A stretch of DNA of 64,000 nucleotides from Burkholderiales bacterium (lineage in GTDB: Bacteria > Pseudomonadota > Gammaproteobacteria > Burkholderiales > Burkholderiaceae_E), in the NCBI GenBank assembly GCA_947487165.1, contig CANKWX010000005.1, forward strand, positions 1 through 64,000, written 5' to 3'. Shown here one piece after another: positions 1 to 64,000 of the stretch. The translations under genes and the position numbers were made by a program. The notes under the pieces were generated by a model. That model ran no database searches. It was not told the origin of the DNA and was given only the letters and a program-made list of their open reading frames with translations. How positions within the stretch are numbered: position 1 is the stretch's first letter; each line of letters opens with the position of its first letter.

Positions 1-189
1 CAGGCGATCGGATGGCACCGTCGTGCTGTCAGCCAACGCCGCCACCAGCCCGACCCGACGGCTTCGGCCCCAGGGCACGATGAGCCAGTCAGCCGGGCAA
101 ATGGGTGAATCGGCGTGCAGCGCGTAGTCGAACAACTCCGGCAAGGGCAGGTCGAGTGCCACGCGGGCGATGGTGGCCGGAACGCTCAC
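1..189 (-). CDS. priA: Primosomal protein N' (PriA helicase), N-terminal fragment
   Basis: PriA is the replication-restart 3'-5' helicase that reloads DnaB at stalled forks. Only the first 63 codons are present and the frame stays open to base 1. The visible part reads as the PriA DNA-binding domain: VARVALDLPLPELFDY, then DWLIVPWGRSRRVGLVAAL, matching the family pattern of a short strand, LFDY, and a VPxGxRxxxG turn. The likely start is GTG at 189, because no ATG precedes the homology; no good ribosome-binding site is seen. It lies downstream of hemE on the same strand, the usual Burkholderiales order. The family assignment rests on the N-terminal motif alone. Confidence 0.8.
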   Translation of the reverse strand, partial: MSVPATIARVALDLPLPELFDYALHADSPICPADWLIVPWGRSRRVGLVAALADSTTVPSDRL

Positions 190-463
190 AACTTAAAGTA
201 AAACCTTCAAATAGGTCGGGAAGTCTTGGCCCGGCAGGCGTTTTCCGAGGTGTTCACAGAAGCTGTGGACAATTGTGTGGACAGCCTTGGTCGGATACCC
301 GCAAACCCGCTCTGTTGCGCGGCCCTGCGCGGTGTGCTTAAAATTTCGACAAAAATAATCTGTTTAAAATCAAACGCTTAGGAAAGCCACGCCATGCGTA
401 CAATCAATCGGTACACTGACTGGACAGGATCACCCGAAATGTGCATAAGTGGTGCGCCCAGGG
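190..463. other. Intergenic gap between hemE and priA with AT-rich tract and TGTGGACA repeats
   Basis: This gap holds no convincing gene. Two direct copies of TGTGGACA lie at 264-271 and 276-283, and a related TGTTCACAG at 251-259. About 55 bases further on is a strikingly AT-rich tract at 337-372, in which TTAAAAT occurs twice. The repeats resemble degenerate DnaA boxes (TGTGNATAA, one mismatch), but no perfect box was found. The priA promoter probably lies here on the minus strand. Confidence 0.4.
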
Positions 464-1579
464 CTACAAAGCGGAGGCTGCGGCGCCGCGACGGCGCTGC
501 TCACGGCTGTATTGATGCACTGCCTCGACCAAGGCAATCACGTTGTCGGGCGGGGTGAACTGCGAGATGCCGTGACCAAGGTTGAAGATGTGCCCCTGGC
601 CTGCCTGCGGTGCGCCATAACTCTCCAGGGTCTTGATGGCCTCGGCCTGGATCTGCTCGGGATTGGCCATGAGGATCATCGGATCGAGATTGCCTTGCAG
701 CGCAACACGCGAGCCGACGCGAGCCCGGGCCTGACCGAGGTTGACCGTCCAGTCGAGTCCGACCGCGTCGCAACCGCTGGCGGCAATATCCTCCAGCCAG
801 AGCCCGCCGCCCTTGGTAAAGACGATTGAGGGCACCCGAACCCGCGTGACCGTGCCGTCTGGCGCACGCTCTTCGCGCTCGAGGCGCAGGCCCTCGAGCA
901 CCCGGCGGATATAGCCGAGCGAGAACTTCTGGTAGTGACCATCGGGCAGGATGCCGCCCCAGGTGTCAAAGATCATGACCGCCTGGGCGCCGGCATCGAT
1001 CTGGGCATTCAGATAATCACGGACTGCGTCGGCAGTCACGGTGAGCATGGTGTGCATCAGGTCGGGGCGCTTGTAGAGCATGGTCTTGACCTGACGAAAG
1101 TCGTCGCTGCCGCCGCCTTCGACCATGTAACAGGCCAGCGTCCAGGGGCTGCCCGAGAACCCGATCAGCGGCACGCGGCCATCAAGGGCACGCCGGATCG
1201 TCGACACGCCGTCCATGACATAGCGCAGCTCGGTATTGACATCCGGCACCGCCAGTCGACGAACCGCCGCCTCGTCGCGCACCGGGTTGCTGAACTTCGG
1301 GCCCTCGCCATCGGCGAAATACAGACCGAGCCCCATCGCGTCGGGGACGGTGAGGATGTCGGAAAACAGGATCGCAGCATCGAGCGGATAGCGCTCGAGC
1401 GGCTGCAGGGTCACCTCGCAGGCGAGCTCGGGCGCCTTGCACAGCGCGAGGAAACTGCCGGCCCGCTTTCGGGTGGCGTTGTATTCGGGGAGATAGCGGC
1501 CAGCCTGGCGCATCAGCCAGATCGGGGTGTGCTCGGTGGGTTCGCGAAGCAGCGCGCGCAAGAAAGTGTCGTTCTTCAT
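464..1579 (-). CDS. hemE: Uroporphyrinogen decarboxylase
   Basis: HemE decarboxylates the four acetate side chains of uroporphyrinogen III to give coproporphyrinogen III in cytosolic haem synthesis. The 371-aa length fits the family. The N-terminal signature [15 protein letters not shown] carries the substrate-binding arginines, [13 protein letters not shown] carries the catalytic aspartate, and [16 protein letters not shown] and [14 protein letters not shown] are family-typical. The chosen start is ATG at 1579, giving [21 protein letters not shown]; the open frame extends far upstream, but that part has no homology-like sequence and crosses the divergent gene. It is followed by priA. In related genomes atpC sits just upstream; here about 4 kb of other genes intervene. 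Confidence 0.96.
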
Positions 1580-1752
1580 GGGGGCAGGGCACTGGAAAGG
1601 GCGGGACTGGGAGGCCAGAGCGCGGCCCGGGGGCGATACACCCGACCATTCTACGGGTGTCGGCCCGAATTCTGTCGGATGGCGTGCGGAAGTTCCTCGG
1701 CAGACCGTTCGTCGGCGCGGATGCTCCATTCGGTTGTTCTTTGGTTCACGCC

Positions 1753-2622
1753 ATGACCGTTCGTCGGCCCGTCGCCACACTTCACCTGCCTGGCAGCACT
1801 GCGCTGCTGCTGACACTCGCGCTGCTTTCCGGCATCGCGAGTGCGGATGACTGCGTGATCGCCGACGTACCCAAGGCGGCAGCGGTGCCGGTGAAGCCGC
1901 GGCCGGTGGTTCGCGCCCCGGTTCGGCGCCCACCGCCCAAGACCGATGTCGATGCGCTGGCGACGCCGAAAGCGCAGCCTGTGGCACAGGCCAAGCCACG
2001 ACAAGCGACGCGCCCGCGTGCGGTGGTTCATCGCAAGCGCCCTGCGGCCACGGCCAATCTGGCTGCGGCCGAACAGGCGAAAAAAGCTGCGACTCGATCG
2101 GTTCCGGCGTGTACGCCGATTGCCGATCCGCAAGCAGCCGTCAAGGCCCCGTTGGTGGATGTCGCTCGTTTCACGCCGATCGACCCGCCAACGCGGCTGC
2201 TGAGCGAATCGAGTGCGGTTCAGAATCCGCTGGAAGGGATCCGCACCGGCTTGCCGGGCGAGAGTGTTGCGCCGCCGTTTCAGGTGGCTCTGCTGTTGCC
2301 GCCGATTGGTGGAGGCGGCGGAGGTAGCGCAGGCGGGTCACCACTGCCAGTCGCCGAGAAACCCGCGCCGCCCAATCCGCCGGTTGAAATCATTCCGCCG
2401 GTTGTGATCATCCCGCCGGTGACCGACAGACCCATTGACCCCGAGAAACCGATCGATCCTACGAATCCGATTGATCCTACGAAACCGATTGATCCTACGA
2501 AACCGATCGATCCGGATGGGCCGCATCCGGTTCCGGTACCCGCCTCGGTTTGGCTGGTGATCATTGGTCTGGCTGGATTGTTGCGCCAGCGCTGCCGCAC
2601 GACGCCCCGACGACAGAGTTAG
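1753..2622 (+). CDS. Secreted proline-rich protein with PIDPxx repeats and PEP-CTERM-like tail
   Basis: No enzyme domain is recognised in these 289 aa. A signal peptide (residues 1-31, core [17 protein letters not shown]) is followed by a basic Ala/Pro/Lys-rich stretch and a Gly-rich patch, [11 protein letters not shown]. Then come Pro/Ile runs and five hexapeptides of the PIDPTK type. The C-terminus reads [23 protein letters not shown]: a VPxPAS motif, a hydrophobic helix and a basic end. That layout matches PEP-CTERM-type sorting signals, in the VPxPASVWL variant processed by exosortases. ATG at 1753 was chosen because it opens the signal peptide; an in-frame ATG at 1657 would bury it. It diverges from hemE. 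No exosortase gene is visible in the window. The role may be cell-envelope or matrix related (inference). Confidence 0.65.
2431..2520 (+). repeat. Five 18-bp in-frame tandem repeats coding PIDPxx
   Basis: Five consecutive 18-bp units at 2431, 2449, 2467, 2485 and 2503 encode [24 protein letters not shown] and PIDPDG. Units three and four are identical at the DNA level, which suggests recent duplication by slippage. The 18-bp period keeps frame, so copy-number changes would only lengthen or shorten the rigid spacer before the C-terminal anchor. Confidence 0.9.
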
Positions 2623-2683
2623 ATTGTAAGCTTCGGTTTTTGCCGAGTTCCCGCCACAGGGCACCGGCGTTACTGGAGACCTC

Positions 2684-3733
2684 ATGACTCAACCAAGCAC
2701 CCAGACCCTCTCTGCGGGCGATGCGCTGCACGACGCGCCGTCCTGCGAGTCCAGACTGTCGCTGCCGCGTCGGCGATTGCTCAGCGCTGCCGGTTCGATC
2801 GCACTTGGATCGTCCCTGCCCTTTTCGGCCCGCGCACAATCCGAGTGGCCGACTAAACCGATTCGTTTCGTCGTGCCGTTTCCGGCGGGCGGCGGTGCCG
2901 ACATGGGTGCACGAGCGATTTCGGTGCATATGGCCGCAGCCTTTGGGAAGCCGGTGCTGGTCGAGAACCGGGCCGGTGCCGACGGTGCGGTGGCGGCACT
3001 CGAGGTGGTGAAGTCGGCACCCGACGGTCACACGCTGTATTTCGGTACCGCGACGTCGATGTCGTACACCCCGTCGATCAAGAAAGCCCCGCCTTACGAT
3101 CCGATTGCCGATTTCACGCCGATCTCGAATCTGTGCATCTTTACGTTTTATCTGATGGTGCAGCCAAGCCTGCCGGTGAACACCCTGGCCGAGTTTGTCG
3201 CCTATGTGAGGGCCAATCCCGGGAAGATTGCCTATGCGACCGGCAACAGTACCGGCATCGTGTCGATTGCGCAGCTTGCGCAGGCCAACAAGCTCGATAT
3301 GACCCATGTGCCCTACAAGGGTGAGGCGCAAGCGGTGATCGATATGGTTGGTGGACGGGTGCAGGCGATGTTCGTCACGCCGGCGGTGATGCCGCAGTTG
3401 CTCAAAGAGAAGTTCAAGATGCTCGCCGTGCTGCTGCCGCGACGCACCACCAGCTATCCGGATGTGCCCACGATGGCTGAGGCAGGGCAACCGCTGGTCA
3501 ATATCCTGCCCTGGGGCGGGCTCTTCGGCCCGGCACGTATGCCGCGCGATATCGTCGAGCGCATCTCGCGCGATTTCAATGTCGTCATGCGCAGACCGGA
3601 TGTCGCCGAGCAGTATGAAAAGCTCGGGTTGCTGCCGACACCCTCAACGCCTGAGGTGCTTGGGGCACAAGTGAAGGATCAGCTCGGCGCCTGGAGCAAG
3701 ACAATGCGCGCCGCCGGTATCGAGCTCGAGTGA
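2684..3733 (+). CDS. Bug-family (TctC-like) periplasmic solute-binding receptor
   Basis: This is a tripartite-tricarboxylate-transporter receptor of the Bug family: periplasmic, binding small carboxylates or similar metabolites. The 349-aa protein has an N-terminal export signal with a twin-arginine-like SLPRRRLLSAAG and cleavage near ARAQ. Family motifs follow: WPTKPIRFVVPFPAGGGADMGAR, then VLVENRAGADGAVAALEV, APDGHTLYFG and VPYKGEAQAVIDMVGGRVQAMF. No TctA or TctB membrane partners are nearby, so it is an orphan receptor, as is common in Burkholderiales. Its stop overlaps the GTG start of the MOSC gene, so the two are translationally coupled. The ligand cannot be read from sequence. Confidence 0.9.
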   Translation: MTQPSTQTLSAGDALHDAPSCESRLSLPRRRLLSAAGSIALGSSLPFSARAQSEWPTKPIRFVVPFPAGGGADMGARAISVHMAAAFGKPVLVENRAGADGAVAALEVVKSAPDGHTLYFGTATSMSYTPSIKKAPPYDPIADFTPISNLCIFTFYLMVQPSLPVNTLAEFVAYVRANPGKIAYATGNSTGIVSIAQLAQANKLDMTHVPYKGEAQAVIDMVGGRVQAMFVTPAVMPQLLKEKFKMLAVLLPRRTTSYPDVPTMAEAGQPLVNILPWGGLFGPARMPRDIVERISRDFNVVMRRPDVAEQYEKLGLLPTPSTPEVLGAQVKDQLGAWSKTMRAAGIELE

Positions 3734-4317
3734 GCCTCGCCAGGCAATCGATGAGGGTGGTGTCGGTCAATCGCGCAAGCGCGCGCGAGGTGATCATCAA
3801 CGGACGCAAGGTACTGACCGCGATTGGCAAGCAGCCGGTCGATGGTCCCCTTGCGGTCGGTCGCCTGGGTCTCGAAGGCGATGAGCAGGCCGATCTGTCG
3901 GTGCATGGTGGGCTTGGCAAAGCTGTCTATGCTTACCCGCTGGAGCACTTTGCGTTTTGGCAGACCGTGCGTGCGCAAGCAAAAGTGTCGCTCTGGGATT
4001 CACCGCTCTCGCCAGGCTCGTTGGGCGAGAACCTGACGGTCGAGGGGCTGTTTGAGGACCACCTCTGGATCGGCGACCGGCTGAAGTTGCCCCACTGTTT
4101 GCTCGCGGTCAGCGAGCCCCGCTTCCCATGCTTCAAGTTCAACGCCAGCATGGGGTTTGCGCAGGCCAGCAAGCTGATGGTGCAGTCGGGGTATTGCGGC
4201 AGCTACCTGGCAGTGATCGAGGCCGGCGAGGTCAGCGCCGGCGATCCGATCGAGTTGATCGCAGGCCCCCGGGAAGTCAATCTGCGCGAGCTTTTCAAGG
4301 CGCGCGCACGGGCCTGA
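3730..4317 (+). CDS. MOSC-domain protein (YiiM-like)
   Basis: MOSC domains carry a molybdenum cofactor or bind sulfur through a conserved cysteine; YiiM-like members act in molybdoenzyme-linked reductions of N-hydroxylated compounds. The 195-aa protein shows GLEGDEQADLSVHGGLGKAVYAYP, then GSLGENLTVEGL and IGDRLKL. VSEPRFPCFKF contains the conserved cysteine of the family. The GTG at 3730 overlaps the stop of the receptor gene; an in-frame ATG at 3751 is the alternative start and gives MRVVSVNRA, which is closer to the usual N-terminus. The coupling suggests co-expression with the receptor, but no shared substrate can be stated. A factor-independent terminator follows about 100 bp downstream. 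Confidence 0.85.
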   Translation: MSLARQSMRVVSVNRASAREVIINGRKVLTAIGKQPVDGPLAVGRLGLEGDEQADLSVHGGLGKAVYAYPLEHFAFWQTVRAQAKVSLWDSPLSPGSLGENLTVEGLFEDHLWIGDRLKLPHCLLAVSEPRFPCFKFNASMGFAQASKLMVQSGYCGSYLAVIEAGEVSAGDPIELIAGPREVNLRELFKARARA

Positions 4318-4414
4318 GCGGCGCAGATTCCGGCAGACTCAGGTCAGAGTCCTGATGGGCTCTGGCATTCAAGTAGCGGTGCCAGATCCAGGTTGCGATG
4401 TATCAGTCGATCAG

Positions 4415-4456
4415 AAAAAAAGCCCCGCTGCCGGCAAACCGGGATGCGGGGCTTTT
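4415..4456. terminator. Bidirectional factor-independent terminator
   Basis: The stem GCCCCGC (4422-4428) pairs with GCGGGGC (4446-4452) around a 17-base loop. The plus-strand product ends in TTTT (4453-4456). The minus-strand product ends in seven U from the A run at 4415-4421. It sits between the convergent MOSC gene and the small secreted-protein gene and can stop both. Confidence 0.85.
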
Positions 4457-4521
4457 CAGTCGATATGGGCTGCTTGCCTGTTCAGCAACAGGCAAGCAAA
4501 TTCAAAGTCTTTTCAGCGTGA

Positions 4522-4917
4522 TCAGGGCTTGTTCTGCTGGACGGCTCTGGCTTCTGCCTTGACCGGCGCAGCGTACTGGGATTTGACGCCGGCGCGGGCA
4601 TCTTTGAACTCTTTGGCCATCGCGTCCATCTTCGGCTTGAAACTGGCCTTGACGTCGCTCTCGGCGGCACGACGGGCGACCAGGGGGTCTTTACCGGCAG
4701 CGCTCGCATCTGCGGCCGCTTTGTCACCGGCGGCCTTGATGGCGCCGCTACGCTCGCTGCGCAACGCTTTGGTTTTGGCTTTGTAGTCCTGATCGACCTT
4801 GCTCAGCGCGGCCCGCTGGTCGACCATCGGATCGGCGGCGGCGGCGGTGTTGGCAACGCTAAAAAGCGCCAGCGACGAGGCGAGGGCGACACTGATGAGG
4901 CGGCTGTTGAAGCGCAT
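4522..4917 (-). CDS. Small exported Ala/Lys-rich helical protein, unknown function
   Basis: The 131-aa product has a signal peptide (MRFNSRLISVALASSLALFSVANTAAAA in sense, written here in parts: MRFNSRLISVALASSLAL then FSVANTAAAA) with cleavage after about residue 28. A charged, alanine- and lysine-rich mature part follows, almost certainly all helical or coiled coil: KVDQDYKAKTKALRSERSG and MDAMAKEFKDARAGVKS. No catalytic motif is present. ATG at 4917 is preferred; an in-frame GTG at 4929 adds four residues. The gene is monocistronic and ends at the bidirectional terminator. It resembles small periplasmic proteins common in betaproteobacteria, but I cannot name a family. Confidence 0.7.
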   Translation of the reverse strand: MRFNSRLISVALASSLALFSVANTAAAADPMVDQRAALSKVDQDYKAKTKALRSERSGAIKAAGDKAAADASAAGKDPLVARRAAESDVKASFKPKMDAMAKEFKDARAGVKSQYAAPVKAEARAVQQNKP

Positions 4918-5143
4918 GGTTTGGCTCACTTTTAGAAATTTGAATGATTCGGAATTCGGTTTGAGCGCCGATTGAGTTTCAATCTCGGCGGGGGGGCATT
5001 ATGCACCCTCTCAACACCGCCTCGCGCTGCAAAGCGCCATTTTCAGCGCTTTTAATTAGAACTTCCGGCTTAATGACGACTTTAAGACTGAGCACGTGCG
5101 TCAATATCCGACAACCGGATCGGATAAGCGTAAAACAAGCCGA

Positions 5144-5470
5144 TTATTTCATCGGTGAATAGGCGGTCGGCGCCATGATCGCATTGCTGAAATGCGAGAT
5201 CAGCGGGCCATTTTTTTCAGTCTCGGCACGCGCCGAGAGCCACTCGGGGTCGGCTGCGAAAGCGCTCCATTTGCTCTCGCGCTCGGCGAGGCTCTCCCAC
5301 TGAAGCATGTAGGTCAGGGTGCTGTTGCTGTCGCCGATGACATTGGTCCAGAAGCCCACTGGCACGATGCCATGCCTTTGCCAGATCTTCAGGGTGATCG
5401 TGTCGAAGCGCTTGTTGAGATCGGGCAAGCGTCCGGGCATGCAGTGGTAGATGCGCATCTCATAAAGCAT
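5144..5470 (-). CDS. NIPSNAP family protein
   Basis: NIPSNAP proteins are small ferredoxin-like (dimeric alpha/beta barrel) proteins of poorly defined role, often near catabolic genes. The 108-aa protein starts MLYEMRIYHCMPGRLPDLNKR, the typical YEMRxY opening, followed by GIVPVGFWTNVIGDSNSTLTYMLQW and ERESKWSAFAADPEW, all matching the family. ATG at 5470 is preferred over an in-frame start at 5497 because GGAGGAGA sits just before it. It lies between atpC and the small exported protein, on the same strand as the atp operon. A 63-bp gap separates it from atpC, so it could be read through from that operon. Function unknown. Confidence 0.88.
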   Translation of the reverse strand: MLYEMRIYHCMPGRLPDLNKRFDTITLKIWQRHGIVPVGFWTNVIGDSNSTLTYMLQWESLAERESKWSAFAADPEWLSARAETEKNGPLISHFSNAIMAPTAYSPMK

Positions 5471-5533
5471 GGGGTCTCCTCCCTCCAGATCTGTCAATGC
5501 TGCTGCGGCTCAGGTCTGACGCCTGATGTCCGA

Positions 5534-7368
<1,835 letters not shown>

Positions 7369-7409
7369 TTAAATAGGGTTCGGAGTCGGGTCGTCGGTGT
7401 CGCGCCAGC

Positions 7410-8279
7410 CTAGACGGCGGCCGCTCCACTGACGATCTCGCTGAGTTCTTTGGTAATCGCCGCCTGCCGCGCCTTGTTGTAGGACAGCTGCAGTTCGCCG
7501 ATGACTTTCTTGGCATTGTCGGAGGCCGACTTCATGGCCACCATGCGCGCGGACTGCTCGGAGGCCATGTTCTCGGCCACTGCCTGATAGACCAGCGCCT
7601 CGACATACCGTAGCAGGAGGTCGTCAAGCACCGTCTGGGCATTGGGCTCGTAAAGATAATCCCAGGCGTAATCGCGATTGGTTTCTTCAAGCCGATGCGG
7701 ATCGAGCGGCAGCAGTTGCTCGATCACCGATTCCTGCTTCATGGTGTTGATGAAGCGGGTGTAAGCGATGTAGACCGCATCGATCTCGCCGGCGGCATAG
7801 GCATCGAGCTGAAGCTTGATCGGGCCGATGAGCTTGTCGAGTTGCGGCGCGTCACCAAGATGAACCGCCTGCGATACCACCTTGGCGCCGATGCGCTGCA
7901 TGAAGCCCAGGCCCTTGTTGCCGATGGCGGTGACCTGCACTTTAGCGCCCGTCTTTTCGAGCTCGCGCAGCCGCTGCACCGTCATCCTCAGGATGTTGGT
8001 GTTCAGGCCGCCGCACAGTCCCTTGTCGGTGGTGACAAGCACCAGGCCGGCCGCCTTGACGGTTTCGCGGCGGACCAGAAACGGATGCCGATATTCGGGG
8101 TTGGCGTTGGCCAGGTGGGCAGCGATATTGCGTACCTTGTCGCCGTAGGGGCGCGACCGCCGCATCCGCTCCTGCGCCTTGCGCATCTTGGACGCGGCGA
8201 CCATTTCCATCGCCTTGGTGATCTTGCGCGTGTTTTGGACGCTCTTGATCTTGTTGCGGATTTCTCTGGAGCCAGCCAT
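7410..8279 (-). CDS. atpG: ATP synthase gamma subunit
   Basis: Gamma is the rotating shaft of F1. The 289-aa protein opens [36 protein letters not shown] (given as key parts: [20 protein letters not shown]), the invariant N-terminal helix. It contains [14 protein letters not shown], and closes with [19 protein letters not shown], the C-terminal helix of the coiled coil. It sits between atpA and atpD with short gaps, as expected. Confidence 0.98.
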
Positions 8280-8326
8280 GGCGGCCTATGCCTTCGTCTG
8301 CGGTGGTCGCTTGCGCGGGAGGGCGG

Positions 8327-9868
<1,542 letters not shown>

Positions 9869-9898
9869 TCGTTTCTCTCGTGGAGTTTTGTTCAGCGC

Positions 9899-10432
9899 TT
9901 ACTTCATCAGCGCATCAGCGAGTTGCGCGAGCTTGCCGCGCACCGAGGTGTCGAGCACCTCATCACCAATGCGAATCGAGATGCCGCCGATGAGTTCGGG
10001 ATCGACTGAGACGGTTGCCTTGACCTTTCGGCCGTATTTGCCTTCGAGCGTGGCGACCACCTGCGCCGATTGCTGCTCGGTCAAGGGGAAGGCGGAGTCG
10101 ATGCGGGCGTCGAGGACGTCGTCGGCCTGATTCTTGAGTCGCTCGAAGTGACCGACAATTTCGGGCAGGACCGTCAAACGTTCGTTTTCGGCGAGCAGCC
10201 GCAAAAAACCAAGCTGATCGGCCGACAGGTCGCCGGCGACTTCGGAAACCAGCTGCGCGACCTGTTCGTGCTTGATGCGCGGGTTGCCCAGCAAACCATG
10301 GGCAGCCGGGCTGGCGATGACTGCCGCCAGCCGTGCCAGCGCATCAGACCAGTGCGCCAGCGCTTGGGGGCCCTGAGCCAGCTTGAAAGCAGCTTCGGCG
10401 TAAGGACGGGCGATGGTGAGCGATTCGGCCAT
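9899..10432 (-). CDS. atpH: ATP synthase delta subunit
   Basis: Delta caps F1 and links it to the b-subunit stator. The 177-aa protein opens MAESLTIARPYAEAAFKLA, the typical N-terminal helix. In the C-terminal part SVDPELIGGISIRIGDEVLD and SVRGKLAQLADALMK match the conserved GGxxIRIGDxVxDxSV(R/K)xxLxxL pattern. It starts 14 bp after the atpF stop. Confidence 0.98.
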   Translation of the reverse strand: MAESLTIARPYAEAAFKLAQGPQALAHWSDALARLAAVIASPAAHGLLGNPRIKHEQVAQLVSEVAGDLSADQLGFLRLLAENERLTVLPEIVGHFERLKNQADDVLDARIDSAFPLTEQQSAQVVATLEGKYGRKVKATVSVDPELIGGISIRIGDEVLDTSVRGKLAQLADALMK

Positions 10433-10446
10433 GGCAGGGCGGCGTC

Positions 10447-10920
10447 CTAGCGAAGCTCGGCTTTGAGGCCGTCAAGCAGCTGCGCATGGGCCGAGGGATC
10501 GATCTCACGGCGAAGGATGCGTTCTGCACCCGAGACCGCCAGCATCGCAACCTGCTCGCGAAGCTGATCCTTGGCGCGCTGGGCTGCCAGGGCAGCTTCG
10601 CCCTCGGCGGACTTGCGCGCCTCGGCGAGGATACGGGCTGCTTCGGCACGCGCCTCTTCAACCAGATGCGCTGCCTGCTTTTCGCCGGAAGCGCGAACTT
10701 CGGCGGCACTGGCGCGAGCCTGCTTGATCTCGGCCTCGACACGCTTTTCAGCGGCGGCGAGTTCGAACTTGGCCTTGTCGGCCGCAGCCAGACCATCGGC
10801 GATCTTCTTGCTTCGTTCGTCGAGTGCCTTGACGATCGGCGGCCAGACGTACTTGGCCGTAAACCACCAGAGCGCCAGAAAGACGGCGATCTGGACGAAG
10901 AGCGTCGCGTTGATGTTCAC
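10447..10920 (-). CDS. atpF: ATP synthase b subunit
   Basis: Subunit b is the membrane-anchored peripheral stalk of Fo. The 157-aa protein opens with one membrane helix ([19 protein letters not shown]) followed by a long charged helix rich in Ala/Glu/Lys/Arg, typical of the dimeric stalk. The start is GTG at 10920, chosen because GGAGGAAA lies six bases upstream and [10 protein letters not shown] matches the usual MNINATLF opening. An in-frame ATG further out would add 32 non-homologous residues. It lies between atpE and atpH. Confidence 0.97.
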
Positions 10921-10990
10921 GAACGGTTTCCTCCGAAGGGGACCTGAAACGACAGTCCGGTGACGGGCATGGCGTTGCGCTTGACCCGGA

Positions 10991-11239
<249 letters not shown>

Positions 11240-11337
11240 TTAAGGTTGAACCGAGGTCCAGCGGTTGAGGTTGATATGAAAACCTGGAACAAAAAAGCAA
11301 AAAACGGTCGGCGCTCGGCAGAGCGCCTTGCGCGGTG

Positions 11338-12183
11338 TCAGTGGTGTTCGTGCGCCTGCCCGATGTAGACCAGCGTCAGCATCATGAAGATGAAGGCCTG
11401 AAGGGCCACGATCAGGATGTGGAAGATCGCCCATCCCAGGCCGGTGGCGATGTGCAGACCCGCGCCCCACCAGGTGGCCGATGCACCAAGCAGCGCGATC
11501 AGCATGAAGACCAGTTCGCCGGCGAACATGTTGCCGAACAGCCGCATGCCGAGCGAGATGGTCCTGGCGAGATATTCGATCAGCTGCATCAGCAGGTTGA
11601 CCGGGGCGAGCAGGATGCCGGGGCCGAAAGGCGCCGACACCAGCTCATGGAGGAAGCCGCCCGAGCCCTTGGTCTTGATCCCGTAATAGATCGACGCGCC
11701 CAGCACCACCAGCGACATCGCAAAGGTGGCGTTCAGGTCGGCGGTGGGGACGACCCGCATGTAGGCATGGTGGGGATCGCCACCGGCCGCGCCGTGAATC
11801 TGCTCCCAGATCTTGGGGATCAGATCGAGCGGGATGAAGTCCATGGCGTTCATGAAGAAGATCCAGACGAAGGACACCAGCGCCAGCGGGGCGATATAGG
11901 TGATGTCGCCCTTGACGATCGAGCGCGCCTGTTCGTGCACGAACTCGACGACCGATTCGATGGCGCCGACGAAGCGCCCGGGTACGCCCGGGGTGACTGC
12001 GCGGGCAGCGCGATACATCAGAACGCAGGAGACCAGGCCCATCAGCACTGCCCAGAACACCGTGTCGAGGTTGACGAGCGAAAAGTCGACCACCTTTTCC
12101 TGGGGATGGCCCGAGGTATTGAAATGCGTCAGGTGATGGACGATGTACTCGGAGGCTGAGGGGGCGTGCGCGGCGTCGGCCAT
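11338..12183 (-). CDS. atpB: ATP synthase a subunit
   Basis: Subunit a forms the two proton half-channels against the c ring. The 281-aa, multi-helix protein contains the essential arginine in ARTISLGMRLFGNMFAGE, and the C-terminal helix LQAFIFMMLTLVYIGQAHEHH. The N-terminal part with YIVHHLTHFNT is typical of the proteobacterial form. It sits 49 bp after atpI. Confidence 0.98.
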   Translation of the reverse strand: MADAAHAPSASEYIVHHLTHFNTSGHPQEKVVDFSLVNLDTVFWAVLMGLVSCVLMYRAARAVTPGVPGRFVGAIESVVEFVHEQARSIVKGDITYIAPLALVSFVWIFFMNAMDFIPLDLIPKIWEQIHGAAGGDPHHAYMRVVPTADLNATFAMSLVVLGASIYYGIKTKGSGGFLHELVSAPFGPGILLAPVNLLMQLIEYLARTISLGMRLFGNMFAGELVFMLIALLGASATWWGAGLHIATGLGWAIFHILIVALQAFIFMMLTLVYIGQAHEHH

Positions 12184-12232
12184 GGTCTGCTAAGTCTGTC
12201 GCTAGGGCGTTGCGGTTCGTCGAGGTAGTGCT

Positions 12233-12586
12233 TTACTTGTTCGATTCAGGCGCCCAGAGGAGCGCAAACAAAGGTGCCTGCAATGCAGCAATCAGACCGA
12301 TCAGCATTGGCAACCAGTTCAGCGACTCGAAGGCGCTGGCGATCAGCGCAATCAGCGCGACCGTCAGACCGATCTTCGCGAACTCGCCGAGGAAAAACAC
12401 AACCGGATATGACTCGGCGGTTCGTCCCCGATTGGCTGCCAGTCGCAATGCGAACAGGCCGTTCGGGATAATTGCTGCCACGCCGCCGAGCACCAAAAAC
12501 AAAGCGCTGTGCCAGTCGAAGACGATGCCGGCCAGGAGCCCGAGCACCGCGACTGTGGCGACTTGCAGACCGACTGCGATAAACAT
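12233..12586 (-). CDS. atpI: ATP synthase I protein
   Basis: AtpI is a small membrane protein that assists c-ring assembly and may take part in magnesium supply. It is 117 aa with four predicted membrane segments. FLVLGGVAAIIPNGLFALRL and VVFFLGEFAKIGLTVALIA match the family. It is the first gene of the atp operon. The ATG at 12586 has only a weak ribosome-binding site. A strong sigma-70-type promoter is seen about 40-70 bp upstream. Confidence 0.93.
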   Translation of the reverse strand: MFIAVGLQVATVAVLGLLAGIVFDWHSALFLVLGGVAAIIPNGLFALRLAANRGRTAESYPVVFFLGEFAKIGLTVALIALIASAFESLNWLPMLIGLIAALQAPLFALLWAPESNK

Positions 12587-12627
12587 TCTTGATGTGCAGT
12601 CGGACAGCCGGCCGGCAAAGACGGCGA

Positions 12628-12656
12628 AGTATAGGCGATCAGACTGGACCGGTCAA
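12628..12656 (-). promoter_or_regulatory. Sigma-70-type promoter of the atp operon
   Basis: Reading the minus strand, TTGACC (12656-12651) and TATACT (12633-12628) are separated by exactly 17 bp, close to the consensus. It predicts a start near 12621 and a leader of about 35 bases before atpI. The position between DUF599 and atpI fits the head of the atp operon. Confidence 0.8.
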
Positions 12657-12720
12657 AAAGGATCGTGAGGGAAGATGAGGAATATGTCGCGTCGCAGCAT
12701 GCTTGCGGCCGCTCAAGGCC

Positions 12721-13377
12721 TCAATCGATCGATGGGACCGCCACACCGACGCGGTCGAAGCGGCGCAATACCGCGATCAGCGCGACGGCCATGACTGGCC
12801 CGGCGAGCGGATAGGCGATCGCGGCGATGATCGGCGCCACCAGGATCAGATGGCGCAGGCCCCAGCTGTAAAGGAAACCGGCCTCGCGGACATAGCGGAT
12901 ACCGACCGCAAGCCAGCGTGTGCGCGCTTCGCTGCCTACCGGCATCGCGCCGATATAGCCGGCATGGTTGTAGTAGCGCACGGCCATGGCCGACGACAGC
13001 AGCGACGCAAAGAGCATGGTCATCAGCATGAGATCGAGGACGGCTCGCGGCTCGATCGTGAGGAGGCCGGTGCTTGCGTCGTGCAGGCCGGCATGCAGCG
13101 AGGGCACGGTCAGGGCGGCGGTGCCCATCAGGGCGAGCGCTGCGGTGGAGGCAATCATGGTGGCCGACATCATCGAATTGCGCAGGGTCTGGACCGCCAG
13201 GATCTCGGAGCCCGGCTGATGCGAGACGGCGATGAACCACTCCTCACGCATCGTGGCATGTGCAGTGCGTGCAAGGCCCAGCGGATCGCGGCGCTGCTGC
13301 CGCGCGAGCGACAGTTCGTACGCGACCAGCGCCATGACCGTCGTGAGAACGGCCAGCCAGACGCCGACGGTCGTCAT
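12721..13377 (-). CDS. DUF599 family inner-membrane protein
   Basis: This 218-aa membrane protein has about four hydrophobic segments and belongs to DUF599, a family with no known activity. The recognisable core is REEWFIAVSHQPGSEILAVQTLRNSMMSATMIASTAALALMG (key motif: ILAVQTLRNSMMSATMIAS), with the QTLRNxxMxAT motif. Its ATG start at 13377 overlaps the stop of the YeeE-type gene upstream (13374-13377), so it belongs to the regulator-YeeE-YeeE-DUF599 operon. A link to sulfur handling is inferred only from that context. Confidence 0.85.
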   Translation of the reverse strand: MTTVGVWLAVLTTVMALVAYELSLARQQRRDPLGLARTAHATMREEWFIAVSHQPGSEILAVQTLRNSMMSATMIASTAALALMGTAALTVPSLHAGLHDASTGLLTIEPRAVLDLMLMTMLFASLLSSAMAVRYYNHAGYIGAMPVGSEARTRWLAVGIRYVREAGFLYSWGLRHLILVAPIIAAIAYPLAGPVMAVALIAVLRRFDRVGVAVPSID

Positions 13378-13841
13378 CGCGCCGGGGCGGCTGGCTGCGC
13401 GGGCTGCGCGGGCTGCAGAAGGCCTGATTGCCGGCGGCGCTCGATCACCTCGAAGAGCCCCATGCCGGCGATCATGGCGAGCACGAAGATCAGCGCCTTG
13501 GACTCACCCATGCCCAGCGCCACCAGACCGGGACCGGGGCAAAAGCCGGCAATGCCCCAGCCGATACCGAACAGGACGCTACCCGCCATCAGGCGCCGGT
13601 CGAGCTGACGGGATGTGGGCAGTTTCATGTCGAGGCCGATCAATGACGCCTTGCGACGCCCGGCGACCGCAAAGGCCAGCGCGCCGACGCTGATGGCGCC
13701 TGCCATGACCAGGGCAAGAGACGGGTCCCACAGGCCGGTCAGGTCGAGAAAGCCGAGCACCTTGGCGGGATCGGCCATCCCGGAGGCGATCAGGCCGATG
13801 CCAAAGATCAGCCCGGTGATGAGGGAGGTCAGAATTTGCAT
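13374..13841 (-). CDS. YeeE/YedE (DUF6691) half-transporter, second unit
   Basis: YeeE/YedE proteins are membrane transporters for thiosulfate or sulfur species. Many bacteria split them into two short proteins (PmpA/PmpB-like). This 155-aa unit has about four membrane segments and GIGWGIAGFCPGPGLVALGMG, which holds the conserved cysteine of the conduit. It ends in an Ala/Pro tail. It pairs with the 144-aa unit 65 bp upstream. Together with the BigR/SqrR-type regulator it suggests uptake or export of reduced sulfur. Confidence 0.88.
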   Translation of the reverse strand: MQILTSLITGLIFGIGLIASGMADPAKVLGFLDLTGLWDPSLALVMAGAISVGALAFAVAGRRKASLIGLDMKLPTSRQLDRRLMAGSVLFGIGWGIAGFCPGPGLVALGMGESKALIFVLAMIAGMGLFEVIERRRQSGLLQPAQPAQPAAPAR

Positions 13842-13906
13842 GGCGGAGCTCCTTGGATGACGACGCAGTGGGCGGGCCGGAAGTCAGGGGGAAAACGCTG
13901 GAACAA

Positions 13907-14341
13907 TCAGGCCGCCAACCAGTGACGAAGGACATAGACCGTGACAAACCCGGCCGCCATGAAGGTGGCGGTCGCCGCCAGCGAGCGCGGCGACAGGCGC
14001 GAGATGCCGCACACGCCGTGTCCGCTGGTGCAGCCCCCGCCATAGCGCGTGCCGACACCGACCAGCAGGCCTGCGAGCACCAGTGCGCCGGTACCGGCAT
14101 CGATGTGCGGGGTCGGCACGGCCGCAAAGAGGCGCCAGACGAGTGGGGCTGCGATCAGGCCACCGAGGAAAGCGACGCGCCAGCCGATATCACCGACCAC
14201 CGGCCGAAGCAGCCCGCCAAGGATGCCGCTGATGCCGGCGATGCGGCCATTGAGCAGCACGAACATGGCGGCAGCCAGGCCGATGAGCACGCCGCCGGTG
14301 AGCGCGGCGCCGGGGGTGAAGGCATTCCAGTCGATGGTCAT
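13907..14341 (-). CDS. YeeE/YedE half-transporter, first unit
   Basis: This is the partner half of the split YeeE/YedE transporter: 144 aa with about four membrane segments. The family signature [22 protein letters not shown] carries two cysteines (key part [18 protein letters not shown]). Its start overlaps the stop of the regulator gene by four bases (14338-14341), so regulator and transporter are translationally coupled. Confidence 0.9.
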
Positions 14342-14772
14342 GATGTCTGCTCCTCAGGGCAATACAGCCGGTAGAGCACCGCCAGGATCTCGAGGATCGC
14401 GGGGTCGGCGATGCGATAAAAAATCTTCTTGCCGTCGCGGCGGGTTTGTACGACGCCATCGGCACGCAGGACCGCAAGTTGCTGCGAGAGCGTGGGCTGG
14501 CGGATGCCGAGCAGCGATTCGAGGTCGCCCACGCAGCACTCCGACTGCGACAGCTGACACAGAAGCAAAAGGCGATCCTCGTTGCCGAGCAGCTTGAGCG
14601 CGGCCACCGCACTGCTGGCCGCCTGGCGCAGGCGCTGCGTGTCGATCGCCCCGGCAGCGGGCGCGTCGGCAGACAGGGGCAGCGTGTCGACCGGCATCAA
14701 TCTGCTGACAGGAGCGCTGACAGGAGCGATTGGTTCGGCAGACATCGATTCAATGGACATGACGAAGCACAT
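14338..14772 (-). CDS. bigR: ArsR-family persulfide-type repressor (BigR/SqrR-like)
   Basis: BigR/SqrR are ArsR-fold repressors in which persulfides bridge two cysteines and release DNA. The 144-aa protein has the winged-helix core [20 protein letters not shown], the recognition helix [19 protein letters not shown] and the wing [11 protein letters not shown]. Cys72 and Cys138 are 66 residues apart, the same spacing as Cys41/Cys107 of SqrR and Cys42/Cys108 of BigR. Extra cysteines at 79 and 80 are unusual. The N-terminal 45 residues look disordered, and ATGs at 14772, 14760 and 14745 are all possible starts. It diverges from a persulfide dioxygenase-like gene, the classic bigR-blh arrangement. 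Confidence 0.85.
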
Positions 14773-14784
14773 GACGGGGAGAAC

Positions 14785-14827
14785 ATCAATACATTCTACT
14801 TGTAAATAATCTATAAATCAATATACT
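14785..14827. promoter_or_regulatory. Overlapping divergent promoters and probable BigR operator
   Basis: This AT-rich island lies between bigR and blh. Rightward: TTGTAA (14800-14805), 16-bp spacer, TATACT (14822-14827). Leftward on the minus strand: TTGATT (14821-14816), 17-bp spacer, TAGAAT (14798-14793). The two promoters interlock face to face. ATCAATA occurs directly repeated at 14785-14791 and 14817-14823, 32 bp apart, about three helical turns. One bound repressor would shut both directions. Confidence 0.7.
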
Positions 14828-14859
14828 GAATTCACCTGAGTGCCTTGAAGGAGACCACC

Positions 14860-15795
<936 letters not shown>

Positions 15796-15798
15796 GCG

Positions 15799-16680
15799 TC
15801 AGCGGCGCGGATCCATCGCGTCACGCAGACCATCGCCAAACAGGTTGAAGGCCAGCACCGTCAGAAAGATGGCCAGCCCCGGGAAAATCGCCATCCAGGG
15901 CGCCTGCGTCAGAAAGCGCTGGGCGGTGTTGAGCATCGAGCCCCAGCTCGGCGCGGGCGGCTGCTGACCCAGGCCCAGAAACGACAGGCTCGCCTCGGCG
16001 ATGATCGCGGCAGCCACCGCGAGCGTGGCCTGCACCATCACCGGCGGCAGGATGTTGGGAAGGATGTGCCGCAGCAAAATGCGGATCGGCGGATTGCCCA
16101 CGGCGCGGGCGGCCTCGACATAATCCTCTGCACGCGCCGCCAGGACCTGGCCACGGGCCAGACGCACGAAGATCGGGGTGGCGGTGACGCCGATGGCGAT
16201 CATCGCATTGCCAAGGCTTGGGCCCAGAAAGGCGGCCAGTGCGATCGCCAAGATCAGAAAGGGAATGGCCAGCATCGCATCCGTGAGACGGCTGATGAGG
16301 GCATCGGTCCAGCCGCCGACATAACCGGCGACCATGCCGGTGGGCACGCCGACACCCACTGCAATGGCCACTGCGATGACACCTGCCGACAGCGACGCGC
16401 GGGCGCCCCAGATGATGCGCGACAGCAGATCACGGCCGACCTCGTCGGTGCCGAACCAGTGAGCGGCGCTCGGCGCCTTGCGTACCAGCGACCAGCTGGT
16501 GGCCAGGGGGTCATAGGGCGCAATCCAGGGCGCGAACAGCGCCAGAACGATCATTCCGATCAGGACCACGCCACCGAACACCGCGGTCGGGCGGCTCAGC
16601 AGGGCGCGCATCGCCAGGCGGCCGGGGCTGTCGGGGCGACCGGTGCGCGCTGGCACCGCGCTGGCGGCCACCCCGCTCAT
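15799..16680 (-). CDS. Peptide-type ABC transporter permease (DppC/OppC family)
   Basis: This is an inner-membrane permease of a peptide/nickel/opine-type importer: 293 aa with about six membrane helices. It shows the DppC-type N-terminal segment LALFAPWIAPYDPLATSW, the GTDEVGRDLLSRIIWGARASL box, and the EAA loop EAARAVGNPPIRILLRHILPNILP that contacts the ATPases. It is the last gene of the operon DUF1028-ATPase-ATPase-receptor-permease-permease. It overlaps dppB by four bases and converges on blh only 3 bp away. Confidence 0.93.
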   Translation of the reverse strand: MSGVAASAVPARTGRPDSPGRLAMRALLSRPTAVFGGVVLIGMIVLALFAPWIAPYDPLATSWSLVRKAPSAAHWFGTDEVGRDLLSRIIWGARASLSAGVIAVAIAVGVGVPTGMVAGYVGGWTDALISRLTDAMLAIPFLILAIALAAFLGPSLGNAMIAIGVTATPIFVRLARGQVLAARAEDYVEAARAVGNPPIRILLRHILPNILPPVMVQATLAVAAAIIAEASLSFLGLGQQPPAPSWGSMLNTAQRFLTQAPWMAIFPGLAIFLTVLAFNLFGDGLRDAMDPRR

Positions 16681-17618
16681 GTGCGCAGCCTCGGATTGAC
16701 CAGAACGTAGAGCACGTCAGCCAGCAGATTGAGCAGGATATAAACCGTGGCGGTCACCAGGACTACGCCCTGGACGACTGCGTAATCGCGGTTGAAGACC
16801 GCGTCGACGATCAATTTGCCAAAGCCCGGAATCGAGAAGACCTGCTCGGTGAGCACCGCCCCCGACAGCAGGGTGCCGAATTCGAGCGCACCCAGCGTGA
16901 TCACCGGCGTAAGCGCATTGCGAAGCGCGTGGCGCAACACCACCGCGGGCTCATAGAGCCCCTTGGCGCGGGCGGTGCGCACATAGTCGGCATTCATCGC
17001 CTGCAGCATCGCCGAGCGGGTGTGTCGCATCAGCACCGCCGCAATCGCATTGCCGAGCACGAAGGCCGGCATGATGGTGGTGGCCAGCGACTGCATGAGG
17101 TCTTCGCGCGGACTCACGAAGCCCGAAGCCGGCAGCCAGCCAAGCGTCACCGAGAACAGGAAGATCAGCATGATGCCCAGCCAGAAGTTGGGCGTGGACA
17201 AGCCCCACAGGGCGAAGACATTGGCGCCGACATCCCAGGCACTGCCCTTTTTGACCGCCGACAGAATGCCTGCCGGAATACCGATGAGCAGCGCGATCAG
17301 CATGGCCATGGTGGCCAGCTGCAGCGTCACCGGGAGCTTTTCGGCCACCAGCTGAGCGACCGGCTGCTTGATGCGCATCGACTCGCCGAGGTCGCCTTGC
17401 AGCACGCCGGCGATCCAGCGGCCGTACTGCATCGGCAGCGGTTCATCGAGGTGGTATTGCCGGCGGATCTGTTCGATCACCTCCGGATCCTTTTCCTCGC
17501 CCGCCATGACCAGCGCCGGATCGCCCGGCAGCAGCTGCTGCAGCGAGAAGATCAGCACCGACACCAGAAAAAGGGTCGGCAGCAGCTGCAGCAGGCGACG
17601 GGGCAGAAAATGCAGCAT
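16677..17618 (-). CDS. Peptide-type ABC transporter permease (DppB/OppB family)
   Basis: This 313-aa permease has six helices, with MLHFLPRRLLQLLPTLFLVS at the N-terminus and LPGDPALVMAGEEKDPEVIE in the periplasmic loop, typical of DppB. The EAA loop is ADYVRTARAKGLYEPAVVLRHALRNAL (key part DYVRTARAKGL). It partners the DppC-type permease whose start overlaps its stop. The ATG at 17618 has no clear ribosome-binding site; the 47-bp gap to the receptor gene is filled by five TCAGG repeats. Confidence 0.93.
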   Translation of the reverse strand: MLHFLPRRLLQLLPTLFLVSVLIFSLQQLLPGDPALVMAGEEKDPEVIEQIRRQYHLDEPLPMQYGRWIAGVLQGDLGESMRIKQPVAQLVAEKLPVTLQLATMAMLIALLIGIPAGILSAVKKGSAWDVGANVFALWGLSTPNFWLGIMLIFLFSVTLGWLPASGFVSPREDLMQSLATTIMPAFVLGNAIAAVLMRHTRSAMLQAMNADYVRTARAKGLYEPAVVLRHALRNALTPVITLGALEFGTLLSGAVLTEQVFSIPGFGKLIVDAVFNRDYAVVQGVVLVTATVYILLNLLADVLYVLVNPRLRT

Positions 17619-17630
17619 CGGTCAGGGCGG

Positions 17631-17655
17631 TCAGGTCAGGTCAGGTCAGGTCAGG
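17631..17655. repeat. Five tandem TCAGG pentamers between receptor and permease genes
   Basis: TCAGG is repeated five times without error at 17631-17655, and a sixth degenerate copy lies at 17622-17626. On the transcript these are CCTGA units filling the gap between the receptor stop (17666) and the permease start (17618), where a ribosome-binding site would normally be. Length change by slippage could alter translation of the permease. Confidence 0.9.
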
Positions 17656-17665
17656 TAGGGACTGA

Positions 17666-19195
17666 TCAGGGCTTGAGCCTGAGGTCGGTCACGCGGATCA
17701 GCCCGTCGGGCAGGACCTTGAAGCCCTCGAGCTTCGGGCTGTGCGCAAAAAGCAGGGCGCGGTGATAGAGATAGAGCACCGAGCCCTCGGTCAGCCACTT
17801 GGCCGCAACCTGCTCGTAGATCGCCTTGCGCTCGGCCTGCGGGGTCACCGTGCGGGCCTTTTCGAGCAGGGCGTCGAGCGCCGGATCGCAATATCTGCCG
17901 TAGTTGAGCGGACCCTTGCATGAGGCAAACGAGAAGATGTTGCCGTCCGGGTCGGTGCGTCCGCTCCAGGCGAGCAGATAGAGCTGGAAGTTGCCCTTTT
18001 CGGCCTCATCGAGCGAGGTGGCGAACTCGGTGACCCGCAGCTTGAGCTCGAAGCCGGCCTCGGCCGCCATCGACTGCATCACCTCGGCTACCGCCTTGGT
18101 CTCGGGATTGTTCGGCACCATGAAGTCGAGGACGATCGGCGTGGTAACGCCGGCTTCCTTGATCAGGGCGCGCGCCTTGGCGACATCGCGCTTGGGCATC
18201 GGAAACTTGGACTGGTAATAGGGGTTGGTGGCGGTCACCCACTGGTTGTCCGGGTTCTGCACGCCGTTGAAGACCACGTTATCGAGTGCTTCGCGGTCGA
18301 TCGACAGCTCGAATGCCTGTCGAACCTTGGCATTCTTGCCCAGGGGATTATTGGCCTTCTCGCCGTTGGCCACATTCATGGTCACGCCCTGATAACCCAG
18401 CTCAAAGCCGGTTGCCAGGCGCAGCCGGGAGTCCTTCTTCACCTCGGCAATATCCGTGGCAAGCAGCCGCTCGAGCAGATCGAGCTGGCCCGATTTCAGG
18501 TTGGCCAGGCGCACAGTCGAGTCCTGGATCGGCCGGTAGATGATGCGGTCGATATTGACGCGGGATTTGTCCCAGTAGTCGGGGAAACGCTCGACCACGA
18601 TGCGGTCCTGGGCGACCCGCTCGACGAACTTGTAGGGGCCGGCGCAGACCGGCGCGGTGCCGAACTTGTCGCCAAGCGCTTTCGCGGCCTTGGGCGAGAC
18701 CATCATGCCGGCGCGGTCGGTGAGCTGGGCCAGCAGCGGCGAAAACGGCGCTTTGAGCAGGATTCGCACGGTCAGCGGATCGACCACCTCGACCTTGTCG
18801 ATCGGGGCAATCTCGGCCCGCCGGAACGACCCGGGCAGGGTGAGATGGCGCTCAAGGCTGAACTTTGCCGCCTCGGCATCGAAGGGCTCGCCATCATGGA
18901 ACTTGACGTTCGGGCGCAGCTTGATCGTCACGGTCTTGCCGTCGGCCGAGGTCTGGTGCGACAGCGCCAGCTGCGGCACGAAATTGAGCTTCTCGTCGAT
19001 GTCGAAGAGCTTGTCGCAGATCGATGCGAAGACGATCCGACCGACATAGGTCCGCGCCATGGTCGGGTCGAGCAGGTCGGGATCCTCGGCCAGGCCGATG
19101 CGCAAGGTACTTTGTGCGCTGGCCGGCGCGATGCCGGCGCAGGCCAGCGTCAGTGCGAGCAGGGAGGTTTGCAGGAGCCTGGTTTTGAGTGTCAT
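17666..19195 (-). CDS. Extracellular solute-binding protein, family 5 (peptide-type)
   Basis: This is the periplasmic receptor of the ABC importer. The 509-aa protein begins with a signal peptide, MTLKTRLLQTSLLALTLACA then GIAPASA, cleaved before QSTLRIGLAEDPDLLDPTMA. The family 5 signature lies in GKTVTIKLRPNVKFHDGEPFDAEAAKFSLER (key part LRPNVKFHDGEPFDAEAAKF), with AYELSIDREALDNVVFNG-like sequence later. The ligand may be a dipeptide, glutathione or an opine; the sequence does not decide. It is encoded between the ATPase and permease genes. Confidence 0.93.
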   Translation of the reverse strand: MTLKTRLLQTSLLALTLACAGIAPASAQSTLRIGLAEDPDLLDPTMARTYVGRIVFASICDKLFDIDEKLNFVPQLALSHQTSADGKTVTIKLRPNVKFHDGEPFDAEAAKFSLERHLTLPGSFRRAEIAPIDKVEVVDPLTVRILLKAPFSPLLAQLTDRAGMMVSPKAAKALGDKFGTAPVCAGPYKFVERVAQDRIVVERFPDYWDKSRVNIDRIIYRPIQDSTVRLANLKSGQLDLLERLLATDIAEVKKDSRLRLATGFELGYQGVTMNVANGEKANNPLGKNAKVRQAFELSIDREALDNVVFNGVQNPDNQWVTATNPYYQSKFPMPKRDVAKARALIKEAGVTTPIVLDFMVPNNPETKAVAEVMQSMAAEAGFELKLRVTEFATSLDEAEKGNFQLYLLAWSGRTDPDGNIFSFASCKGPLNYGRYCDPALDALLEKARTVTPQAERKAIYEQVAAKWLTEGSVLYLYHRALLFAHSPKLEGFKVLPDGLIRVTDLRLKP

Positions 19196-19245
19196 AGCGT
19201 CGGTCTCGTCAGGAGGGCAAGGTTAATCAAGGTTAATGGGGATCA

Positions 19246-20298
19246 TCAGCGCACGAAAGCCGCCTGGAGGCGGGCGAGCGCGGGGTTGCCCGGCGCCGCC
19301 GGTCTGGCGATCGACATCGGTGCAGGGCCGATTCGACGCCAGTGCCAGCAGGCAACCGCCGTGCCGTCGCCGGCGGCCTCAAGCGGCGGCGACTCGGTAC
19401 GGCAGCGCTCATCGGCATGCGGACAACGGGTATTGAAATGGCAGCCGGCGGGTGGCGCAAGCGGGCTGGGCACATCGCCGCCGATCGCCGGCTCGCCGGC
19501 ACGACGGGTCGGGTCGGGCACCGGCACCGCCGACAGCAGCGCCCGGGTGTAGGGATGGCGCGGCGCGCCCAGCACGATCGAGGCCGGTCCGGTCTCGACG
19601 AAGCGCCCGAGATACATCACACCGACATCGGTGGCGATCTGGCGCACCACCGCAAGGTCGTGCGAGATGAAGACATAGCTCAGGCCGAGCTGGCGTTGCA
19701 GGTCGGCAAGGAGATTGAGAATCTGCGCCTGGATCGACACATCAAGCGCCGAGACCGGCTCATCGCAGACGATCACCCGCGGCCCGGCAGCCAGCGCCCG
19801 GGCAATCGCCAGGCGCTGGCGCTGCCCGCCCGAGAATTCATGCGGATAGCGGCGTGCCGCCTCGGGGGGCAACCCGACCATGCCGAGCAGCTCAGTGACC
19901 CGCGCGGTGCGCCCTGCCGCCGGCACGGTCTCGTGCAGCATGAGGGGCTCGGCAAGCATGTCGCCTGCGGTCAGACGCGGATTGAGCGAGCCATAGGGAT
20001 CCTGGAAGATCAGCTGGATCAGGCCGCGCAGCCGGCGCATGGCCGATGCGTCGGCTGCGATCAGGTCATGGCCGTCGAGCTCGAGCGCGCCGGCGGTGGG
20101 TTCGATCAGCCGGAGCAGCAGCCGCGCCACGGTGGATTTGCCGCAGCCCGATTCGCCGACGATGGCGAAGGTTTTGCCGGCTGCGAGTTCGAACGAAACC
20201 CCGTCGACCGCCCGCACCGTGCTGGTCGACCGACCAAAAAGGCCCTGACGCACCGGGAAGTGTTTCACCAGGTCGCGCACGCGAAGCATCGTACTCAT
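19246..20298 (-). CDS. Peptide-type ABC transporter ATPase (DppF/OppF family)
   Basis: This 350-aa ATPase has Walker [22 protein letters not shown]-loop [11 protein letters not shown], signature [16 protein letters not shown], Walker [14 protein letters not shown] and switch histidine [12 protein letters not shown]. The C-terminal oligopeptide-transporter domain has [14 protein letters not shown], the cysteine pattern that often holds an iron-sulfur cluster. ATG at 20298 ([22 protein letters not shown] region) overlaps the stop of the upstream ATPase by four bases. Confidence 0.95.
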
Positions 20299-21302
20299 GG
20301 CTGGAGCACGGCGTCGAGCGGCGGAAGGCTGGCAGCCAGCGTCTCGAGCGGCGCCTTCCAGCAGCGCGAGGCATGGCCCTCGACGATGGTGCGCAGCGGC
20401 GGCGCCTGGGCGCGGCATTGCGCGTCGGCAAACGGGCAGCGACTCGCGAAGCGGCAGCCCTCGGGCATCGCGGTGGCTGCCGGCACCATGCCTTCGATGG
20501 CTGCGAGCCTGGCGCGCGGGGCGCCGAGCGACGGAATCGCGCCCATCAGCCCGACGGTATAGGGATGCTGCGGCATGGCAAAGAGCGCCTCGACCGGCGC
20601 CTCTTCGACCACCTGCCCGGCATACATCACCACCACGCGGTCGGCCATTTCGGCCACCACGCCGAGGTCATGGGTGATCAGCACGATCGCCGCCGAGGTC
20701 TCGGTGCGCAGGGTGCGCATCAGGGCCAGCACCTGCGCCTGGATGGTCACGTCGAGCGCGGTGGTGGGTTCGTCGGCGATCAGCAGCGCCGGCTGGCACA
20801 GCAGCGCCATCGCGATCATCACCCGCTGGCGCATGCCGCCCGACATCCGGTGCGGATAGTCGTCGATGCGCTGCTCGGGCGCCGGAATACGCACGCGCCG
20901 CAGCATCTCGATCGCGGCAGCGCGGGCCTGCGGCATCGACAGACCGCGATGACGTATCAGCACCTCGGCAAGCTGCGCGCCCACGGTGAAGGCCGGATTG
21001 AGCGAGGTCATCGGCTCCTGGAAGATCATCGCCAGCCGGTCACCGCGCAGATCGGCCAGGGCTGGCGGGGCCAGGCCGAGCAGGTCGCGTCCTTCGAATC
21101 GGATCGCACCCGAGACGCGGGCCGGCGGGCTGGCCACCAGGCCCATGATCGACAGGGCGGTCACGCTCTTGCCGCAGCCCGATTCGCCCACGATGCACAG
21201 GGTCTGGCCGGCCTCGACCGAGAAGCTCACACCGTCGACTGCACGCGCCGTGCCGCGCGGCGTGTCGAAGGTGACCCGCAGATCGTCGACCTCGAGCAGC
21301 AT
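20295..21302 (-). CDS. Peptide-type ABC transporter ATPase (DppD/OppD family)
   Basis: This 335-aa partner ATPase has Walker [20 protein letters not shown]-loop [15 protein letters not shown], signature [15 protein letters not shown], Walker [17 protein letters not shown] and switch [16 protein letters not shown]. The C-terminal cysteine segment is [15 protein letters not shown]. It begins two bases after the DUF1028 gene stop (21305), showing that DUF1028 belongs to this operon. Confidence 0.95.
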
Positions 21303-21304
21303 GG

Positions 21305-22009
21305 TCAGTCGGTCGAGGCCTTGGCGATCGCCGCCTCGATGACCGACCGGTCAAAAACGCCGCCAGGGGTGTCGCGGGTGGCAAAGAATCTGGCGAAATG
21401 CACGAAGCGCTCGCGGCTCACCTGCTCGAGACGCTCGAGTTCGGCCAGCGGGTCGGGATGATCGTCGACGCGAAGATCAAGCGTCGGATACTCCTCGGTG
21501 GTATGGATGCGTAGCGCTGCCGACTGCTTGCCGCGCTTGTCGCCGCCCACCGCCTCGCCGGCTTGCAGTGCCCGGATCAGCCGGCGGGCGAAGGGCAGAT
21601 CGGCGCCATCGATATAGACGCGAGCGGTCTCGGCAATCACCTGCGGGCCAGCCAGCATGTTGCCGGCGACCGAAAACCCCTCATGGACGACATGGCCGCA
21701 CCAGGGGATGCAATCGGATCCGGTGTGGGTGGCGATTGCACCGCGCGCATCCTGCAGATGGACCTGGCGCGACTCGCGGCCCGGGTCGGCGGCGAGCAGC
21801 ATGTCCAGGACGACTTGCGCCGGCACGCCTTCGCGCAACAGGCGCAGGCCGCGCGCGCCGAAGGTGGGGTTGATCAGCGCCTGGGTCGCCAGCGCGCCAA
21901 CGCCGCCGTCGGCATGGGCGCACAGCGCACCGACCGCAAAAAACCGCGTGGCGACCGCCACACCAAAAGCGCCGGTAACGGGATCACGCGCGACGATCGA
22001 CCAGGTCAT
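21305..22009 (-). CDS. DUF1028 protein (Ntn-hydrolase-like fold)
   Basis: DUF1028 proteins have an Ntn-hydrolase-like fold and are often encoded beside peptide-type ABC transporters; their substrate is unknown. The 234-aa protein opens [20 protein letters not shown], the family hallmark, followed by [21 protein letters not shown] and [16 protein letters not shown]. The ATG at 22009 fits the family; a TTG at 22051 is possible but unlikely. It heads the ABC operon with a 2-bp gap, so it may process the transported compound. That is inference. Confidence 0.88.
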
Positions 22010-22169
22010 GACAGCACAAAGCAAAACTGGAAGGGTGCAAGGATACGGCAATGCGGCAGGCGGTCAGCGATTTTGAATCGGCGGCGTCGACAAAGTGTCC
22101 TTGCAATTTGTACCGTCACATCGAACAATCGACCGAATCAACGTTGTTGCCGATTTCAGGAGCCTGTCG

Positions 22170-23252
22170 ATGTTCATGCATGCAATGCCGACGGGCGCGA
22201 CGAGGGGTTCATTGATGGCCGCTTTGCTGATCAGTGTGGTGATGAGCGGCTTACTGATCGCGAGCCCTGCGCTGGCGCAGCCCGGATCCGAGGGATCGCC
22301 CCGCACGTCGCCTGCGCCAGGGAAATCCGGCGCCCGGACGATGGGCGACCTGACCCGGTTCAACCCCTCGATCGTGCGGATCGACACCCGCATTCCGGAA
22401 GACGCGACCTCTGCCAAAGGCCTGGGAACCTCCCGGGTTGGCACCGGCATCATTCTTGATGACAAGACCATCCTGACCATCGGCTACCTCACCATCGAGG
22501 CCGACTCGGTGATGGTGACCACCGCGTCGGGCAAGCGAATACCGGCATCGGTTGCCGGCTACGACCATGCCACCGGTTTCGGGCTGGTGCGTGCGCTCGT
22601 GCCGCTCGACGGCACACCGATGGCGCTGGGCGACTCTGATCGGGTGATTGAGCGTCAGCGGGTACTCACTCTCGGCCATGGTGAGCCCGAGGCAACCGAG
22701 TTGCTGGTGGTCTCGCGCAAGGTTTTCACAGGCGGGTGGGAATACCTGATCGAGCGCCCGATCTACACTTTTCCGCCGGTGAATAACTGGAGCGGTGCGG
22801 CGCTCATCAGCGAAGAAGGCAAACTGATCGGTGTCGGTTCACTGATCGTGGACGATGCGGCAAGCGCCCAGCGCAGCGTACCGGGCAATCTTTGGGTGCC
22901 GGTCAATCTGCTCAAGCCGATCATGGCCGAGCTCCTTGCCCGAGGCCGACGCAGCGACGACATCCATCCCTGGCTGGGCATCACCACCGAGACAGTGCGC
23001 GGCTATCTGATGGTGGTTCGTGTGGCACCGCGAGGGCCGGCCGACGAGGCCGGCGTGGCGCCGGGCGATATCGTGGTCGGCGTGGCCGGCGAGAAGGTCG
23101 CCGATCAGACCGAGTTCTACCGAAAACTCTGGAAGAGCGGGCCTGCCGGCACGCCGATCCCGCTGCGGCTCTTCAAGAACGGCGATGTCCGTGAGGTGAC
23201 GGTCAAATCCATCGACCGGGCCGACTTCCTGCGCAAGGCCACCGGTATCTGA
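22170..23252 (+). CDS. HtrA/DegP-like PDZ protein with degenerate catalytic triad
   Basis: This 360-aa exported protein has a signal peptide to about residue 37 (SLMAALLISVVMSGLLIASP then ALAQ). A trypsin-like domain at about 60-245 is followed by a PDZ domain at about 255-345 (WLGITTE, RGPADEAGVAPGDIVVGVAG). The triad is broken. The TxNH histidine is Tyr106 (ILTIGYLT) and the DIALI aspartate is Gly136 (HATGFGLV); a serine remains at 208 (NWSGAALI). It is therefore probably a non-proteolytic binding or chaperone-like protein. ATG at 22170 is preceded by AGGAG seven bases upstream. It converges on parB with a 47-bp gap and diverges from DUF1028. Confidence 0.85.
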   Translation: MFMHAMPTGATRGSLMAALLISVVMSGLLIASPALAQPGSEGSPRTSPAPGKSGARTMGDLTRFNPSIVRIDTRIPEDATSAKGLGTSRVGTGIILDDKTILTIGYLTIEADSVMVTTASGKRIPASVAGYDHATGFGLVRALVPLDGTPMALGDSDRVIERQRVLTLGHGEPEATELLVVSRKVFTGGWEYLIERPIYTFPPVNNWSGAALISEEGKLIGVGSLIVDDAASAQRSVPGNLWVPVNLLKPIMAELLARGRRSDDIHPWLGITTETVRGYLMVVRVAPRGPADEAGVAPGDIVVGVAGEKVADQTEFYRKLWKSGPAGTPIPLRLFKNGDVREVTVKSIDRADFLRKATGI

Positions 23253-23299
23253 GGGCGCGAGATTGGGGGCCCGGCTTGGGGCGCGGGTTTGGTCCTGGC

Positions 23300-24208
23300 T
23301 TAGTCGCCGATCCGATCTGCATCCAGACCCATTGCGGCCCGCAGACCTTCGAACTGCTCTGCCGAATCGAAGCGAATGACCAGTCGGCCCTTGCCACGGG
23401 CATTGGCCTGCAGCTCGACCGCCGCCTGAAGGTGTTCGGCAATCAGCTCCTGCAGCCGCTGCAGGTCGGGATCGATCTGGCGCCGCGATCCGCCGGAGCT
23501 CGTGCCTGACTGCGAGGGCTGTGACTGCTGCTGCACCACCAGCCGCTCGGTTTCACGGACCGACAGCCGCTTTTCGACCACCTGATTCGCTGCCAGGATC
23601 TGCTCGGCGCGCTCGAGCGCCAGCAGGGCCCGAGCGTGACCCATCTCGAGGTCGCCGGCCAGCAGCATGGTCTGTACCGGCGCGGCCAGATTCAACAGCC
23701 GCAGCAGGTTTGAGGTGGCGCTGCGCGAGCGTCCGATCGCCTCGGATGCCTGCTCGTGGGTGTACTGGAACTCGTCGAGCAGACGGCGAATCGCCTGCGC
23801 TTCTTCAAGGGGATTGAGGTCCTCGCGCTGGATGTTCTCGATCAGGGCCATTGCCAGCGCATTCTGGTCGGAGACATCGCGCAGCATCACCGGCACCTCG
23901 TCGAGTCCGGCCAGCCTGGCTGCCCGAAAGCGACGTTCGCCGGCGATGATCTCGTAGCGATCGGCGGCCAGGGGGCGCACGACGATCGGCTGCATCATGC
24001 CGTGCTGGCGGATCGATGCGGCAAGTTCCTGCAGCGAGCTTTCATCCATGCGGGTGCGCGGCTGATAGCGCCCGGCCTGCAGCTTGTCGAGCGGCAGCGT
24101 CGAGGGCGCCCGAATGCCTCCGGCATCCATCTCGGCCGATGGCTCGAAGCTCTCGCCGAGCAGGTTCTCGAGTCCGCGGCCGAGGCCTTTTGGTTTTTTC
24201 GCAATCAT
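23300..24208 (-). CDS. parB: Chromosome-partitioning protein ParB
   Basis: ParB binds parS, uses CTP to slide and spread, and guides origin segregation with ParA. The 302-aa protein has the N-terminal ParA-stimulating region MIAKKPKGLGRGLENLLGES, the CTP-binding motifs AGERRFRAARLAG and ENIQREDLNPLEEA, a helix-turn-helix (YTHEQASEAIGRSRSATSNL) and a C-terminal dimer domain. ATG at 24208 was chosen by this N-terminus. It lies downstream of parA, with the cognate parS sites about 4 kb away upstream of mnmG. It normally precedes atpI in this order; here about 10.7 kb separates them. Confidence 0.97.
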   Translation of the reverse strand: MIAKKPKGLGRGLENLLGESFEPSAEMDAGGIRAPSTLPLDKLQAGRYQPRTRMDESSLQELAASIRQHGMMQPIVVRPLAADRYEIIAGERRFRAARLAGLDEVPVMLRDVSDQNALAMALIENIQREDLNPLEEAQAIRRLLDEFQYTHEQASEAIGRSRSATSNLLRLLNLAAPVQTMLLAGDLEMGHARALLALERAEQILAANQVVEKRLSVRETERLVVQQQSQPSQSGTSSGGSRRQIDPDLQRLQELIAEHLQAAVELQANARGKGRLVIRFDSAEQFEGLRAAMGLDADRIGD

Positions 24209-24272
24209 GCTGAGAGGGGGTTCCGGTTGGGATCGTAAGGGGGGATGGGAATCGACCGGGGCGGCAGGCGGA

Positions 24273-25043
24273 TCACATCGTCTTTGCGCGCTCGACCATC
24301 TCGGCACCGAACTCGAGATACGCCTTGGCGCCGCGCGACGCCGGGTCGAAGACCACACCCGGCAATCCATGGCTCGGCGCCTCGGCCAGCCTGACATTGC
24401 GGGGAATGACGGTGCGAAACACCTTGTCGCCGAAATGCTTCTCGAGCTGCGCCGAAACCTGCTGTGACAGGGTCATGCGCGGATCGAACATCACTCGCAG
24501 CAGTCCGATGACCTTGAGATTGCTGTTCAGATTGGCGTGAACTTTCTTGATGGTTGCCACCAGATCCGACAAGCCCTCAAGCGCAAAGTATTCGCACTGC
24601 ATCGGAATCACCACGCCGTGGGCGGCGCACAAGGCATTCAGGGTCAGCAGCGACAGCGCCGGCGGCGCGTCGATGAGGACGAAGTCGTACTGGTCGTCGA
24701 CCGCTGCGAGTGCGTCCTTCAGGCGAGTCTCGCGATGCTCGAAATCGATCAGGTCGATTTCAGCGCCGGCAAGTTCGCGGTTGGCCGGCAGGAGATGGTA
24801 GCCGGCAGCCTCGGCCCAGACGGTGGTCTCGTCAGCATCCGACATGCCGATGAGGACCTGGTAGACGGTGGTCTTGAGCGTGCGCTTGTCAATGCCGCTG
24901 CCCATGGTCGCATTGCCCTGCGGGTCGAGATCGACCAGCAGGACGCGCTGGCCGAGCTTGGCCAGGCCGGCGGCGAGGTTCACCGACGTCGTGGTCTTGC
25001 CGACGCCGCCCTTCTGATTTGCGATGGTGAAAATCCTGGCCAC
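24273..25043 (-). CDS. parA: Chromosome-partitioning ATPase ParA (Soj)
   Basis: ParA is a deviant Walker ATPase that binds DNA non-specifically and drives ParB-parS segregation. The 256-aa protein begins VARIFTIANQKGGVGKTTTS, with both lysines of the deviant Walker A, and contains VLLVDLDPQGNATMGSG and DFVLIDAPPALSLLTLNAL. The start is GTG at 25043. An upstream in-frame extension of 90 codons overlaps rsmG and shows no homology. It sits 52 bp after rsmG. Confidence 0.97.
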   Translation of the reverse strand: MARIFTIANQKGGVGKTTTSVNLAAGLAKLGQRVLLVDLDPQGNATMGSGIDKRTLKTTVYQVLIGMSDADETTVWAEAAGYHLLPANRELAGAEIDLIDFEHRETRLKDALAAVDDQYDFVLIDAPPALSLLTLNALCAAHGVVIPMQCEYFALEGLSDLVATIKKVHANLNSNLKVIGLLRVMFDPRMTLSQQVSAQLEKHFGDKVFRTVIPRNVRLAEAPSHGLPGVVFDPASRGAKAYLEFGAEMVERAKTM

Positions 25044-25095
25044 GTCTGCAAGGCTCCGTCTGGGTAAAAGGGGGGAGGTGTCGGCTCGGTGCGGG

Positions 25096-25857
25096 TCAGG
25101 CGGAGCGGGAGGGTGCAGATGTGGGCGCCGTTGCCGGTGCCCTTGCTGTCGCGGGCGCTTCGCCTTGTTGATCGGCAGCCTGCGGGGCCGATCGGCCGGC
25201 GTGTCGAATGAGCACAAGATGACGCTGCGCCGCGAGGAAGGGCACCTGCAGGGCTTCGATCTCGACCTGGCAATGAGTGGGCAGCTCGGCACATTCAGAC
25301 TCGAGACCGGCACGCTGGCCCTTCATAGCCGCCAGCAGCGTCGACGGCCCGATCAGACCGGACGCAGCGTCGACGAAGTCAGCCATCGACGCGAAGGCCC
25401 GGCAGATCACCAGATCGACCTGCCGAGTCAGTGCCTGGGCACGCCCAGCAAAGACCTCGACGTTTGTAAGCGCAAGCTCCGCGCAAGATTGCCGCTGGAA
25501 GGCGGCCTTCTTGCCAACCGGCTCGATCGACAGCACCTTGGCAGTCGGAAAGACGATCGCCAGCGGCAAGCCCGGCAGACCAGCGCCCGACCCGACATCG
25601 GCGATCGTTGCGCCAGACAAATCGATAGACCGGCTCAGCGGGGCGATGATCGCCAGTGAATCGAGCAGGTGCTGAATCAGCATCTGCTCCGGGTCTCTGA
25701 CAGCGGTGAGGTTGTAGACCGCGTTCCACTTGCTCATCAGCGACAGAAACGCCAGGAGCTTTTCCTGCACAGGCAATGCCAGGTCGAGACCAACTTGCGC
25801 AGCACCCTCCTGAAGTCGCTGCGCGAGATGAGGGAGGGTTTGACCGGCGGCTGACAT
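25096..25857 (-). CDS. rsmG: 16S rRNA (guanine-527-N7)-methyltransferase
   Basis: RsmG (GidB) methylates N7 of G527 in 16S rRNA using SAM. The SAM site IADVGSGAGLPGLPLAIVFP, the motif KWNAVYNLTAVRDPEQMLIQHLLDSL (key part NLTAVRDPEQMLIQHLLDSL) and LVICRAFASMADF are family features. With ATG at 25857 the protein is 253 aa, longer than the usual 205-230 because of an Ala/Pro-rich tail of about 35 residues (GEAPATARAPATAPTSAPSR). ATG at 25878 would overlap mnmG by 11 bases and is the alternative start. Confidence 0.95.
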   Translation of the reverse strand: MSAAGQTLPHLAQRLQEGAAQVGLDLALPVQEKLLAFLSLMSKWNAVYNLTAVRDPEQMLIQHLLDSLAIIAPLSRSIDLSGATIADVGSGAGLPGLPLAIVFPTAKVLSIEPVGKKAAFQRQSCAELALTNVEVFAGRAQALTRQVDLVICRAFASMADFVDAASGLIGPSTLLAAMKGQRAGLESECAELPTHCQVEIEALQVPFLAAQRHLVLIRHAGRSAPQAADQQGEAPATARAPATAPTSAPSRSA

Positions 25858-25867
25858 CGACGATCGT

Positions 25868-27760
25868 TCAGGCGGCATCTTGCGCAGCACCGGCCCGCAG
25901 TCGCTTGAGATGGACCAGCAGCAGCGAGACCGCTGCCGGGGTAATGCCTTGCATCCGCGAGGCTTGCCCGACGGTCTGCGGCCGATGCTGCGCCAGTCGC
26001 TGGCGCACCTCGACCGAAAGCCCTCGAACATCGGCGTACACGATATCGGTCGGAATCGGCTGATGCTCCTGATGGCTGACACGCTCGACCTCTGCCTGCT
26101 GCCGAACGATATAGCCCTGATACTTGAGCTGGATCTCTACCTGCTCGGCAACCGCCTGATCGGTCGCGCCAGGCCCTGTCGCCTCGATCACCGCGCGATA
26201 CGCGACGTCGGGGCGGCGGACCAAATCAGCGAGCGAGTATTCGCGCTCAATCGGCGCGCCCAGCAAGGCTGTGGCCCGCGCTTCATCGAGCACCTTGGGA
26301 TTGACCCAAGTACTGCGCAGGCGCTGCAGTTCGGTTTCGATCGCGTCCCGTTTACGGCAGAACGCGTCCCAGCGTCCATCGTCGACGCAACCAAGCGTTC
26401 GACCGATCTCGGTCAGACGCAGGTCGGCATTGTCTTCGCGCAGACTGAGCCGATATTCCGCCCGGCTGGTGAACATCCGATAGGGTTCAGCGACGCCCCG
26501 CGTGATCAGGTCATCCACCAGCACGCCGAGATAGGCCTGGTTGCGAGCCGGGCACCAGGCATCACGCGACTGGGTCTGCAAGGCGGCATTGATACCAGCG
26601 AGCAAGCCCTGAGCCGCCGCTTCTTCATAACCGGTCGTACCGTTAATCTGCCCGGCAAAAAACAAGCCGCTAATCGACTTGGTTTCGAGCGATGCCTTCA
26701 GCGCGCGTGGGTCGTAGTAGTCGTACTCGATCGCATAGCCGGGGCGAAGGATGTGGGCGTTCTCCAGACCGACCATCGACCGGACGAGACTGATCTGGAC
26801 ATCGAAGGGCAGGCTGGTCGAGACACCGTTGGGATAGAACTCGTGAGTGGTCAGCCCCTCAGGCTCGAGGAAGATCTGGTGCGATGTCTTGCTGGCAAAA
26901 CGGTGAATCTTGTCTTCAATCGATGGGCAATAGCGAGGCCCCACGCCCTCAATCACCCCGGTATACATGGGCGACCTGTCCAGGCCCGACCGAATGATCT
27001 CGTGCGTTTGTTCGTTGGTATGGGTGATCCAGCAAGGCATCTGACGCGGATGCTGCGCCGCAGTGCCCAGAAAGGAGAACACCGGAATCGGATCACTGTC
27101 GCCGGGCTGAATCTCGAGGCGAGCAAAATCAATTGATCGTCCGTCGATGCGAGGCGGCGTGCCGGTCTTGAGACGACCTTGTGGCAAGTTCAGATCTTTG
27201 AGTCGAGCGCCGAGCGACAGTGCGGGCGGATCACCGGCCCGGCCTGCTGAATAGTGATTCAGACCAACATGGATCAGGCCGTTCAAGAACGTCCCCGCAG
27301 TGACCACCACTGTTTGGGACTCGAATCGAATCCCGGTTTGTGTGACGGCGCCAATCACCCGATCACCCTGAACGATCAGATCATCGACAGCTTGCTGAAA
27401 GAGCCAAAGATTCGGCTGGTTTTCAAGGCGAGAACGGATGGCCTGGCGATAGAGCACACGGTCGGCCTGAGCGCGAGTCGCCCTGACCGCCGGACCCTTG
27501 CTGGAGTTGAGGATCCGAAACTGAATGCCAGCCTCGTCTGTCGCAGACGCCATGGCACCGCCAAGTGCGTCGACTTCTTTGACCAGATGACCTTTTCCAA
27601 TGCCGCCAATCGATGGATTACACGACATCTGGCCGAGGGTTTCGATGTTGTGGGTCAGCAGCAGAGTGCGGACGCCCATCCTCGCCGCCACCAGCGCGGC
27701 TTCGGTACCAGCATGGCCGCCACCGACGACGATGACGTCAAAACGCTCGGGAAAGTTCAT
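25868..27760 (-). CDS. mnmG: tRNA uridine-5-carboxymethylaminomethyl modification enzyme MnmG (GidA)
   Basis: MnmG, with MnmE, installs the cmnm5 group at the wobble uridine of certain tRNAs using FAD, NADH and methylene-THF. The 630-aa protein has the FAD site [20 protein letters not shown], the [20 protein letters not shown] signature, and the Cys-containing segment and helical C-terminal MnmE/tRNA domain ending in [14 protein letters not shown]. It is the first gene of the mnmG-rsmG-parA-parB group. A TATAAT box and a parS site lie directly upstream. Confidence 0.98.
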
Positions 27761-27797
27761 GGCAGTCGGGGCAGGGAATCAAACCAAGGGGAGGCGA

Positions 27798-27803
27798 ATT
27801 ATA
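27798..27803 (-). promoter_or_regulatory. Consensus -10 box of the mnmG-rsmG-parAB promoter
   Basis: On the minus strand TATAAT spans 27803-27798, 38 bases before the mnmG start. No good -35 hexamer is seen at 16-18 bp; that space is filled by the first parS palindrome (27809-27824). ParB bound there would be expected to compete with RNA polymerase. Confidence 0.65.
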
Positions 27804-27808
27804 GGCGC

Positions 27809-27824
27809 TGTTTCACGTGAAACA
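27809..27824. promoter_or_regulatory. parS centromere site 1 (perfect)
   Basis: TGTTTCACGTGAAACA matches the universal bacterial parS consensus at all 16 positions, inside a 20-bp perfect palindrome (27807-27826). It is the ParB-loading site and lies within the mnmG promoter. Confidence 0.95.
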
Positions 27825-27907
27825 GCCACTTCGACACTTTGGTCTTAGGTAACAGCACTCACCGGGACGCTCCGGGCCTCACATCACCGCTCATCACCCA
27901 GCCGGAA

Positions 27908-27923
27908 TGTTTCACGTGAAACA
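27908..27923. promoter_or_regulatory. parS centromere site 2 (perfect)
   Basis: This is a second perfect TGTTTCACGTGAAACA, 99 bp from the first, in the gap between mnmG and the GMC oxidoreductase gene. Confidence 0.95.
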
Positions 27924-28037
27924 GCTAATGGCCCAAGTCGAGCGTCAGCAGGAGCGCCGATGCAAAGCGCCTGACCTGGCCGGCCGATGTCGTCACTCAG
28001 CATCCCAGGCATTGGCGATCACCACAAACCCACCTCG

Positions 28038-28053
28038 TGTTCCACGTGAAACA
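28038..28053. promoter_or_regulatory. parS centromere site 3 (one mismatch)
   Basis: TGTTCCACGTGAAACA differs from the consensus at one base in the left arm. It lies 130 bp from site 2 and abuts the stop codon of the GMC oxidoreductase gene (28054). Confidence 0.88.
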
Positions 28054-29718
28054 TCAACGTGCGTCCGCGATCACCATCTCCGCGCCCCGCTCAGCAATCA
28101 TCAAAGTCGGAGAGTTAGTATTCCCTGAAGTAATCGTCGGCATCACCGAAGCATCAATCACTCGCAGCCCCGTGACCCCGCGCACCCGTAAGCGCCCATC
28201 CACAACCGCCATCGGATCGGCATCGACCCCCATCTTCGCCGTGCCGACCGGATGGAAGATCGTTGTCCCGATCTTCCCGGCCGCCTGAACCAACTCATCC
28301 TCGGTCTGATATTCAAGACCGGGCATGAACTCCTCGGGGCGATACCGCGCCAGCGCCGGCATCCCAAGGATTTGGCGAGTCACGCGAATGGCATTGGCCG
28401 CTACCGCCTGGTCATAAGGGTCTGACAGATAATTCGGCTGAATCTCCGGAGCCTGACGCCAGTCCGGGCTGCCTGCCCGCACCCAGCCACGCGACGCCGG
28501 ACGCAGTTGGCAAACCGATGCGGTCACCGCCGGGTAGCGATGCAAGGGCTCACCGAATCGGTCAAGCGACAAAGGCTGAACGTGATACTCGAGGTCAGGA
28601 AACTCGAGCGACGGGTCGCTACGGGTAAACGCTCCCAACTGACTTGGCGACATGGTCAACGGCCCACGTCGCCACAGCGCATATTGCAAACCCATCCAGG
28701 CCTTACCGACCAGGCTGTTCGCCTGTTGATTCAGAGTGACCGCGTTCTGCACCTTAAAGGCCAAGCGCATCTGCAGATGGTCCTGAAGATTCCCGCCGAC
28801 GCCAGGAGACGAGTGCGTCACCGGGATACCGAGCCCCTGCAACCAGGCCGCATCGCCAACGCCTGACAGCTGAAGCAGATGCGGCGAGCTCACTGCGCCT
28901 GCCGCCAGAATCACCTCGCCGCGCGCACGGACGAACAACTCGGTACCGATGCCGCCCTTTCCACGAACCAGCTCCACGCCGACCGCACGCCGCTCCTCAA
29001 AGCGCACTCGCTTAACCTGAGCATGGGTCCAGACGGTCAGATTAGGACGCGACTGAACCGGTCGCAAGAACGCTTTGCTGGCATTCCAGCGCACCCCGCG
29101 CCGCTGGTTGACTTCGAAATAACCGCAACCGAAGTTGTCGCCGCGATTGAAATCGTCACTGTTCGGGATGCCAGCCTGCGCAGCCGCCTCCCGAAAGGAA
29201 TCCAGAATCGCCCAGGAGATCCTGGGCTTCTCGACCCGCCACTCGCCGCCATGACCATGCAGGGCGTCGGTGCCACCCTCATCGAGGCCGTGATAACTCT
29301 CGTGTTTGAGGAAGTAGGGCAAAACATCATCCCAACTCCAGCCCTGATTGCCGGCCTCGACCCACTTGCGATAGTCGCCGCGTTGGCCACGCATATAGAT
29401 CATGCCGTTGATCGATGAGCAGCCGCCCAGCGTCTTCCCACGCGGATAAATCAGGCTGCGGCCATTCAAACCTGGCTCTGCCTGCGTCCTGAATCGCCAG
29501 TCGGTTCTCGGGTTATCAATGCAATAGAGATAGCCGACCGGGATGTGGATCCAGATCCAGTCATCCGGCCCACCGGCCTCGAGCAAGAGCACCCGCTTGG
29601 ACGGATCGGCCGACAAGCGATTGGCAAGCAGACATCCCGCCGTGCCTGCACCCACGATCACATAGTCGAACTCCGCCGCCGCAGCGGACCCTGCAGTCGA
29701 GCCGGCACCATCACTCAT
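28054..29718 (-). CDS. GMC-family FAD oxidoreductase (choline/alcohol dehydrogenase-like)
   Basis: GMC enzymes oxidise alcohols with FAD. The 554-aa protein has the dinucleotide site DYVIVGAGTAGCLLANRLSA, the first signature GKTLGGCSSINGMIYMRG, the second signature GAVSSPHLLQLSGVGD, and the C-terminal active-site region IFHPVGTAKMG with TSGNTNSPTLMIAE. ATG at 29718 follows a strong AGGGGGAG; an in-frame start at 29736 adds six residues. It heads towards parS and is probably co-transcribed with the upstream dehydrogenase genes (68-bp gap). The substrate is not determined; choline is only one option. Confidence 0.92.
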   Translation of the reverse strand: MSDGAGSTAGSAAAAEFDYVIVGAGTAGCLLANRLSADPSKRVLLLEAGGPDDWIWIHIPVGYLYCIDNPRTDWRFRTQAEPGLNGRSLIYPRGKTLGGCSSINGMIYMRGQRGDYRKWVEAGNQGWSWDDVLPYFLKHESYHGLDEGGTDALHGHGGEWRVEKPRISWAILDSFREAAAQAGIPNSDDFNRGDNFGCGYFEVNQRRGVRWNASKAFLRPVQSRPNLTVWTHAQVKRVRFEERRAVGVELVRGKGGIGTELFVRARGEVILAAGAVSSPHLLQLSGVGDAAWLQGLGIPVTHSSPGVGGNLQDHLQMRLAFKVQNAVTLNQQANSLVGKAWMGLQYALWRRGPLTMSPSQLGAFTRSDPSLEFPDLEYHVQPLSLDRFGEPLHRYPAVTASVCQLRPASRGWVRAGSPDWRQAPEIQPNYLSDPYDQAVAANAIRVTRQILGMPALARYRPEEFMPGLEYQTEDELVQAAGKIGTTIFHPVGTAKMGVDADPMAVVDGRLRVRGVTGLRVIDASVMPTITSGNTNSPTLMIAERGAEMVIADAR

Positions 29719-29786
29719 TGCGCTCCCCCTGATCATCCCAACCCATCAAGCCCATCCGGCCAAGCGGCTCATCACGGCTCGACACC

Positions 29787-30917
29787 TCAATCCATCACAA
29801 TGACTTGCCTGACCGACTCACCACGGGCCAGACGATCGAGCGCCGGGTTGATCTCATCGAGGCGAATCGTCTCACTCAGCAATTGGTCGACCGGCAGGCG
29901 TCCCGCCCGGAACATCGCCACAAAGCGAGGCACATCCCGGCTCGGCACACAGGAGCCGATATAGCTGCCCTTGATCGTGCGCTCCTCGGCAATCATCGAC
30001 ACCGCCTGCAGCGGCCAGATCGCCGCCGGATTGGGCAGACCGGCCGACACTGTGGTGCCACCGCGCCGAGTGATGCGGTAAGCAAGCTCCAGCGCCGGCA
30101 CTGCACCTGCCATTTCGAAGGCATAGTCGACTCCCCCGCCGGTGGCCGCCTTAACCTGCGCAAGCACCTCCGGATCGCGGGCATCGAACACCTGGGTCGC
30201 TCCCAACTGAAGCGCCCGCTCGAGCTTTGCCGGCAGGACGTCAATCGCGATCACATCGCGAGCACCTGCCGCAATCGCCGCCATCAGCGACGAAAAACCG
30301 ACCCCGCCCAGACCGACCACCGCGGTTTTTGCCCCGGCCTCGATCCGGGCGGTGTTGAAGACCGCCCCCGCACCCGTCAATACCGCGCAACCGAAAAGCG
30401 CCGCTTGTGTCCACGGGAGATCCCGATCAATTGGCACGACCGAGCGCCGCGACACGGTGGCGTATTCCGCAAAGGCCGCGCAGCCCATGTGATGGTGCAG
30501 CGTGCCGCCACCCACCAGCGACAGCCGCCGATAACCGCCGAGCAAACCGCCGGCCGCATTGGACTCCCCACCCGGCCCGCACAGCGCCGGACGCCCGACC
30601 GAGCAGTCGGGGCAGGCGCCGCAGGACGGCCGAAACACCAGCACGACGTGATCACCCACTTTCACGTCGAGCACGGCCGATCCGACCTCGACCACCTCAG
30701 CCGCCGCCTCGTGACCCGGCACAATCGGCACCGGCCAGGGTCGATCGCCATTGATCGCCGACAGATCGGAGTGACACAGCCCGGCAGCGCGGATCTTGAC
30801 CCGCAACTCACCCGGGCCGGGATCAGCCAAGTCGACCTCCTCGATCGACAGGGGACGACTCTGGGCATAAGGCGCCGGCAATCCGATCTGCCGAAGCACT
30901 GCGGCGCGCACCTTCAT
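29787..30917 (-). CDS. Zinc-dependent alcohol dehydrogenase
   Basis: This is a medium-chain NAD(P)-dependent alcohol dehydrogenase. The 376-aa protein has the catalytic zinc ligands in GLCHSDLSAINGD and VPGHEAAAEVVEVG, the structural zinc lobe CGACPDCSVGRPALC and the cofactor motif AVVGLGGVGFSSLMAAIAAG. The full zinc sets suggest an active enzyme near the class III/benzyl alcohol type. ATG at 30917 is preceded by GGGAGGA. It lies 40 bp after the semialdehyde dehydrogenase gene and probably feeds it aldehyde. Confidence 0.92.
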   Translation of the reverse strand: MKVRAAVLRQIGLPAPYAQSRPLSIEEVDLADPGPGELRVKIRAAGLCHSDLSAINGDRPWPVPIVPGHEAAAEVVEVGSAVLDVKVGDHVVLVFRPSCGACPDCSVGRPALCGPGGESNAAGGLLGGYRRLSLVGGGTLHHHMGCAAFAEYATVSRRSVVPIDRDLPWTQAALFGCAVLTGAGAVFNTARIEAGAKTAVVGLGGVGFSSLMAAIAAGARDVIAIDVLPAKLERALQLGATQVFDARDPEVLAQVKAATGGGVDYAFEMAGAVPALELAYRITRRGGTTVSAGLPNPAAIWPLQAVSMIAEERTIKGSYIGSCVPSRDVPRFVAMFRAGRLPVDQLLSETIRLDEINPALDRLARGESVRQVIVMD

Positions 30918-30957
30918 CGACGTCCTCCCATCAGACAGACCCTTCGAGCACAACCCA

Positions 30958-32424
30958 TCACAGCCCCGCCAGACAGAGGTACTTCAGCTCGAGGTACTCG
31001 TCGATGCCGTATTTCGACCCTTCGCGACCCAGCCCCGACTGTTTGACCCCACCAAACGGCGACACCTCGTTCGACAAAATCCCGGAATTGACGCAGACCA
31101 TGCCCGACTCGAGCGCCTCAGCCACCCGGAAGATCCGACCGACATCGCGTGCGTAAAAGTAGGCCGCCAGACCGAACTCGGTGTCATTGGCCATCGCAAT
31201 CGCCTCAGCCTCGTCCTTGAATCGGAAGAGCGGCGCCACCGGCCCGAAGGTTTCCTCGCGAGCGATCCGCATCTGCGCGGTCACGCCGGTGAGGATGGTC
31301 GGCTCGAAAAAGAGACCACCCAGGGCATGCGGTTTGCCGCCGAGCAACAGCGACGCGCCTTTGGCCAAGGCATCGGCCACATGCTCCTGCACCTTGGCGA
31401 CCGCGGACGCCTCGATCAGCGGACCCACCTGAACGCCCGGCTCGGCACCCGCGCCAACCTTGAACTGCGCCACCTTGACCGCGAGCTTGGCCGCAAAGGC
31501 CTCGTAGACGCTGTCCTGAACATAGATCCGGTTGGCACACACGCAGGTCTGACCGGCATTGCGATACTTCGAGGCGAGCGCGCCCTCGACCGCCGCATCC
31601 AGATCGGCATCATCAAAGACGATGAAGGGCGCATTGCCCCCCAGCTCGAGCGAGAGCTTCTTGACCGAATCAGCCGACTGCCGCAGCAAAACGCGTCCGA
31701 CTTCGGTCGACCCGGTGAACGAGACCTTGCGCACCACCGGGCTGGTGCAAAGCGCCAGGCCAATCGCCGGCGCATTCGGCGCGTCGGCCACGATCAGATT
31801 CAACACGCCGGCGGGCAATCCTGCCTGCACCGCGAGCTCGACCAGCGCCAGCGCCGACAGCGGCGTGGCTTCGGCCGGCTTGGCCACCACGGTGCAGCCC
31901 GCCGCCAGCGCCGGCGCCACCTTGCGGGTAATCATTGCGATCGGGAAATTCCAGGGCGTGATCGCGGCGCAAACCCCGATCGGCTGCTTGAGCACCATCA
32001 GCCTGCGATCGGTTCCGGTCGTGGGAATGATGTCGCCGTAGGCCCGTTTGCCTTCTTCGGCAAACCATTCGATGAAGCTTGCGCCATAGGCCACCTCGCC
32101 GCGCGCCTCGGCAAGCGGCTTGCCCTGCTCGGCGGTCATCAGCTGCGCGAGGTCCTCGGTGTGCGCCATGATCAGGTCGAACCAGCGGCGCAAAATCGCG
32201 CCGCGGTCCTTCGCGGTGCGCGCCCGCCAGGCGGGCAGGGCGCGTGCGGCCGCATCAATGGCGCGCTGCGTCTCGGCCACGCCCATGTCGGCCACCTCGA
32301 TCAGGGTCTGTCCGCTTGCCGGATCGGTCACGGCAAACACCGCGCCCGAATCGGCATCGACCCACCGACCATCGATAAAGCCCTGGCGTTTGACCAGGGT
32401 CATGTCCTTCAATTGCAGTGTCAT
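30958..32424 (-). CDS. gabD: NAD(P)-dependent succinate-semialdehyde dehydrogenase family
   Basis: This aldehyde dehydrogenase oxidises semialdehydes such as succinate semialdehyde to the acid. The 488-aa protein has ITPWNFPIAMITRKVAPALA, the catalytic glutamate in LSLELGGNAPFIVFDDAD, the catalytic cysteine in RNAGQTCVCANRIYV and the C-terminal NSGILSNEVSPFGGVKQSGLG, all typical of GabD. Related members act on glutarate semialdehyde, so the substrate is not fixed. It is the second gene of the mmsA-gabD-adh-GMC run (33-bp gap from mmsA). Confidence 0.9.
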   Translation of the reverse strand: MTLQLKDMTLVKRQGFIDGRWVDADSGAVFAVTDPASGQTLIEVADMGVAETQRAIDAAARALPAWRARTAKDRGAILRRWFDLIMAHTEDLAQLMTAEQGKPLAEARGEVAYGASFIEWFAEEGKRAYGDIIPTTGTDRRLMVLKQPIGVCAAITPWNFPIAMITRKVAPALAAGCTVVAKPAEATPLSALALVELAVQAGLPAGVLNLIVADAPNAPAIGLALCTSPVVRKVSFTGSTEVGRVLLRQSADSVKKLSLELGGNAPFIVFDDADLDAAVEGALASKYRNAGQTCVCANRIYVQDSVYEAFAAKLAVKVAQFKVGAGAEPGVQVGPLIEASAVAKVQEHVADALAKGASLLLGGKPHALGGLFFEPTILTGVTAQMRIAREETFGPVAPLFRFKDEAEAIAMANDTEFGLAAYFYARDVGRIFRVAEALESGMVCVNSGILSNEVSPFGGVKQSGLGREGSKYGIDEYLELKYLCLAGL

Positions 32425-32457
32425 GGCTGTCTCCCCGCCCTCATCAGTTGCGCAGCG

Positions 32458-34005
32458 TCACTTCATCGTCGGCATCACGAACTCGGCCCCGGCACGGATG
32501 CCGGCAGGCCAGCGCTGTGTGATCGCCTTGTAACGCGTATAGAAGCGCACGCCTTCCGGGCCATGCATGTGATGGTCGCCAAAGAGCGAGTTCTTCCAGC
32601 CGCCGAAGGAATGGAAGGCCATCGGCACCGGGATCGGCACATTGATGCCCACCATGCCGATCTGCACACGGCTCGCAAATTCGCGGGCGGCGTCACCGTC
32701 ACGGGTGAAGATGCAGCAGCCGTTGCCGAACTCATGACCGTTGACCAGCGCAAGCGCGGCCTCGAAGGTCTTGACCCGCGTAATGCCGAGCACCGGCCCG
32801 AAGATTTCTTCCTGGTAGATCTTCATCGAGGGCGCGACATGATCGAAGAGGCAGCCACCGAGAAAAAATCCTTTTTCACGCCCGGCAACACTCAGCCCGC
32901 GGCCATCGACCACCAGGCTCGCACCCTCGGCGACACCGGTATCCACATAGCCCTTGACCTTGTCGAAGTGCTGCTGCGTCACCAGCGGGCCCATCTCGGC
33001 GGTGGCATCCATGCCATCGGCCACCTTGATCTTCCTGACCCGCTCGGCAAGCTTTGCCACCAGCGCATCGGCGGTGGCGTCGCCCACCGCCACCGCCACC
33101 GACACCGCCATGCAACGCTCACCGGCAGAGCCATACGCCGCACCGATCAGCGCATCAACCGCTTGATCCATATCGGCATCGGGCATCACGACCAGATGAT
33201 TCTTGGCGCCACCCAGTGCCTGCACGCGCTTGCCGTTGCGGCTCGCCGTTTCGTGGATGTAGCGCGCAATCGGCGTGGAGCCGACGAAGCTCACCGCCTG
33301 CACCAGCGGATGGGCCATCAGCGCATCAACCGCCACCTTGTCGCCATTAACCACGCTGAACACGCCATCGGGCAACCCCGCTTCCTTGAGCAGCTCGGCG
33401 ATGAAGCGCGGCGCCGACGGATCACGCTCGGAGGGCTTGAGCACGAAGGGATTGCCGCAAGCGATTGCCACCGGGAACATCCACATCGGCACCATCGCCG
33501 GAAAATTGAAAGGCGTAATACCGGCCACCACGCCCAGCGGCTGGCGCATCGACCAGGCATCGATGCCGGTGCCGACCTGCTCGGTGTACTCGCCCTTGAG
33601 CAGACTCGGAATGCCGCAGGCGAACTCGACCACCTCCAGACCGCGCTGCACCTCGCCCTGCGCATCCGAAAACACCTTGCCGTGCTCCGCGGTAATCAGC
33701 CGCGCCAACTCGTCACCATGACGGTCGAGCAGCTCCTTGAACCGGAACATCACCCGCGCCCGGCGGATCGGCGGCGTTGCCGCCCAGCCTGCAAACGCGG
33801 CATGCGCCGATCGCACTGCGGCATCGACGGTGTTTGCATCAGCCAGCGCAACACGTCGGGCAAGCGCACCGGTGGCCGGGTTGAAGACATCGGCCTCACG
33901 ACTGCCGGCGGGCGCTGCGAACGGTGCGCCGTCGATCCAGTGACCCACACGGGTCGCCTCGAGCAGGGCAGTGGCTGAGCTGATCTGTGATTCGGTGCTT
34001 CCCAT
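32458..34005 (-). CDS. mmsA: CoA-acylating methylmalonate-semialdehyde dehydrogenase
   Basis: MmsA converts methylmalonate or malonate semialdehyde to propionyl-CoA or acetyl-CoA in valine, inositol or beta-alanine breakdown. The 515-aa protein has [20 protein letters not shown], the catalytic cysteine in [18 protein letters not shown], and [21 protein letters not shown], which are MmsA hallmarks. It has no LELGG glutamate box ([12 protein letters not shown] instead), as expected for the CoA-acylating branch. ATG at 34005 follows GGAGACCCCC. It is divergent from an IclR regulator across a half-site array. Confidence 0.94.
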
Positions 34006-34088
34006 GGGGGTCTCCGGTGTGTGCTGCTCGAAAGAACGCGACAGCTTGCGAGGGGGCCGCAACCCTCAGCGCGGACGGTGCGGCTTGC

Positions 34089-34133
34089 GTTGTTCGAACA
34101 ACAGTTGTTCAACCAGTTGAACAGTCGTTCAAC
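34089..34133. promoter_or_regulatory. GTTCAAC/GTTGAAC operator array upstream of mmsA and iclR-type gene
   Basis: The array contains a perfect 14-bp palindrome GTTGTTCGAACAAC (34089-34102), an inverted repeat GTTCAAC-CA-GTTGAAC (34107-34122) and a further GTTCAAC (34127-34133). The half-sites are spaced roughly 10 bp apart, about one helical turn. It is the likely binding zone for the divergent IclR-type regulator, controlling mmsA and perhaps itself. The rest of the 34006-34296 gap shows nothing definite. Confidence 0.7.
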
Positions 34134-34296
34134 ATCTGGGAAGATTGTCCGCAGCGCCACAAGCCATGTCAACCGCAGTGCCGGCACGCCTGACGCCCGC
34201 GACATGACCATCTGCCCGGCGCCACGATGACACGCACCCCACGATCCTCACACCCGACCCGCCTCACGCAGAACTTCCGCTTCGCCGATCATCGCC

Positions 34297-35202
34297 ATGC
34301 CCCGCGACACCGACCGCTCACTGCCACCACCCCCAACACTGCCCACGCCGCGCCTGGTCCCGGCGGTCGAGCGCACTTCGCGCCTGCTCGATGCGCTGGC
34401 CGACGCCCACGAGCCGCTGTCGCTGGCCGAACTTGCGCGCCGTCTGAGCCTGCCGCGCAGCAGCCTGCACGGCCTGCTCGCCACGCTGGTCGAGCTCGAC
34501 CTGGCACGGCGCAACGACGAGGCTGAATTCAGCCTCGGGCCGCGCGCGCTGCGATGGGCCGATGCCTTTACCGCGCAGTCGGGCCTGATGCGCGCTTTCG
34601 ACGCCCACGCCCGTCGGATTGCGGCACTCGGCACCGAAACCATCATGCTGGCCACGCTCGAAGGCCGCGACGTGACCTATCTCGCCTGCCGCCAGGGCAG
34701 CCGGCCGCTGGCGGTCAACTTTCGCGTCGGCGGCCGGTTTCCGGCCATCTGCACCTCGTCGGGCAAGGCGATGCTGGCCAGCCTCGAGGACAAGGCAGTC
34801 ACGCAGGCGCTGGGCGCCGGCCCCTTGCCGCGACTGACCCGCCACGGCATCACCAGCCTTGCCTCACTGCGCCGCCAGCTGGCCGACATCCGCCACGACG
34901 GCCATGCGGTCGACGACGAGGAAACCGCCGAAGGCATGCAGTGCTTCGGCGCGCCAGTGTTCGGTGCGCGCGGCGCTGCCGCGCTCGCAGCGGTCGCGGT
35001 CAGCGTGATCAAGGCCGGGCTCACCGCCAAGCGCCGCGCCGAACTCGTCCAGGGCATCCGCCAACTCGCGGCCGACATCTCGACCGAACTCGGCGCGCCG
35101 CCTCCTGCCACAATGACGGCACGCTCGCATCCGACCACCCCCAAACCTCGCGCCAGCGGCACACCACGAGCCAGCCGAATCGCGACCAGCACCCCTCTCT
35201 GA
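34297..35202 (+). CDS. IclR-family transcriptional regulator
   Basis: IclR proteins sense small aromatic or aliphatic acids and control catabolic genes. The 301-aa protein has an N-terminal winged helix (ERTSRLLDALADAHEPLSLA, then LARRLSLPRSSLHGLLATLV) and the effector domain with FPAICTSSGKAMLASL and VDDEETAEGMQCFGAPVF, both signature stretches. A Thr/Pro-rich tail ends it. It is divergent from mmsA and 10 bp upstream of the carbamoylase gene, so it may be co-transcribed with that gene. Confidence 0.93.
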   Translation: MPRDTDRSLPPPPTLPTPRLVPAVERTSRLLDALADAHEPLSLAELARRLSLPRSSLHGLLATLVELDLARRNDEAEFSLGPRALRWADAFTAQSGLMRAFDAHARRIAALGTETIMLATLEGRDVTYLACRQGSRPLAVNFRVGGRFPAICTSSGKAMLASLEDKAVTQALGAGPLPRLTRHGITSLASLRRQLADIRHDGHAVDDEETAEGMQCFGAPVFGARGAAALAAVAVSVIKAGLTAKRRAELVQGIRQLAADISTELGAPPPATMTARSHPTTPKPRASGTPRASRIATSTPL

Positions 35203-35212
35203 AGAGCCCGCC

Positions 35213-36466
35213 ATGAACGCTCCCCTGCCCACGCCGGCCGCCCTGTCCACCTCATCCGACCGCCTGTGGTCGAGCCTGATGTCGCTGGCCACCCTGGGCG
35301 CCACTCCGCGTGGCGGCATCAAGCGCCTGGCACTCACCGAGCTCGATGCCCAGGGTCGCGACCGGGTGACCGGCTGGCTGCGCGAGGCCGGCTGCCAGAT
35401 CCAGTGCGATGCCATCGGCAACCTCTACGCGATCCGGCCCGGCACCGATGCCACGGCCGCACCGGTGGCCATGGGCAGTCACCTCGACACGCAGCCCAGT
35501 GGCGGGCGCTTCGACGGCCAGTACGGCGTGCTCGCCGGGCTTGAAGTCATTCGCACCCTCAACGATGCCGGTATCAGGACCCGCAAGCCGATCGCGGTTG
35601 CGATCTGGACCAACGAAGAGGGCACCCGCTTTCAGCCGGTGATGATGGGCTCGGGCGTCTATGCCGGCGCCTTCACCGTCGAGCACTGCCTGGCTCAACG
35701 CGATGCCGAGGGCATCTCTGTCGGTGAGGCACTCGCCGCGATCGGCGCCGCAGGTACTGATGCCGCACCGGCTTTTGACGCCTACTTCGAGTCGCATATC
35801 GAGCAGGGCCCGGTGCTCGAAAACGAAGGCAAAACCATCGGGGTGGTCGAAGGCGCACTCGGTCAGCGCTGGTTCGATGTGGTGCTCGACGGCCAGGATG
35901 CTCACGCCGGCCCCACGCCGATCGAGCTGCGCCGCGATGCAATGCTGGCCGCCGCGCACCTGACGGTCGCGGTCCGCGAAGTCGCCACCTCGCATCCGCA
36001 CTATGCGCGCGGCACGGTGGGCCGGCTGGTGGTCTCGCCCAATTCGCGCAATGTCATTCCGGGTCGGGTCGAGATGAGCATCGATCTGCGCTGTGCCGAT
36101 GCCGCAACGCTCGATGCGATGACCGACGCGGTGAAGGGCGCTGCCGCAAAGATTTCGGCCGACAGCGGCGTGTCGATCAGCCTTGAGCAGACCGTGTACT
36201 TTGCACCCTGCGCTTTCGACACCGCGCTGGTCGCCTCCATCGAGACCACCGCACAAGCCTTCGGCTATTCGCACCGGCGACTGGCCAGCGGCGCCGGCCA
36301 TGACGCGGTGTATGTCGCGCGGCGCTGCCCCACCGCCATGATCTTCGTGCCCTGCGAGCGCGGCATCAGCCACAACGAAATCGAAAATGCCGACCCGGCG
36401 CATATTCATGCCGGCGCCAATGTGCTCCTGCATGCGGTGCTGGCCCGCGCGCAGCGCGAAGGCTGA
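35213..36466 (+). CDS. Zinc-dependent N-carbamoyl amino-acid amidohydrolase / allantoate amidohydrolase family (HyuC-like)
   Basis: M20-family enzymes of this branch cleave ureido groups from N-carbamoyl amino acids, beta-ureidopropionate or allantoate. The 417-aa protein has metal ligands in MGSHLDTQPSGGRFDGQYGV, NEEGTRFQPVMMGSG and FESHIEQGPVLE, the dimer-domain motif DAHAGPTPIELRRDA, GAGHDAVYVAR, and the last histidine in ERGISHNEIENADP. All ligands are present. The 10-bp gap to the IclR gene suggests one transcript. With MmsA opposite, 3-ureidopropionase is an attractive but unproven role. Confidence 0.92.
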   Translation: MNAPLPTPAALSTSSDRLWSSLMSLATLGATPRGGIKRLALTELDAQGRDRVTGWLREAGCQIQCDAIGNLYAIRPGTDATAAPVAMGSHLDTQPSGGRFDGQYGVLAGLEVIRTLNDAGIRTRKPIAVAIWTNEEGTRFQPVMMGSGVYAGAFTVEHCLAQRDAEGISVGEALAAIGAAGTDAAPAFDAYFESHIEQGPVLENEGKTIGVVEGALGQRWFDVVLDGQDAHAGPTPIELRRDAMLAAAHLTVAVREVATSHPHYARGTVGRLVVSPNSRNVIPGRVEMSIDLRCADAATLDAMTDAVKGAAAKISADSGVSISLEQTVYFAPCAFDTALVASIETTAQAFGYSHRRLASGAGHDAVYVARRCPTAMIFVPCERGISHNEIENADPAHIHAGANVLLHAVLARAQREG

Positions 36467-36579
36467 ACGCCATCGCCGATCTGCTCGCGCCGGGCCCGGA
36501 CGGCGCACTCAGCAGCACATTAGGTGGCGCACTCAGCAGCGCGCTGGGCCAGTCGCCGAGCGCGTCGCTGCTGCTGATC

Positions 36580-37287
36580 GTGGCTGCCATTTTTGTGCTC
36601 GGCGGCCTGGTCAAGGGTCTGATTGGCGTGGGGCTGCCGTTGGTGATGGTGCCGCTGTTGTCGCTGGTCATTCCCAGCCCCAAGGCGATCGCACTGATGG
36701 GCATTCCAATCCTGTTGTCCAATCTCTGGCAGGCGGCCGACGGCGGCATGGTGACCTACGCCCTGCGCCGCTTCGCCTCGCTGCTGGTGGCCATCGTGCT
36801 GGCCACGGCGCTCACCGCGCGCCTGACGCTCGGCCTGCCGGTGGCCACCATCGATGCCCTGGTCGCCGCGGCCCTGCTGCTGGCGGTGGCGATGATGATC
36901 TGGAATCCGGTGCTGAAGGTGAGCCCGCGCAGCGAGCGCCGCTGGGGCGCGGCGGTCGGGCTGTTGTCGGGCGCGATGGGCGGGGTGTCGTCACTGATGG
37001 GCCCGCTGCTGATCACCTATCTAGTGGCGCTGCGGCTGAGCCGCGAGCAGTTCGTGGGCTCGATCAGCATCATCTATATCGCTGGCGCGCTGCCGCTCTA
37101 TCTGTCGATGGCCGCCTTCGATGTGATGGGCTGGCCCGAGGTGCTCCTGTCGGGGCTGGCACTCGCACCGATGTTCGCCGGCATGGCAATCGGCAAGCGC
37201 TTGCGCCACCGGGTCAGCGAGGCGGTGTTCCGGTGGCTGCTGCTCGGCTTTCTCACGACGGTCGGGCTGCTTTTGCTGCTGCGCTGA
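36580..37287 (+). CDS. TauE/SafE (TSUP) family membrane permease
   Basis: TSUP proteins export or import sulfite, sulfonates or organic acids. It has seven to eight hydrophobic segments. The first half-repeat motif is LGGLVKGLIGVGLPLVMVPL and the second is VGLLSGAMGGVSSLMGPLLI. The GTG at 36580 gives 235 aa but starts inside the first helix. The frame is open back to a CTG at 36463 that overlaps the carbamoylase stop and would add 39 residues, including LLLI at the head of the helix. The true start is unsettled. It sits between carbamoylase and pdxA on the same strand. Confidence 0.82.
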   Translation: MAAIFVLGGLVKGLIGVGLPLVMVPLLSLVIPSPKAIALMGIPILLSNLWQAADGGMVTYALRRFASLLVAIVLATALTARLTLGLPVATIDALVAAALLLAVAMMIWNPVLKVSPRSERRWGAAVGLLSGAMGGVSSLMGPLLITYLVALRLSREQFVGSISIIYIAGALPLYLSMAAFDVMGWPEVLLSGLALAPMFAGMAIGKRLRHRVSEAVFRWLLLGFLTTVGLLLLLR

Positions 37288-37340
37288 GCACCGTGCCCCG
37301 ACGCACAGGCCCGGTTCGTTCGAGGCCTACAATTCATCCC

Positions 37341-38612
<1,272 letters not shown>

Positions 38613-38628
38613 TTCCGCGAGCCGCACC

Positions 38629-39765
38629 ATGACCGACTTTCGCAGCGACACCGTCACCCGCCCGACCGCCGCCATGCGCACCGCGATCGCCACTGCCGAG
38701 GTCGGCGACGATGTCTTTGCCGACGACCCGACGGTCAACCGGCTGCAGGCCAGCGCCGCGCAGATGCTGGGCTTTGAAGACGCGCTCTTCGCCAGCTCGG
38801 GCACGCAGACCAATCTGCTCGCGCTGCTGTCGCACTGCGAACGCGGCGACGAAGCCATCGTCGGCCAGCAGTGGCATACCTACAAATGGGAAGCCGGCGG
38901 CATGGCGGTGCTCGGCTCGATCCAGCCGCAACCCCTCGAACACGCCCCCGACGGCACGATTCCGCTGGCCGCCATCGAAGCGGCGATCAAGCCCGACGAT
39001 GCGCACTTCGCGATCACCCGACTGGTGGTGATGGAAAACACCACCGGCGGCAAGGTGCTGCCGATGGACTATCTGCGTGAGATGCGCGCCCTGGCCACGA
39101 GTCGGGGCCTGGCTACCCACCTCGACGGCGCGCGGCTCTTCAATGCCGCAGTCGAAGTCACCCGCCGGCGACGGGCCGGGGTCCGCGAGGGCGCCGGACC
39201 CGACTCGGCGGCCGCCGCACGCGCCCGCGAAGGCGACGTGCCGCTCGAGCCGCGCGCGGTTGCCCGCGAGATCTGCGCCAACTTCGACAGCGTGTCGGTC
39301 TGCCTCTCAAAGGGCCTGGGCGCGCCAGTTGGATCGCTGCTGCTCGGCTCCAAACCGCTGATTGCCCGTGCACGGCGCTGGCGAAAGATGCTGGGCGGCG
39401 GCATGCGCCAGGCCGGCATGATTGCAGCGGGCGGCCTGCACGCCCTCGAAAACCATATCGACCGCCTTGGCGACGACCATGCCAATGCCACCCGACTGGC
39501 CGAAGGGCTGATCGCGCTGGGCCGCCAGCACGGCGGGCTGCAGGCCGACCTGCCGCAGACCAACATCGTCTTTGTTCGCGTCGACGACGCCATCGCGCAA
39601 GCCTTTGCCGATCACTTGGCCGCGCACGGCGTTCGCACCACCGGCAGCGTCGGACGCTATGGCAGTGGTCTGGTGCAGCGCTGGGTCACCCATCTCGATG
39701 TGACCCATCACGATGTCGAGGCCGCGCTTGCGATTGCCGCCGGCTTTTTCGAATCGCGCCGCTGA
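38629..39765 (+). CDS. ltaE: Low-specificity L-threonine aldolase
   Basis: This PLP enzyme cleaves L-threonine or allo-threonine to glycine and acetaldehyde. The 378-aa protein starts MTDFRSDTVTRPTAAMRTAI, the family opening, and has FASSGTQTNLLAL, THLDGARLFNAAV with the PLP-contacting aspartate, and the PLP lysine in SVCLSKGLGAPVGS. An insert of about 33 residues (from TRRRRAGVREGAGPDSAA to PLEPRAV) interrupts the usual short link before AREI. It follows pdxA by 16 bp, so both PLP-related genes probably share a transcript. Confidence 0.93.
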   Translation: MTDFRSDTVTRPTAAMRTAIATAEVGDDVFADDPTVNRLQASAAQMLGFEDALFASSGTQTNLLALLSHCERGDEAIVGQQWHTYKWEAGGMAVLGSIQPQPLEHAPDGTIPLAAIEAAIKPDDAHFAITRLVVMENTTGGKVLPMDYLREMRALATSRGLATHLDGARLFNAAVEVTRRRRAGVREGAGPDSAAAARAREGDVPLEPRAVAREICANFDSVSVCLSKGLGAPVGSLLLGSKPLIARARRWRKMLGGGMRQAGMIAAGGLHALENHIDRLGDDHANATRLAEGLIALGRQHGGLQADLPQTNIVFVRVDDAIAQAFADHLAAHGVRTTGSVGRYGSGLVQRWVTHLDVTHHDVEAALAIAAGFFESRR

Positions 39766-39841
39766 GGACGGGCACGAGTCTGGCCTGCACTGAACCTGTC
39801 AGGGCGCCCCGATTCGCGGGCACCCGCACCGGGAGTCCGCC

Positions 39842-40081
39842 ATGCAGACCAATACAGGCACCATCGACCGACAGATTCGCGTCCTCGCGGGTTTTACCCT
39901 GATCGCGCTGACCGCCACCTCCACCATCGGGCCCTGGGGCTGGATCGGCGTCATCGCCCTGATCACCGGCCTGATCGGCTGGTGCCCGCTCTATGCCGCG
40001 CTCGGCATCGATACCCGAAAGCCGCTGAAGGAGGTCGCCACCAAGCCCCCGGCTCAACCACCGGCCCATCCGTCGGCATGA
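39842..40081 (+). CDS. DUF2892 small membrane protein
   Basis: This 79-aa protein has two hydrophobic segments, VLAGFTLIALTATSTIGPWG and WIGVIALITGLIGWCPLYAA. The GWCPLY motif and the IDRxxR opening identify the DUF2892 family (also fused to rhodanese in YgaP). The Cys in GWCPLY may handle sulfur, though that is only suggested by YgaP. It has a Pro-rich tail. It lies 76 bp after the aldolase gene and 31 bp before the zinc-finger gene. Confidence 0.88.
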   Translation: MQTNTGTIDRQIRVLAGFTLIALTATSTIGPWGWIGVIALITGLIGWCPLYAALGIDTRKPLKEVATKPPAQPPAHPSA

Positions 40082-40112
40082 TCCCGGCGCGCCCGATTCG
40101 ACAGGAACAGCG

Positions 40113-40499
40113 ATGACCACCACCAGCACCCTGAATATCGAAGCGGTCCGCCAGACCATCGAGGCACGCCTTGAGGTTTTGCACGATGAGATCGTCGGCA
40201 AGCTCGGCGAGATGGCCGAGGTGCTGCAGTCGCTCGACCATATCGGCGACCGCGCCGATCTGTCGGTGGCCGACGACACCGGCTCCTCAGACCTCGCCGA
40301 CGCCAGCCGCGACCTTGCGGAATACCGGCAGGGCTTGGCTGCGCTCAAGCGCCTCGACCACGATCTGTATGGCATCTGTACCGACTGCGCCGAGCCGATT
40401 CCGGATGATCGGCTGCAGGCGCAGCCCTTTGCGGTGCGCTGCCTCAGCTGTCAGACCCACAGTGAAAAAGCGTCCGGCATCCGGCACAAATCGATGTAA
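40113..40499 (+). CDS. TraR/DksA-type zinc-finger protein
   Basis: DksA-type proteins enter the RNA polymerase secondary channel; short members are stress regulators. The 128-aa protein has an N-terminal coiled coil, an acidic GDRADLSVADDTGSSDL loop, and a four-cysteine zinc finger (GICTDCAEPIPDDRL and RCLSCQTHSEK). The coiled-coil tip lacks the DxxDxA motif of true DksA, so its polymerase effect is uncertain. Confidence 0.85.
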   Translation: MTTTSTLNIEAVRQTIEARLEVLHDEIVGKLGEMAEVLQSLDHIGDRADLSVADDTGSSDLADASRDLAEYRQGLAALKRLDHDLYGICTDCAEPIPDDRLQAQPFAVRCLSCQTHSEKASGIRHKSM

Positions 40500-40573
40500 G
40501 TCGGCTGCGGGCGGATAATGCGGTGGCGAGTGCCGGATCGGCCTGCGCATCGCACAAGCCGCGCGGAGATCCG

Positions 40574-41608
40574 ATGGCCAACCCCCCCGAAAACGTCAGC
40601 ATGGCGCTGTTTTGCGACTTCGAAAATGTCGCGCTCGGCGTGCGCGACGCCAAGTATGAAAAGTTCGACATCCGCAAGGTGCTCGAGCGGCTGCTGCTCA
40701 AGGGCAGCATCGTGGTCAAGAAGGCCTACTGCGACTGGGAGCGCTATCGCGAGTTCAAGGCGCCGATGCACGAGGCGTCCTTCGAGCTGATCGAGATTCC
40801 GCATGTGCGCCAGTCGGGCAAAAACTCGGCCGATATCCGGATGGTCGTCGACGCGCTCGACCTTTGCTACACCAAGGGCCATGTCGACACCTTCGTGATC
40901 ATCAGCGGCGACTCCGACTTTTCGCCGCTGGTCTCCAAGCTGCGCGAGAACAACAAGACTGTCATCGGCGTGGGCGTCAAAGGCTCGACCTCCGACCTCC
41001 TTACCGCCAACTGCGACGAGTTCATCTTTTACGACGATCTGGTGCGAGAGCCGCGCCGCCGCCAGAGCCGCACCTCGACCGCTGCCGGCAACGGTGCGGG
41101 CAGGACGCAGGCGGCCCGAGTCGAGGCGCCCACGGCGCAAGCAGAGGCTGCCGCCAGTGCCAGCGATGATGCTCCCAAGAAGCGGCCATCACGTCGCCGC
41201 AAGCCCGGCGCTGACGCGCCCACGCCCAACGGCAGCGACACGCCGATGGCCACCGAGGTGGCTTCGCCGATCGGCGTCGCGGAGCCGCCTGCCGATGCGG
41301 TCTCCAATGCCGTCGTCAATGCCACCGCCGAGCCCCTCGCCGCCCCGGGCTCGGATGAACGCCGCCGCCAGGACGCGATCGACCTGGTGGTCGAAACCGT
41401 CGAGGCCCTGATCACCGAGCGCGGTGCCGACGACAAGATCTGGGGCTCGATGGTCAAGCAGACCCTCAAGCGTCGCCGCCCCGGGTTCGCCGAGGGCTAT
41501 TACGGCTACCGGTCTTTCAACGAACTGCTCGAAGACGCCCGCGACCGCGGCTTGCTGGCGCTGGCTCATGACGAGAAGTCGGGCGGCTATGTGATCGGGC
41601 TGCTCTGA
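40574..41608 (+). CDS. NYN-domain ribonuclease-like protein with C-terminal LOTUS/OST-HTH domain
   Basis: NYN domains are PIN-like metal-dependent RNases; LOTUS domains bind RNA. The 344-aa protein has NYN motifs ALFCDFENVALGVRDA, SADIRMVVDALDL and FVIISGDSDFSPLVSKLREN, with the acidic residues intact. A basic Ala/Pro-rich linker of about 100 residues follows, then a LOTUS domain (IDLVVETVEALITERGADD, then YGYRSFNELLEDARDRGLLAL). ATG at 40574 follows GGAGATCCG; an earlier in-frame start at 40523 is less likely. An RNA-processing or RNA-surveillance role is inferred. Confidence 0.9.
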   Translation: MANPPENVSMALFCDFENVALGVRDAKYEKFDIRKVLERLLLKGSIVVKKAYCDWERYREFKAPMHEASFELIEIPHVRQSGKNSADIRMVVDALDLCYTKGHVDTFVIISGDSDFSPLVSKLRENNKTVIGVGVKGSTSDLLTANCDEFIFYDDLVREPRRRQSRTSTAAGNGAGRTQAARVEAPTAQAEAAASASDDAPKKRPSRRRKPGADAPTPNGSDTPMATEVASPIGVAEPPADAVSNAVVNATAEPLAAPGSDERRRQDAIDLVVETVEALITERGADDKIWGSMVKQTLKRRRPGFAEGYYGYRSFNELLEDARDRGLLALAHDEKSGGYVIGLL

Positions 41609-41784
41609 GTCAGGTCGTTCGCGACGACCGACGGCCTGACGGCGGGCCGCATGATCGTCGATCCATTTGCCTGAGGCCGGCGCAGCGCCGGCTGCGCCTT
41701 CGTGCGAAGCTTGCCTTGCGCAGTCCTGCCACGCCCCACCACGCCCCACCGCTCCTCGCCACGACGCTTTCAAGGCCTTCAACC

Positions 41785-42372
41785 ATGCCGATGTTCAAAA
41801 CCGCCCTTGCCGTCGCCACCGCGCTGGTTCTCAGCCTGGGCCTGCTGCCTGACAGCCCGACCGCAAAGGCCGCCGGCGAGCCGCTGCCCACGGTCGCAAG
41901 CGTCGATCTGCCGCGCTATGTCGGCACCTGGTATGAGATCGGCCGTCTGCCCAACGTCTTTCAGCGCCAGTGCATCGGCGACACCACCGCGCAATACGCC
42001 GCCCGCCCCGACGGCAATATCGATGTCACCAACCGCTGCCGCACTGCCGGCAAAGGCGACAGTGAATGGGAGACAGCCCGCGGCATGGCGCGCATCATCG
42101 ACCCGGTGAGCAAGGCCAAGCTGCAGGTCTCGTTTCTGCCGCAAGCCCTGCGCTGGCTGCCGATCGGATGGGGCGACTACTGGGTACTCGAGCTCGACCC
42201 CGACTATCGCTGGGTGATGGTGGGCGAACCCGGGCTGCGCTATCTCTGGGTGCTCTCGCGCACGCCCGCACTGCCGCCCGGGGCACTGGAGTCACTGCTC
42301 GCGCGGGCTCGCGCCCTGGGCTTTCCGGTCGAGCAGATGTTGCTCACCTCGCAGTCGGCCGCCGCACGCTGA
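41785..42372 (+). CDS. Exported lipocalin (Blc-like)
   Basis: Bacterial lipocalins bind fatty acids or lysophospholipids in the envelope. The 195-aa protein has a signal peptide to about residue 29, then the lipocalin box VDLPRYVGTWYEIGRLPNVF with GxW, CIGDTTAQYAARPDGNIDV, and WGDYWVLELDPDYRWVMVGE. There is no lipobox cysteine, so unlike E. coli Blc it should be soluble in the periplasm. ATG at 41785 was chosen because it opens the signal peptide. It precedes the MFS gene by 38 bp. Confidence 0.9.
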   Translation: MPMFKTALAVATALVLSLGLLPDSPTAKAAGEPLPTVASVDLPRYVGTWYEIGRLPNVFQRQCIGDTTAQYAARPDGNIDVTNRCRTAGKGDSEWETARGMARIIDPVSKAKLQVSFLPQALRWLPIGWGDYWVLELDPDYRWVMVGEPGLRYLWVLSRTPALPPGALESLLARARALGFPVEQMLLTSQSAAAR

Positions 42373-42410
42373 TCGCGCAGATCGTCCCCACCACTTTCCA
42401 AGACCCGCCC

Positions 42411-43694
42411 ATGAGCTCGACCGCCGCCACCCTGCCCGAACCGCGCCTGGCCAACCCGCGCCAGCGCGAGACCCGCACCATCACGGTGGTCTCGATCGCC
42501 CACGGCACCTCGCACTTCTTTCACCTGATCGTCGCGCCGCTCTTTCCGTGGCTCAAGGTCGAGTTCGATCTGAGCTATGCCCAGCTCGGCCTGCTGATGA
42601 CGGTGTTTTTCATCGTCTCGGGGATCGGCCAGGCACTCGCCGGTTTCGTGGTCGATCGCATCGGCGCGGTCCCGGTCATGCTGGCCGCACTCACCTCCTT
42701 TGTGCTTGCCACCCTGACACTGTCAAGCGCACCGAGCTATTCAATGCTGATGGTCGGCTGCGTACTGGCGGGCCTTGGTAACGCGCCATTTCATCCGGTC
42801 GACTACTCCATCCTGAATGCCCGGATCACGCCGACCCGACTGGCGCGTGCTTATTCGATGCACGGCATCGCCGGCAGCCTCGGCTGGGCGCTGGCGCCGG
42901 TCTTTCTGGTCGGCATCACCGGACTGGCCAACTGGCGCGCCGCGATCGCCTGCGCCGGCCTGCTCCCCCTGATCGCAGGGGTGATGGTCTGGCGCCATCG
43001 CGAGCTGCTCGCCGGCCAGCCGGTCGGCATGCTAGGCATCGTACGCGCCGCACAAGCGCCCGCCGGCAGCCAGCCGGGCGCGGGCGCAAGCGACTCGGCC
43101 CTGAGTTTTCTGCGCCTGCCGGCGGTCTGGATGAGCTTTCTGTTCTTTCTGACCTCGTCGCTGGGCTTTGGCGGCATCCAGACCTTCGGCCCCGAGTCGG
43201 CGCGCCTGCTGCACGATGTGCCGACCGCCTGGGTGGCGGCTTGCCTGACCGCCTTCATGCTGGCCAGCGCCGGCGGCACCCTGTTTGGCGGCATCGTGGC
43301 CGCCGACCCCGACAAGGCCGAGCGGGTCGTGGCCATCGGCTATACCGTGGCGGCCATTGTCTCGCTGCTGATCGCCCTGTCGCCGGCACCCGGATGGTTG
43401 GTGCCCGGCCTCTTTGCAGTGATGGGTTTTGGTGCCGGCACCGCCGGACCGGCCCGCGATCTGCTGGTGCGCCGCGCCAGCCCGCCGGGTGCCACCGGCC
43501 GGGTCTATGGCATGGTCTATTCCGGCCTGGACACCGGCCTGGCGATTTCGCCTGCCATCTTCGGCACCTTCATGGACGGCGGCCATCCCTCCTGGGTCTG
43601 GATCGGCATTGCGGTGTTCCAGATGCTGCTGATCGCCAATGCGCTGAGCGTCGGCTGGATCGGGCGCAAGACAGGCGCACCGGCCCCGGGCTGA
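42411..43694 (+). CDS. Major facilitator superfamily transporter
   Basis: This 427-aa protein has 12 predicted membrane helices. VVSIAHGTSHFFHLIVAPLF resembles the fosmidomycin-resistance/Fsr-like branch. The A-motif region is GFVVDRIGAVPVMLAAL, and GLGNAPFHPVDYSIL and YSMHGIAGSLGWALAP are typical of that branch. ATG at 42411 follows the lipocalin gene. The substrate is unknown. Confidence 0.87.
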   Translation: MSSTAATLPEPRLANPRQRETRTITVVSIAHGTSHFFHLIVAPLFPWLKVEFDLSYAQLGLLMTVFFIVSGIGQALAGFVVDRIGAVPVMLAALTSFVLATLTLSSAPSYSMLMVGCVLAGLGNAPFHPVDYSILNARITPTRLARAYSMHGIAGSLGWALAPVFLVGITGLANWRAAIACAGLLPLIAGVMVWRHRELLAGQPVGMLGIVRAAQAPAGSQPGAGASDSALSFLRLPAVWMSFLFFLTSSLGFGGIQTFGPESARLLHDVPTAWVAACLTAFMLASAGGTLFGGIVAADPDKAERVVAIGYTVAAIVSLLIALSPAPGWLVPGLFAVMGFGAGTAGPARDLLVRRASPPGATGRVYGMVYSGLDTGLAISPAIFGTFMDGGHPSWVWIGIAVFQMLLIANALSVGWIGRKTGAPAPG

Positions 43695-43714
43695 TCTGCC
43701 GACATGAGCTGCTC

Positions 43715-43762
43715 ACCTGACCTGCTGACCTGACCTGCTGACCTGACCTGTCTTGACCTGTC
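43715..43762. repeat. 13-bp tandem repeat built from CCTGA units
   Basis: ACCTGACCTGCTG occurs at 43715-43727 and 43728-43740, followed by a partial copy ACCTGACCTG (43741-43750) and ACCTG (43756-43760). It lies between the MFS stop and the sulfatase start, 59 bp upstream of the latter. The pentamer core is the complement of the TCAGG units at 17631-17655. Confidence 0.85.
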
Positions 43763-43820
43763 ATAACAGGTGCCACTACGATCACGGTCCAAAGACAAGA
43801 CCGATCGAGAGCGAGACACG

Positions 43821-46085
43821 ATGAGCGAGTCAGGCAATACCACCACTTATCCCGGCTTCGAGGGCCGCATCGGCCGCACGCGCGAGACCTCCGAACCCTG
43901 GTGGAAGCCGATCCCCAAGGCCAGGCCCGGCAGCCCCAACATCATCGTCATCTACATGGACGACATGGGCTATTCCGATCTCGGCTGCTATGGCTCCGAG
44001 ATCGAGACACCCAATATCGACGCGATTGCCGCCCGCGGCTTGCGCTTCAACCACTACACCACGCATCCGATCTGCTCGCCCGCCCGCGCGGCCCTGCTCA
44101 CCGGACGCAATGCGCATTCGGTAGCCACCGGCTGGCTGACCACCAACAACCCCGGCTTTCCAGGCTATTCGGGCGACATGCCGCTGGCCGCACCCACCAT
44201 CGCCGAATCGCTGCGAGCGGGCGGCTACACCACGATCGGCATCGGCAAGTGGCACAACTCGCCCAACAGCGCCACGCCCAATGAGAGCTGGCCAAGCCAG
44301 CGCGGCTTCGACCAGTTCTATGGCTTCATGGAAGGCGAGACCAGCTATTTCTTTCCGGCGCGCATCGTCAACAACAACACCCTCGCGCCAATCGACCAGT
44401 ACCCGCCCGACTACTACGCCACCGACGACTGGACCAACCACGGCATGCGCTTCGTACGCGAAGCGCGCAACAACCATGCCGACAAACCCTTCTTTCTTTA
44501 CCTGGCCTTCAATGCGGTGCATGGCCCACTGCAGGCCAAAGAGCCCGATCTCGCCAAATACCGTGGCCGCTTTGAGGCCGGCTGGGATGTGATGCGCGCG
44601 CAGCGGCTCGCACGCCAGAAGGCGCTGGGCCTGGTGCCTCCTGACGCGACGCTTGCGCCACGCGACCCCGAGGTGCCCGCCTGGGACAGCCTGCCCGCCG
44701 ATCAGCGTGCGCACTTCGTGCGGCACATGGAAACCTATGCCGCGATGCTCGACTGCGTCGACCAGAACGTGGGCAAGCTGGTCGCGTTGCTCACCGAAAT
44801 GGGCGAACTCGACAACACCCTCATCGTGTTCTCGACCGACAACGGCGGCACAAGTTCGGCCGGCGCCTACGGCAATGTCTATTTCAACCGGCGCTTTGCC
44901 GGCCTGCCGGCGCTGCCGCTCGAGGCCGATCTCGCGCAGAGCGAAAAGATCGGCAGCGGTGAAGTCCCGGCGCTCTATCCGATGGGCTGGGGCCAGGTCA
45001 GCAACACGCCCTTTCCGTCCTTCAAGACCTATACCGGCGGGGGCGGGCGGCGGGTCTGCTTCATCGTCTCCTGGCCTGATCAGATCACCGATGCCGGTGC
45101 CATCCGCACCCAGTTTGCCCATGTCACCGACGTCATGCCAACCCTGCTCGATCTGGCCGGCGTCACACCGCTGGCCCGATCGCACGGCGAAGACGCCCTG
45201 CCGATGCACGGCGCGAGCCTGGCCCAGGTCATGCGCGGCAAAGCCGCCCACTCGGTGCGCAGCGAGCAGTACTACGAGTGCTGGTCCAACCGGGCCTACT
45301 GGCGCGACGGCTGGGTGGCGGTGTCGCTGCAGCGAAAAGGCGACGAGATCGATTTCGACAACTGGACCCTGCATGAGCAGGCTACCGACTTCTCGGAGTC
45401 GGTCGACGTCGCCGCACAGCATCCCGAACGTCTGCGCGAACTGGTCGAGGCCTTCGACAAGGCGGCCTGGTCGAACATGGTCTATCCGCTGGACAACCGC
45501 AACGCCATCCAGAAGTTCAACCAGATCCCGCCGCATATGCGCCCGCCCGAGAAAGGCTCGCGCCGCTTCCTGCCGGGCGGACAGACCGTCAATCGCGCGC
45601 TGATCATCCCGCTGATCGCCGACCGCAACTTTCGCATCACCGCCAATGTCGATCACCGAGCAACTGATGAAGGCGTGCTCTTTGCAATCGGCGAAGTCTT
45701 CGGCGGCCTGATGCTGTGCATCGAGGCAGGCGAACTGCGGATGGTCTACAACGGCTTCGGCGAATACACCCGCCTCGCGCCGGTGAAGGCACCGGCGGGA
45801 AAGCATGCACTCACTTTCGATTTCGAAGCGCTGGGCAAACGCCGCGGCCGCGGCCGGCTGCTGATCGACGGCCAGCCCGCCGTCGCATCGGGCGACTGGA
45901 CCGACTGCAGCCCGACCCTGATGGGCGGCTTTCACGAAGGACTCGATATCGGCCTGGATCGCCGCGCGCCGGTCGACTGGGCGCTTTATCAGCGCCGCGG
46001 TATCTTCCGCTACAGCGGCACCATCCGCGATGTCATCATCGACTCAAGCGACTTCGCCCCCGGCTCGGCCTATGCAAAGGGTTGA
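43821..46085 (+). CDS. Arylsulfatase-family sulfatase
   Basis: Type I sulfatases hydrolyse sulfate esters using a formylglycine made from Cys or Ser. The 754-aa protein has IIVIYMDDMGYSDLGCYG with metal aspartates, the modification motif HPICSPARAALLTGRNAHS, the GIGKWH segment, and STDNGGTSS with the metal DN pair. The last 200 residues form a beta-rich C-terminal domain. No signal peptide is present, so a cytoplasmic site is likely. ATG at 43821 is preceded by a weak GAGAGCGAG. No formylglycine-generating enzyme gene is in the window. A Bug receptor follows 47 bp downstream. Confidence 0.93.
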   Translation: MSESGNTTTYPGFEGRIGRTRETSEPWWKPIPKARPGSPNIIVIYMDDMGYSDLGCYGSEIETPNIDAIAARGLRFNHYTTHPICSPARAALLTGRNAHSVATGWLTTNNPGFPGYSGDMPLAAPTIAESLRAGGYTTIGIGKWHNSPNSATPNESWPSQRGFDQFYGFMEGETSYFFPARIVNNNTLAPIDQYPPDYYATDDWTNHGMRFVREARNNHADKPFFLYLAFNAVHGPLQAKEPDLAKYRGRFEAGWDVMRAQRLARQKALGLVPPDATLAPRDPEVPAWDSLPADQRAHFVRHMETYAAMLDCVDQNVGKLVALLTEMGELDNTLIVFSTDNGGTSSAGAYGNVYFNRRFAGLPALPLEADLAQSEKIGSGEVPALYPMGWGQVSNTPFPSFKTYTGGGGRRVCFIVSWPDQITDAGAIRTQFAHVTDVMPTLLDLAGVTPLARSHGEDALPMHGASLAQVMRGKAAHSVRSEQYYECWSNRAYWRDGWVAVSLQRKGDEIDFDNWTLHEQATDFSESVDVAAQHPERLRELVEAFDKAAWSNMVYPLDNRNAIQKFNQIPPHMRPPEKGSRRFLPGGQTVNRALIIPLIADRNFRITANVDHRATDEGVLFAIGEVFGGLMLCIEAGELRMVYNGFGEYTRLAPVKAPAGKHALTFDFEALGKRRGRGRLLIDGQPAVASGDWTDCSPTLMGGFHEGLDIGLDRRAPVDWALYQRRGIFRYSGTIRDVIIDSSDFAPGSAYAKG

Positions 46086-46132
46086 GCTCTATTACCTCTC
46101 TTTCTGCTTGATTCCTCCAGGACCTGCACACC

Positions 46133-47155
46133 ATGACCAAACCTGAATCCAAACTGACGCTGATCACCTCCTCCCATCGCCGCAGCGTGCTGGCTGCGCT
46201 GGGTGCCCTTGGCACCGCGTTGGCCACTCCCGCAGCCCGCGCCCAGTCCGCCTGGCCGGCCGGCAAACCGATCCGCCTGGTCATTCCGAGCGGCCCCGGC
46301 GGCGGCGCCGACATCTTCAGCCGATTTATGGCCGAGTGGCTCAGCAAGGAGCTCGGCACCAATGTCGTGGTCGACAACAAACCCGGCGCCACCGGCATGG
46401 TCGCCACCGCAGAAGTCGCCCGCGCCGCGCCCGACGGCTATACCCTGCTGGTGAGCTTCACCGCTGCCACGGTTGCCAACAAGTTGCTGATGCTCAAGCC
46501 GCCGGTCGATCCGCTCAACGACATCACGCCGATCGCCCGCATCGGCGGCAGCGGCGGCAACATGATCGTGGTCAACCCCGACTTGCCGGTCAAAAACTTC
46601 AAGGAGCTGGTCGAGCTGGCCAAGACCCGCAAGGACCTGAGTTATGCCTCCTGGGGCATCGGCTCGGGCGGTCATCTCGTGATGGAAGGGCTCGAAAACC
46701 AGGCCGGGGTCAAATTCAATCACGTGCCCTACAAGACGGTCGCCCAGATTCCGCCCGATGTCATCTCGGGCGTAATCCCGATCGCCACCATCGACTCGGC
46801 CACGCCGATGCCCTTCATCCGCTCCGGCCGCCTGCGACCCATCGGCACGATGTCGTTAGAGCGACTGCCGCAGATGCCGGATGTCCCGACCCTGAACGAG
46901 CAGGGCTACAAGGTTGATGCCATTCCCTGGTATGGGATGTTCGGGCCCAAGGGTTTGCCCCGCGACATCGTCGAGCGGCTCAATGTCACGGTCAATCGCT
47001 GGATGACCTTGCCCGAGACAGTCGAGTTCATGAACCAGAAACAGAACCAGTCGGCACCCAAGCCGCTCTCGATCCCGGAATTCGAGCGGGTCATAAAATC
47101 CGATCTGGTGAGCTGGAAGCGGCTGATCGACCTGGCCGGCGTCAAGCCGGAATAA
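46133..47155 (+). CDS. Bug-family (TctC-like) periplasmic solute-binding receptor
   Basis: This is a second orphan tripartite-tricarboxylate receptor: 340 aa with an export signal SSHRRSVLAALGALGTALAT and cleavage near ARAQ. Family motifs are WPAGKPIRLVIPSGPGGGAD, VVVDNKPGATGMVATAEVAR, APDGYTLLVSF and FNHVPYKTVAQIPPDVISG. It lies 47 bp after the sulfatase gene, so its ligand may be a sulfated compound or the product of that enzyme (inference). No TctA or TctB genes are nearby. Confidence 0.93.
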   Translation: MTKPESKLTLITSSHRRSVLAALGALGTALATPAARAQSAWPAGKPIRLVIPSGPGGGADIFSRFMAEWLSKELGTNVVVDNKPGATGMVATAEVARAAPDGYTLLVSFTAATVANKLLMLKPPVDPLNDITPIARIGGSGGNMIVVNPDLPVKNFKELVELAKTRKDLSYASWGIGSGGHLVMEGLENQAGVKFNHVPYKTVAQIPPDVISGVIPIATIDSATPMPFIRSGRLRPIGTMSLERLPQMPDVPTLNEQGYKVDAIPWYGMFGPKGLPRDIVERLNVTVNRWMTLPETVEFMNQKQNQSAPKPLSIPEFERVIKSDLVSWKRLIDLAGVKPE

Positions 47156-47170
47156 GTACCAGACAGGCTG

Positions 47171-47192
47171 AAAAGGGGGGCGCAAGCCCCCC
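47171..47192 (-). terminator. Factor-independent terminator of pckG
   Basis: On the minus strand a GC-rich stem (GGGGGGC, 47192-47186, against GCCCCCC, 47181-47175) with a four-base loop is followed by TTTT (47174-47171). It ends pckG, whose stop is at 47198. The plus strand lacks a U tract there, so it may act weakly on the Bug gene. Confidence 0.85.
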
Positions 47193-47197
47193 CGTCA

Positions 47198-49072
47198 TCA
47201 GGCTGCCAGACGTTTTTCGAGCAGGGCCTTGGTCTCGGTCAGCTGGTGCGGCAGGCCGCTGGCCAGCATGCCGAAGAGTTCGGCATGCAGCTCGAACTCG
47301 CGCAGCCACTGGGCCTTGTCGATCGAGGTGATCTTGTCGAAATCGGTGCGCGAAAACTCCAGCCCGCCCCAGCTCAGGTCTTCATAGCGCGGGGTGGTGC
47401 CGAAGACATGCTCGATGCCGCCGGCCTTGCCCTCGATGCGCCCGATCATCCACTGCAGCACCCGCATGTTCTCGCTGTAGCCCGGCCAAACAAACTGGCC
47501 CTGATCATTGGTGCGGAACCAGTTGACGCAGAAGATCGCCGGCAAACTGGCCTTCGCAGCCTCGAGCCGATGGCCGAGGTCGAGCCAGTGGCGGAAGTAG
47601 TCGGCCATGTTGTAGCCGCAAAACGGCAGCATCGCGAACGGGTCACGACGCACGATGCCCTGCGCACCGGCCTGCGCCGCGGTGGTCTCGGAGCCCATGG
47701 TCGCGGCCATATAGACGCCCTCAACCCAGTCGCGGGCCTGGGTGACCAGCGGCACGGTGGTCGAACGTCGACCGCCGAAGATGAAGGCATCGATCGGCAC
47801 GCCCTCGGGATCGTCCCACTGCGCATCGATCACCGGATTTTGCGAGGCCGCCACGGTAAAGCGCGCATTCGGATGCGCGGCCTTGCGCCCGCCCTTGCCG
47901 TCGGCAGGCGTCCAGTCCTTGCCCTGCCAGTCGATCAGGTGAGCCGGCGCCTCTTTGGTCATGCCCTCCCACCAGACATCGCCGTCATCGGTGAGCGCGA
48001 CATTGGTAAAGATGACATTGCTCTTTAGCGACGCCATGCAGTTGAAGTTGGTCTTCTCGTTGGTGCCGGGAGCCACACCGAAATAGCCGGCCTCGGGGTT
48101 GATCGCATGCAGCCGGCCGTTGGCCTGCGGCTTGATCCAGGCGATGTCGTCGCCGATGGTGGTGACCTTCCAGCCGTCAAAGCCCTTGGGCGGGATCAGC
48201 ATGGCGAAATTGGTCTTGCCGCAGGACGACGGGAAAGCGGCAGCCACATGGTATTTCTTGCCCTCGGGCGAGGTCACCCCAAGGATCAGCATATGCTCGG
48301 CCAGCCAGCCGATACCGCCTGCAGCGACGTCCTGGCGGCCCATGTTCGAAGCAATCCGCAAGGCAAAGCACTTCTTGCCGAGCAGCGCGTTGCCGCCATA
48401 GCCCGAGCCATACGACCAGATCTCGCGGGTCTCGGGATAATGGACGATGTATTTGGTGGTATTGCAGGGCCACGGCACGTCTTTCTCGCCGGCGGCCAGC
48501 GGCTTGCCAACGGTGTGCACGCAAGGCACAAAACCGCCTTCTTCACCCAGCACATCAAACACTGCCCGGCCCATGCGGGTCATGGTGCGCATGCTGACGA
48601 CCACATAGGGGCTGTCGGAAATCTCGACGCCGATGTGGGCGATCGGTGAACCGATCGGGCCCATCGAGAACGGGATGACATACATCGTGCGCCCGCGCAT
48701 GCAGCCTTCAAAGAGACCGGCCAGGGTCTGGCGCATTTCGGTGGGATCGGTCCAGTTGTTGGTCGGACCCGCGTCTTCCTTGCGCTGCGAGCAGATATAG
48801 GTGCGGTCCTCGACTCGTGCCACGTCGGTCGGATCGGACCAGGCCAGATAGGAATTGGGGCGCTTGACCGGATCGAGCTTGCGAAGGGTGCCTGCGGCAA
48901 CCATCTCATTGCAAAGCCGCTCGTATTCCGCCTGCGAACCGTCTGCCCAGACAACACGTTCGGGCCGGGTGAGCGCGGCGATCGAGGCCACCCAGTTGAT
49001 CAGGCGCTCATGCCTGACATAGTCGGGGGCCTGCGCAAGCGACGACGGCGCTGCGGCGACGTGAGTGTTCAT
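47198..49072 (-). CDS. pckG: Phosphoenolpyruvate carboxykinase (GTP)
   Basis: PckG converts oxaloacetate and GTP to phosphoenolpyruvate, the first step of gluconeogenesis from organic acids. The 624-aa protein has the kinase loop [18 protein letters not shown] with the reactive cysteine, the metal segment [20 protein letters not shown], and [18 protein letters not shown], all GTP-class hallmarks. ATG at 49072 follows GGAGTTTTC. It is monocistronic with its own terminator. It fits a lifestyle on organic and amino acids. Confidence 0.98.
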
Positions 49073-49433
49073 GAAAACTCCGATGCGATGTGGTCAATCT
49101 TTTGTGGCATCGCCCCGCAACCGTCGACGCTGAATCGACCTGATCTGCGGGCCATGCCGCCAGCAACGCCGGATGCGCTGCTGAAAAATGAGTCTTTCAT
49201 TGCCTGTCGGACCGGCCTGCGTCGTGCCGCCGGGCACCGGACCAACCCACCAAGGGGAACCGACGATTTTACACCGCCGAGCTCGACTGAGCCAAACCGA
49301 TAAAAACGCTGCAGACTCAGTCGGTGCGCAAAGGTGCCACAGGCCGACACGCTCGCGCTTGATGAAAATCACGGCCAGTCGATTTGGGGCCGCCCGATTT
49401 GGTGCTCGCAATCCTTTAGGCTAAGTTCGAGCG
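49073..49433. other. Intergenic gap between pckG and hydratase gene
   Basis: This 361-bp divergent gap must hold promoters for both neighbours. I see no convincing -10/-35 pair, no RNA gene and no repeat. A TTGACC lies close to the pckG start on the minus strand, but no matching -10 fits before the ATG. Confidence 0.3.
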
Positions 49434-50255
49434 ATGAACCCCCCTTCGCCTGATTTCCTGCTGGCCGCTGCCGACAATGGCCAATCACTCCCCCCACGAC
49501 CCGCTGACCGTGCCGAGTCCGCCGACATCGATCAGGCCTTCGCGATTCAAGCGGCGATCGGCGCGCTGCGCCGCAGCCGCGGCGATATGCCGGTCGGCTA
49601 CAAGATCGGCTTTACCAACCGGCTGATCTGGCCGCTTTATGGCGTGCAGCAGCCGATCTGGGGACCGGTCTGGCAGACCACGTTGCACGACATGGCCGAT
49701 GCCCGAGCCGATATCAGCCTCGCCCGACTGGCCGAGCCGCGTCTGGAGCCCGAAATCGTGATCGGTCTGACCGACTCGCCGCCGCCCCACGCCGATGCCT
49801 CGACACCCGAGGCGCTTGCCGCGCTGCTCGCCTGCATCGGCTGGGTCGCACCCGGCTTTGAAGTCGTTCACAGCATCTGGCCGAACTGGCGCTTCAATGC
49901 GGCGCAGGCGATCGCCGCCCAATCGCTTCACGCCGGACTGTGGGTCGGCCCGCGCGTCGAACGCTCGGCCCTTGGCACCGACCCGGTGGCCGCCTTGAGC
50001 GGGCTGCGCCTGACGCTGTCTTGTGAGGGCAAACCGATCGCGCAAGGCCGCGGCGCCGATGTGCTCGACGGCCCGGTGCAGGCGCTCGGCCATCTGGTCG
50101 CAGGCCTGGCCGCCCGTGGCGAGCGCATCGCCGCCGGCAGCGTCATCACCACCGGCACGCTCACCGATGCCCAGCCACTGTCGGCAGGCCAGCACTGGCG
50201 CACCGCCATCGACGGCGTGCCGCTGTCAGGACTCTCACTGAAGGTGAACGCATGA
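49434..50255 (+). CDS. 2-keto-4-pentenoate hydratase / fumarylacetoacetase-family protein
   Basis: MhpD-like proteins hydrate 2-hydroxypentadienoates or decarboxylate oxalocrotonates in meta-cleavage pathways. The 273-aa protein has VGYKIGFTNRLIWPLYGVQQ, then RLEPEIVIGL with the metal glutamates, and GSVITTGTLTDAQPLSAGQH near the C-terminus, which match the family. It overlaps the next gene by four bases (ATGA), so it is translationally coupled to a threonine dehydratase-family enzyme. No dioxygenase or other meta-cleavage gene is nearby. Confidence 0.88.
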   Translation: MNPPSPDFLLAAADNGQSLPPRPADRAESADIDQAFAIQAAIGALRRSRGDMPVGYKIGFTNRLIWPLYGVQQPIWGPVWQTTLHDMADARADISLARLAEPRLEPEIVIGLTDSPPPHADASTPEALAALLACIGWVAPGFEVVHSIWPNWRFNAAQAIAAQSLHAGLWVGPRVERSALGTDPVAALSGLRLTLSCEGKPIAQGRGADVLDGPVQALGHLVAGLAARGERIAAGSVITTGTLTDAQPLSAGQHWRTAIDGVPLSGLSLKVNA

Positions 50256-51253
50256 TCATTGACGCTGCTGCGATCGACGCCACCGCCGCCCGGATCGCAC
50301 CCTGGGTCCGTGTCACGCCGACGATCGAGGTCGAGCTCGCGGGGCGCGCGGTCGAATTCAAACTCGAATGTCTGCAGGTCTCGGGCACCTTCAAGGCACG
50401 CGGCGCCTTCGAGCGGCTGTTGCGTGCCCGCGAAACCGCGCAGGCCCAGGGCCTACCGGCGCCGCAACGGGTGGTCGCGGCCTCGGGCGGCAACCACGGC
50501 ATCGCCGTAGCGCTGGCCGCCGTACAGCTGGGCATGGCCGCCGACATCTTCGTGCCGAGCACCTCGCCAGCCGCCAAGCTCGACCGCCTGCGCGCGCTCG
50601 GCGCGATCGTGCATGCGCAGGGCAATGAATATTCCGAAGCACTGGCTGCAAGCCAGTCTTTTGCCGAGCAGCAGGGTGCGCTGGTCTCGCATGCCTACGA
50701 CCAGTTCGATACGCTCACCGGCCAGGGCACGCTGGCCCGCGAATGGCTGCGCCAGTCGCCGCACCTCGACGTGGTGCTGGTAGCGGTCGGCGGCGGCGGA
50801 CTGATCGGCGGGATCGCCGCCTGGTTCGACGCGCAGGCCAGCGCCGGGCACCGGGTGCCGCGACTGATCGCGGTCGAATCCGAGGGCTGCCCCACGCTGA
50901 ACGCCGCGCTGGCTGCCGGTCGCATCGTCGAGATCCAGCCCTCCGGGCTCGCCGCCGATTCGCTTGGCGCGCGGCGCGTGGGCGAGCTGATGTTCCCGTT
51001 CGCGCAGCGCCAGGTCACGCAAAGCGTGCTGGTGAGCGATGACGCGATCCGCGACGCGCAGGCACTGCTGTGGCGGCAGATGCGCATTGCGGCTGAGCCG
51101 GGTGGCGCCGCCGCGCTGGCCGCACTCGCCGGCGGCGCCTTCAAACCGGCACCGCACGAGCGTATCGGCGTGCTGGTCTGCGGGGCCAATGTCGATCTTC
51201 GAATACTCGCCGATACCCTGGAGCGGCCCGCAGCGCAGCGCTCGGCCGGCTGA
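50252..51253 (+). CDS. PLP-dependent threonine/serine dehydratase family
   Basis: This fold-type II PLP enzyme deaminates serine or threonine, or a hydroxy-amino acid relative. The 333-aa protein has the PLP lysine in SGTFKARGAFERLL, the asparagine loop ASGGNHGIAVALAA, the phosphate-binding VAVGGGGLIGGIAAW and the C-terminal VLVCGANVDLRIL. It lacks the ACT regulatory domain, so it is the short, catabolic or unregulated type. It is coupled to the hydratase gene. Confidence 0.92.
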   Translation: MIIDAAAIDATAARIAPWVRVTPTIEVELAGRAVEFKLECLQVSGTFKARGAFERLLRARETAQAQGLPAPQRVVAASGGNHGIAVALAAVQLGMAADIFVPSTSPAAKLDRLRALGAIVHAQGNEYSEALAASQSFAEQQGALVSHAYDQFDTLTGQGTLAREWLRQSPHLDVVLVAVGGGGLIGGIAAWFDAQASAGHRVPRLIAVESEGCPTLNAALAAGRIVEIQPSGLAADSLGARRVGELMFPFAQRQVTQSVLVSDDAIRDAQALLWRQMRIAAEPGGAAALAALAGGAFKPAPHERIGVLVCGANVDLRILADTLERPAAQRSAG

Positions 51254-51449
51254 GCCATGGGCATGCGCCGCGCGGTAGAGCAAGACGGGTGATGGATACC
51301 GGATGTTGGATGAATTGCACGCCTGTCCGCCACGGGCTGCCGTCGATCAAAAATTGTTCGTGCGTGCTCGACGACGAACGCATACGATAAGGCTTCATGC
51401 CGACAGTCGCAGCGTCGCCCGGACGCCGGCCAGTCGGTCAATACCCAAG

Positions 51450-51626
51450 ATGGCTGAACTCTCCCCGTCGCAACGCACCGCCTCAACCGCCCGTTTCCTG
51501 CTGGGCACCGGCTCGCTGGTGGCTCTCGAAGCCATGTGGCAAGGCTCGGTCGCGCGCACCCTCTTAGCCAGCGCCGTACTGGCCATGGGCGGGACGCTGC
51601 TGTTTTTCGCCAAGCGAGCCGACTGA
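51450..51626 (+). CDS. Hypothetical small membrane protein
   Basis: A possible 58-aa protein starting MAELSPSQRTASTARFLLGT, with one or two hydrophobic stretches (LVALEAMWQ, TLLASAVLAMGGTLLFFA) and a KRAD end. No family is recognised and no good ribosome-binding site is seen. It lies in the 476-bp gap between the dehydratase gene and the 394-aa hypothetical gene. The open frame extends upstream to 51303, but that part looks non-coding. Confidence 0.35.
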   Translation: MAELSPSQRTASTARFLLGTGSLVALEAMWQGSVARTLLASAVLAMGGTLLFFAKRAD

Positions 51627-51729
51627 GCCCTTCGACGCAGCGCGGCTAGATCGAGCCGCCCGCCACAGCGCCCATCGAGCCCCCTCGCCCCCGCCCGCCC
51701 CTCTCCCACCGATCCGCATCGCTGAGCGC

Positions 51730-52914
51730 ATGGACTTCCAGGCGATCCGGGTCGACCGTTTTCCGATCGATTCCGAGCTCACCGATACCGGCAACGTCGG
51801 CCCCGACCTGTCGGCCGCGACCCATGTCTACCTGGCCACGCCGCGCGCGCTGGTCTGGCGCCAACCCTCGCCCGACTGGTCGCTCTTCGTTCTGCTGCTG
51901 CCGCTGGCCTCGCGTCTGTCGCTGATGGCCAACCCCATCTTCGGCCAGCTCACCCGCGACTGGGGCCACTCGATCCGCTTCATCGGGGTCGATCGACATC
52001 AGTGCATCTATGACTTTCGCAGCCTGCTGACCGATGTCACCCTGCGCCGGCTGGTCGCCTCGCTCGCCCGCTGGCTGCACGAGGACGAGACCTACGTCGG
52101 ACTGCCGCTGCGCGCCGCCGAGACCGCCACCCTCGATGTGCTGTTTGCCGCGCTCGGCGAAAACATGCTGACCATCCTGGAGGCTCGGCGCGACGACTGG
52201 GGCGCGCATCTGGCGCGCGAGCACCGCCTCGAACCAGAGTCGCCCGGCAGCCTCTTCGATCGCCCGTCACGCTATCCCGACTTCATGGCGCAGTTGCATC
52301 AGGCGCTGCGCCAGGAGCTGATCGATGTCGCCTTCTATGGCAAGGTCCTGCGCTCGATCGACCTGCGCGAGGCCGCCGCCGAACAGCGAATTGCCGCACT
52401 CCTCGAAGGTACGCTCGAGCCAGTGACACTGGTCAAGCTCGGTCGCAGCCGTGCCGGCCAGCATCTGGGCTGCTACAACTGGCTGCTGACCGGCCAGGGG
52501 CATGCCACCCAGCGCGCCCATGTGCTGGGCAGGCTGCCGGCCTTTGCCCAGTTCTTTGCCGAGACCCTGATCAATGCACAGGCGCGACCCCGCTCGGGGC
52601 TGGTCGCCGCGGCCGAACACGATCGGCGCGCGGCGCTGCTGCGCCCGGACGATGCCCGCGAAGCCCTGCGTCAGGCCATCGACTCGGGCCAGGACCGCTG
52701 GGTGATCGAGGCCCTGTCGGCCCACTTCGGTGTCGAACACAATGTGCTGCGGGCGCTTTGGCGCCACTGCCCGACCGCACTCGACGCGCCGCCCACCTGG
52801 CACCTGAAGGAAATCCTGCTGCGGCTCAACGAACTGCCCGAGCGGGCCTGGCCGCGCGATGACAGGCAATGGCTCGACCTGGCCAGCCGCGCGGTGCCGA
52901 CCCTGGCCGAATAG
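51730..52914 (+). CDS. Unrecognised 394-aa protein
   Basis: I recognise no family. The product is soluble-looking, rich in Arg and Leu, and mostly helical. A short hydrophobic stretch SLFVLLLPLASRLSLMANPI is followed by LTRDWGHSIRFIGVDRHQCI. The second half shows helical segments such as LRQELIDVAFYGKVLRSIDL, and AGQHLGCYNWLLTGQGHATQ is a possible conserved block. It ends with a helical domain (VEHNVLRALWRHCPTALDAP). Codon use is like its neighbours and the frame is the longest here, so it is likely a real gene. It is alone between two gaps. Confidence 0.75.
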   Translation: MDFQAIRVDRFPIDSELTDTGNVGPDLSAATHVYLATPRALVWRQPSPDWSLFVLLLPLASRLSLMANPIFGQLTRDWGHSIRFIGVDRHQCIYDFRSLLTDVTLRRLVASLARWLHEDETYVGLPLRAAETATLDVLFAALGENMLTILEARRDDWGAHLAREHRLEPESPGSLFDRPSRYPDFMAQLHQALRQELIDVAFYGKVLRSIDLREAAAEQRIAALLEGTLEPVTLVKLGRSRAGQHLGCYNWLLTGQGHATQRAHVLGRLPAFAQFFAETLINAQARPRSGLVAAAEHDRRAALLRPDDAREALRQAIDSGQDRWVIEALSAHFGVEHNVLRALWRHCPTALDAPPTWHLKEILLRLNELPERAWPRDDRQWLDLASRAVPTLAE

Positions 52915-53011
52915 ATCGGCGTGATGCGTCGGTCTGATGTGTCAGCCGGTGCATCGGCCTGGTCAACGAACCGGCCTGATGAACAACCCTGGCGGGGGCA
53001 GGTCAGCGCGC

Positions 53012-53923
53012 TCAGCGCCGCCCGAGGTTCATCCAGATGACCGAGCCGACCACCAGAAACGCGCCGAGCACCTGAATCGGTGCGATGGTCTGACCGAGCA
53101 CCGCCCAGGCGATCACCATCGAGGCCACCGGCTCGATATTGAGGACCGGCGCGGTGTTGACCGCCCCCATCCGCGGCACCAGCACATACATTGCGGTAAA
53201 GGCCGAGCCGTAGAGCAGCGACAGGAGCGCCAGCCCGGTCCAGCCGGCAACATCAACCGGCCAGGCAAAACCGTCGGTGGCGAGGCCCGCTGCACTCACC
53301 ACCAGCGCCACCACGCCCATGGTCCAGACCGTCCTGACACGCCCGTCGATCGCATTGAGCCAGCGGGTCGTCAGCAGCAGCACGGTGGCAAAGGACACCG
53401 AGGCGGCCAGCCCGAACCCGACGCCCGCCGCAAAACGAAGCGGATCGGCAAGCGATCGGCCGGACGATGCCAGCACACCGGGAACATCGAGGGCGAGCAC
53501 CAGTCCGACCAGGATCACCGGCATCGCTCGACCGGTGCGCCGCGCCGGGCGCTCGCCGGTGGTCGCCCATGACAGCAGCGCCAGCACGATCGGAAATGTA
53601 TTGAAGGTCAGCAGCGCGAGCGCCACCGGAATTCGCGAGACCGCCGAATAGAGGCTGAAACTCTGCAGCGAAAGGATCAGGCCCACGATCAGGGCGTGGC
53701 GTCGCGATGCCAACGGCAGCGCGGCCGACACACCGGCCAGACGCAGCAGCAGGATCACGCCGACCACGGTCACCACCGAGCGCACCGAGACCGCGGTCAT
53801 GACGCTCACCCCATGGTCGAAGGCCAGACGCGCGGCCACATGGTTCGAGGCAAAGACCACCGCCAGAAAGGCGACCACGGCAATCGCCAGGGCGTGCGGC
53901 ATCGGGCGGCTCATCTCAGTCAT
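53012..53923 (-). CDS. EamA-family drug/metabolite transporter
   Basis: This 303-aa inner-membrane protein has ten predicted helices in two EamA repeats. The second repeat ends with NTAPVLNIEPVASMVIAWAV and LGQTIAPIQVLGAFLVVGSV, the typical DMT signature. It probably exports an amino acid or metabolite; the substrate is unknown. Its start overlaps the stop of the AbrB-type gene by eight bases, so the two are coupled. Confidence 0.92.
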   Translation of the reverse strand: MTEMSRPMPHALAIAVVAFLAVVFASNHVAARLAFDHGVSVMTAVSVRSVVTVVGVILLLRLAGVSAALPLASRRHALIVGLILSLQSFSLYSAVSRIPVALALLTFNTFPIVLALLSWATTGERPARRTGRAMPVILVGLVLALDVPGVLASSGRSLADPLRFAAGVGFGLAASVSFATVLLLTTRWLNAIDGRVRTVWTMGVVALVVSAAGLATDGFAWPVDVAGWTGLALLSLLYGSAFTAMYVLVPRMGAVNTAPVLNIEPVASMVIAWAVLGQTIAPIQVLGAFLVVGSVIWMNLGRR

Positions 53924-54947
53924 CCCAGCCTCGAAGACGACCCAGCAGACGATAGACCCCGCCCAGCAGCAGCACGGTCGAGGCCATCCGGGTGATGTGA
54001 AAGGCGGTCACTACCGGCACGCCGAGCTGCAGAATTTTGGCGGTCAGCGCCATCTCGGCGATCCCGCCGGGCGAGGTCGCCAGCACCATGGTGGCCAGCG
54101 GAATACCGGCGGGCTCGGCAATCAGCAGGGCAAAGACCGAGGACAAGCCGATACCGATCAGGGTGCTTACCGCGACCACCGCCAGCAGCCTGGGCGCGGC
54201 CGAGAAAAAGCCCGGCGAAAAACGGCAACCGAGCGACGCGCCGATAGTCACCTGCCCGGCAATGATCAGCCAATCGGGCAAGGCGCTCAGCGAATGACCG
54301 GAGGCGGTCAGCGACAACGCCACCACCATCGGCCCCAGCATGAAAGCATTGGGGAGCTTGAGCCGGTGCGCCAGCAGAGCAGCCGCGACCGTCAGCGCCA
54401 CCAGCATCAGCAGGCCGGACGCATCGACCACCTGCATCGGCTGCTGGTAGGCATCACTGCCGTGCAGACCGAGCAGGCGGTAGATCGACGGCAGGGTGAG
54501 CACCACCAGCACGATGCGCATGCTGTGGGCCGCGGCGATCAGATCGACCCGCCCGCCGACGCGCTCGCCCTGCATCGCCATCTCGCTTGCGCCGCCGATG
54601 GCACCGCCGAAAAACGCGGTCGGCCTCGACACCTTTGCAAAGCGGCGCAGCGACCACGACAAACCCAGCCCCAGCATCATCGACCAGACCACGCCCAGCA
54701 GGATCCAGGGCCAGCATTCGAGCACCCGCTCGACCACCGCCGGCGAGAAATAAAGACCCAGCACCGTGCCGAGCATCCAGAGCCCGAACTGCCGCATCGG
54801 CACCGGCGTGGCCAGGCCTCCGCCGGCCACATTGACTGCCGCACAGGCGAGCAGGGGGCCGATGGTCCAGGGAAGCGGGGCGTTGACGGCGCTAAAGAGT
54901 GCGCCAGCCGGCACTGCAACCAGCAGTGCCTTGAGAAACGGCATCAT
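53916..54947 (-). CDS. AbrB-family (ammonia monooxygenase-like) membrane protein
   Basis: This 343-aa protein with about ten membrane helices belongs to the membrane AbrB duplication family, sometimes called putative ammonia monooxygenase without evidence of that activity. The repeat motifs are LPWTIGPLLACAAVNV and LPNAFMLGPMVVALSLTASG, with ATSPGGIAEMALTAKILQL and FFGGAIGGASEMAMQGERVG. Its function is uncertain; E. coli AbrB affects aidB expression. It is first of a two-gene unit with the EamA gene. Confidence 0.9.
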   Translation of the reverse strand: MMPFLKALLVAVPAGALFSAVNAPLPWTIGPLLACAAVNVAGGGLATPVPMRQFGLWMLGTVLGLYFSPAVVERVLECWPWILLGVVWSMMLGLGLSWSLRRFAKVSRPTAFFGGAIGGASEMAMQGERVGGRVDLIAAAHSMRIVLVVLTLPSIYRLLGLHGSDAYQQPMQVVDASGLLMLVALTVAAALLAHRLKLPNAFMLGPMVVALSLTASGHSLSALPDWLIIAGQVTIGASLGCRFSPGFFSAAPRLLAVVAVSTLIGIGLSSVFALLIAEPAGIPLATMVLATSPGGIAEMALTAKILQLGVPVVTAFHITRMASTVLLLGGVYRLLGRLRGWDD

Positions 54948-54971
54948 CGTGGCCGATGATAGCGCAGGGGT

Positions 54972-55424
54972 TCAGGCGGGCGATTGGGCTGCGCGCCGGC
55001 GGCGAGCATCATGGAGCGCGTTGTCGGCTGCCCTGACCACGCCATCGAGACCGGTGCGCTGCAGGCCGCGGGCAGCTGCGCCGGTCAGACAGCTCAAGCG
55101 CCAGTGCTCGCCCGACAGCGCAATTCTCAGTGACGCCACGCCGCTGCTCAGCCGGCTCTGGATTTCTGCGAGGGCGTCGCTGTCGACCCCTGGCATCACC
55201 GCCATGAACGACTCATTGCCAAGCAGCGCGAGACGGTCCTGCGCCCTGAGGAGTTGGCGCAACTGCTCGGCCACCGCGAGCGACACCTGGTCGACCGCGG
55301 TATCGCCATGACGCCGCCTGATCGCCGCGAACTGCTCGATATCAACGATCACCACCGCCTCCCCGTCGGCAGCACGGCGGGGTCGATGCTGCTCAGAACT
55401 GATTGGGGCTGTCCGCGTAGCCAT
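54972..55424 (-). CDS. Degenerate GGDEF-domain protein
   Basis: GGDEF domains make cyclic di-GMP. This 150-aa protein aligns in outline: AVVIVDIEQFAAIRRRHGDT like the VDIDxFKxxND region, VSLAVAEQLRQLLRAQDRLA before the active site, and a C-terminal RAADNALHDARRRR like RADxALYxAKxxGRN. The GGDEF motif itself reads LGNES (in LALLGNESFMAVMP), so diguanylate cyclase activity is not expected. It may be a c-di-GMP- or GTP-binding remnant or a gene in decay. The start is ATG at 55424; the frame is open further up without homology. Confidence 0.7.
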   Translation of the reverse strand: MATRTAPISSEQHRPRRAADGEAVVIVDIEQFAAIRRRHGDTAVDQVSLAVAEQLRQLLRAQDRLALLGNESFMAVMPGVDSDALAEIQSRLSSGVASLRIALSGEHWRLSCLTGAAARGLQRTGLDGVVRAADNALHDARRRRAAQSPA

Positions 55425-55772
55425 GTGTCGAATGGATTGCCGAAATGTCAGAACGTGTTGTCGTAAGAAGAAGTCTAGGCGGCAGACCGACAAGGCCGCA
55501 GGACATCTGTCACAAGGCCCCATCGATGACAGTGCGATGACATAACAATGACAAAACAATGGCCGCGCGATGACACGCCAGGCACGACGCGAGCTGGCGC
55601 GACGGGCCCGGCGACCGCCCCCATCACTGGATCGGATCGCAACAGAAAGCGATCGTTTGCGTGAATACCGCACGTCGGCCTGATTCGGCCGCTGGTAAGC
55701 TGCGCGGACCAGTCCTAACGAGTTAATTCAATCGGACTAAATTTTCCTTCTTAGCCCCTTTCGGATCCCCTC
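55425..55772. other. Divergent intergenic gap before the lipoprotein gene
   Basis: This 348-bp gap contains a cluster of short GATGACA-type repeats (55524-55575) and an AT-rich segment near 55720-55750 just before the lipoprotein start. No RNA gene or clear promoter pair could be assigned. Confidence 0.3.
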
Positions 55773-56339
55773 ATGGCCTGCTCTCTGACCCGTCTCGCGC
55801 TGCAAGCTGCGTCGCTTGCCCTTACGCTCACCCTCGCTGCCTGCGGCGGATCCGAGTCCTCCACCAGCTCGACCGGCTCGGCCTCGTCATCGTCCTCGGC
55901 CAGCTGCTCGGGCTATGTCGACATTATCAGCAGCACGGTTCGCTCGAACTCCAATGCTGACCCACAGTGCTCGTCGCAGATCGCCAATGCCGACTCCTAT
56001 CTGGCCGCAGCCAAAGCGGCCTGCGCCAAGGGCGATACCGCGACAGCGACCACTTACTACACCCAGTATCAGAAGACCGCCGACTATGCGGTCTCGGTAG
56101 TCAAGACCCTCTGCCCGGGCTCGAGCTCGAGCTCGAGCCAGAGCCCGACGCTGCCGGTCACCACCTACAACCTCTTCGTTTGCAGATCGGGCAGCAACAC
56201 CGTGACGAACGGTCTGTGCAGCACCTCGAGCTCCACCCCCACCAGCACCTGCTCCGGCACCTGGTACAACGCCGGCAACAGCTACACCACCCAGGCAGCC
56301 TGCTCGGCCGACGCGCTCTCGCGATACGGTCTCAAATGA
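55773..56339 (+). CDS. Ser/Thr-rich lipoprotein of unknown function
   Basis: The 188-aa product has a lipoprotein signal with lipobox LAAC and Cys24, followed by a Ser-rich linker (GGSESSTSSTGSASSSSSAS). A region with paired cysteines and helical repeats (IANADSYLAAAKAACAKGDT) resembles a tetratricopeptide-like unit. A Cys-containing tail follows (FVCRSGSNTVTNGLCS). The serine runs give it a surface-exposed, low-complexity character. It overlaps the next gene by four bases. The family is not recognised. Confidence 0.75.
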   Translation: MACSLTRLALQAASLALTLTLAACGGSESSTSSTGSASSSSSASCSGYVDIISSTVRSNSNADPQCSSQIANADSYLAAAKAACAKGDTATATTYYTQYQKTADYAVSVVKTLCPGSSSSSSQSPTLPVTTYNLFVCRSGSNTVTNGLCSTSSSTPTSTCSGTWYNAGNSYTTQAACSADALSRYGLK

Positions 56340-57418
56340 CCCGCCTTTTGAAACCCGTGATGGCTTCAGCCCTGAGCGCCCGAGGCCTCGCGGCTCTGGC
56401 GCTGGGTCTGTCAATGGTCGCATCGCCGACTTTTGCCCAGCCGGCGGCGCACTGCCTGTCAGTGCAGCCGGCCGGCACCAGGACTGTGCTGAAGAATGTC
56501 TGCCCCGGGCCGATCAGCGTCGCGCTGTGCATCACTGCCCCGGATCAGGGAAACTCGCTGATGGCCAGGGTCTGCGGCGACGGCAGCCCGCTCAACCAGT
56601 ATTTCACCGTACCAATCGAACTCGCCCCGGGCGAAAGCCGCACCGATGAGATCCCCACTCCGAAGACCGCGGTGTGCAACGGCCCGGGTGCGGCCACCGG
56701 CATGGGCGGCTTCACCAGCGACCCCAACGGCAACTTCAAGTGTCCGCCCAGGCCGGCAAGCGCCAAGCTCAACACGCCAGGCGCCAGCACCGCGTCAAAG
56801 GCGGGAGACCAAGCTAAACCAACCAAGCCTGCAAACTGCGCTGGGCTGGTCAAGTACCGTGACACGCAATTAGCCAAAGACTTTGAGTTTGCGATCAGGC
56901 ACTACAAGGCTGCCAGCCAAAGTCTTGAACTGATTGCTCCGCTGAAAAAAGAAGTGCTGGAACAAAAAGCAAAGCTTCCTTCTGTCGATACCGCCCTCAA
57001 GCTGACATTGGCTTTAAAGACTGCCGCCAATGCAATCGGCGACATCCTTGGACTTTCTCCCGTTACCCAAACCGTAACGACCACTACCGGTAAATTCGCT
57101 GCAGTCGTTCTCTCCAAGCAAACAGACCTCAATGTTGCCGTTTTGACGGATGACGTTGACAGCTGGGTGCAGGCTGAAGCGCTGGGTCTCATTCCTGGTA
57201 TTGGCTCTGCATTGAAGGCCTCGTATAACCTTTACGGCAATCTGACGGCCCTAAAGCAAGCAGAGCTCGACGGGAAAACCGTCGTTCTAGAGAATGCCAA
57301 AAACATTGAATCGCTGGAAAAGCTATTGCGTCAGCAGGAAGCGATGTTGAAGAGCAGCGATTGGCGAATCAAGATGGTCAATGAGGCCCGAGCAGCAATC
57401 GACCAGACCTGCAACTGA
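56336..57418 (+). CDS. Exported protein of unknown function with two-part base composition
   Basis: The 360-aa product has a signal peptide ending near TFAQ. The first half is Cys-rich and GC-rich (HCLSVQPAGTRTVLKNVCPG, VALCITAPDQ, NGNFKCPPRP). From about 56860 the DNA becomes visibly less GC-rich and the protein turns helical and Lys/Gln-rich (LELIAPLKKEVLEQKAKLPS). It contains a hydrophobic LGLIPGIGSALKASYNLYGN and ends KMVNEARAAIDQTCN. No domain is recognised. The ATG overlaps the lipoprotein stop (ATGA), so both are coupled. The mixed composition suggests a fusion or transfer of the 3' part. Confidence 0.75.
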   Translation: MTRLLKPVMASALSARGLAALALGLSMVASPTFAQPAAHCLSVQPAGTRTVLKNVCPGPISVALCITAPDQGNSLMARVCGDGSPLNQYFTVPIELAPGESRTDEIPTPKTAVCNGPGAATGMGGFTSDPNGNFKCPPRPASAKLNTPGASTASKAGDQAKPTKPANCAGLVKYRDTQLAKDFEFAIRHYKAASQSLELIAPLKKEVLEQKAKLPSVDTALKLTLALKTAANAIGDILGLSPVTQTVTTTTGKFAAVVLSKQTDLNVAVLTDDVDSWVQAEALGLIPGIGSALKASYNLYGNLTALKQAELDGKTVVLENAKNIESLEKLLRQQEAMLKSSDWRIKMVNEARAAIDQTCN

Positions 57419-57490
57419 TTCGTCGACCACCAGCTCGACCGGTTCAGCCGCTGCAGCCGGCGCCCCTGCTGCTCATGGCAGACTGGCGCC

Positions 57491-58441
57491 ATGCGCTCAT
57501 CTCCCACTCCAGCCGCCCCCGTGCCGTCCACCGAAGCATCGGACGACGAGCCGATCTACCTGATCTCGCCCTCGGGCGCGGTCGCAGACGTCGCGCGGGC
57601 ACACCATGCGGCCTCAATCCTCAACCGGCTCGGCCATCCGACCCGCTTTGATCCGGCCGCACTGCGTCGCACGCAGCGCTTTGCCGGCAGCGACGATCAG
57701 CGTGCCGGCGCCTTCGCGCGAGCCGCCGAGCAGGACGCCTCGATCGTCATGATCACCCGCGGCGGCTATGGCCTGACACGGCTCCTGCCAATGCTCGACT
57801 TCAAACGGCTCGCCCGCGCCGGCAAGCGCTGGGTCGGTCTGTCAGATTTCACCGCCTTTCACCTGGCGATGCTGGCGCGCGCACGCGCCGTCACCTGGGC
57901 CGGGCCAGCGCTGATCGATGACTTCGGGGTCGACACGCCCGAGGCGGTCGATCCGGTGACGCTGGGCTGCTTTCGCGAAGCCATGAGCGGCGAACTTGAA
58001 ATCCTGGGCTTCAAGGCCAAAGGCCCCGAGGGCGTCGACGAGCAGGGCACGCTGTGGGGAGGCAATCTGTCGATCGTCTGCAGCCTGCTCGGCACGCGGT
58101 TTTTTCCGAAGGTCAAGGGCGGCATCCTCTTTCTGGAGGACGTCAACGAACATCCTTACCGCGTCGAACGCATGCTGATCCAGCTGCTGCACGCCGGCGT
58201 GATCGATGCGCAGCGCGCGGTGCTGATCGGGCATGTCAACCGCTACACGCTCGGCGCCCATGACCGCGGCTATGACATGCCGGCGGTGCTCAAATGGCTG
58301 CGCGCCCAGACAAAAACCCCGATCATCAGCGGTCTGCCCTTCGGTCACGCCAGCCCCAAGCTGACGCTGCCGCATGGCGCCACCGTCGGGCTGGCCACCG
58401 AGGGCCGGCAAGGCTGGCTGGTCTTCGAGCACTCGCACTGA
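57491..58441 (+). CDS. ldcA: LD-carboxypeptidase (S66 family)
   Basis: LdcA removes the terminal D-Ala from murein tetrapeptides in cytoplasmic peptidoglycan recycling. The 316-aa protein has ITRGGYGLTRLLPMLDF and the nucleophile region RWVGLSDFTAFHLAML, with GGNLSIVCSLLGTRFFP and the catalytic glutamate and histidine in GGILFLEDVNEHPYRVERML and SGLPFGHASPKLTLPHG. It has no signal peptide, as expected. It faces a peptide-type ABC operon, which could bring murein peptides in (inference). Confidence 0.94.
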   Translation: MRSSPTPAAPVPSTEASDDEPIYLISPSGAVADVARAHHAASILNRLGHPTRFDPAALRRTQRFAGSDDQRAGAFARAAEQDASIVMITRGGYGLTRLLPMLDFKRLARAGKRWVGLSDFTAFHLAMLARARAVTWAGPALIDDFGVDTPEAVDPVTLGCFREAMSGELEILGFKAKGPEGVDEQGTLWGGNLSIVCSLLGTRFFPKVKGGILFLEDVNEHPYRVERMLIQLLHAGVIDAQRAVLIGHVNRYTLGAHDRGYDMPAVLKWLRAQTKTPIISGLPFGHASPKLTLPHGATVGLATEGRQGWLVFEHSH

Positions 58442-58574
58442 ACGTCGCCCATCAAGGGCGCCACTGATAGACGCCACTGAGCCGGGCTAATGAGCGGGGC
58501 CACCTAGCGGGGCATTGCCTTGCTCAAGATCCGTTTCAATCTTTACTTCGATCAATCAGGGGGCTGGCCAATCC

Positions 58575-58712
58575 GCAGCGCTGCGGGTGCTCGATTCAAT
58601 CCAGCTGACCGCAAAGCATCAGGTGGCCACGCCGGTGAACTGGAAGCCGGGTCAGGACGTGATCAGGAAGACGGTCAAACCCTATCTGCGGGTTGTGCCG
58701 CAACCGAAGTAA
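58575..58712 (+). pseudogene. 3' remnant of a 1-Cys peroxiredoxin gene
   Basis: The translated stretch ALRVLDSIQLTAKHQVATPV then NWKPGQDVIRKTVKPYLRVV and PQPK matches the C-terminal end of Prx6-type (1-Cys) peroxiredoxins: RVIDSLQLTxxHxVATPxNW then KPYLRxVPQPK. Between DVI and KTVKPY the usual stretch of about 20 residues is missing, and nothing upstream encodes the catalytic N-terminal domain. It is therefore a decayed fragment, not a working gene. The upstream part of that frame shows no similarity. It lies between ldcA and the ABC operon, both of which converge on it. Confidence 0.75.
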
Positions 58713-58728
58713 GCGCTGCGGCCCACGC

Positions 58729-59700
58729 TCAGGCGCTGGCGCTCATCTCGACCAGCGGATGAAAGCACGCACTGCGCTGGCCATCCGATATCACCGACAA
58801 CATCGGCACCTCGCTTGCGCACCGCTCGGTGGCGCGCGCGCAGCGGGTCCGGAAGTGGCAGCCGCTCGGCGGGTTGTGAATCGACGGCAACTCACCGCCG
58901 AGCGCCTCCTGCTCCGGCAGCGCACGCCCCGGCACCAGCACCGAATCGAGCAGGGCGCGGGTATAGGGATGCGAGGGGCGGCGATAGATGTCCTCGGTGC
59001 GGCCGATCTCGACGATGCGCCCGAGATACATCACCGCCACCCGATCGCACAGATTGCGGATCACCGCCAGATCGTGGCTGATGAACAGCATGCTGAAGCT
59101 GCGTTTTGCACGAATGTCGATCAGCAGATTCAGGATCTGCGCCTGCACCGACACATCGAGCGCCGACACCGGCTCATCGAGCACCAGCACCTCTGGCTCG
59201 AGCATCAGGGCACGGGCAATCGCAATTCGCTGGCACTGGCCTCCCGACATCTCGTGCGGCCTTCGCGACCAGACAGTCTGGGCATCGAAGCCCACTTCGG
59301 TCAGCGCCGCCGACACCCGCTCGCGCTGATCGGCGACCGATCCGCCGCCCCAGACCTGCAGCGGCTCGCCGACGATCTCGCCCACCCGGCGGCGCGGATT
59401 GAGCGATGACACCGGATCCTGAAACACCATCTGCATCCGACGCCGGCGCTCACGCAGGGCCTGTGTCGACCCGTGCGTCAGATCCTCGCCATCGAGCAGC
59501 ACCGCGCCGGCATCGGGCGGGGGCAACTGCACGATCGCGCGCGCCAGCGACGACTTGCCGCAGCCCGACTCGCCGACCAGCCCCAAGGTCTCGCCGCGTT
59601 CAAGCGCCAGGCTCACCGAATCGACCGCGGTCACCCAGCGGCCATCGGCACGTCTGAATCGCCGCACCAGGTCGCGGACCTCAAGCACCGGGGCGCTCAT
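58729..59700 (-). CDS. Second peptide-type ABC transporter ATPase (DppF/OppF family)
   Basis: This 323-aa ATPase has Walker [22 protein letters not shown]-loop FQDPVSSLNPRRRVGE, signature MSGGQCQRIAIARALM, Walker [13 protein letters not shown] and switch [11 protein letters not shown], with the C-terminal Cys segment CHFRTRCARATERC. ATG at 59700 overlaps the stop of the DppD-type gene (59697-59700). It is the last gene of the operon and ends beside the peroxiredoxin remnant. Confidence 0.95.
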   Translation of the reverse strand: MSAPVLEVRDLVRRFRRADGRWVTAVDSVSLALERGETLGLVGESGCGKSSLARAIVQLPPPDAGAVLLDGEDLTHGSTQALRERRRRMQMVFQDPVSSLNPRRRVGEIVGEPLQVWGGGSVADQRERVSAALTEVGFDAQTVWSRRPHEMSGGQCQRIAIARALMLEPEVLVLDEPVSALDVSVQAQILNLLIDIRAKRSFSMLFISHDLAVIRNLCDRVAVMYLGRIVEIGRTEDIYRRPSHPYTRALLDSVLVPGRALPEQEALGGELPSIHNPPSGCHFRTRCARATERCASEVPMLSVISDGQRSACFHPLVEMSASA

Positions 59701-60746
59701 GTCGCCTGCTCCGTCGGCACACCGCGCACGGCCGCATCGGACAAGGGATGCAGACAGGCATAGCGGCGATTGCCCTCGATCACCATCGGCGGCACCGTCA
59801 GCAGGCAGTTCGACTGGACATGCTTGCACCGCTCGGCAAAGGCACAGCCCGGCGGCAGCGCCGCCAGATCGGGGGGCCTGCCGCCGATCGCCTCCAGTCG
59901 CTGGCCGCCGGATGCATCGGCCATCGGCCGGGCCCGCAGCAGCGCTTCGCCATAGGGCATGCGGCGCGAGGCGAAAAACGCATCAACCGGCGCCTGCTCG
60001 ACGATCCGCCCGGCATACATCACCGCCACCTCGTCGGCCACACCGCTCACCGCGGCCAGATCGTGGCTGATGAAGATCATCGCCATGCCGGTCTCGCGCT
60101 GGCGCCGCTTGAGCAGCACCAGGATCTGCATCTGAATGGTGACATCGAGCGCGGTGGTCGGCTCGTCGGCAATCAGGATCTTCGGGCTGCAGGCCAGCGC
60201 CATCGCAATCATCACGCGCTGTCGCATGCCACCCGACAGCTGATGCGGATACTCGCCCAGCCGCTGTCGCGGCGCGGAGATGCCGACTGCCTCGAGCAGC
60301 TCGATGGTGCGGGCCTCCCGCGCCGGCCGTGCCAGCCCGAGATGCTTGCCGAGCACCTCGCCGATCTGGCGACCGATGGTCAGCACCGGATTGAGCGAAG
60401 ACATCGGGTCCTGGAAGATCATCGCGATCTCGCGCCCGCGGACTTGCCGAAGCTCGTCCTCAGTCATCGACGAGAGGTCCTGGCCATCAAAGCGGATCTT
60501 GCCGGTCTGGGTCGTGGTCGACGCCGGCAGCAGCCGCAGGATCGATCGCGACAGCACGCTCTTGCCCGACCCCGACTCGCCGACGATCGCCAGCGTGCGC
60601 CCGGCATGCAGATCGAAGCCGACACCATTGACCGCGCACACCGAGCCCCGGGGGCTGGCAAAGCGCACCGACAGATCGCGCACGCTCAGCAGCGGCGCCG
60701 CGTCAATCTGCGCCGCCTGCGAATCCGCGCGCGACAGCTCACTCAT
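59697..60746 (-). CDS. Second peptide-type ABC transporter ATPase (DppD/OppD family)
   Basis: This 349-aa ATPase has Walker [22 protein letters not shown]-loop [15 protein letters not shown], signature [16 protein letters not shown], Walker [17 protein letters not shown] and switch [13 protein letters not shown], with the Cys-rich C-terminal domain [15 protein letters not shown]. It is 52 bp after the permease gene. Just before it the sequence ACTCATA recurs two to three times, giving alternative ATGAGTGA starts. Confidence 0.95.
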
Positions 60747-60798
60747 AGCGGCTCACTCATATCGCTTCACTCATATCGCCGCACTGAGCGCACCTGAC

Positions 60799-61662
60799 TC
60801 ACAGCGTCTGCGCCTTGATGTCGAAGAGGCGGCGCACCGATTCTCCGATCCAGTTGATCGACAGCACCGTCAGAAACATCCAGATCGCCGGGATGAAGAC
60901 CGCCAGCGGCGCTTCCACCAGACTAGAGCGCTCGGAGGCGATCATGCCGCCCCAACTCGGCTGCGGCGGTCGCACCGACAGGCCCAGAAAACCGAGGGCG
61001 GCCTCGGCCAGAATGGCCACGCCCAGCATCACCACCGCATACGACAACAGCGCCGGCATCAGGTTGGGCAGCACTTCACGCATCAGTATGCGGGGCACGC
61101 TGGCACCGATCAGACGCGCGGCCAGTACGAATTCACGATCGCGCAGGCTCAGGGTGTTGGCCCGGGCGATCCGGGCAAAGGCCGGCACGAAGATCACGCC
61201 GATGGCACCGGTGACATTGCCCACACTCGGCCCCAGGCTCGAGACCAGCGCGATCGCCAGGATGATGCCCGGAAAGCAGAGCATGACGGTCATCACGCCC
61301 ATGATCAGCCGGTCGGTCATCGACCCGAAAAACCCGGCCACAAGACCCAGCGCGCCGCCAATGGCCAGACCGATCGCCACGCTGCCGATCGCCACCACCA
61401 GCGACACCTTGCCGCCCCAGATCAGCCGCGACAGGGTATCGCGGCCGAGCGAATCGGTGCCAAGCCAATGCGCGGCGCCTGGCGGCTCGAGAGTGGCCAG
61501 CAAATCGGCCTCTTCCGGACTGACCAGACCCAGCCAGGGCGCGAACACCGCCAGTGCGAGCAGCACAAGCAGCCAGGCCACCGCCAGCAGCAGACCCGGC
61601 TCGAGCCACTTGCGCGCTGCAGACCTGGCAGGCAGGGATGAGGAAGCCATCGTCTCAGCCAC
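60799..61662 (-). CDS. Second peptide-type ABC transporter permease (DppC/OppC family)
   Basis: This 287-aa permease has about six helices, the GTDSLGRDTLSRLIWGGKVSL box, an EAA-type loop (LAARLIGASVPRILMREVLP) and the family end GLSVRPPQPSWGGMIAS. The start overlaps the stop of the DppB-type gene by eight bases. Confidence 0.93.
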   Translation of the reverse strand: MAETMASSSLPARSAARKWLEPGLLLAVAWLLVLLALAVFAPWLGLVSPEEADLLATLEPPGAAHWLGTDSLGRDTLSRLIWGGKVSLVVAIGSVAIGLAIGGALGLVAGFFGSMTDRLIMGVMTVMLCFPGIILAIALVSSLGPSVGNVTGAIGVIFVPAFARIARANTLSLRDREFVLAARLIGASVPRILMREVLPNLMPALLSYAVVMLGVAILAEAALGFLGLSVRPPQPSWGGMIASERSSLVEAPLAVFIPAIWMFLTVLSINWIGESVRRLFDIKAQTL

Positions 61663-62617
61663 TGATTCGCACCCTCGGATCGATCAAGGCATACATCAGA
61701 TCCACCAGCAGATTGATCAGCACGAAACCGGTGGCAATCACCAGCACCACGCCCTGGATCACAAACTGGTCGTGCTGATAGACCGCATTGACCAGCATCT
61801 GACCGATGCCGGGCAGCGCAAAGAGGGTCTCGATAATGACCGCACCCCCTACCAGCCGGCCGAGATTGATGCCGACCACGGTCACCAGCGACAGCGATGA
61901 CGGCCGCAACGCATGCCCGAGCAGAATCTCTCGCACACTCAAACCTTTGGCACGCGCCACCAGGATGTAGTCCTGCTGCAGCGTGCTGATCATGTCGGCG
62001 CGAAGCAGTCGCATGTAGACCGGAATCTCAGCGAGCGCCAGCGTCATCGCCGGCAACGCCAGACTATGCAGATTGGCGCCCAGCCCGTCGGAAAGGCTCT
62101 TGAAACCCGAAGCCGGAAACCAGCCGAGCAGCACCGACATCAGGTAGATCAGCAAGATGCCCTTGACGAAGGCCGGCGTCGACAGCAGGCCGATCGAGAC
62201 GGTGGCCAGCGCGGAATCGACCTTCGTGCGGCTGCGATAGGCGGCCAGGATGCCAGCCGGCACCGCAACGCCCAGCGCAATCAGCTGCGTGAGCAGGATC
62301 AGCTCGAGCGTGACCGGCAATCGGTCGCCAATCATCGTCGAGATGTTCTCGCGGGTTCGATAGGACTTGCCGAGGTCACCGCGCAGCGCATGGCTCAGCC
62401 AATCGACATAGCGCACGACGATATTGCGGTCCAGACCGAGCTCGGTACGCAGCGACGCGATATCGGCAGGGGTGGCGTTGTCGCCCAGAATCGCCACCGC
62501 CGCATCACCCGGCAGCACATTGGTGATGAAGAAGGTCAGGGCGGTCGCTGCCAGCAGGATCACCAGCAGCGTCAGCACCTGAACCTGCAATCTGCGCAGG
62601 AAAGCCGAATTCAGCAC
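61655..62617 (-). CDS. Second peptide-type ABC transporter permease (DppB/OppB family)
   Basis: This 320-aa permease has six helices, the LPGDAAVAILGDNATPADIA periplasmic segment, and the EAA loop QDYILVARAKGLSVREILLG. It follows the receptor gene by 82 bp and overlaps the DppC-type permease. It is about as divergent from the first DppB-type permease as separate substrate systems usually are. Confidence 0.93.
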   Translation of the reverse strand: MLNSAFLRRLQVQVLTLLVILLAATALTFFITNVLPGDAAVAILGDNATPADIASLRTELGLDRNIVVRYVDWLSHALRGDLGKSYRTRENISTMIGDRLPVTLELILLTQLIALGVAVPAGILAAYRSRTKVDSALATVSIGLLSTPAFVKGILLIYLMSVLLGWFPASGFKSLSDGLGANLHSLALPAMTLALAEIPVYMRLLRADMISTLQQDYILVARAKGLSVREILLGHALRPSSLSLVTVVGINLGRLVGGAVIIETLFALPGIGQMLVNAVYQHDQFVIQGVVLVIATGFVLINLLVDLMYALIDPRVRISG

Positions 62618-62699
62618 GCGATCGACCTGACGACAGTCATGGGGGACAGACCGTCACAACCGACAGGGCGCGCCGACCGCGCCAGGCTGCCGGCACACA

Positions 62700-64000
62700 T
62701 CACCGCGCCTTCCAGACTTCTGCCGGTCGGATGATGCCGTCGGCAATGGGTGCCAGCCCCTTGACCGCCGGATTGGCGAGGCTGATGTTGTTGAAGTAGG
62801 AGAGGTACAGGTACGGCAGATCGCGGGCCAGCAGATTGTTGACCTGGCGATAGATGCTCAGGCGCTGTGCCGCATCGGTGGTGGCACGCCCTGCATCAAG
62901 CAGCTTGTCCATCTCCGGGTTGCTGTAGCCAGTGCGATTGGCGGTGCCTTTTGAGTGGAAAAAGTTGTAGACATTACGGTCGGGGTCGACACCGCCCTGC
63001 CAGCGATAGCCCATCACCTGATACTCGCGAAGACCGGCAGTGCGCACCAGCTGGACCGAGTCATAAGGCACGATCTCGGACTCGACGCCAACTTTTTTCC
63101 ACATCTGCTGGATGGCCTGCGCCGACAGCAACGACAAGGGCGCATTGCTCGAGGAAAACTTCAGTTTCACCGGCTTGCCATACTGCGCGAGCAACTGCTT
63201 CGCCTTGGCCGGATCGTATTTCGGATAACCCTCGACCTGCTCATGCGGAGCCAAACCACTGCCGAAGGGCGTGCTCGCCACCTTGGCCAGACCCTTGTTG
63301 ACCACCTTGTTGAGCGTGTCACGGTCGATTGCATGGGCCAGCGCCTGGCGCACCCGCAGGTCCGAGACATCCGGCTGCGACATGTTGATCATCACGAAGG
63401 TCGAGCCGAGGCTGCCGGCATCGAGCACAGTCAGCTTCTTGGCGCTGCGAGCCTCGATCACATCCTTGGCCGGGGCATTCATCACGATGTCGAGATCGCC
63501 TGCCTTCAGGCTGGCCATGCGGGTCTCGGTATCAGGCATGGCACGCAGCACGACTTCTTCCAGATGGACCGGCCCTTTCCAGTATTGGGTGTTGCGGGTG
63601 AACACGATGTGCGAGCCGCGCCGCCATTCCTTGAAGACGAAGGGGCCGGTGCCAACCGGATTGGCCAGATAGTTATCGCCGAATTTCTTTACCGCTGTCG
63701 GCGAGACGACCATGCCCGACACATCGGCCAGCACCGCCGGAAACTGCGCCGAAGGTGCTTTCATGGTGATCGTGACCTCGAGCGGCCCGGTCGCTTCGAT
63801 CTTGGCGATGCCGGCCAGATCGGCTGCCCATCGATAGCGCAGCTTGGGGTCCATCAGCCGATTGAAGTGCGCCACGACCGCCGCGGCATCGCAGGGCGTG
63901 TCGTCATGAGACTTCACACCCGAACGCAGGGTCAGCTTGAACGAGGTGGCATCCGGCGCCGACTCGAATTTCTCGGCAAGCTTGGGCACCAGCTTGCCCT
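62700..64000 (-). CDS. Solute-binding protein family 5, C-terminal part (window edge)
   Basis: This is the periplasmic receptor of the second importer. The first bases of the gene lie beyond the window; the frame is open through 64000, and the GTG at 63989 is internal. The visible 433 residues contain FKLTLRSGVKSHDDTPCDAA, ATPFGSGLAPHEQVEGYPK-like sequence with a hinge, and YLYLSYFNNISLANPAVKGL near the end, all typical of family 5. The ligand is unknown; a glutathione- or murein-peptide-type substrate would fit the neighbouring ldcA. Confidence 0.92.
   Translation of the reverse strand, partial: GKLVPKLAEKFESAPDATSFKLTLRSGVKSHDDTPCDAAAVVAHFNRLMDPKLRYRWAADLAGIAKIEATGPLEVTITMKAPSAQFPAVLADVSGMVVSPTAVKKFGDNYLANPVGTGPFVFKEWRRGSHIVFTRNTQYWKGPVHLEEVVLRAMPDTETRMASLKAGDLDIVMNAPAKDVIEARSAKKLTVLDAGSLGSTFVMINMSQPDVSDLRVRQALAHAIDRDTLNKVVNKGLAKVASTPFGSGLAPHEQVEGYPKYDPAKAKQLLAQYGKPVKLKFSSSNAPLSLLSAQAIQQMWKKVGVESEIVPYDSVQLVRTAGLREYQVMGYRWQGGVDPDRNVYNFFHSKGTANRTGYSNPEMDKLLDAGRATTDAAQRLSIYRQVNNLLARDLPYLYLSYFNNISLANPAVKGLAPIADGIIRPAEVWKAR

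Follow-up and report, generated by a model that had tools for sequence, protein, structure and literature searches.

In a Burkholderiales bacterium, the putative centromere of the chromosome and the predicted promoter of the mnmG-rsmG-parA-parB operon meet in one short element. Within the window, which is the whole 64,000-nucleotide stretch of DNA analysed, a perfect parS site (parS1) is followed after 5 bp by a TATAAT hexamer that precedes mnmG. A parS with 0-1 mismatch is placed exactly 5 bp before TATAAT in 11 of the 12 genomes of the genus, the window's own included. The sites, the promoter motif, their overlap and its conservation are observed directly in these genomes. The conservation at the genus level is new and was not part of the initial annotation. 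Autoregulation of the operon by ParB is better motivated by it and plausible, and would probably be modest in size.

The parS cluster and the mnmG promoter candidate

The features of the region are collected in Table 1. The families of the four operon genes were assigned by Pfam and NCBIfam profiles. The genes all lie on the minus strand; about 10, 52 and 64 bp separate them. ParA and ParB are encoded together with the domains expected of a chromosomal ParABS system.

Table 1. Features of the parS-mnmG region of the window
Feature	Position	Strand	Remarks
GMC oxidoreductase gene	29736-28054	-	upstream of mnmG and co-directional with it
parS site 3	28038..28053	.	one mismatch (TGTTCCACGTGAAACA); directly after the GMC oxidoreductase stop codon
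parS site 2	27908..27923	.	perfect, 0 mismatches
parS site 1 (parS1)	27809..27824	.	perfect TGTTTCACGTGAAACA; overlaps the -35/spacer region of the predicted mnmG promoter
Spacer GCGCC	27804..27808	-	5 bp, between parS1 and the -10 element
-10 element TATAAT of the predicted mnmG promoter	27798..27803	-	37 bp before the mnmG ATG
mnmG (gidA)	25868..27760	-	TIGR00136, 893 bits
rsmG (gidB)	25096..25857 (start approximate)	-	TIGR00138, 138.8 bits
parA, Walker ATPase	24273..25043 (start approximate, GTG assumed)	-	PF13614, 215 bits
parB	23300..24208	-	ParB_N, HTH_ParB and ParB_C domains; PF02195, PF17762, PF23552; TIGR00180

The 293-bp interval between mnmG and the GMC oxidoreductase gene houses all three parS sites. 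These canonical 16-bp palindromes span 245 bp (27809-28053) and carry 0, 0 and 1 mismatches, in agreement with the two perfect and one near-perfect sites that the initial annotation had placed upstream of mnmG. At up to 3 mismatches, 0.09 sites are expected in the window, and three sites were reached in none of 100 shuffles. At up to 2 mismatches, no further parS was found outside the cluster in the 3.78-Mb assembly. The change in site 3 has a symmetric form (T5C-A12G) that is tolerated by the B. cenocepacia ParBc1, according to the sections consulted of PMC5450999. The same contig carries dnaA at C5:85845, at a distance of about 58 kb from the three sites. Judged by their sequence, the adjoining parAB and the distance to dnaA, the three sites look like chromosomal centromere loading sites.

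On the minus strand the order of the elements is parS1-GCGCC-TATAAT. When the -10 hexamer is set at -12 to -7, parS1 covers about -33 to -18 by our own count, and so takes in the 3' portion of the -35 region together with the greater part of the spacer. The overlap of a parS with the -35/spacer of a TATAAT promoter, as originally claimed for this DNA, is therefore borne out. Transcription is predicted to start near 27791, with a leader of about 31 nt. The exact TATAAT occurs as a single copy in the 64-kb window, both strands considered, and about 1.1 (1.08) copies are expected by chance; consequently, its place and conservation, and not its mere existence, argue for a promoter. No recognisable -35 hexamer precedes it (best match 2/6). 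The loss of the -35 was considered as a special mark of this promoter and ruled out: across 145 TATAAT-bearing upstreams of mnmG, in which some genomes figure twice, the match to TTGACA is likewise no better than in shuffles. A missing -35 is thus normal for promoters of this kind, and the mnmG promoter seems, from these upstream sequences, to form a class without it.

The overlap would be irrelevant if TATAAT were not the operative mnmG promoter and transcription started elsewhere, for example by read-through from the GMC oxidoreductase gene. The lack of a -35, a general promoter scan that called no site at parS1-TATAAT and the fact that no terminator-like site was called between the GMC oxidoreductase gene and mnmG all point in this direction. 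However, of 80 named Burkholderiales loci (the best 80 of more), 78 carry an exact TATAAT within 120 bp of the mnmG ATG, starting 35 to 106 bp before it, and all 12 genomes of the genus have one that starts 38 to 54 bp before the ATG. A start elsewhere is consequently judged improbable. On the mnmG start itself, a word search of the main text of a Cupriavidus tagRNA-seq paper (PMC7563307) returned neither gidA nor mnmG.

Conservation of the composite element within the genus

The MnmG proteins of the genus are 85-97% identical to that of the window. In the family sample, MnmG was matched in 72 of 74 genomes, weakly in two (G423, G448). The upstream set comprised 68 sequences, these two genomes and two others without the N-terminus being excluded, and the start was found in 67 of them (L123 out).

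Among the 11 genus genomes with the overlap, the spacer reads GCGCC in ten and GCCCC in one. The mean pairwise identity, ungapped, amounts to 96% in parS1, 96% in the spacer and 100% in TATAAT. Upstream of parS1 it is 28% (120-60 bp), 32% (60-20 bp) and 39% (last 20 bp), which is near the random level, and in the 24 bp after TATAAT it is 50%. In the window's genome and the four genomes most closely related to it, a second parS lies 158-163 bp ahead of the ATG; in the remaining genomes it lies elsewhere or was not seen, with 4 of the 12 upstreams ending at contig edges within 500 bp. Among the sites seen under this limit, the promoter-borne parS alone holds its place genus-wide. Since parS1, the 5-bp gap and TATAAT are kept while the surrounding sequence and the remaining parS sites have shifted, the composite is the one fixed element of the region, and its conservation far beyond the flanks supports that the arrangement has a function. 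The fixed spacing is weaker evidence than might be supposed, because parS1 and TATAAT would each be conserved independently and a 5-bp gap seldom gains insertions or deletions.

In the twelfth genome of the genus (L115), parS lies 41 bp before TATAAT, without overlap. Several family members without the overlap likewise have GCGCC in front of TATAAT. The Burkholderiales MAG L004 and the genus member L113 have identical mnmG upstreams.

Position of parS relative to mnmG in other bacteria

The wider comparison was based on two samples. The first comprised 76 genera outside the family, one genome each, among the matches listed, together with 16 hand-picked family representatives, one per genus (92 genera in total). 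The second comprised 77 further genera, with the mnmG start found in 72. Outside the window's family, 100 of 147 genera (56/76 among the matches listed and 44/71) have a parS with up to 2 mismatches no more than 300 bp upstream of mnmG, a placement seen in 0 of 2960 shuffled upstreams. When up to 3 mismatches and 600 bp are allowed, a parS is present in 78 of the 80 named loci (best 80 of more).

The gap between parS and the -10 element could be called in 98 genera, the family included. It measures 0 bp in 1 genus, 3-23 bp in 17, 24-44 bp in 38, 45-65 bp in 22 and 66-86 bp in 5, with a median of 38.5 bp; genus g2 was omitted since its TATAAT is too near the ATG for the -10 rule. Direct overlap (0-23 bp) is thus seen in 18 of the 98 genera. 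These rule-based calls are spread over 11 families, with an exact TATAAT in 6 of the 18 genera, from 2 families, and outside the exact TATAAT the automatic rule is uncertain. The comparison of 3-23 with 24-44 bp (17 versus 38 genera; binomial p 0.006, the genera being non-independent) suggests that overlap with the core promoter is, if anything, avoided among Burkholderiales genera. Overlap with the -35/spacer was found in 5 of the 80 named loci (L004, L017, L041, L068 and L080; best 80 of more). Across the order, parS is followed by TATAAT within 30 bp in 21 of 399 genomes, 11 of which have the pattern just before mnmG (the window counted, and also L089, whose mnmG start was located as L275). 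The chromosomal parABS loci of Burkholderiales resemble the window in carrying parS upstream and parB downstream of mnmG (the latter in 75 of 80 genomes checked), but differ in spacing, their parS lying mostly 24-65 bp upstream of the -10 (60/98) and that of the window 5 bp. In general, parS stays close to the mnmG promoter, in most cases on the upstream side of the core contacts of the polymerase, and sitting on these contacts is a minority arrangement. The initial annotation had proposed an alignment across relatives as a check of the overlap: the overlap stands within the genus but does not extend to most Burkholderiales genera with a callable parS-promoter pair.

This distribution bears on the possibility that the site serves the centromere only. 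The parS1 would then have landed on the promoter through the intergenic DNA available near parAB, with no meaningful regulation, and the overlap would be tolerated since ParB occupancy is brief and RNA polymerase competes easily. The many distances at which parS is found within 300 bp of mnmG are in line with this, and a chance overlap is not rare when three sites share a 293-bp gap (about one in three, by a rough estimate). In B. subtilis, genes near parS are unaffected by the loss of Spo0J, as summarised in the consulted part of PMC7022226. On the other hand, the overlap was kept in 11 of the 12 genus genomes though the flanks and the other sites moved. A purely centromeric role is a serious possibility, clearly short of an even chance.

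The same distances touch on a positive effect, in which ParB bound at parS1 would aid initiation by an activator-like placement or through the local DNA topology. In most genera parS lies beyond the -35 on its upstream side, in the zone where activators bind, and VirB, a relative of ParB, relieves silencing (PMC10653881, consulted in part). However, within the genus the spacer itself is occupied by parS, and a protein bound there would normally keep the polymerase out; the chromosomal parS-promoter cases consulted (P. aeruginosa parS3/parS4) are cases of repression. Positive regulation is considered very improbable.

A helical phasing of the gap was also considered. In the first sample, the gap could be called in 61 of 92 genera and fell at 0-140 bp in 54 (among the matches listed plus the 16 representatives), and the Rayleigh R of 0.325 at 10.5 bp was the highest of nine periods tried. 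The phasing was dropped, as a replicate with period and direction fixed gave V = 0.126 and p = 0.15 (77 further genera, of which 72 gave the mnmG start, 37 a callable gap and 34 a gap of 0-140 bp). In genus g2 (L156, L160-L164, L169, L170), TATAAT starts 11-14 bp before the mnmG ATG and the mRNA would be nearly leaderless.

In other loci, parS is at the same time an intrinsic terminator hairpin (L030, at -135 from the mnmG ATG, L047, L079, L081, L020, L242 and others). In all collected upstreams (some genomes entered twice), 357 parS were counted no further than 600 bp from mnmG, at up to 2 mismatches. At least 4 extra complementary flanking pairs extend 47 of them, about 1.4 being expected by our own estimate of 1 in 256, and on the mnmG strand 31 of these 47 are followed by a T-rich tail. 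Folding energies of -19.3 to -23.5 kcal/mol (z -5.8 to -7.6) were obtained for three examples, and in all five loci inspected the upstream gene runs in the same direction. Such sites are concentrated in Burkholderia, Paraburkholderia, Caballeronia and Trinickia, so that many share one ancestor, and also occur in Collimonas (L020), Undibacterium (L079) and genus g52 (L242). No description of a parS within a terminator was found in literature titles and abstracts, subscription papers being mostly outside the scope of the search. The parS1 of the window was rejected as a terminator hairpin: its fold beyond the parS stem is weak (-12 kcal/mol, z -2.4) and the T tail is missing.

Further placements were also noted. 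A parS with up to 3 mismatches lies inside the mnmG coding sequence at +1418, at the same base, in 34 of the 80 named loci (L008, L010, L030 and others; best 80 of more), mostly of the Burkholderia group, and four genomes of family f49 without an upstream parS carry one at about the same depth of mnmG. In L049 (Burkholderia sp. Bp8963), seven parS-like sites with 1-2 mismatches are arranged 357-375 bp apart between -3019 and -800 of mnmG, and L168 (G409) has eight in the 1.3 kb from -1905 to -616 plus one at -30.

The linkage of the operon was compared between genera with and without parS, the mnmG-parB distances being taken from coordinates compared by eye. On the same contig and within about 7.5 kb of the mnmG start, parB is found in 37 of 37 genera with parS before mnmG and in 38 of 43 genera without one (up to 2 mismatches, 900 bp upstream). 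In the remaining five, parB lies on another contig (2) or 57 kb away (1), or has no match (2). The exact TGTTYCACGTGRAACA occurs elsewhere in 24 of these 43 genera. A parS at mnmG is thus ruled out as a condition for the linkage, and feedback by ParB is no requirement of this operon.

In the class, parS is followed by TATAAT within 25 bp in 55 of 274 genomes, the window's own included. None of 29 other class loci has mnmG on the parS-TATAAT strand; 26 show an open frame running through parS to a C-terminus, and in 24 of these the stop codon falls inside TATAAT. The bare pattern is consequently mostly an artefact there, and the overlap as a class-wide design was ruled out. Three of these loci, taken in full, resemble recF followed by gyrB, names given by our own reading of the sequence. 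In L340-L367, from other orders of the class, parS often falls within the last codons of the recF-like gene (FHVEHG...), whose stop codon is 38 bases from the start of parS in 24 of 29 loci.

Proposed feedback of ParB on its own operon

In this genus, parS1 may take a second role besides centromere loading, as it forms part of the one good candidate for a promoter of mnmG-rsmG-parA-parB. From the geometry, a ParB dimer on parS1 and RNA polymerase would be mutually exclusive at the promoter. When ParB rises, parS1 would be occupied longer and the transcription of the operon would decrease. The outcome would be a modest homeostatic negative feedback on parAB, with mnmG and rsmG carried along. 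The effect is expected to be partial, a few fold and not on/off, because ParB-CTP clamps slide off parS. The short intergenic gaps favour this feedback, as does the result that no TATAAT-like TA...T hexamer matching at 5/6 was found in the 250 bp before rsmG, parA or parB. We infer the use of the promoter, the presence of ParB on parS1 in the cell, a lowered initiation and a relevance to the ParB level from the sequence. That ParB at parS1 feeds back negatively and modestly on its operon is given an even chance. For a coupling of tRNA/rRNA modification to centromere occupancy, also anticipated by the initial annotation, the gene order is the one feature that speaks.

The closest known systems, as described in the consulted parts of the papers cited, differ from the window in instructive respects. 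The P. aeruginosa parS3/parS4 (PMC5521831) likewise combine a chromosomal ParB with parS in a promoter region near the origin, a location that the distance to dnaA would fit in the window, and ParB bound at these intergenic sites represses the adjacent PA0011 and PA0013 promoters. In the window, too, parS lies within the predicted promoter region of its putative target, 5 bp from the -10 and so in 11 of 12 genus genomes. Their targets are not the par operon, whereas parS1 is placed inside the -35/spacer of the promoter of the ParB-encoding operon. The RK2 KorB-OB system (PMC11790492) is alike in having a CTPase clamp of the ParB family whose operator can adjoin the core promoter; this proximal site, 4 bp upstream of the -35, gives 4- to 5-fold repression. 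It is a plasmid system with a locking partner, KorA. According to the same source, ParB-family clamps slide off their loading site, KorB alone represses weakly, and repression by chromosomal ParB is weak where seen. In class Ia plasmid par operons (PMC7022226, PMC8465637) a product of the operon also controls its own promoter, but the repressor is ParA, and chromosomal ParAs are without the N-terminal DNA-binding domain involved (PMC7022226). The gidA and parA promoters of P. aeruginosa were unresponsive to ParA/ParB in E. coli, as stated in an unpublished remark within PMC3909081.

For parS inside the mnmG promoter, no description was found in literature titles and abstracts, a search in which subscription papers lay mostly out of scope. 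In a further-reaching and more tentative reading, slightly below even odds in our estimate, the 27-bp unit is a centromere-promoter fusion: ParB would autorepress its own operon, and the output of parAB would report the free ParB per parS copies and thus the origin number.

With a parS embedded in the parAB promoter, cells would have a simple wiring to hold chromosomal ParB at a suitable level. The gap series present in Burkholderiales (5, 15, 26, 36 bp and more) may be seen as a set of natural constructs for the distance that a ParB loading site needs in order to silence a promoter.
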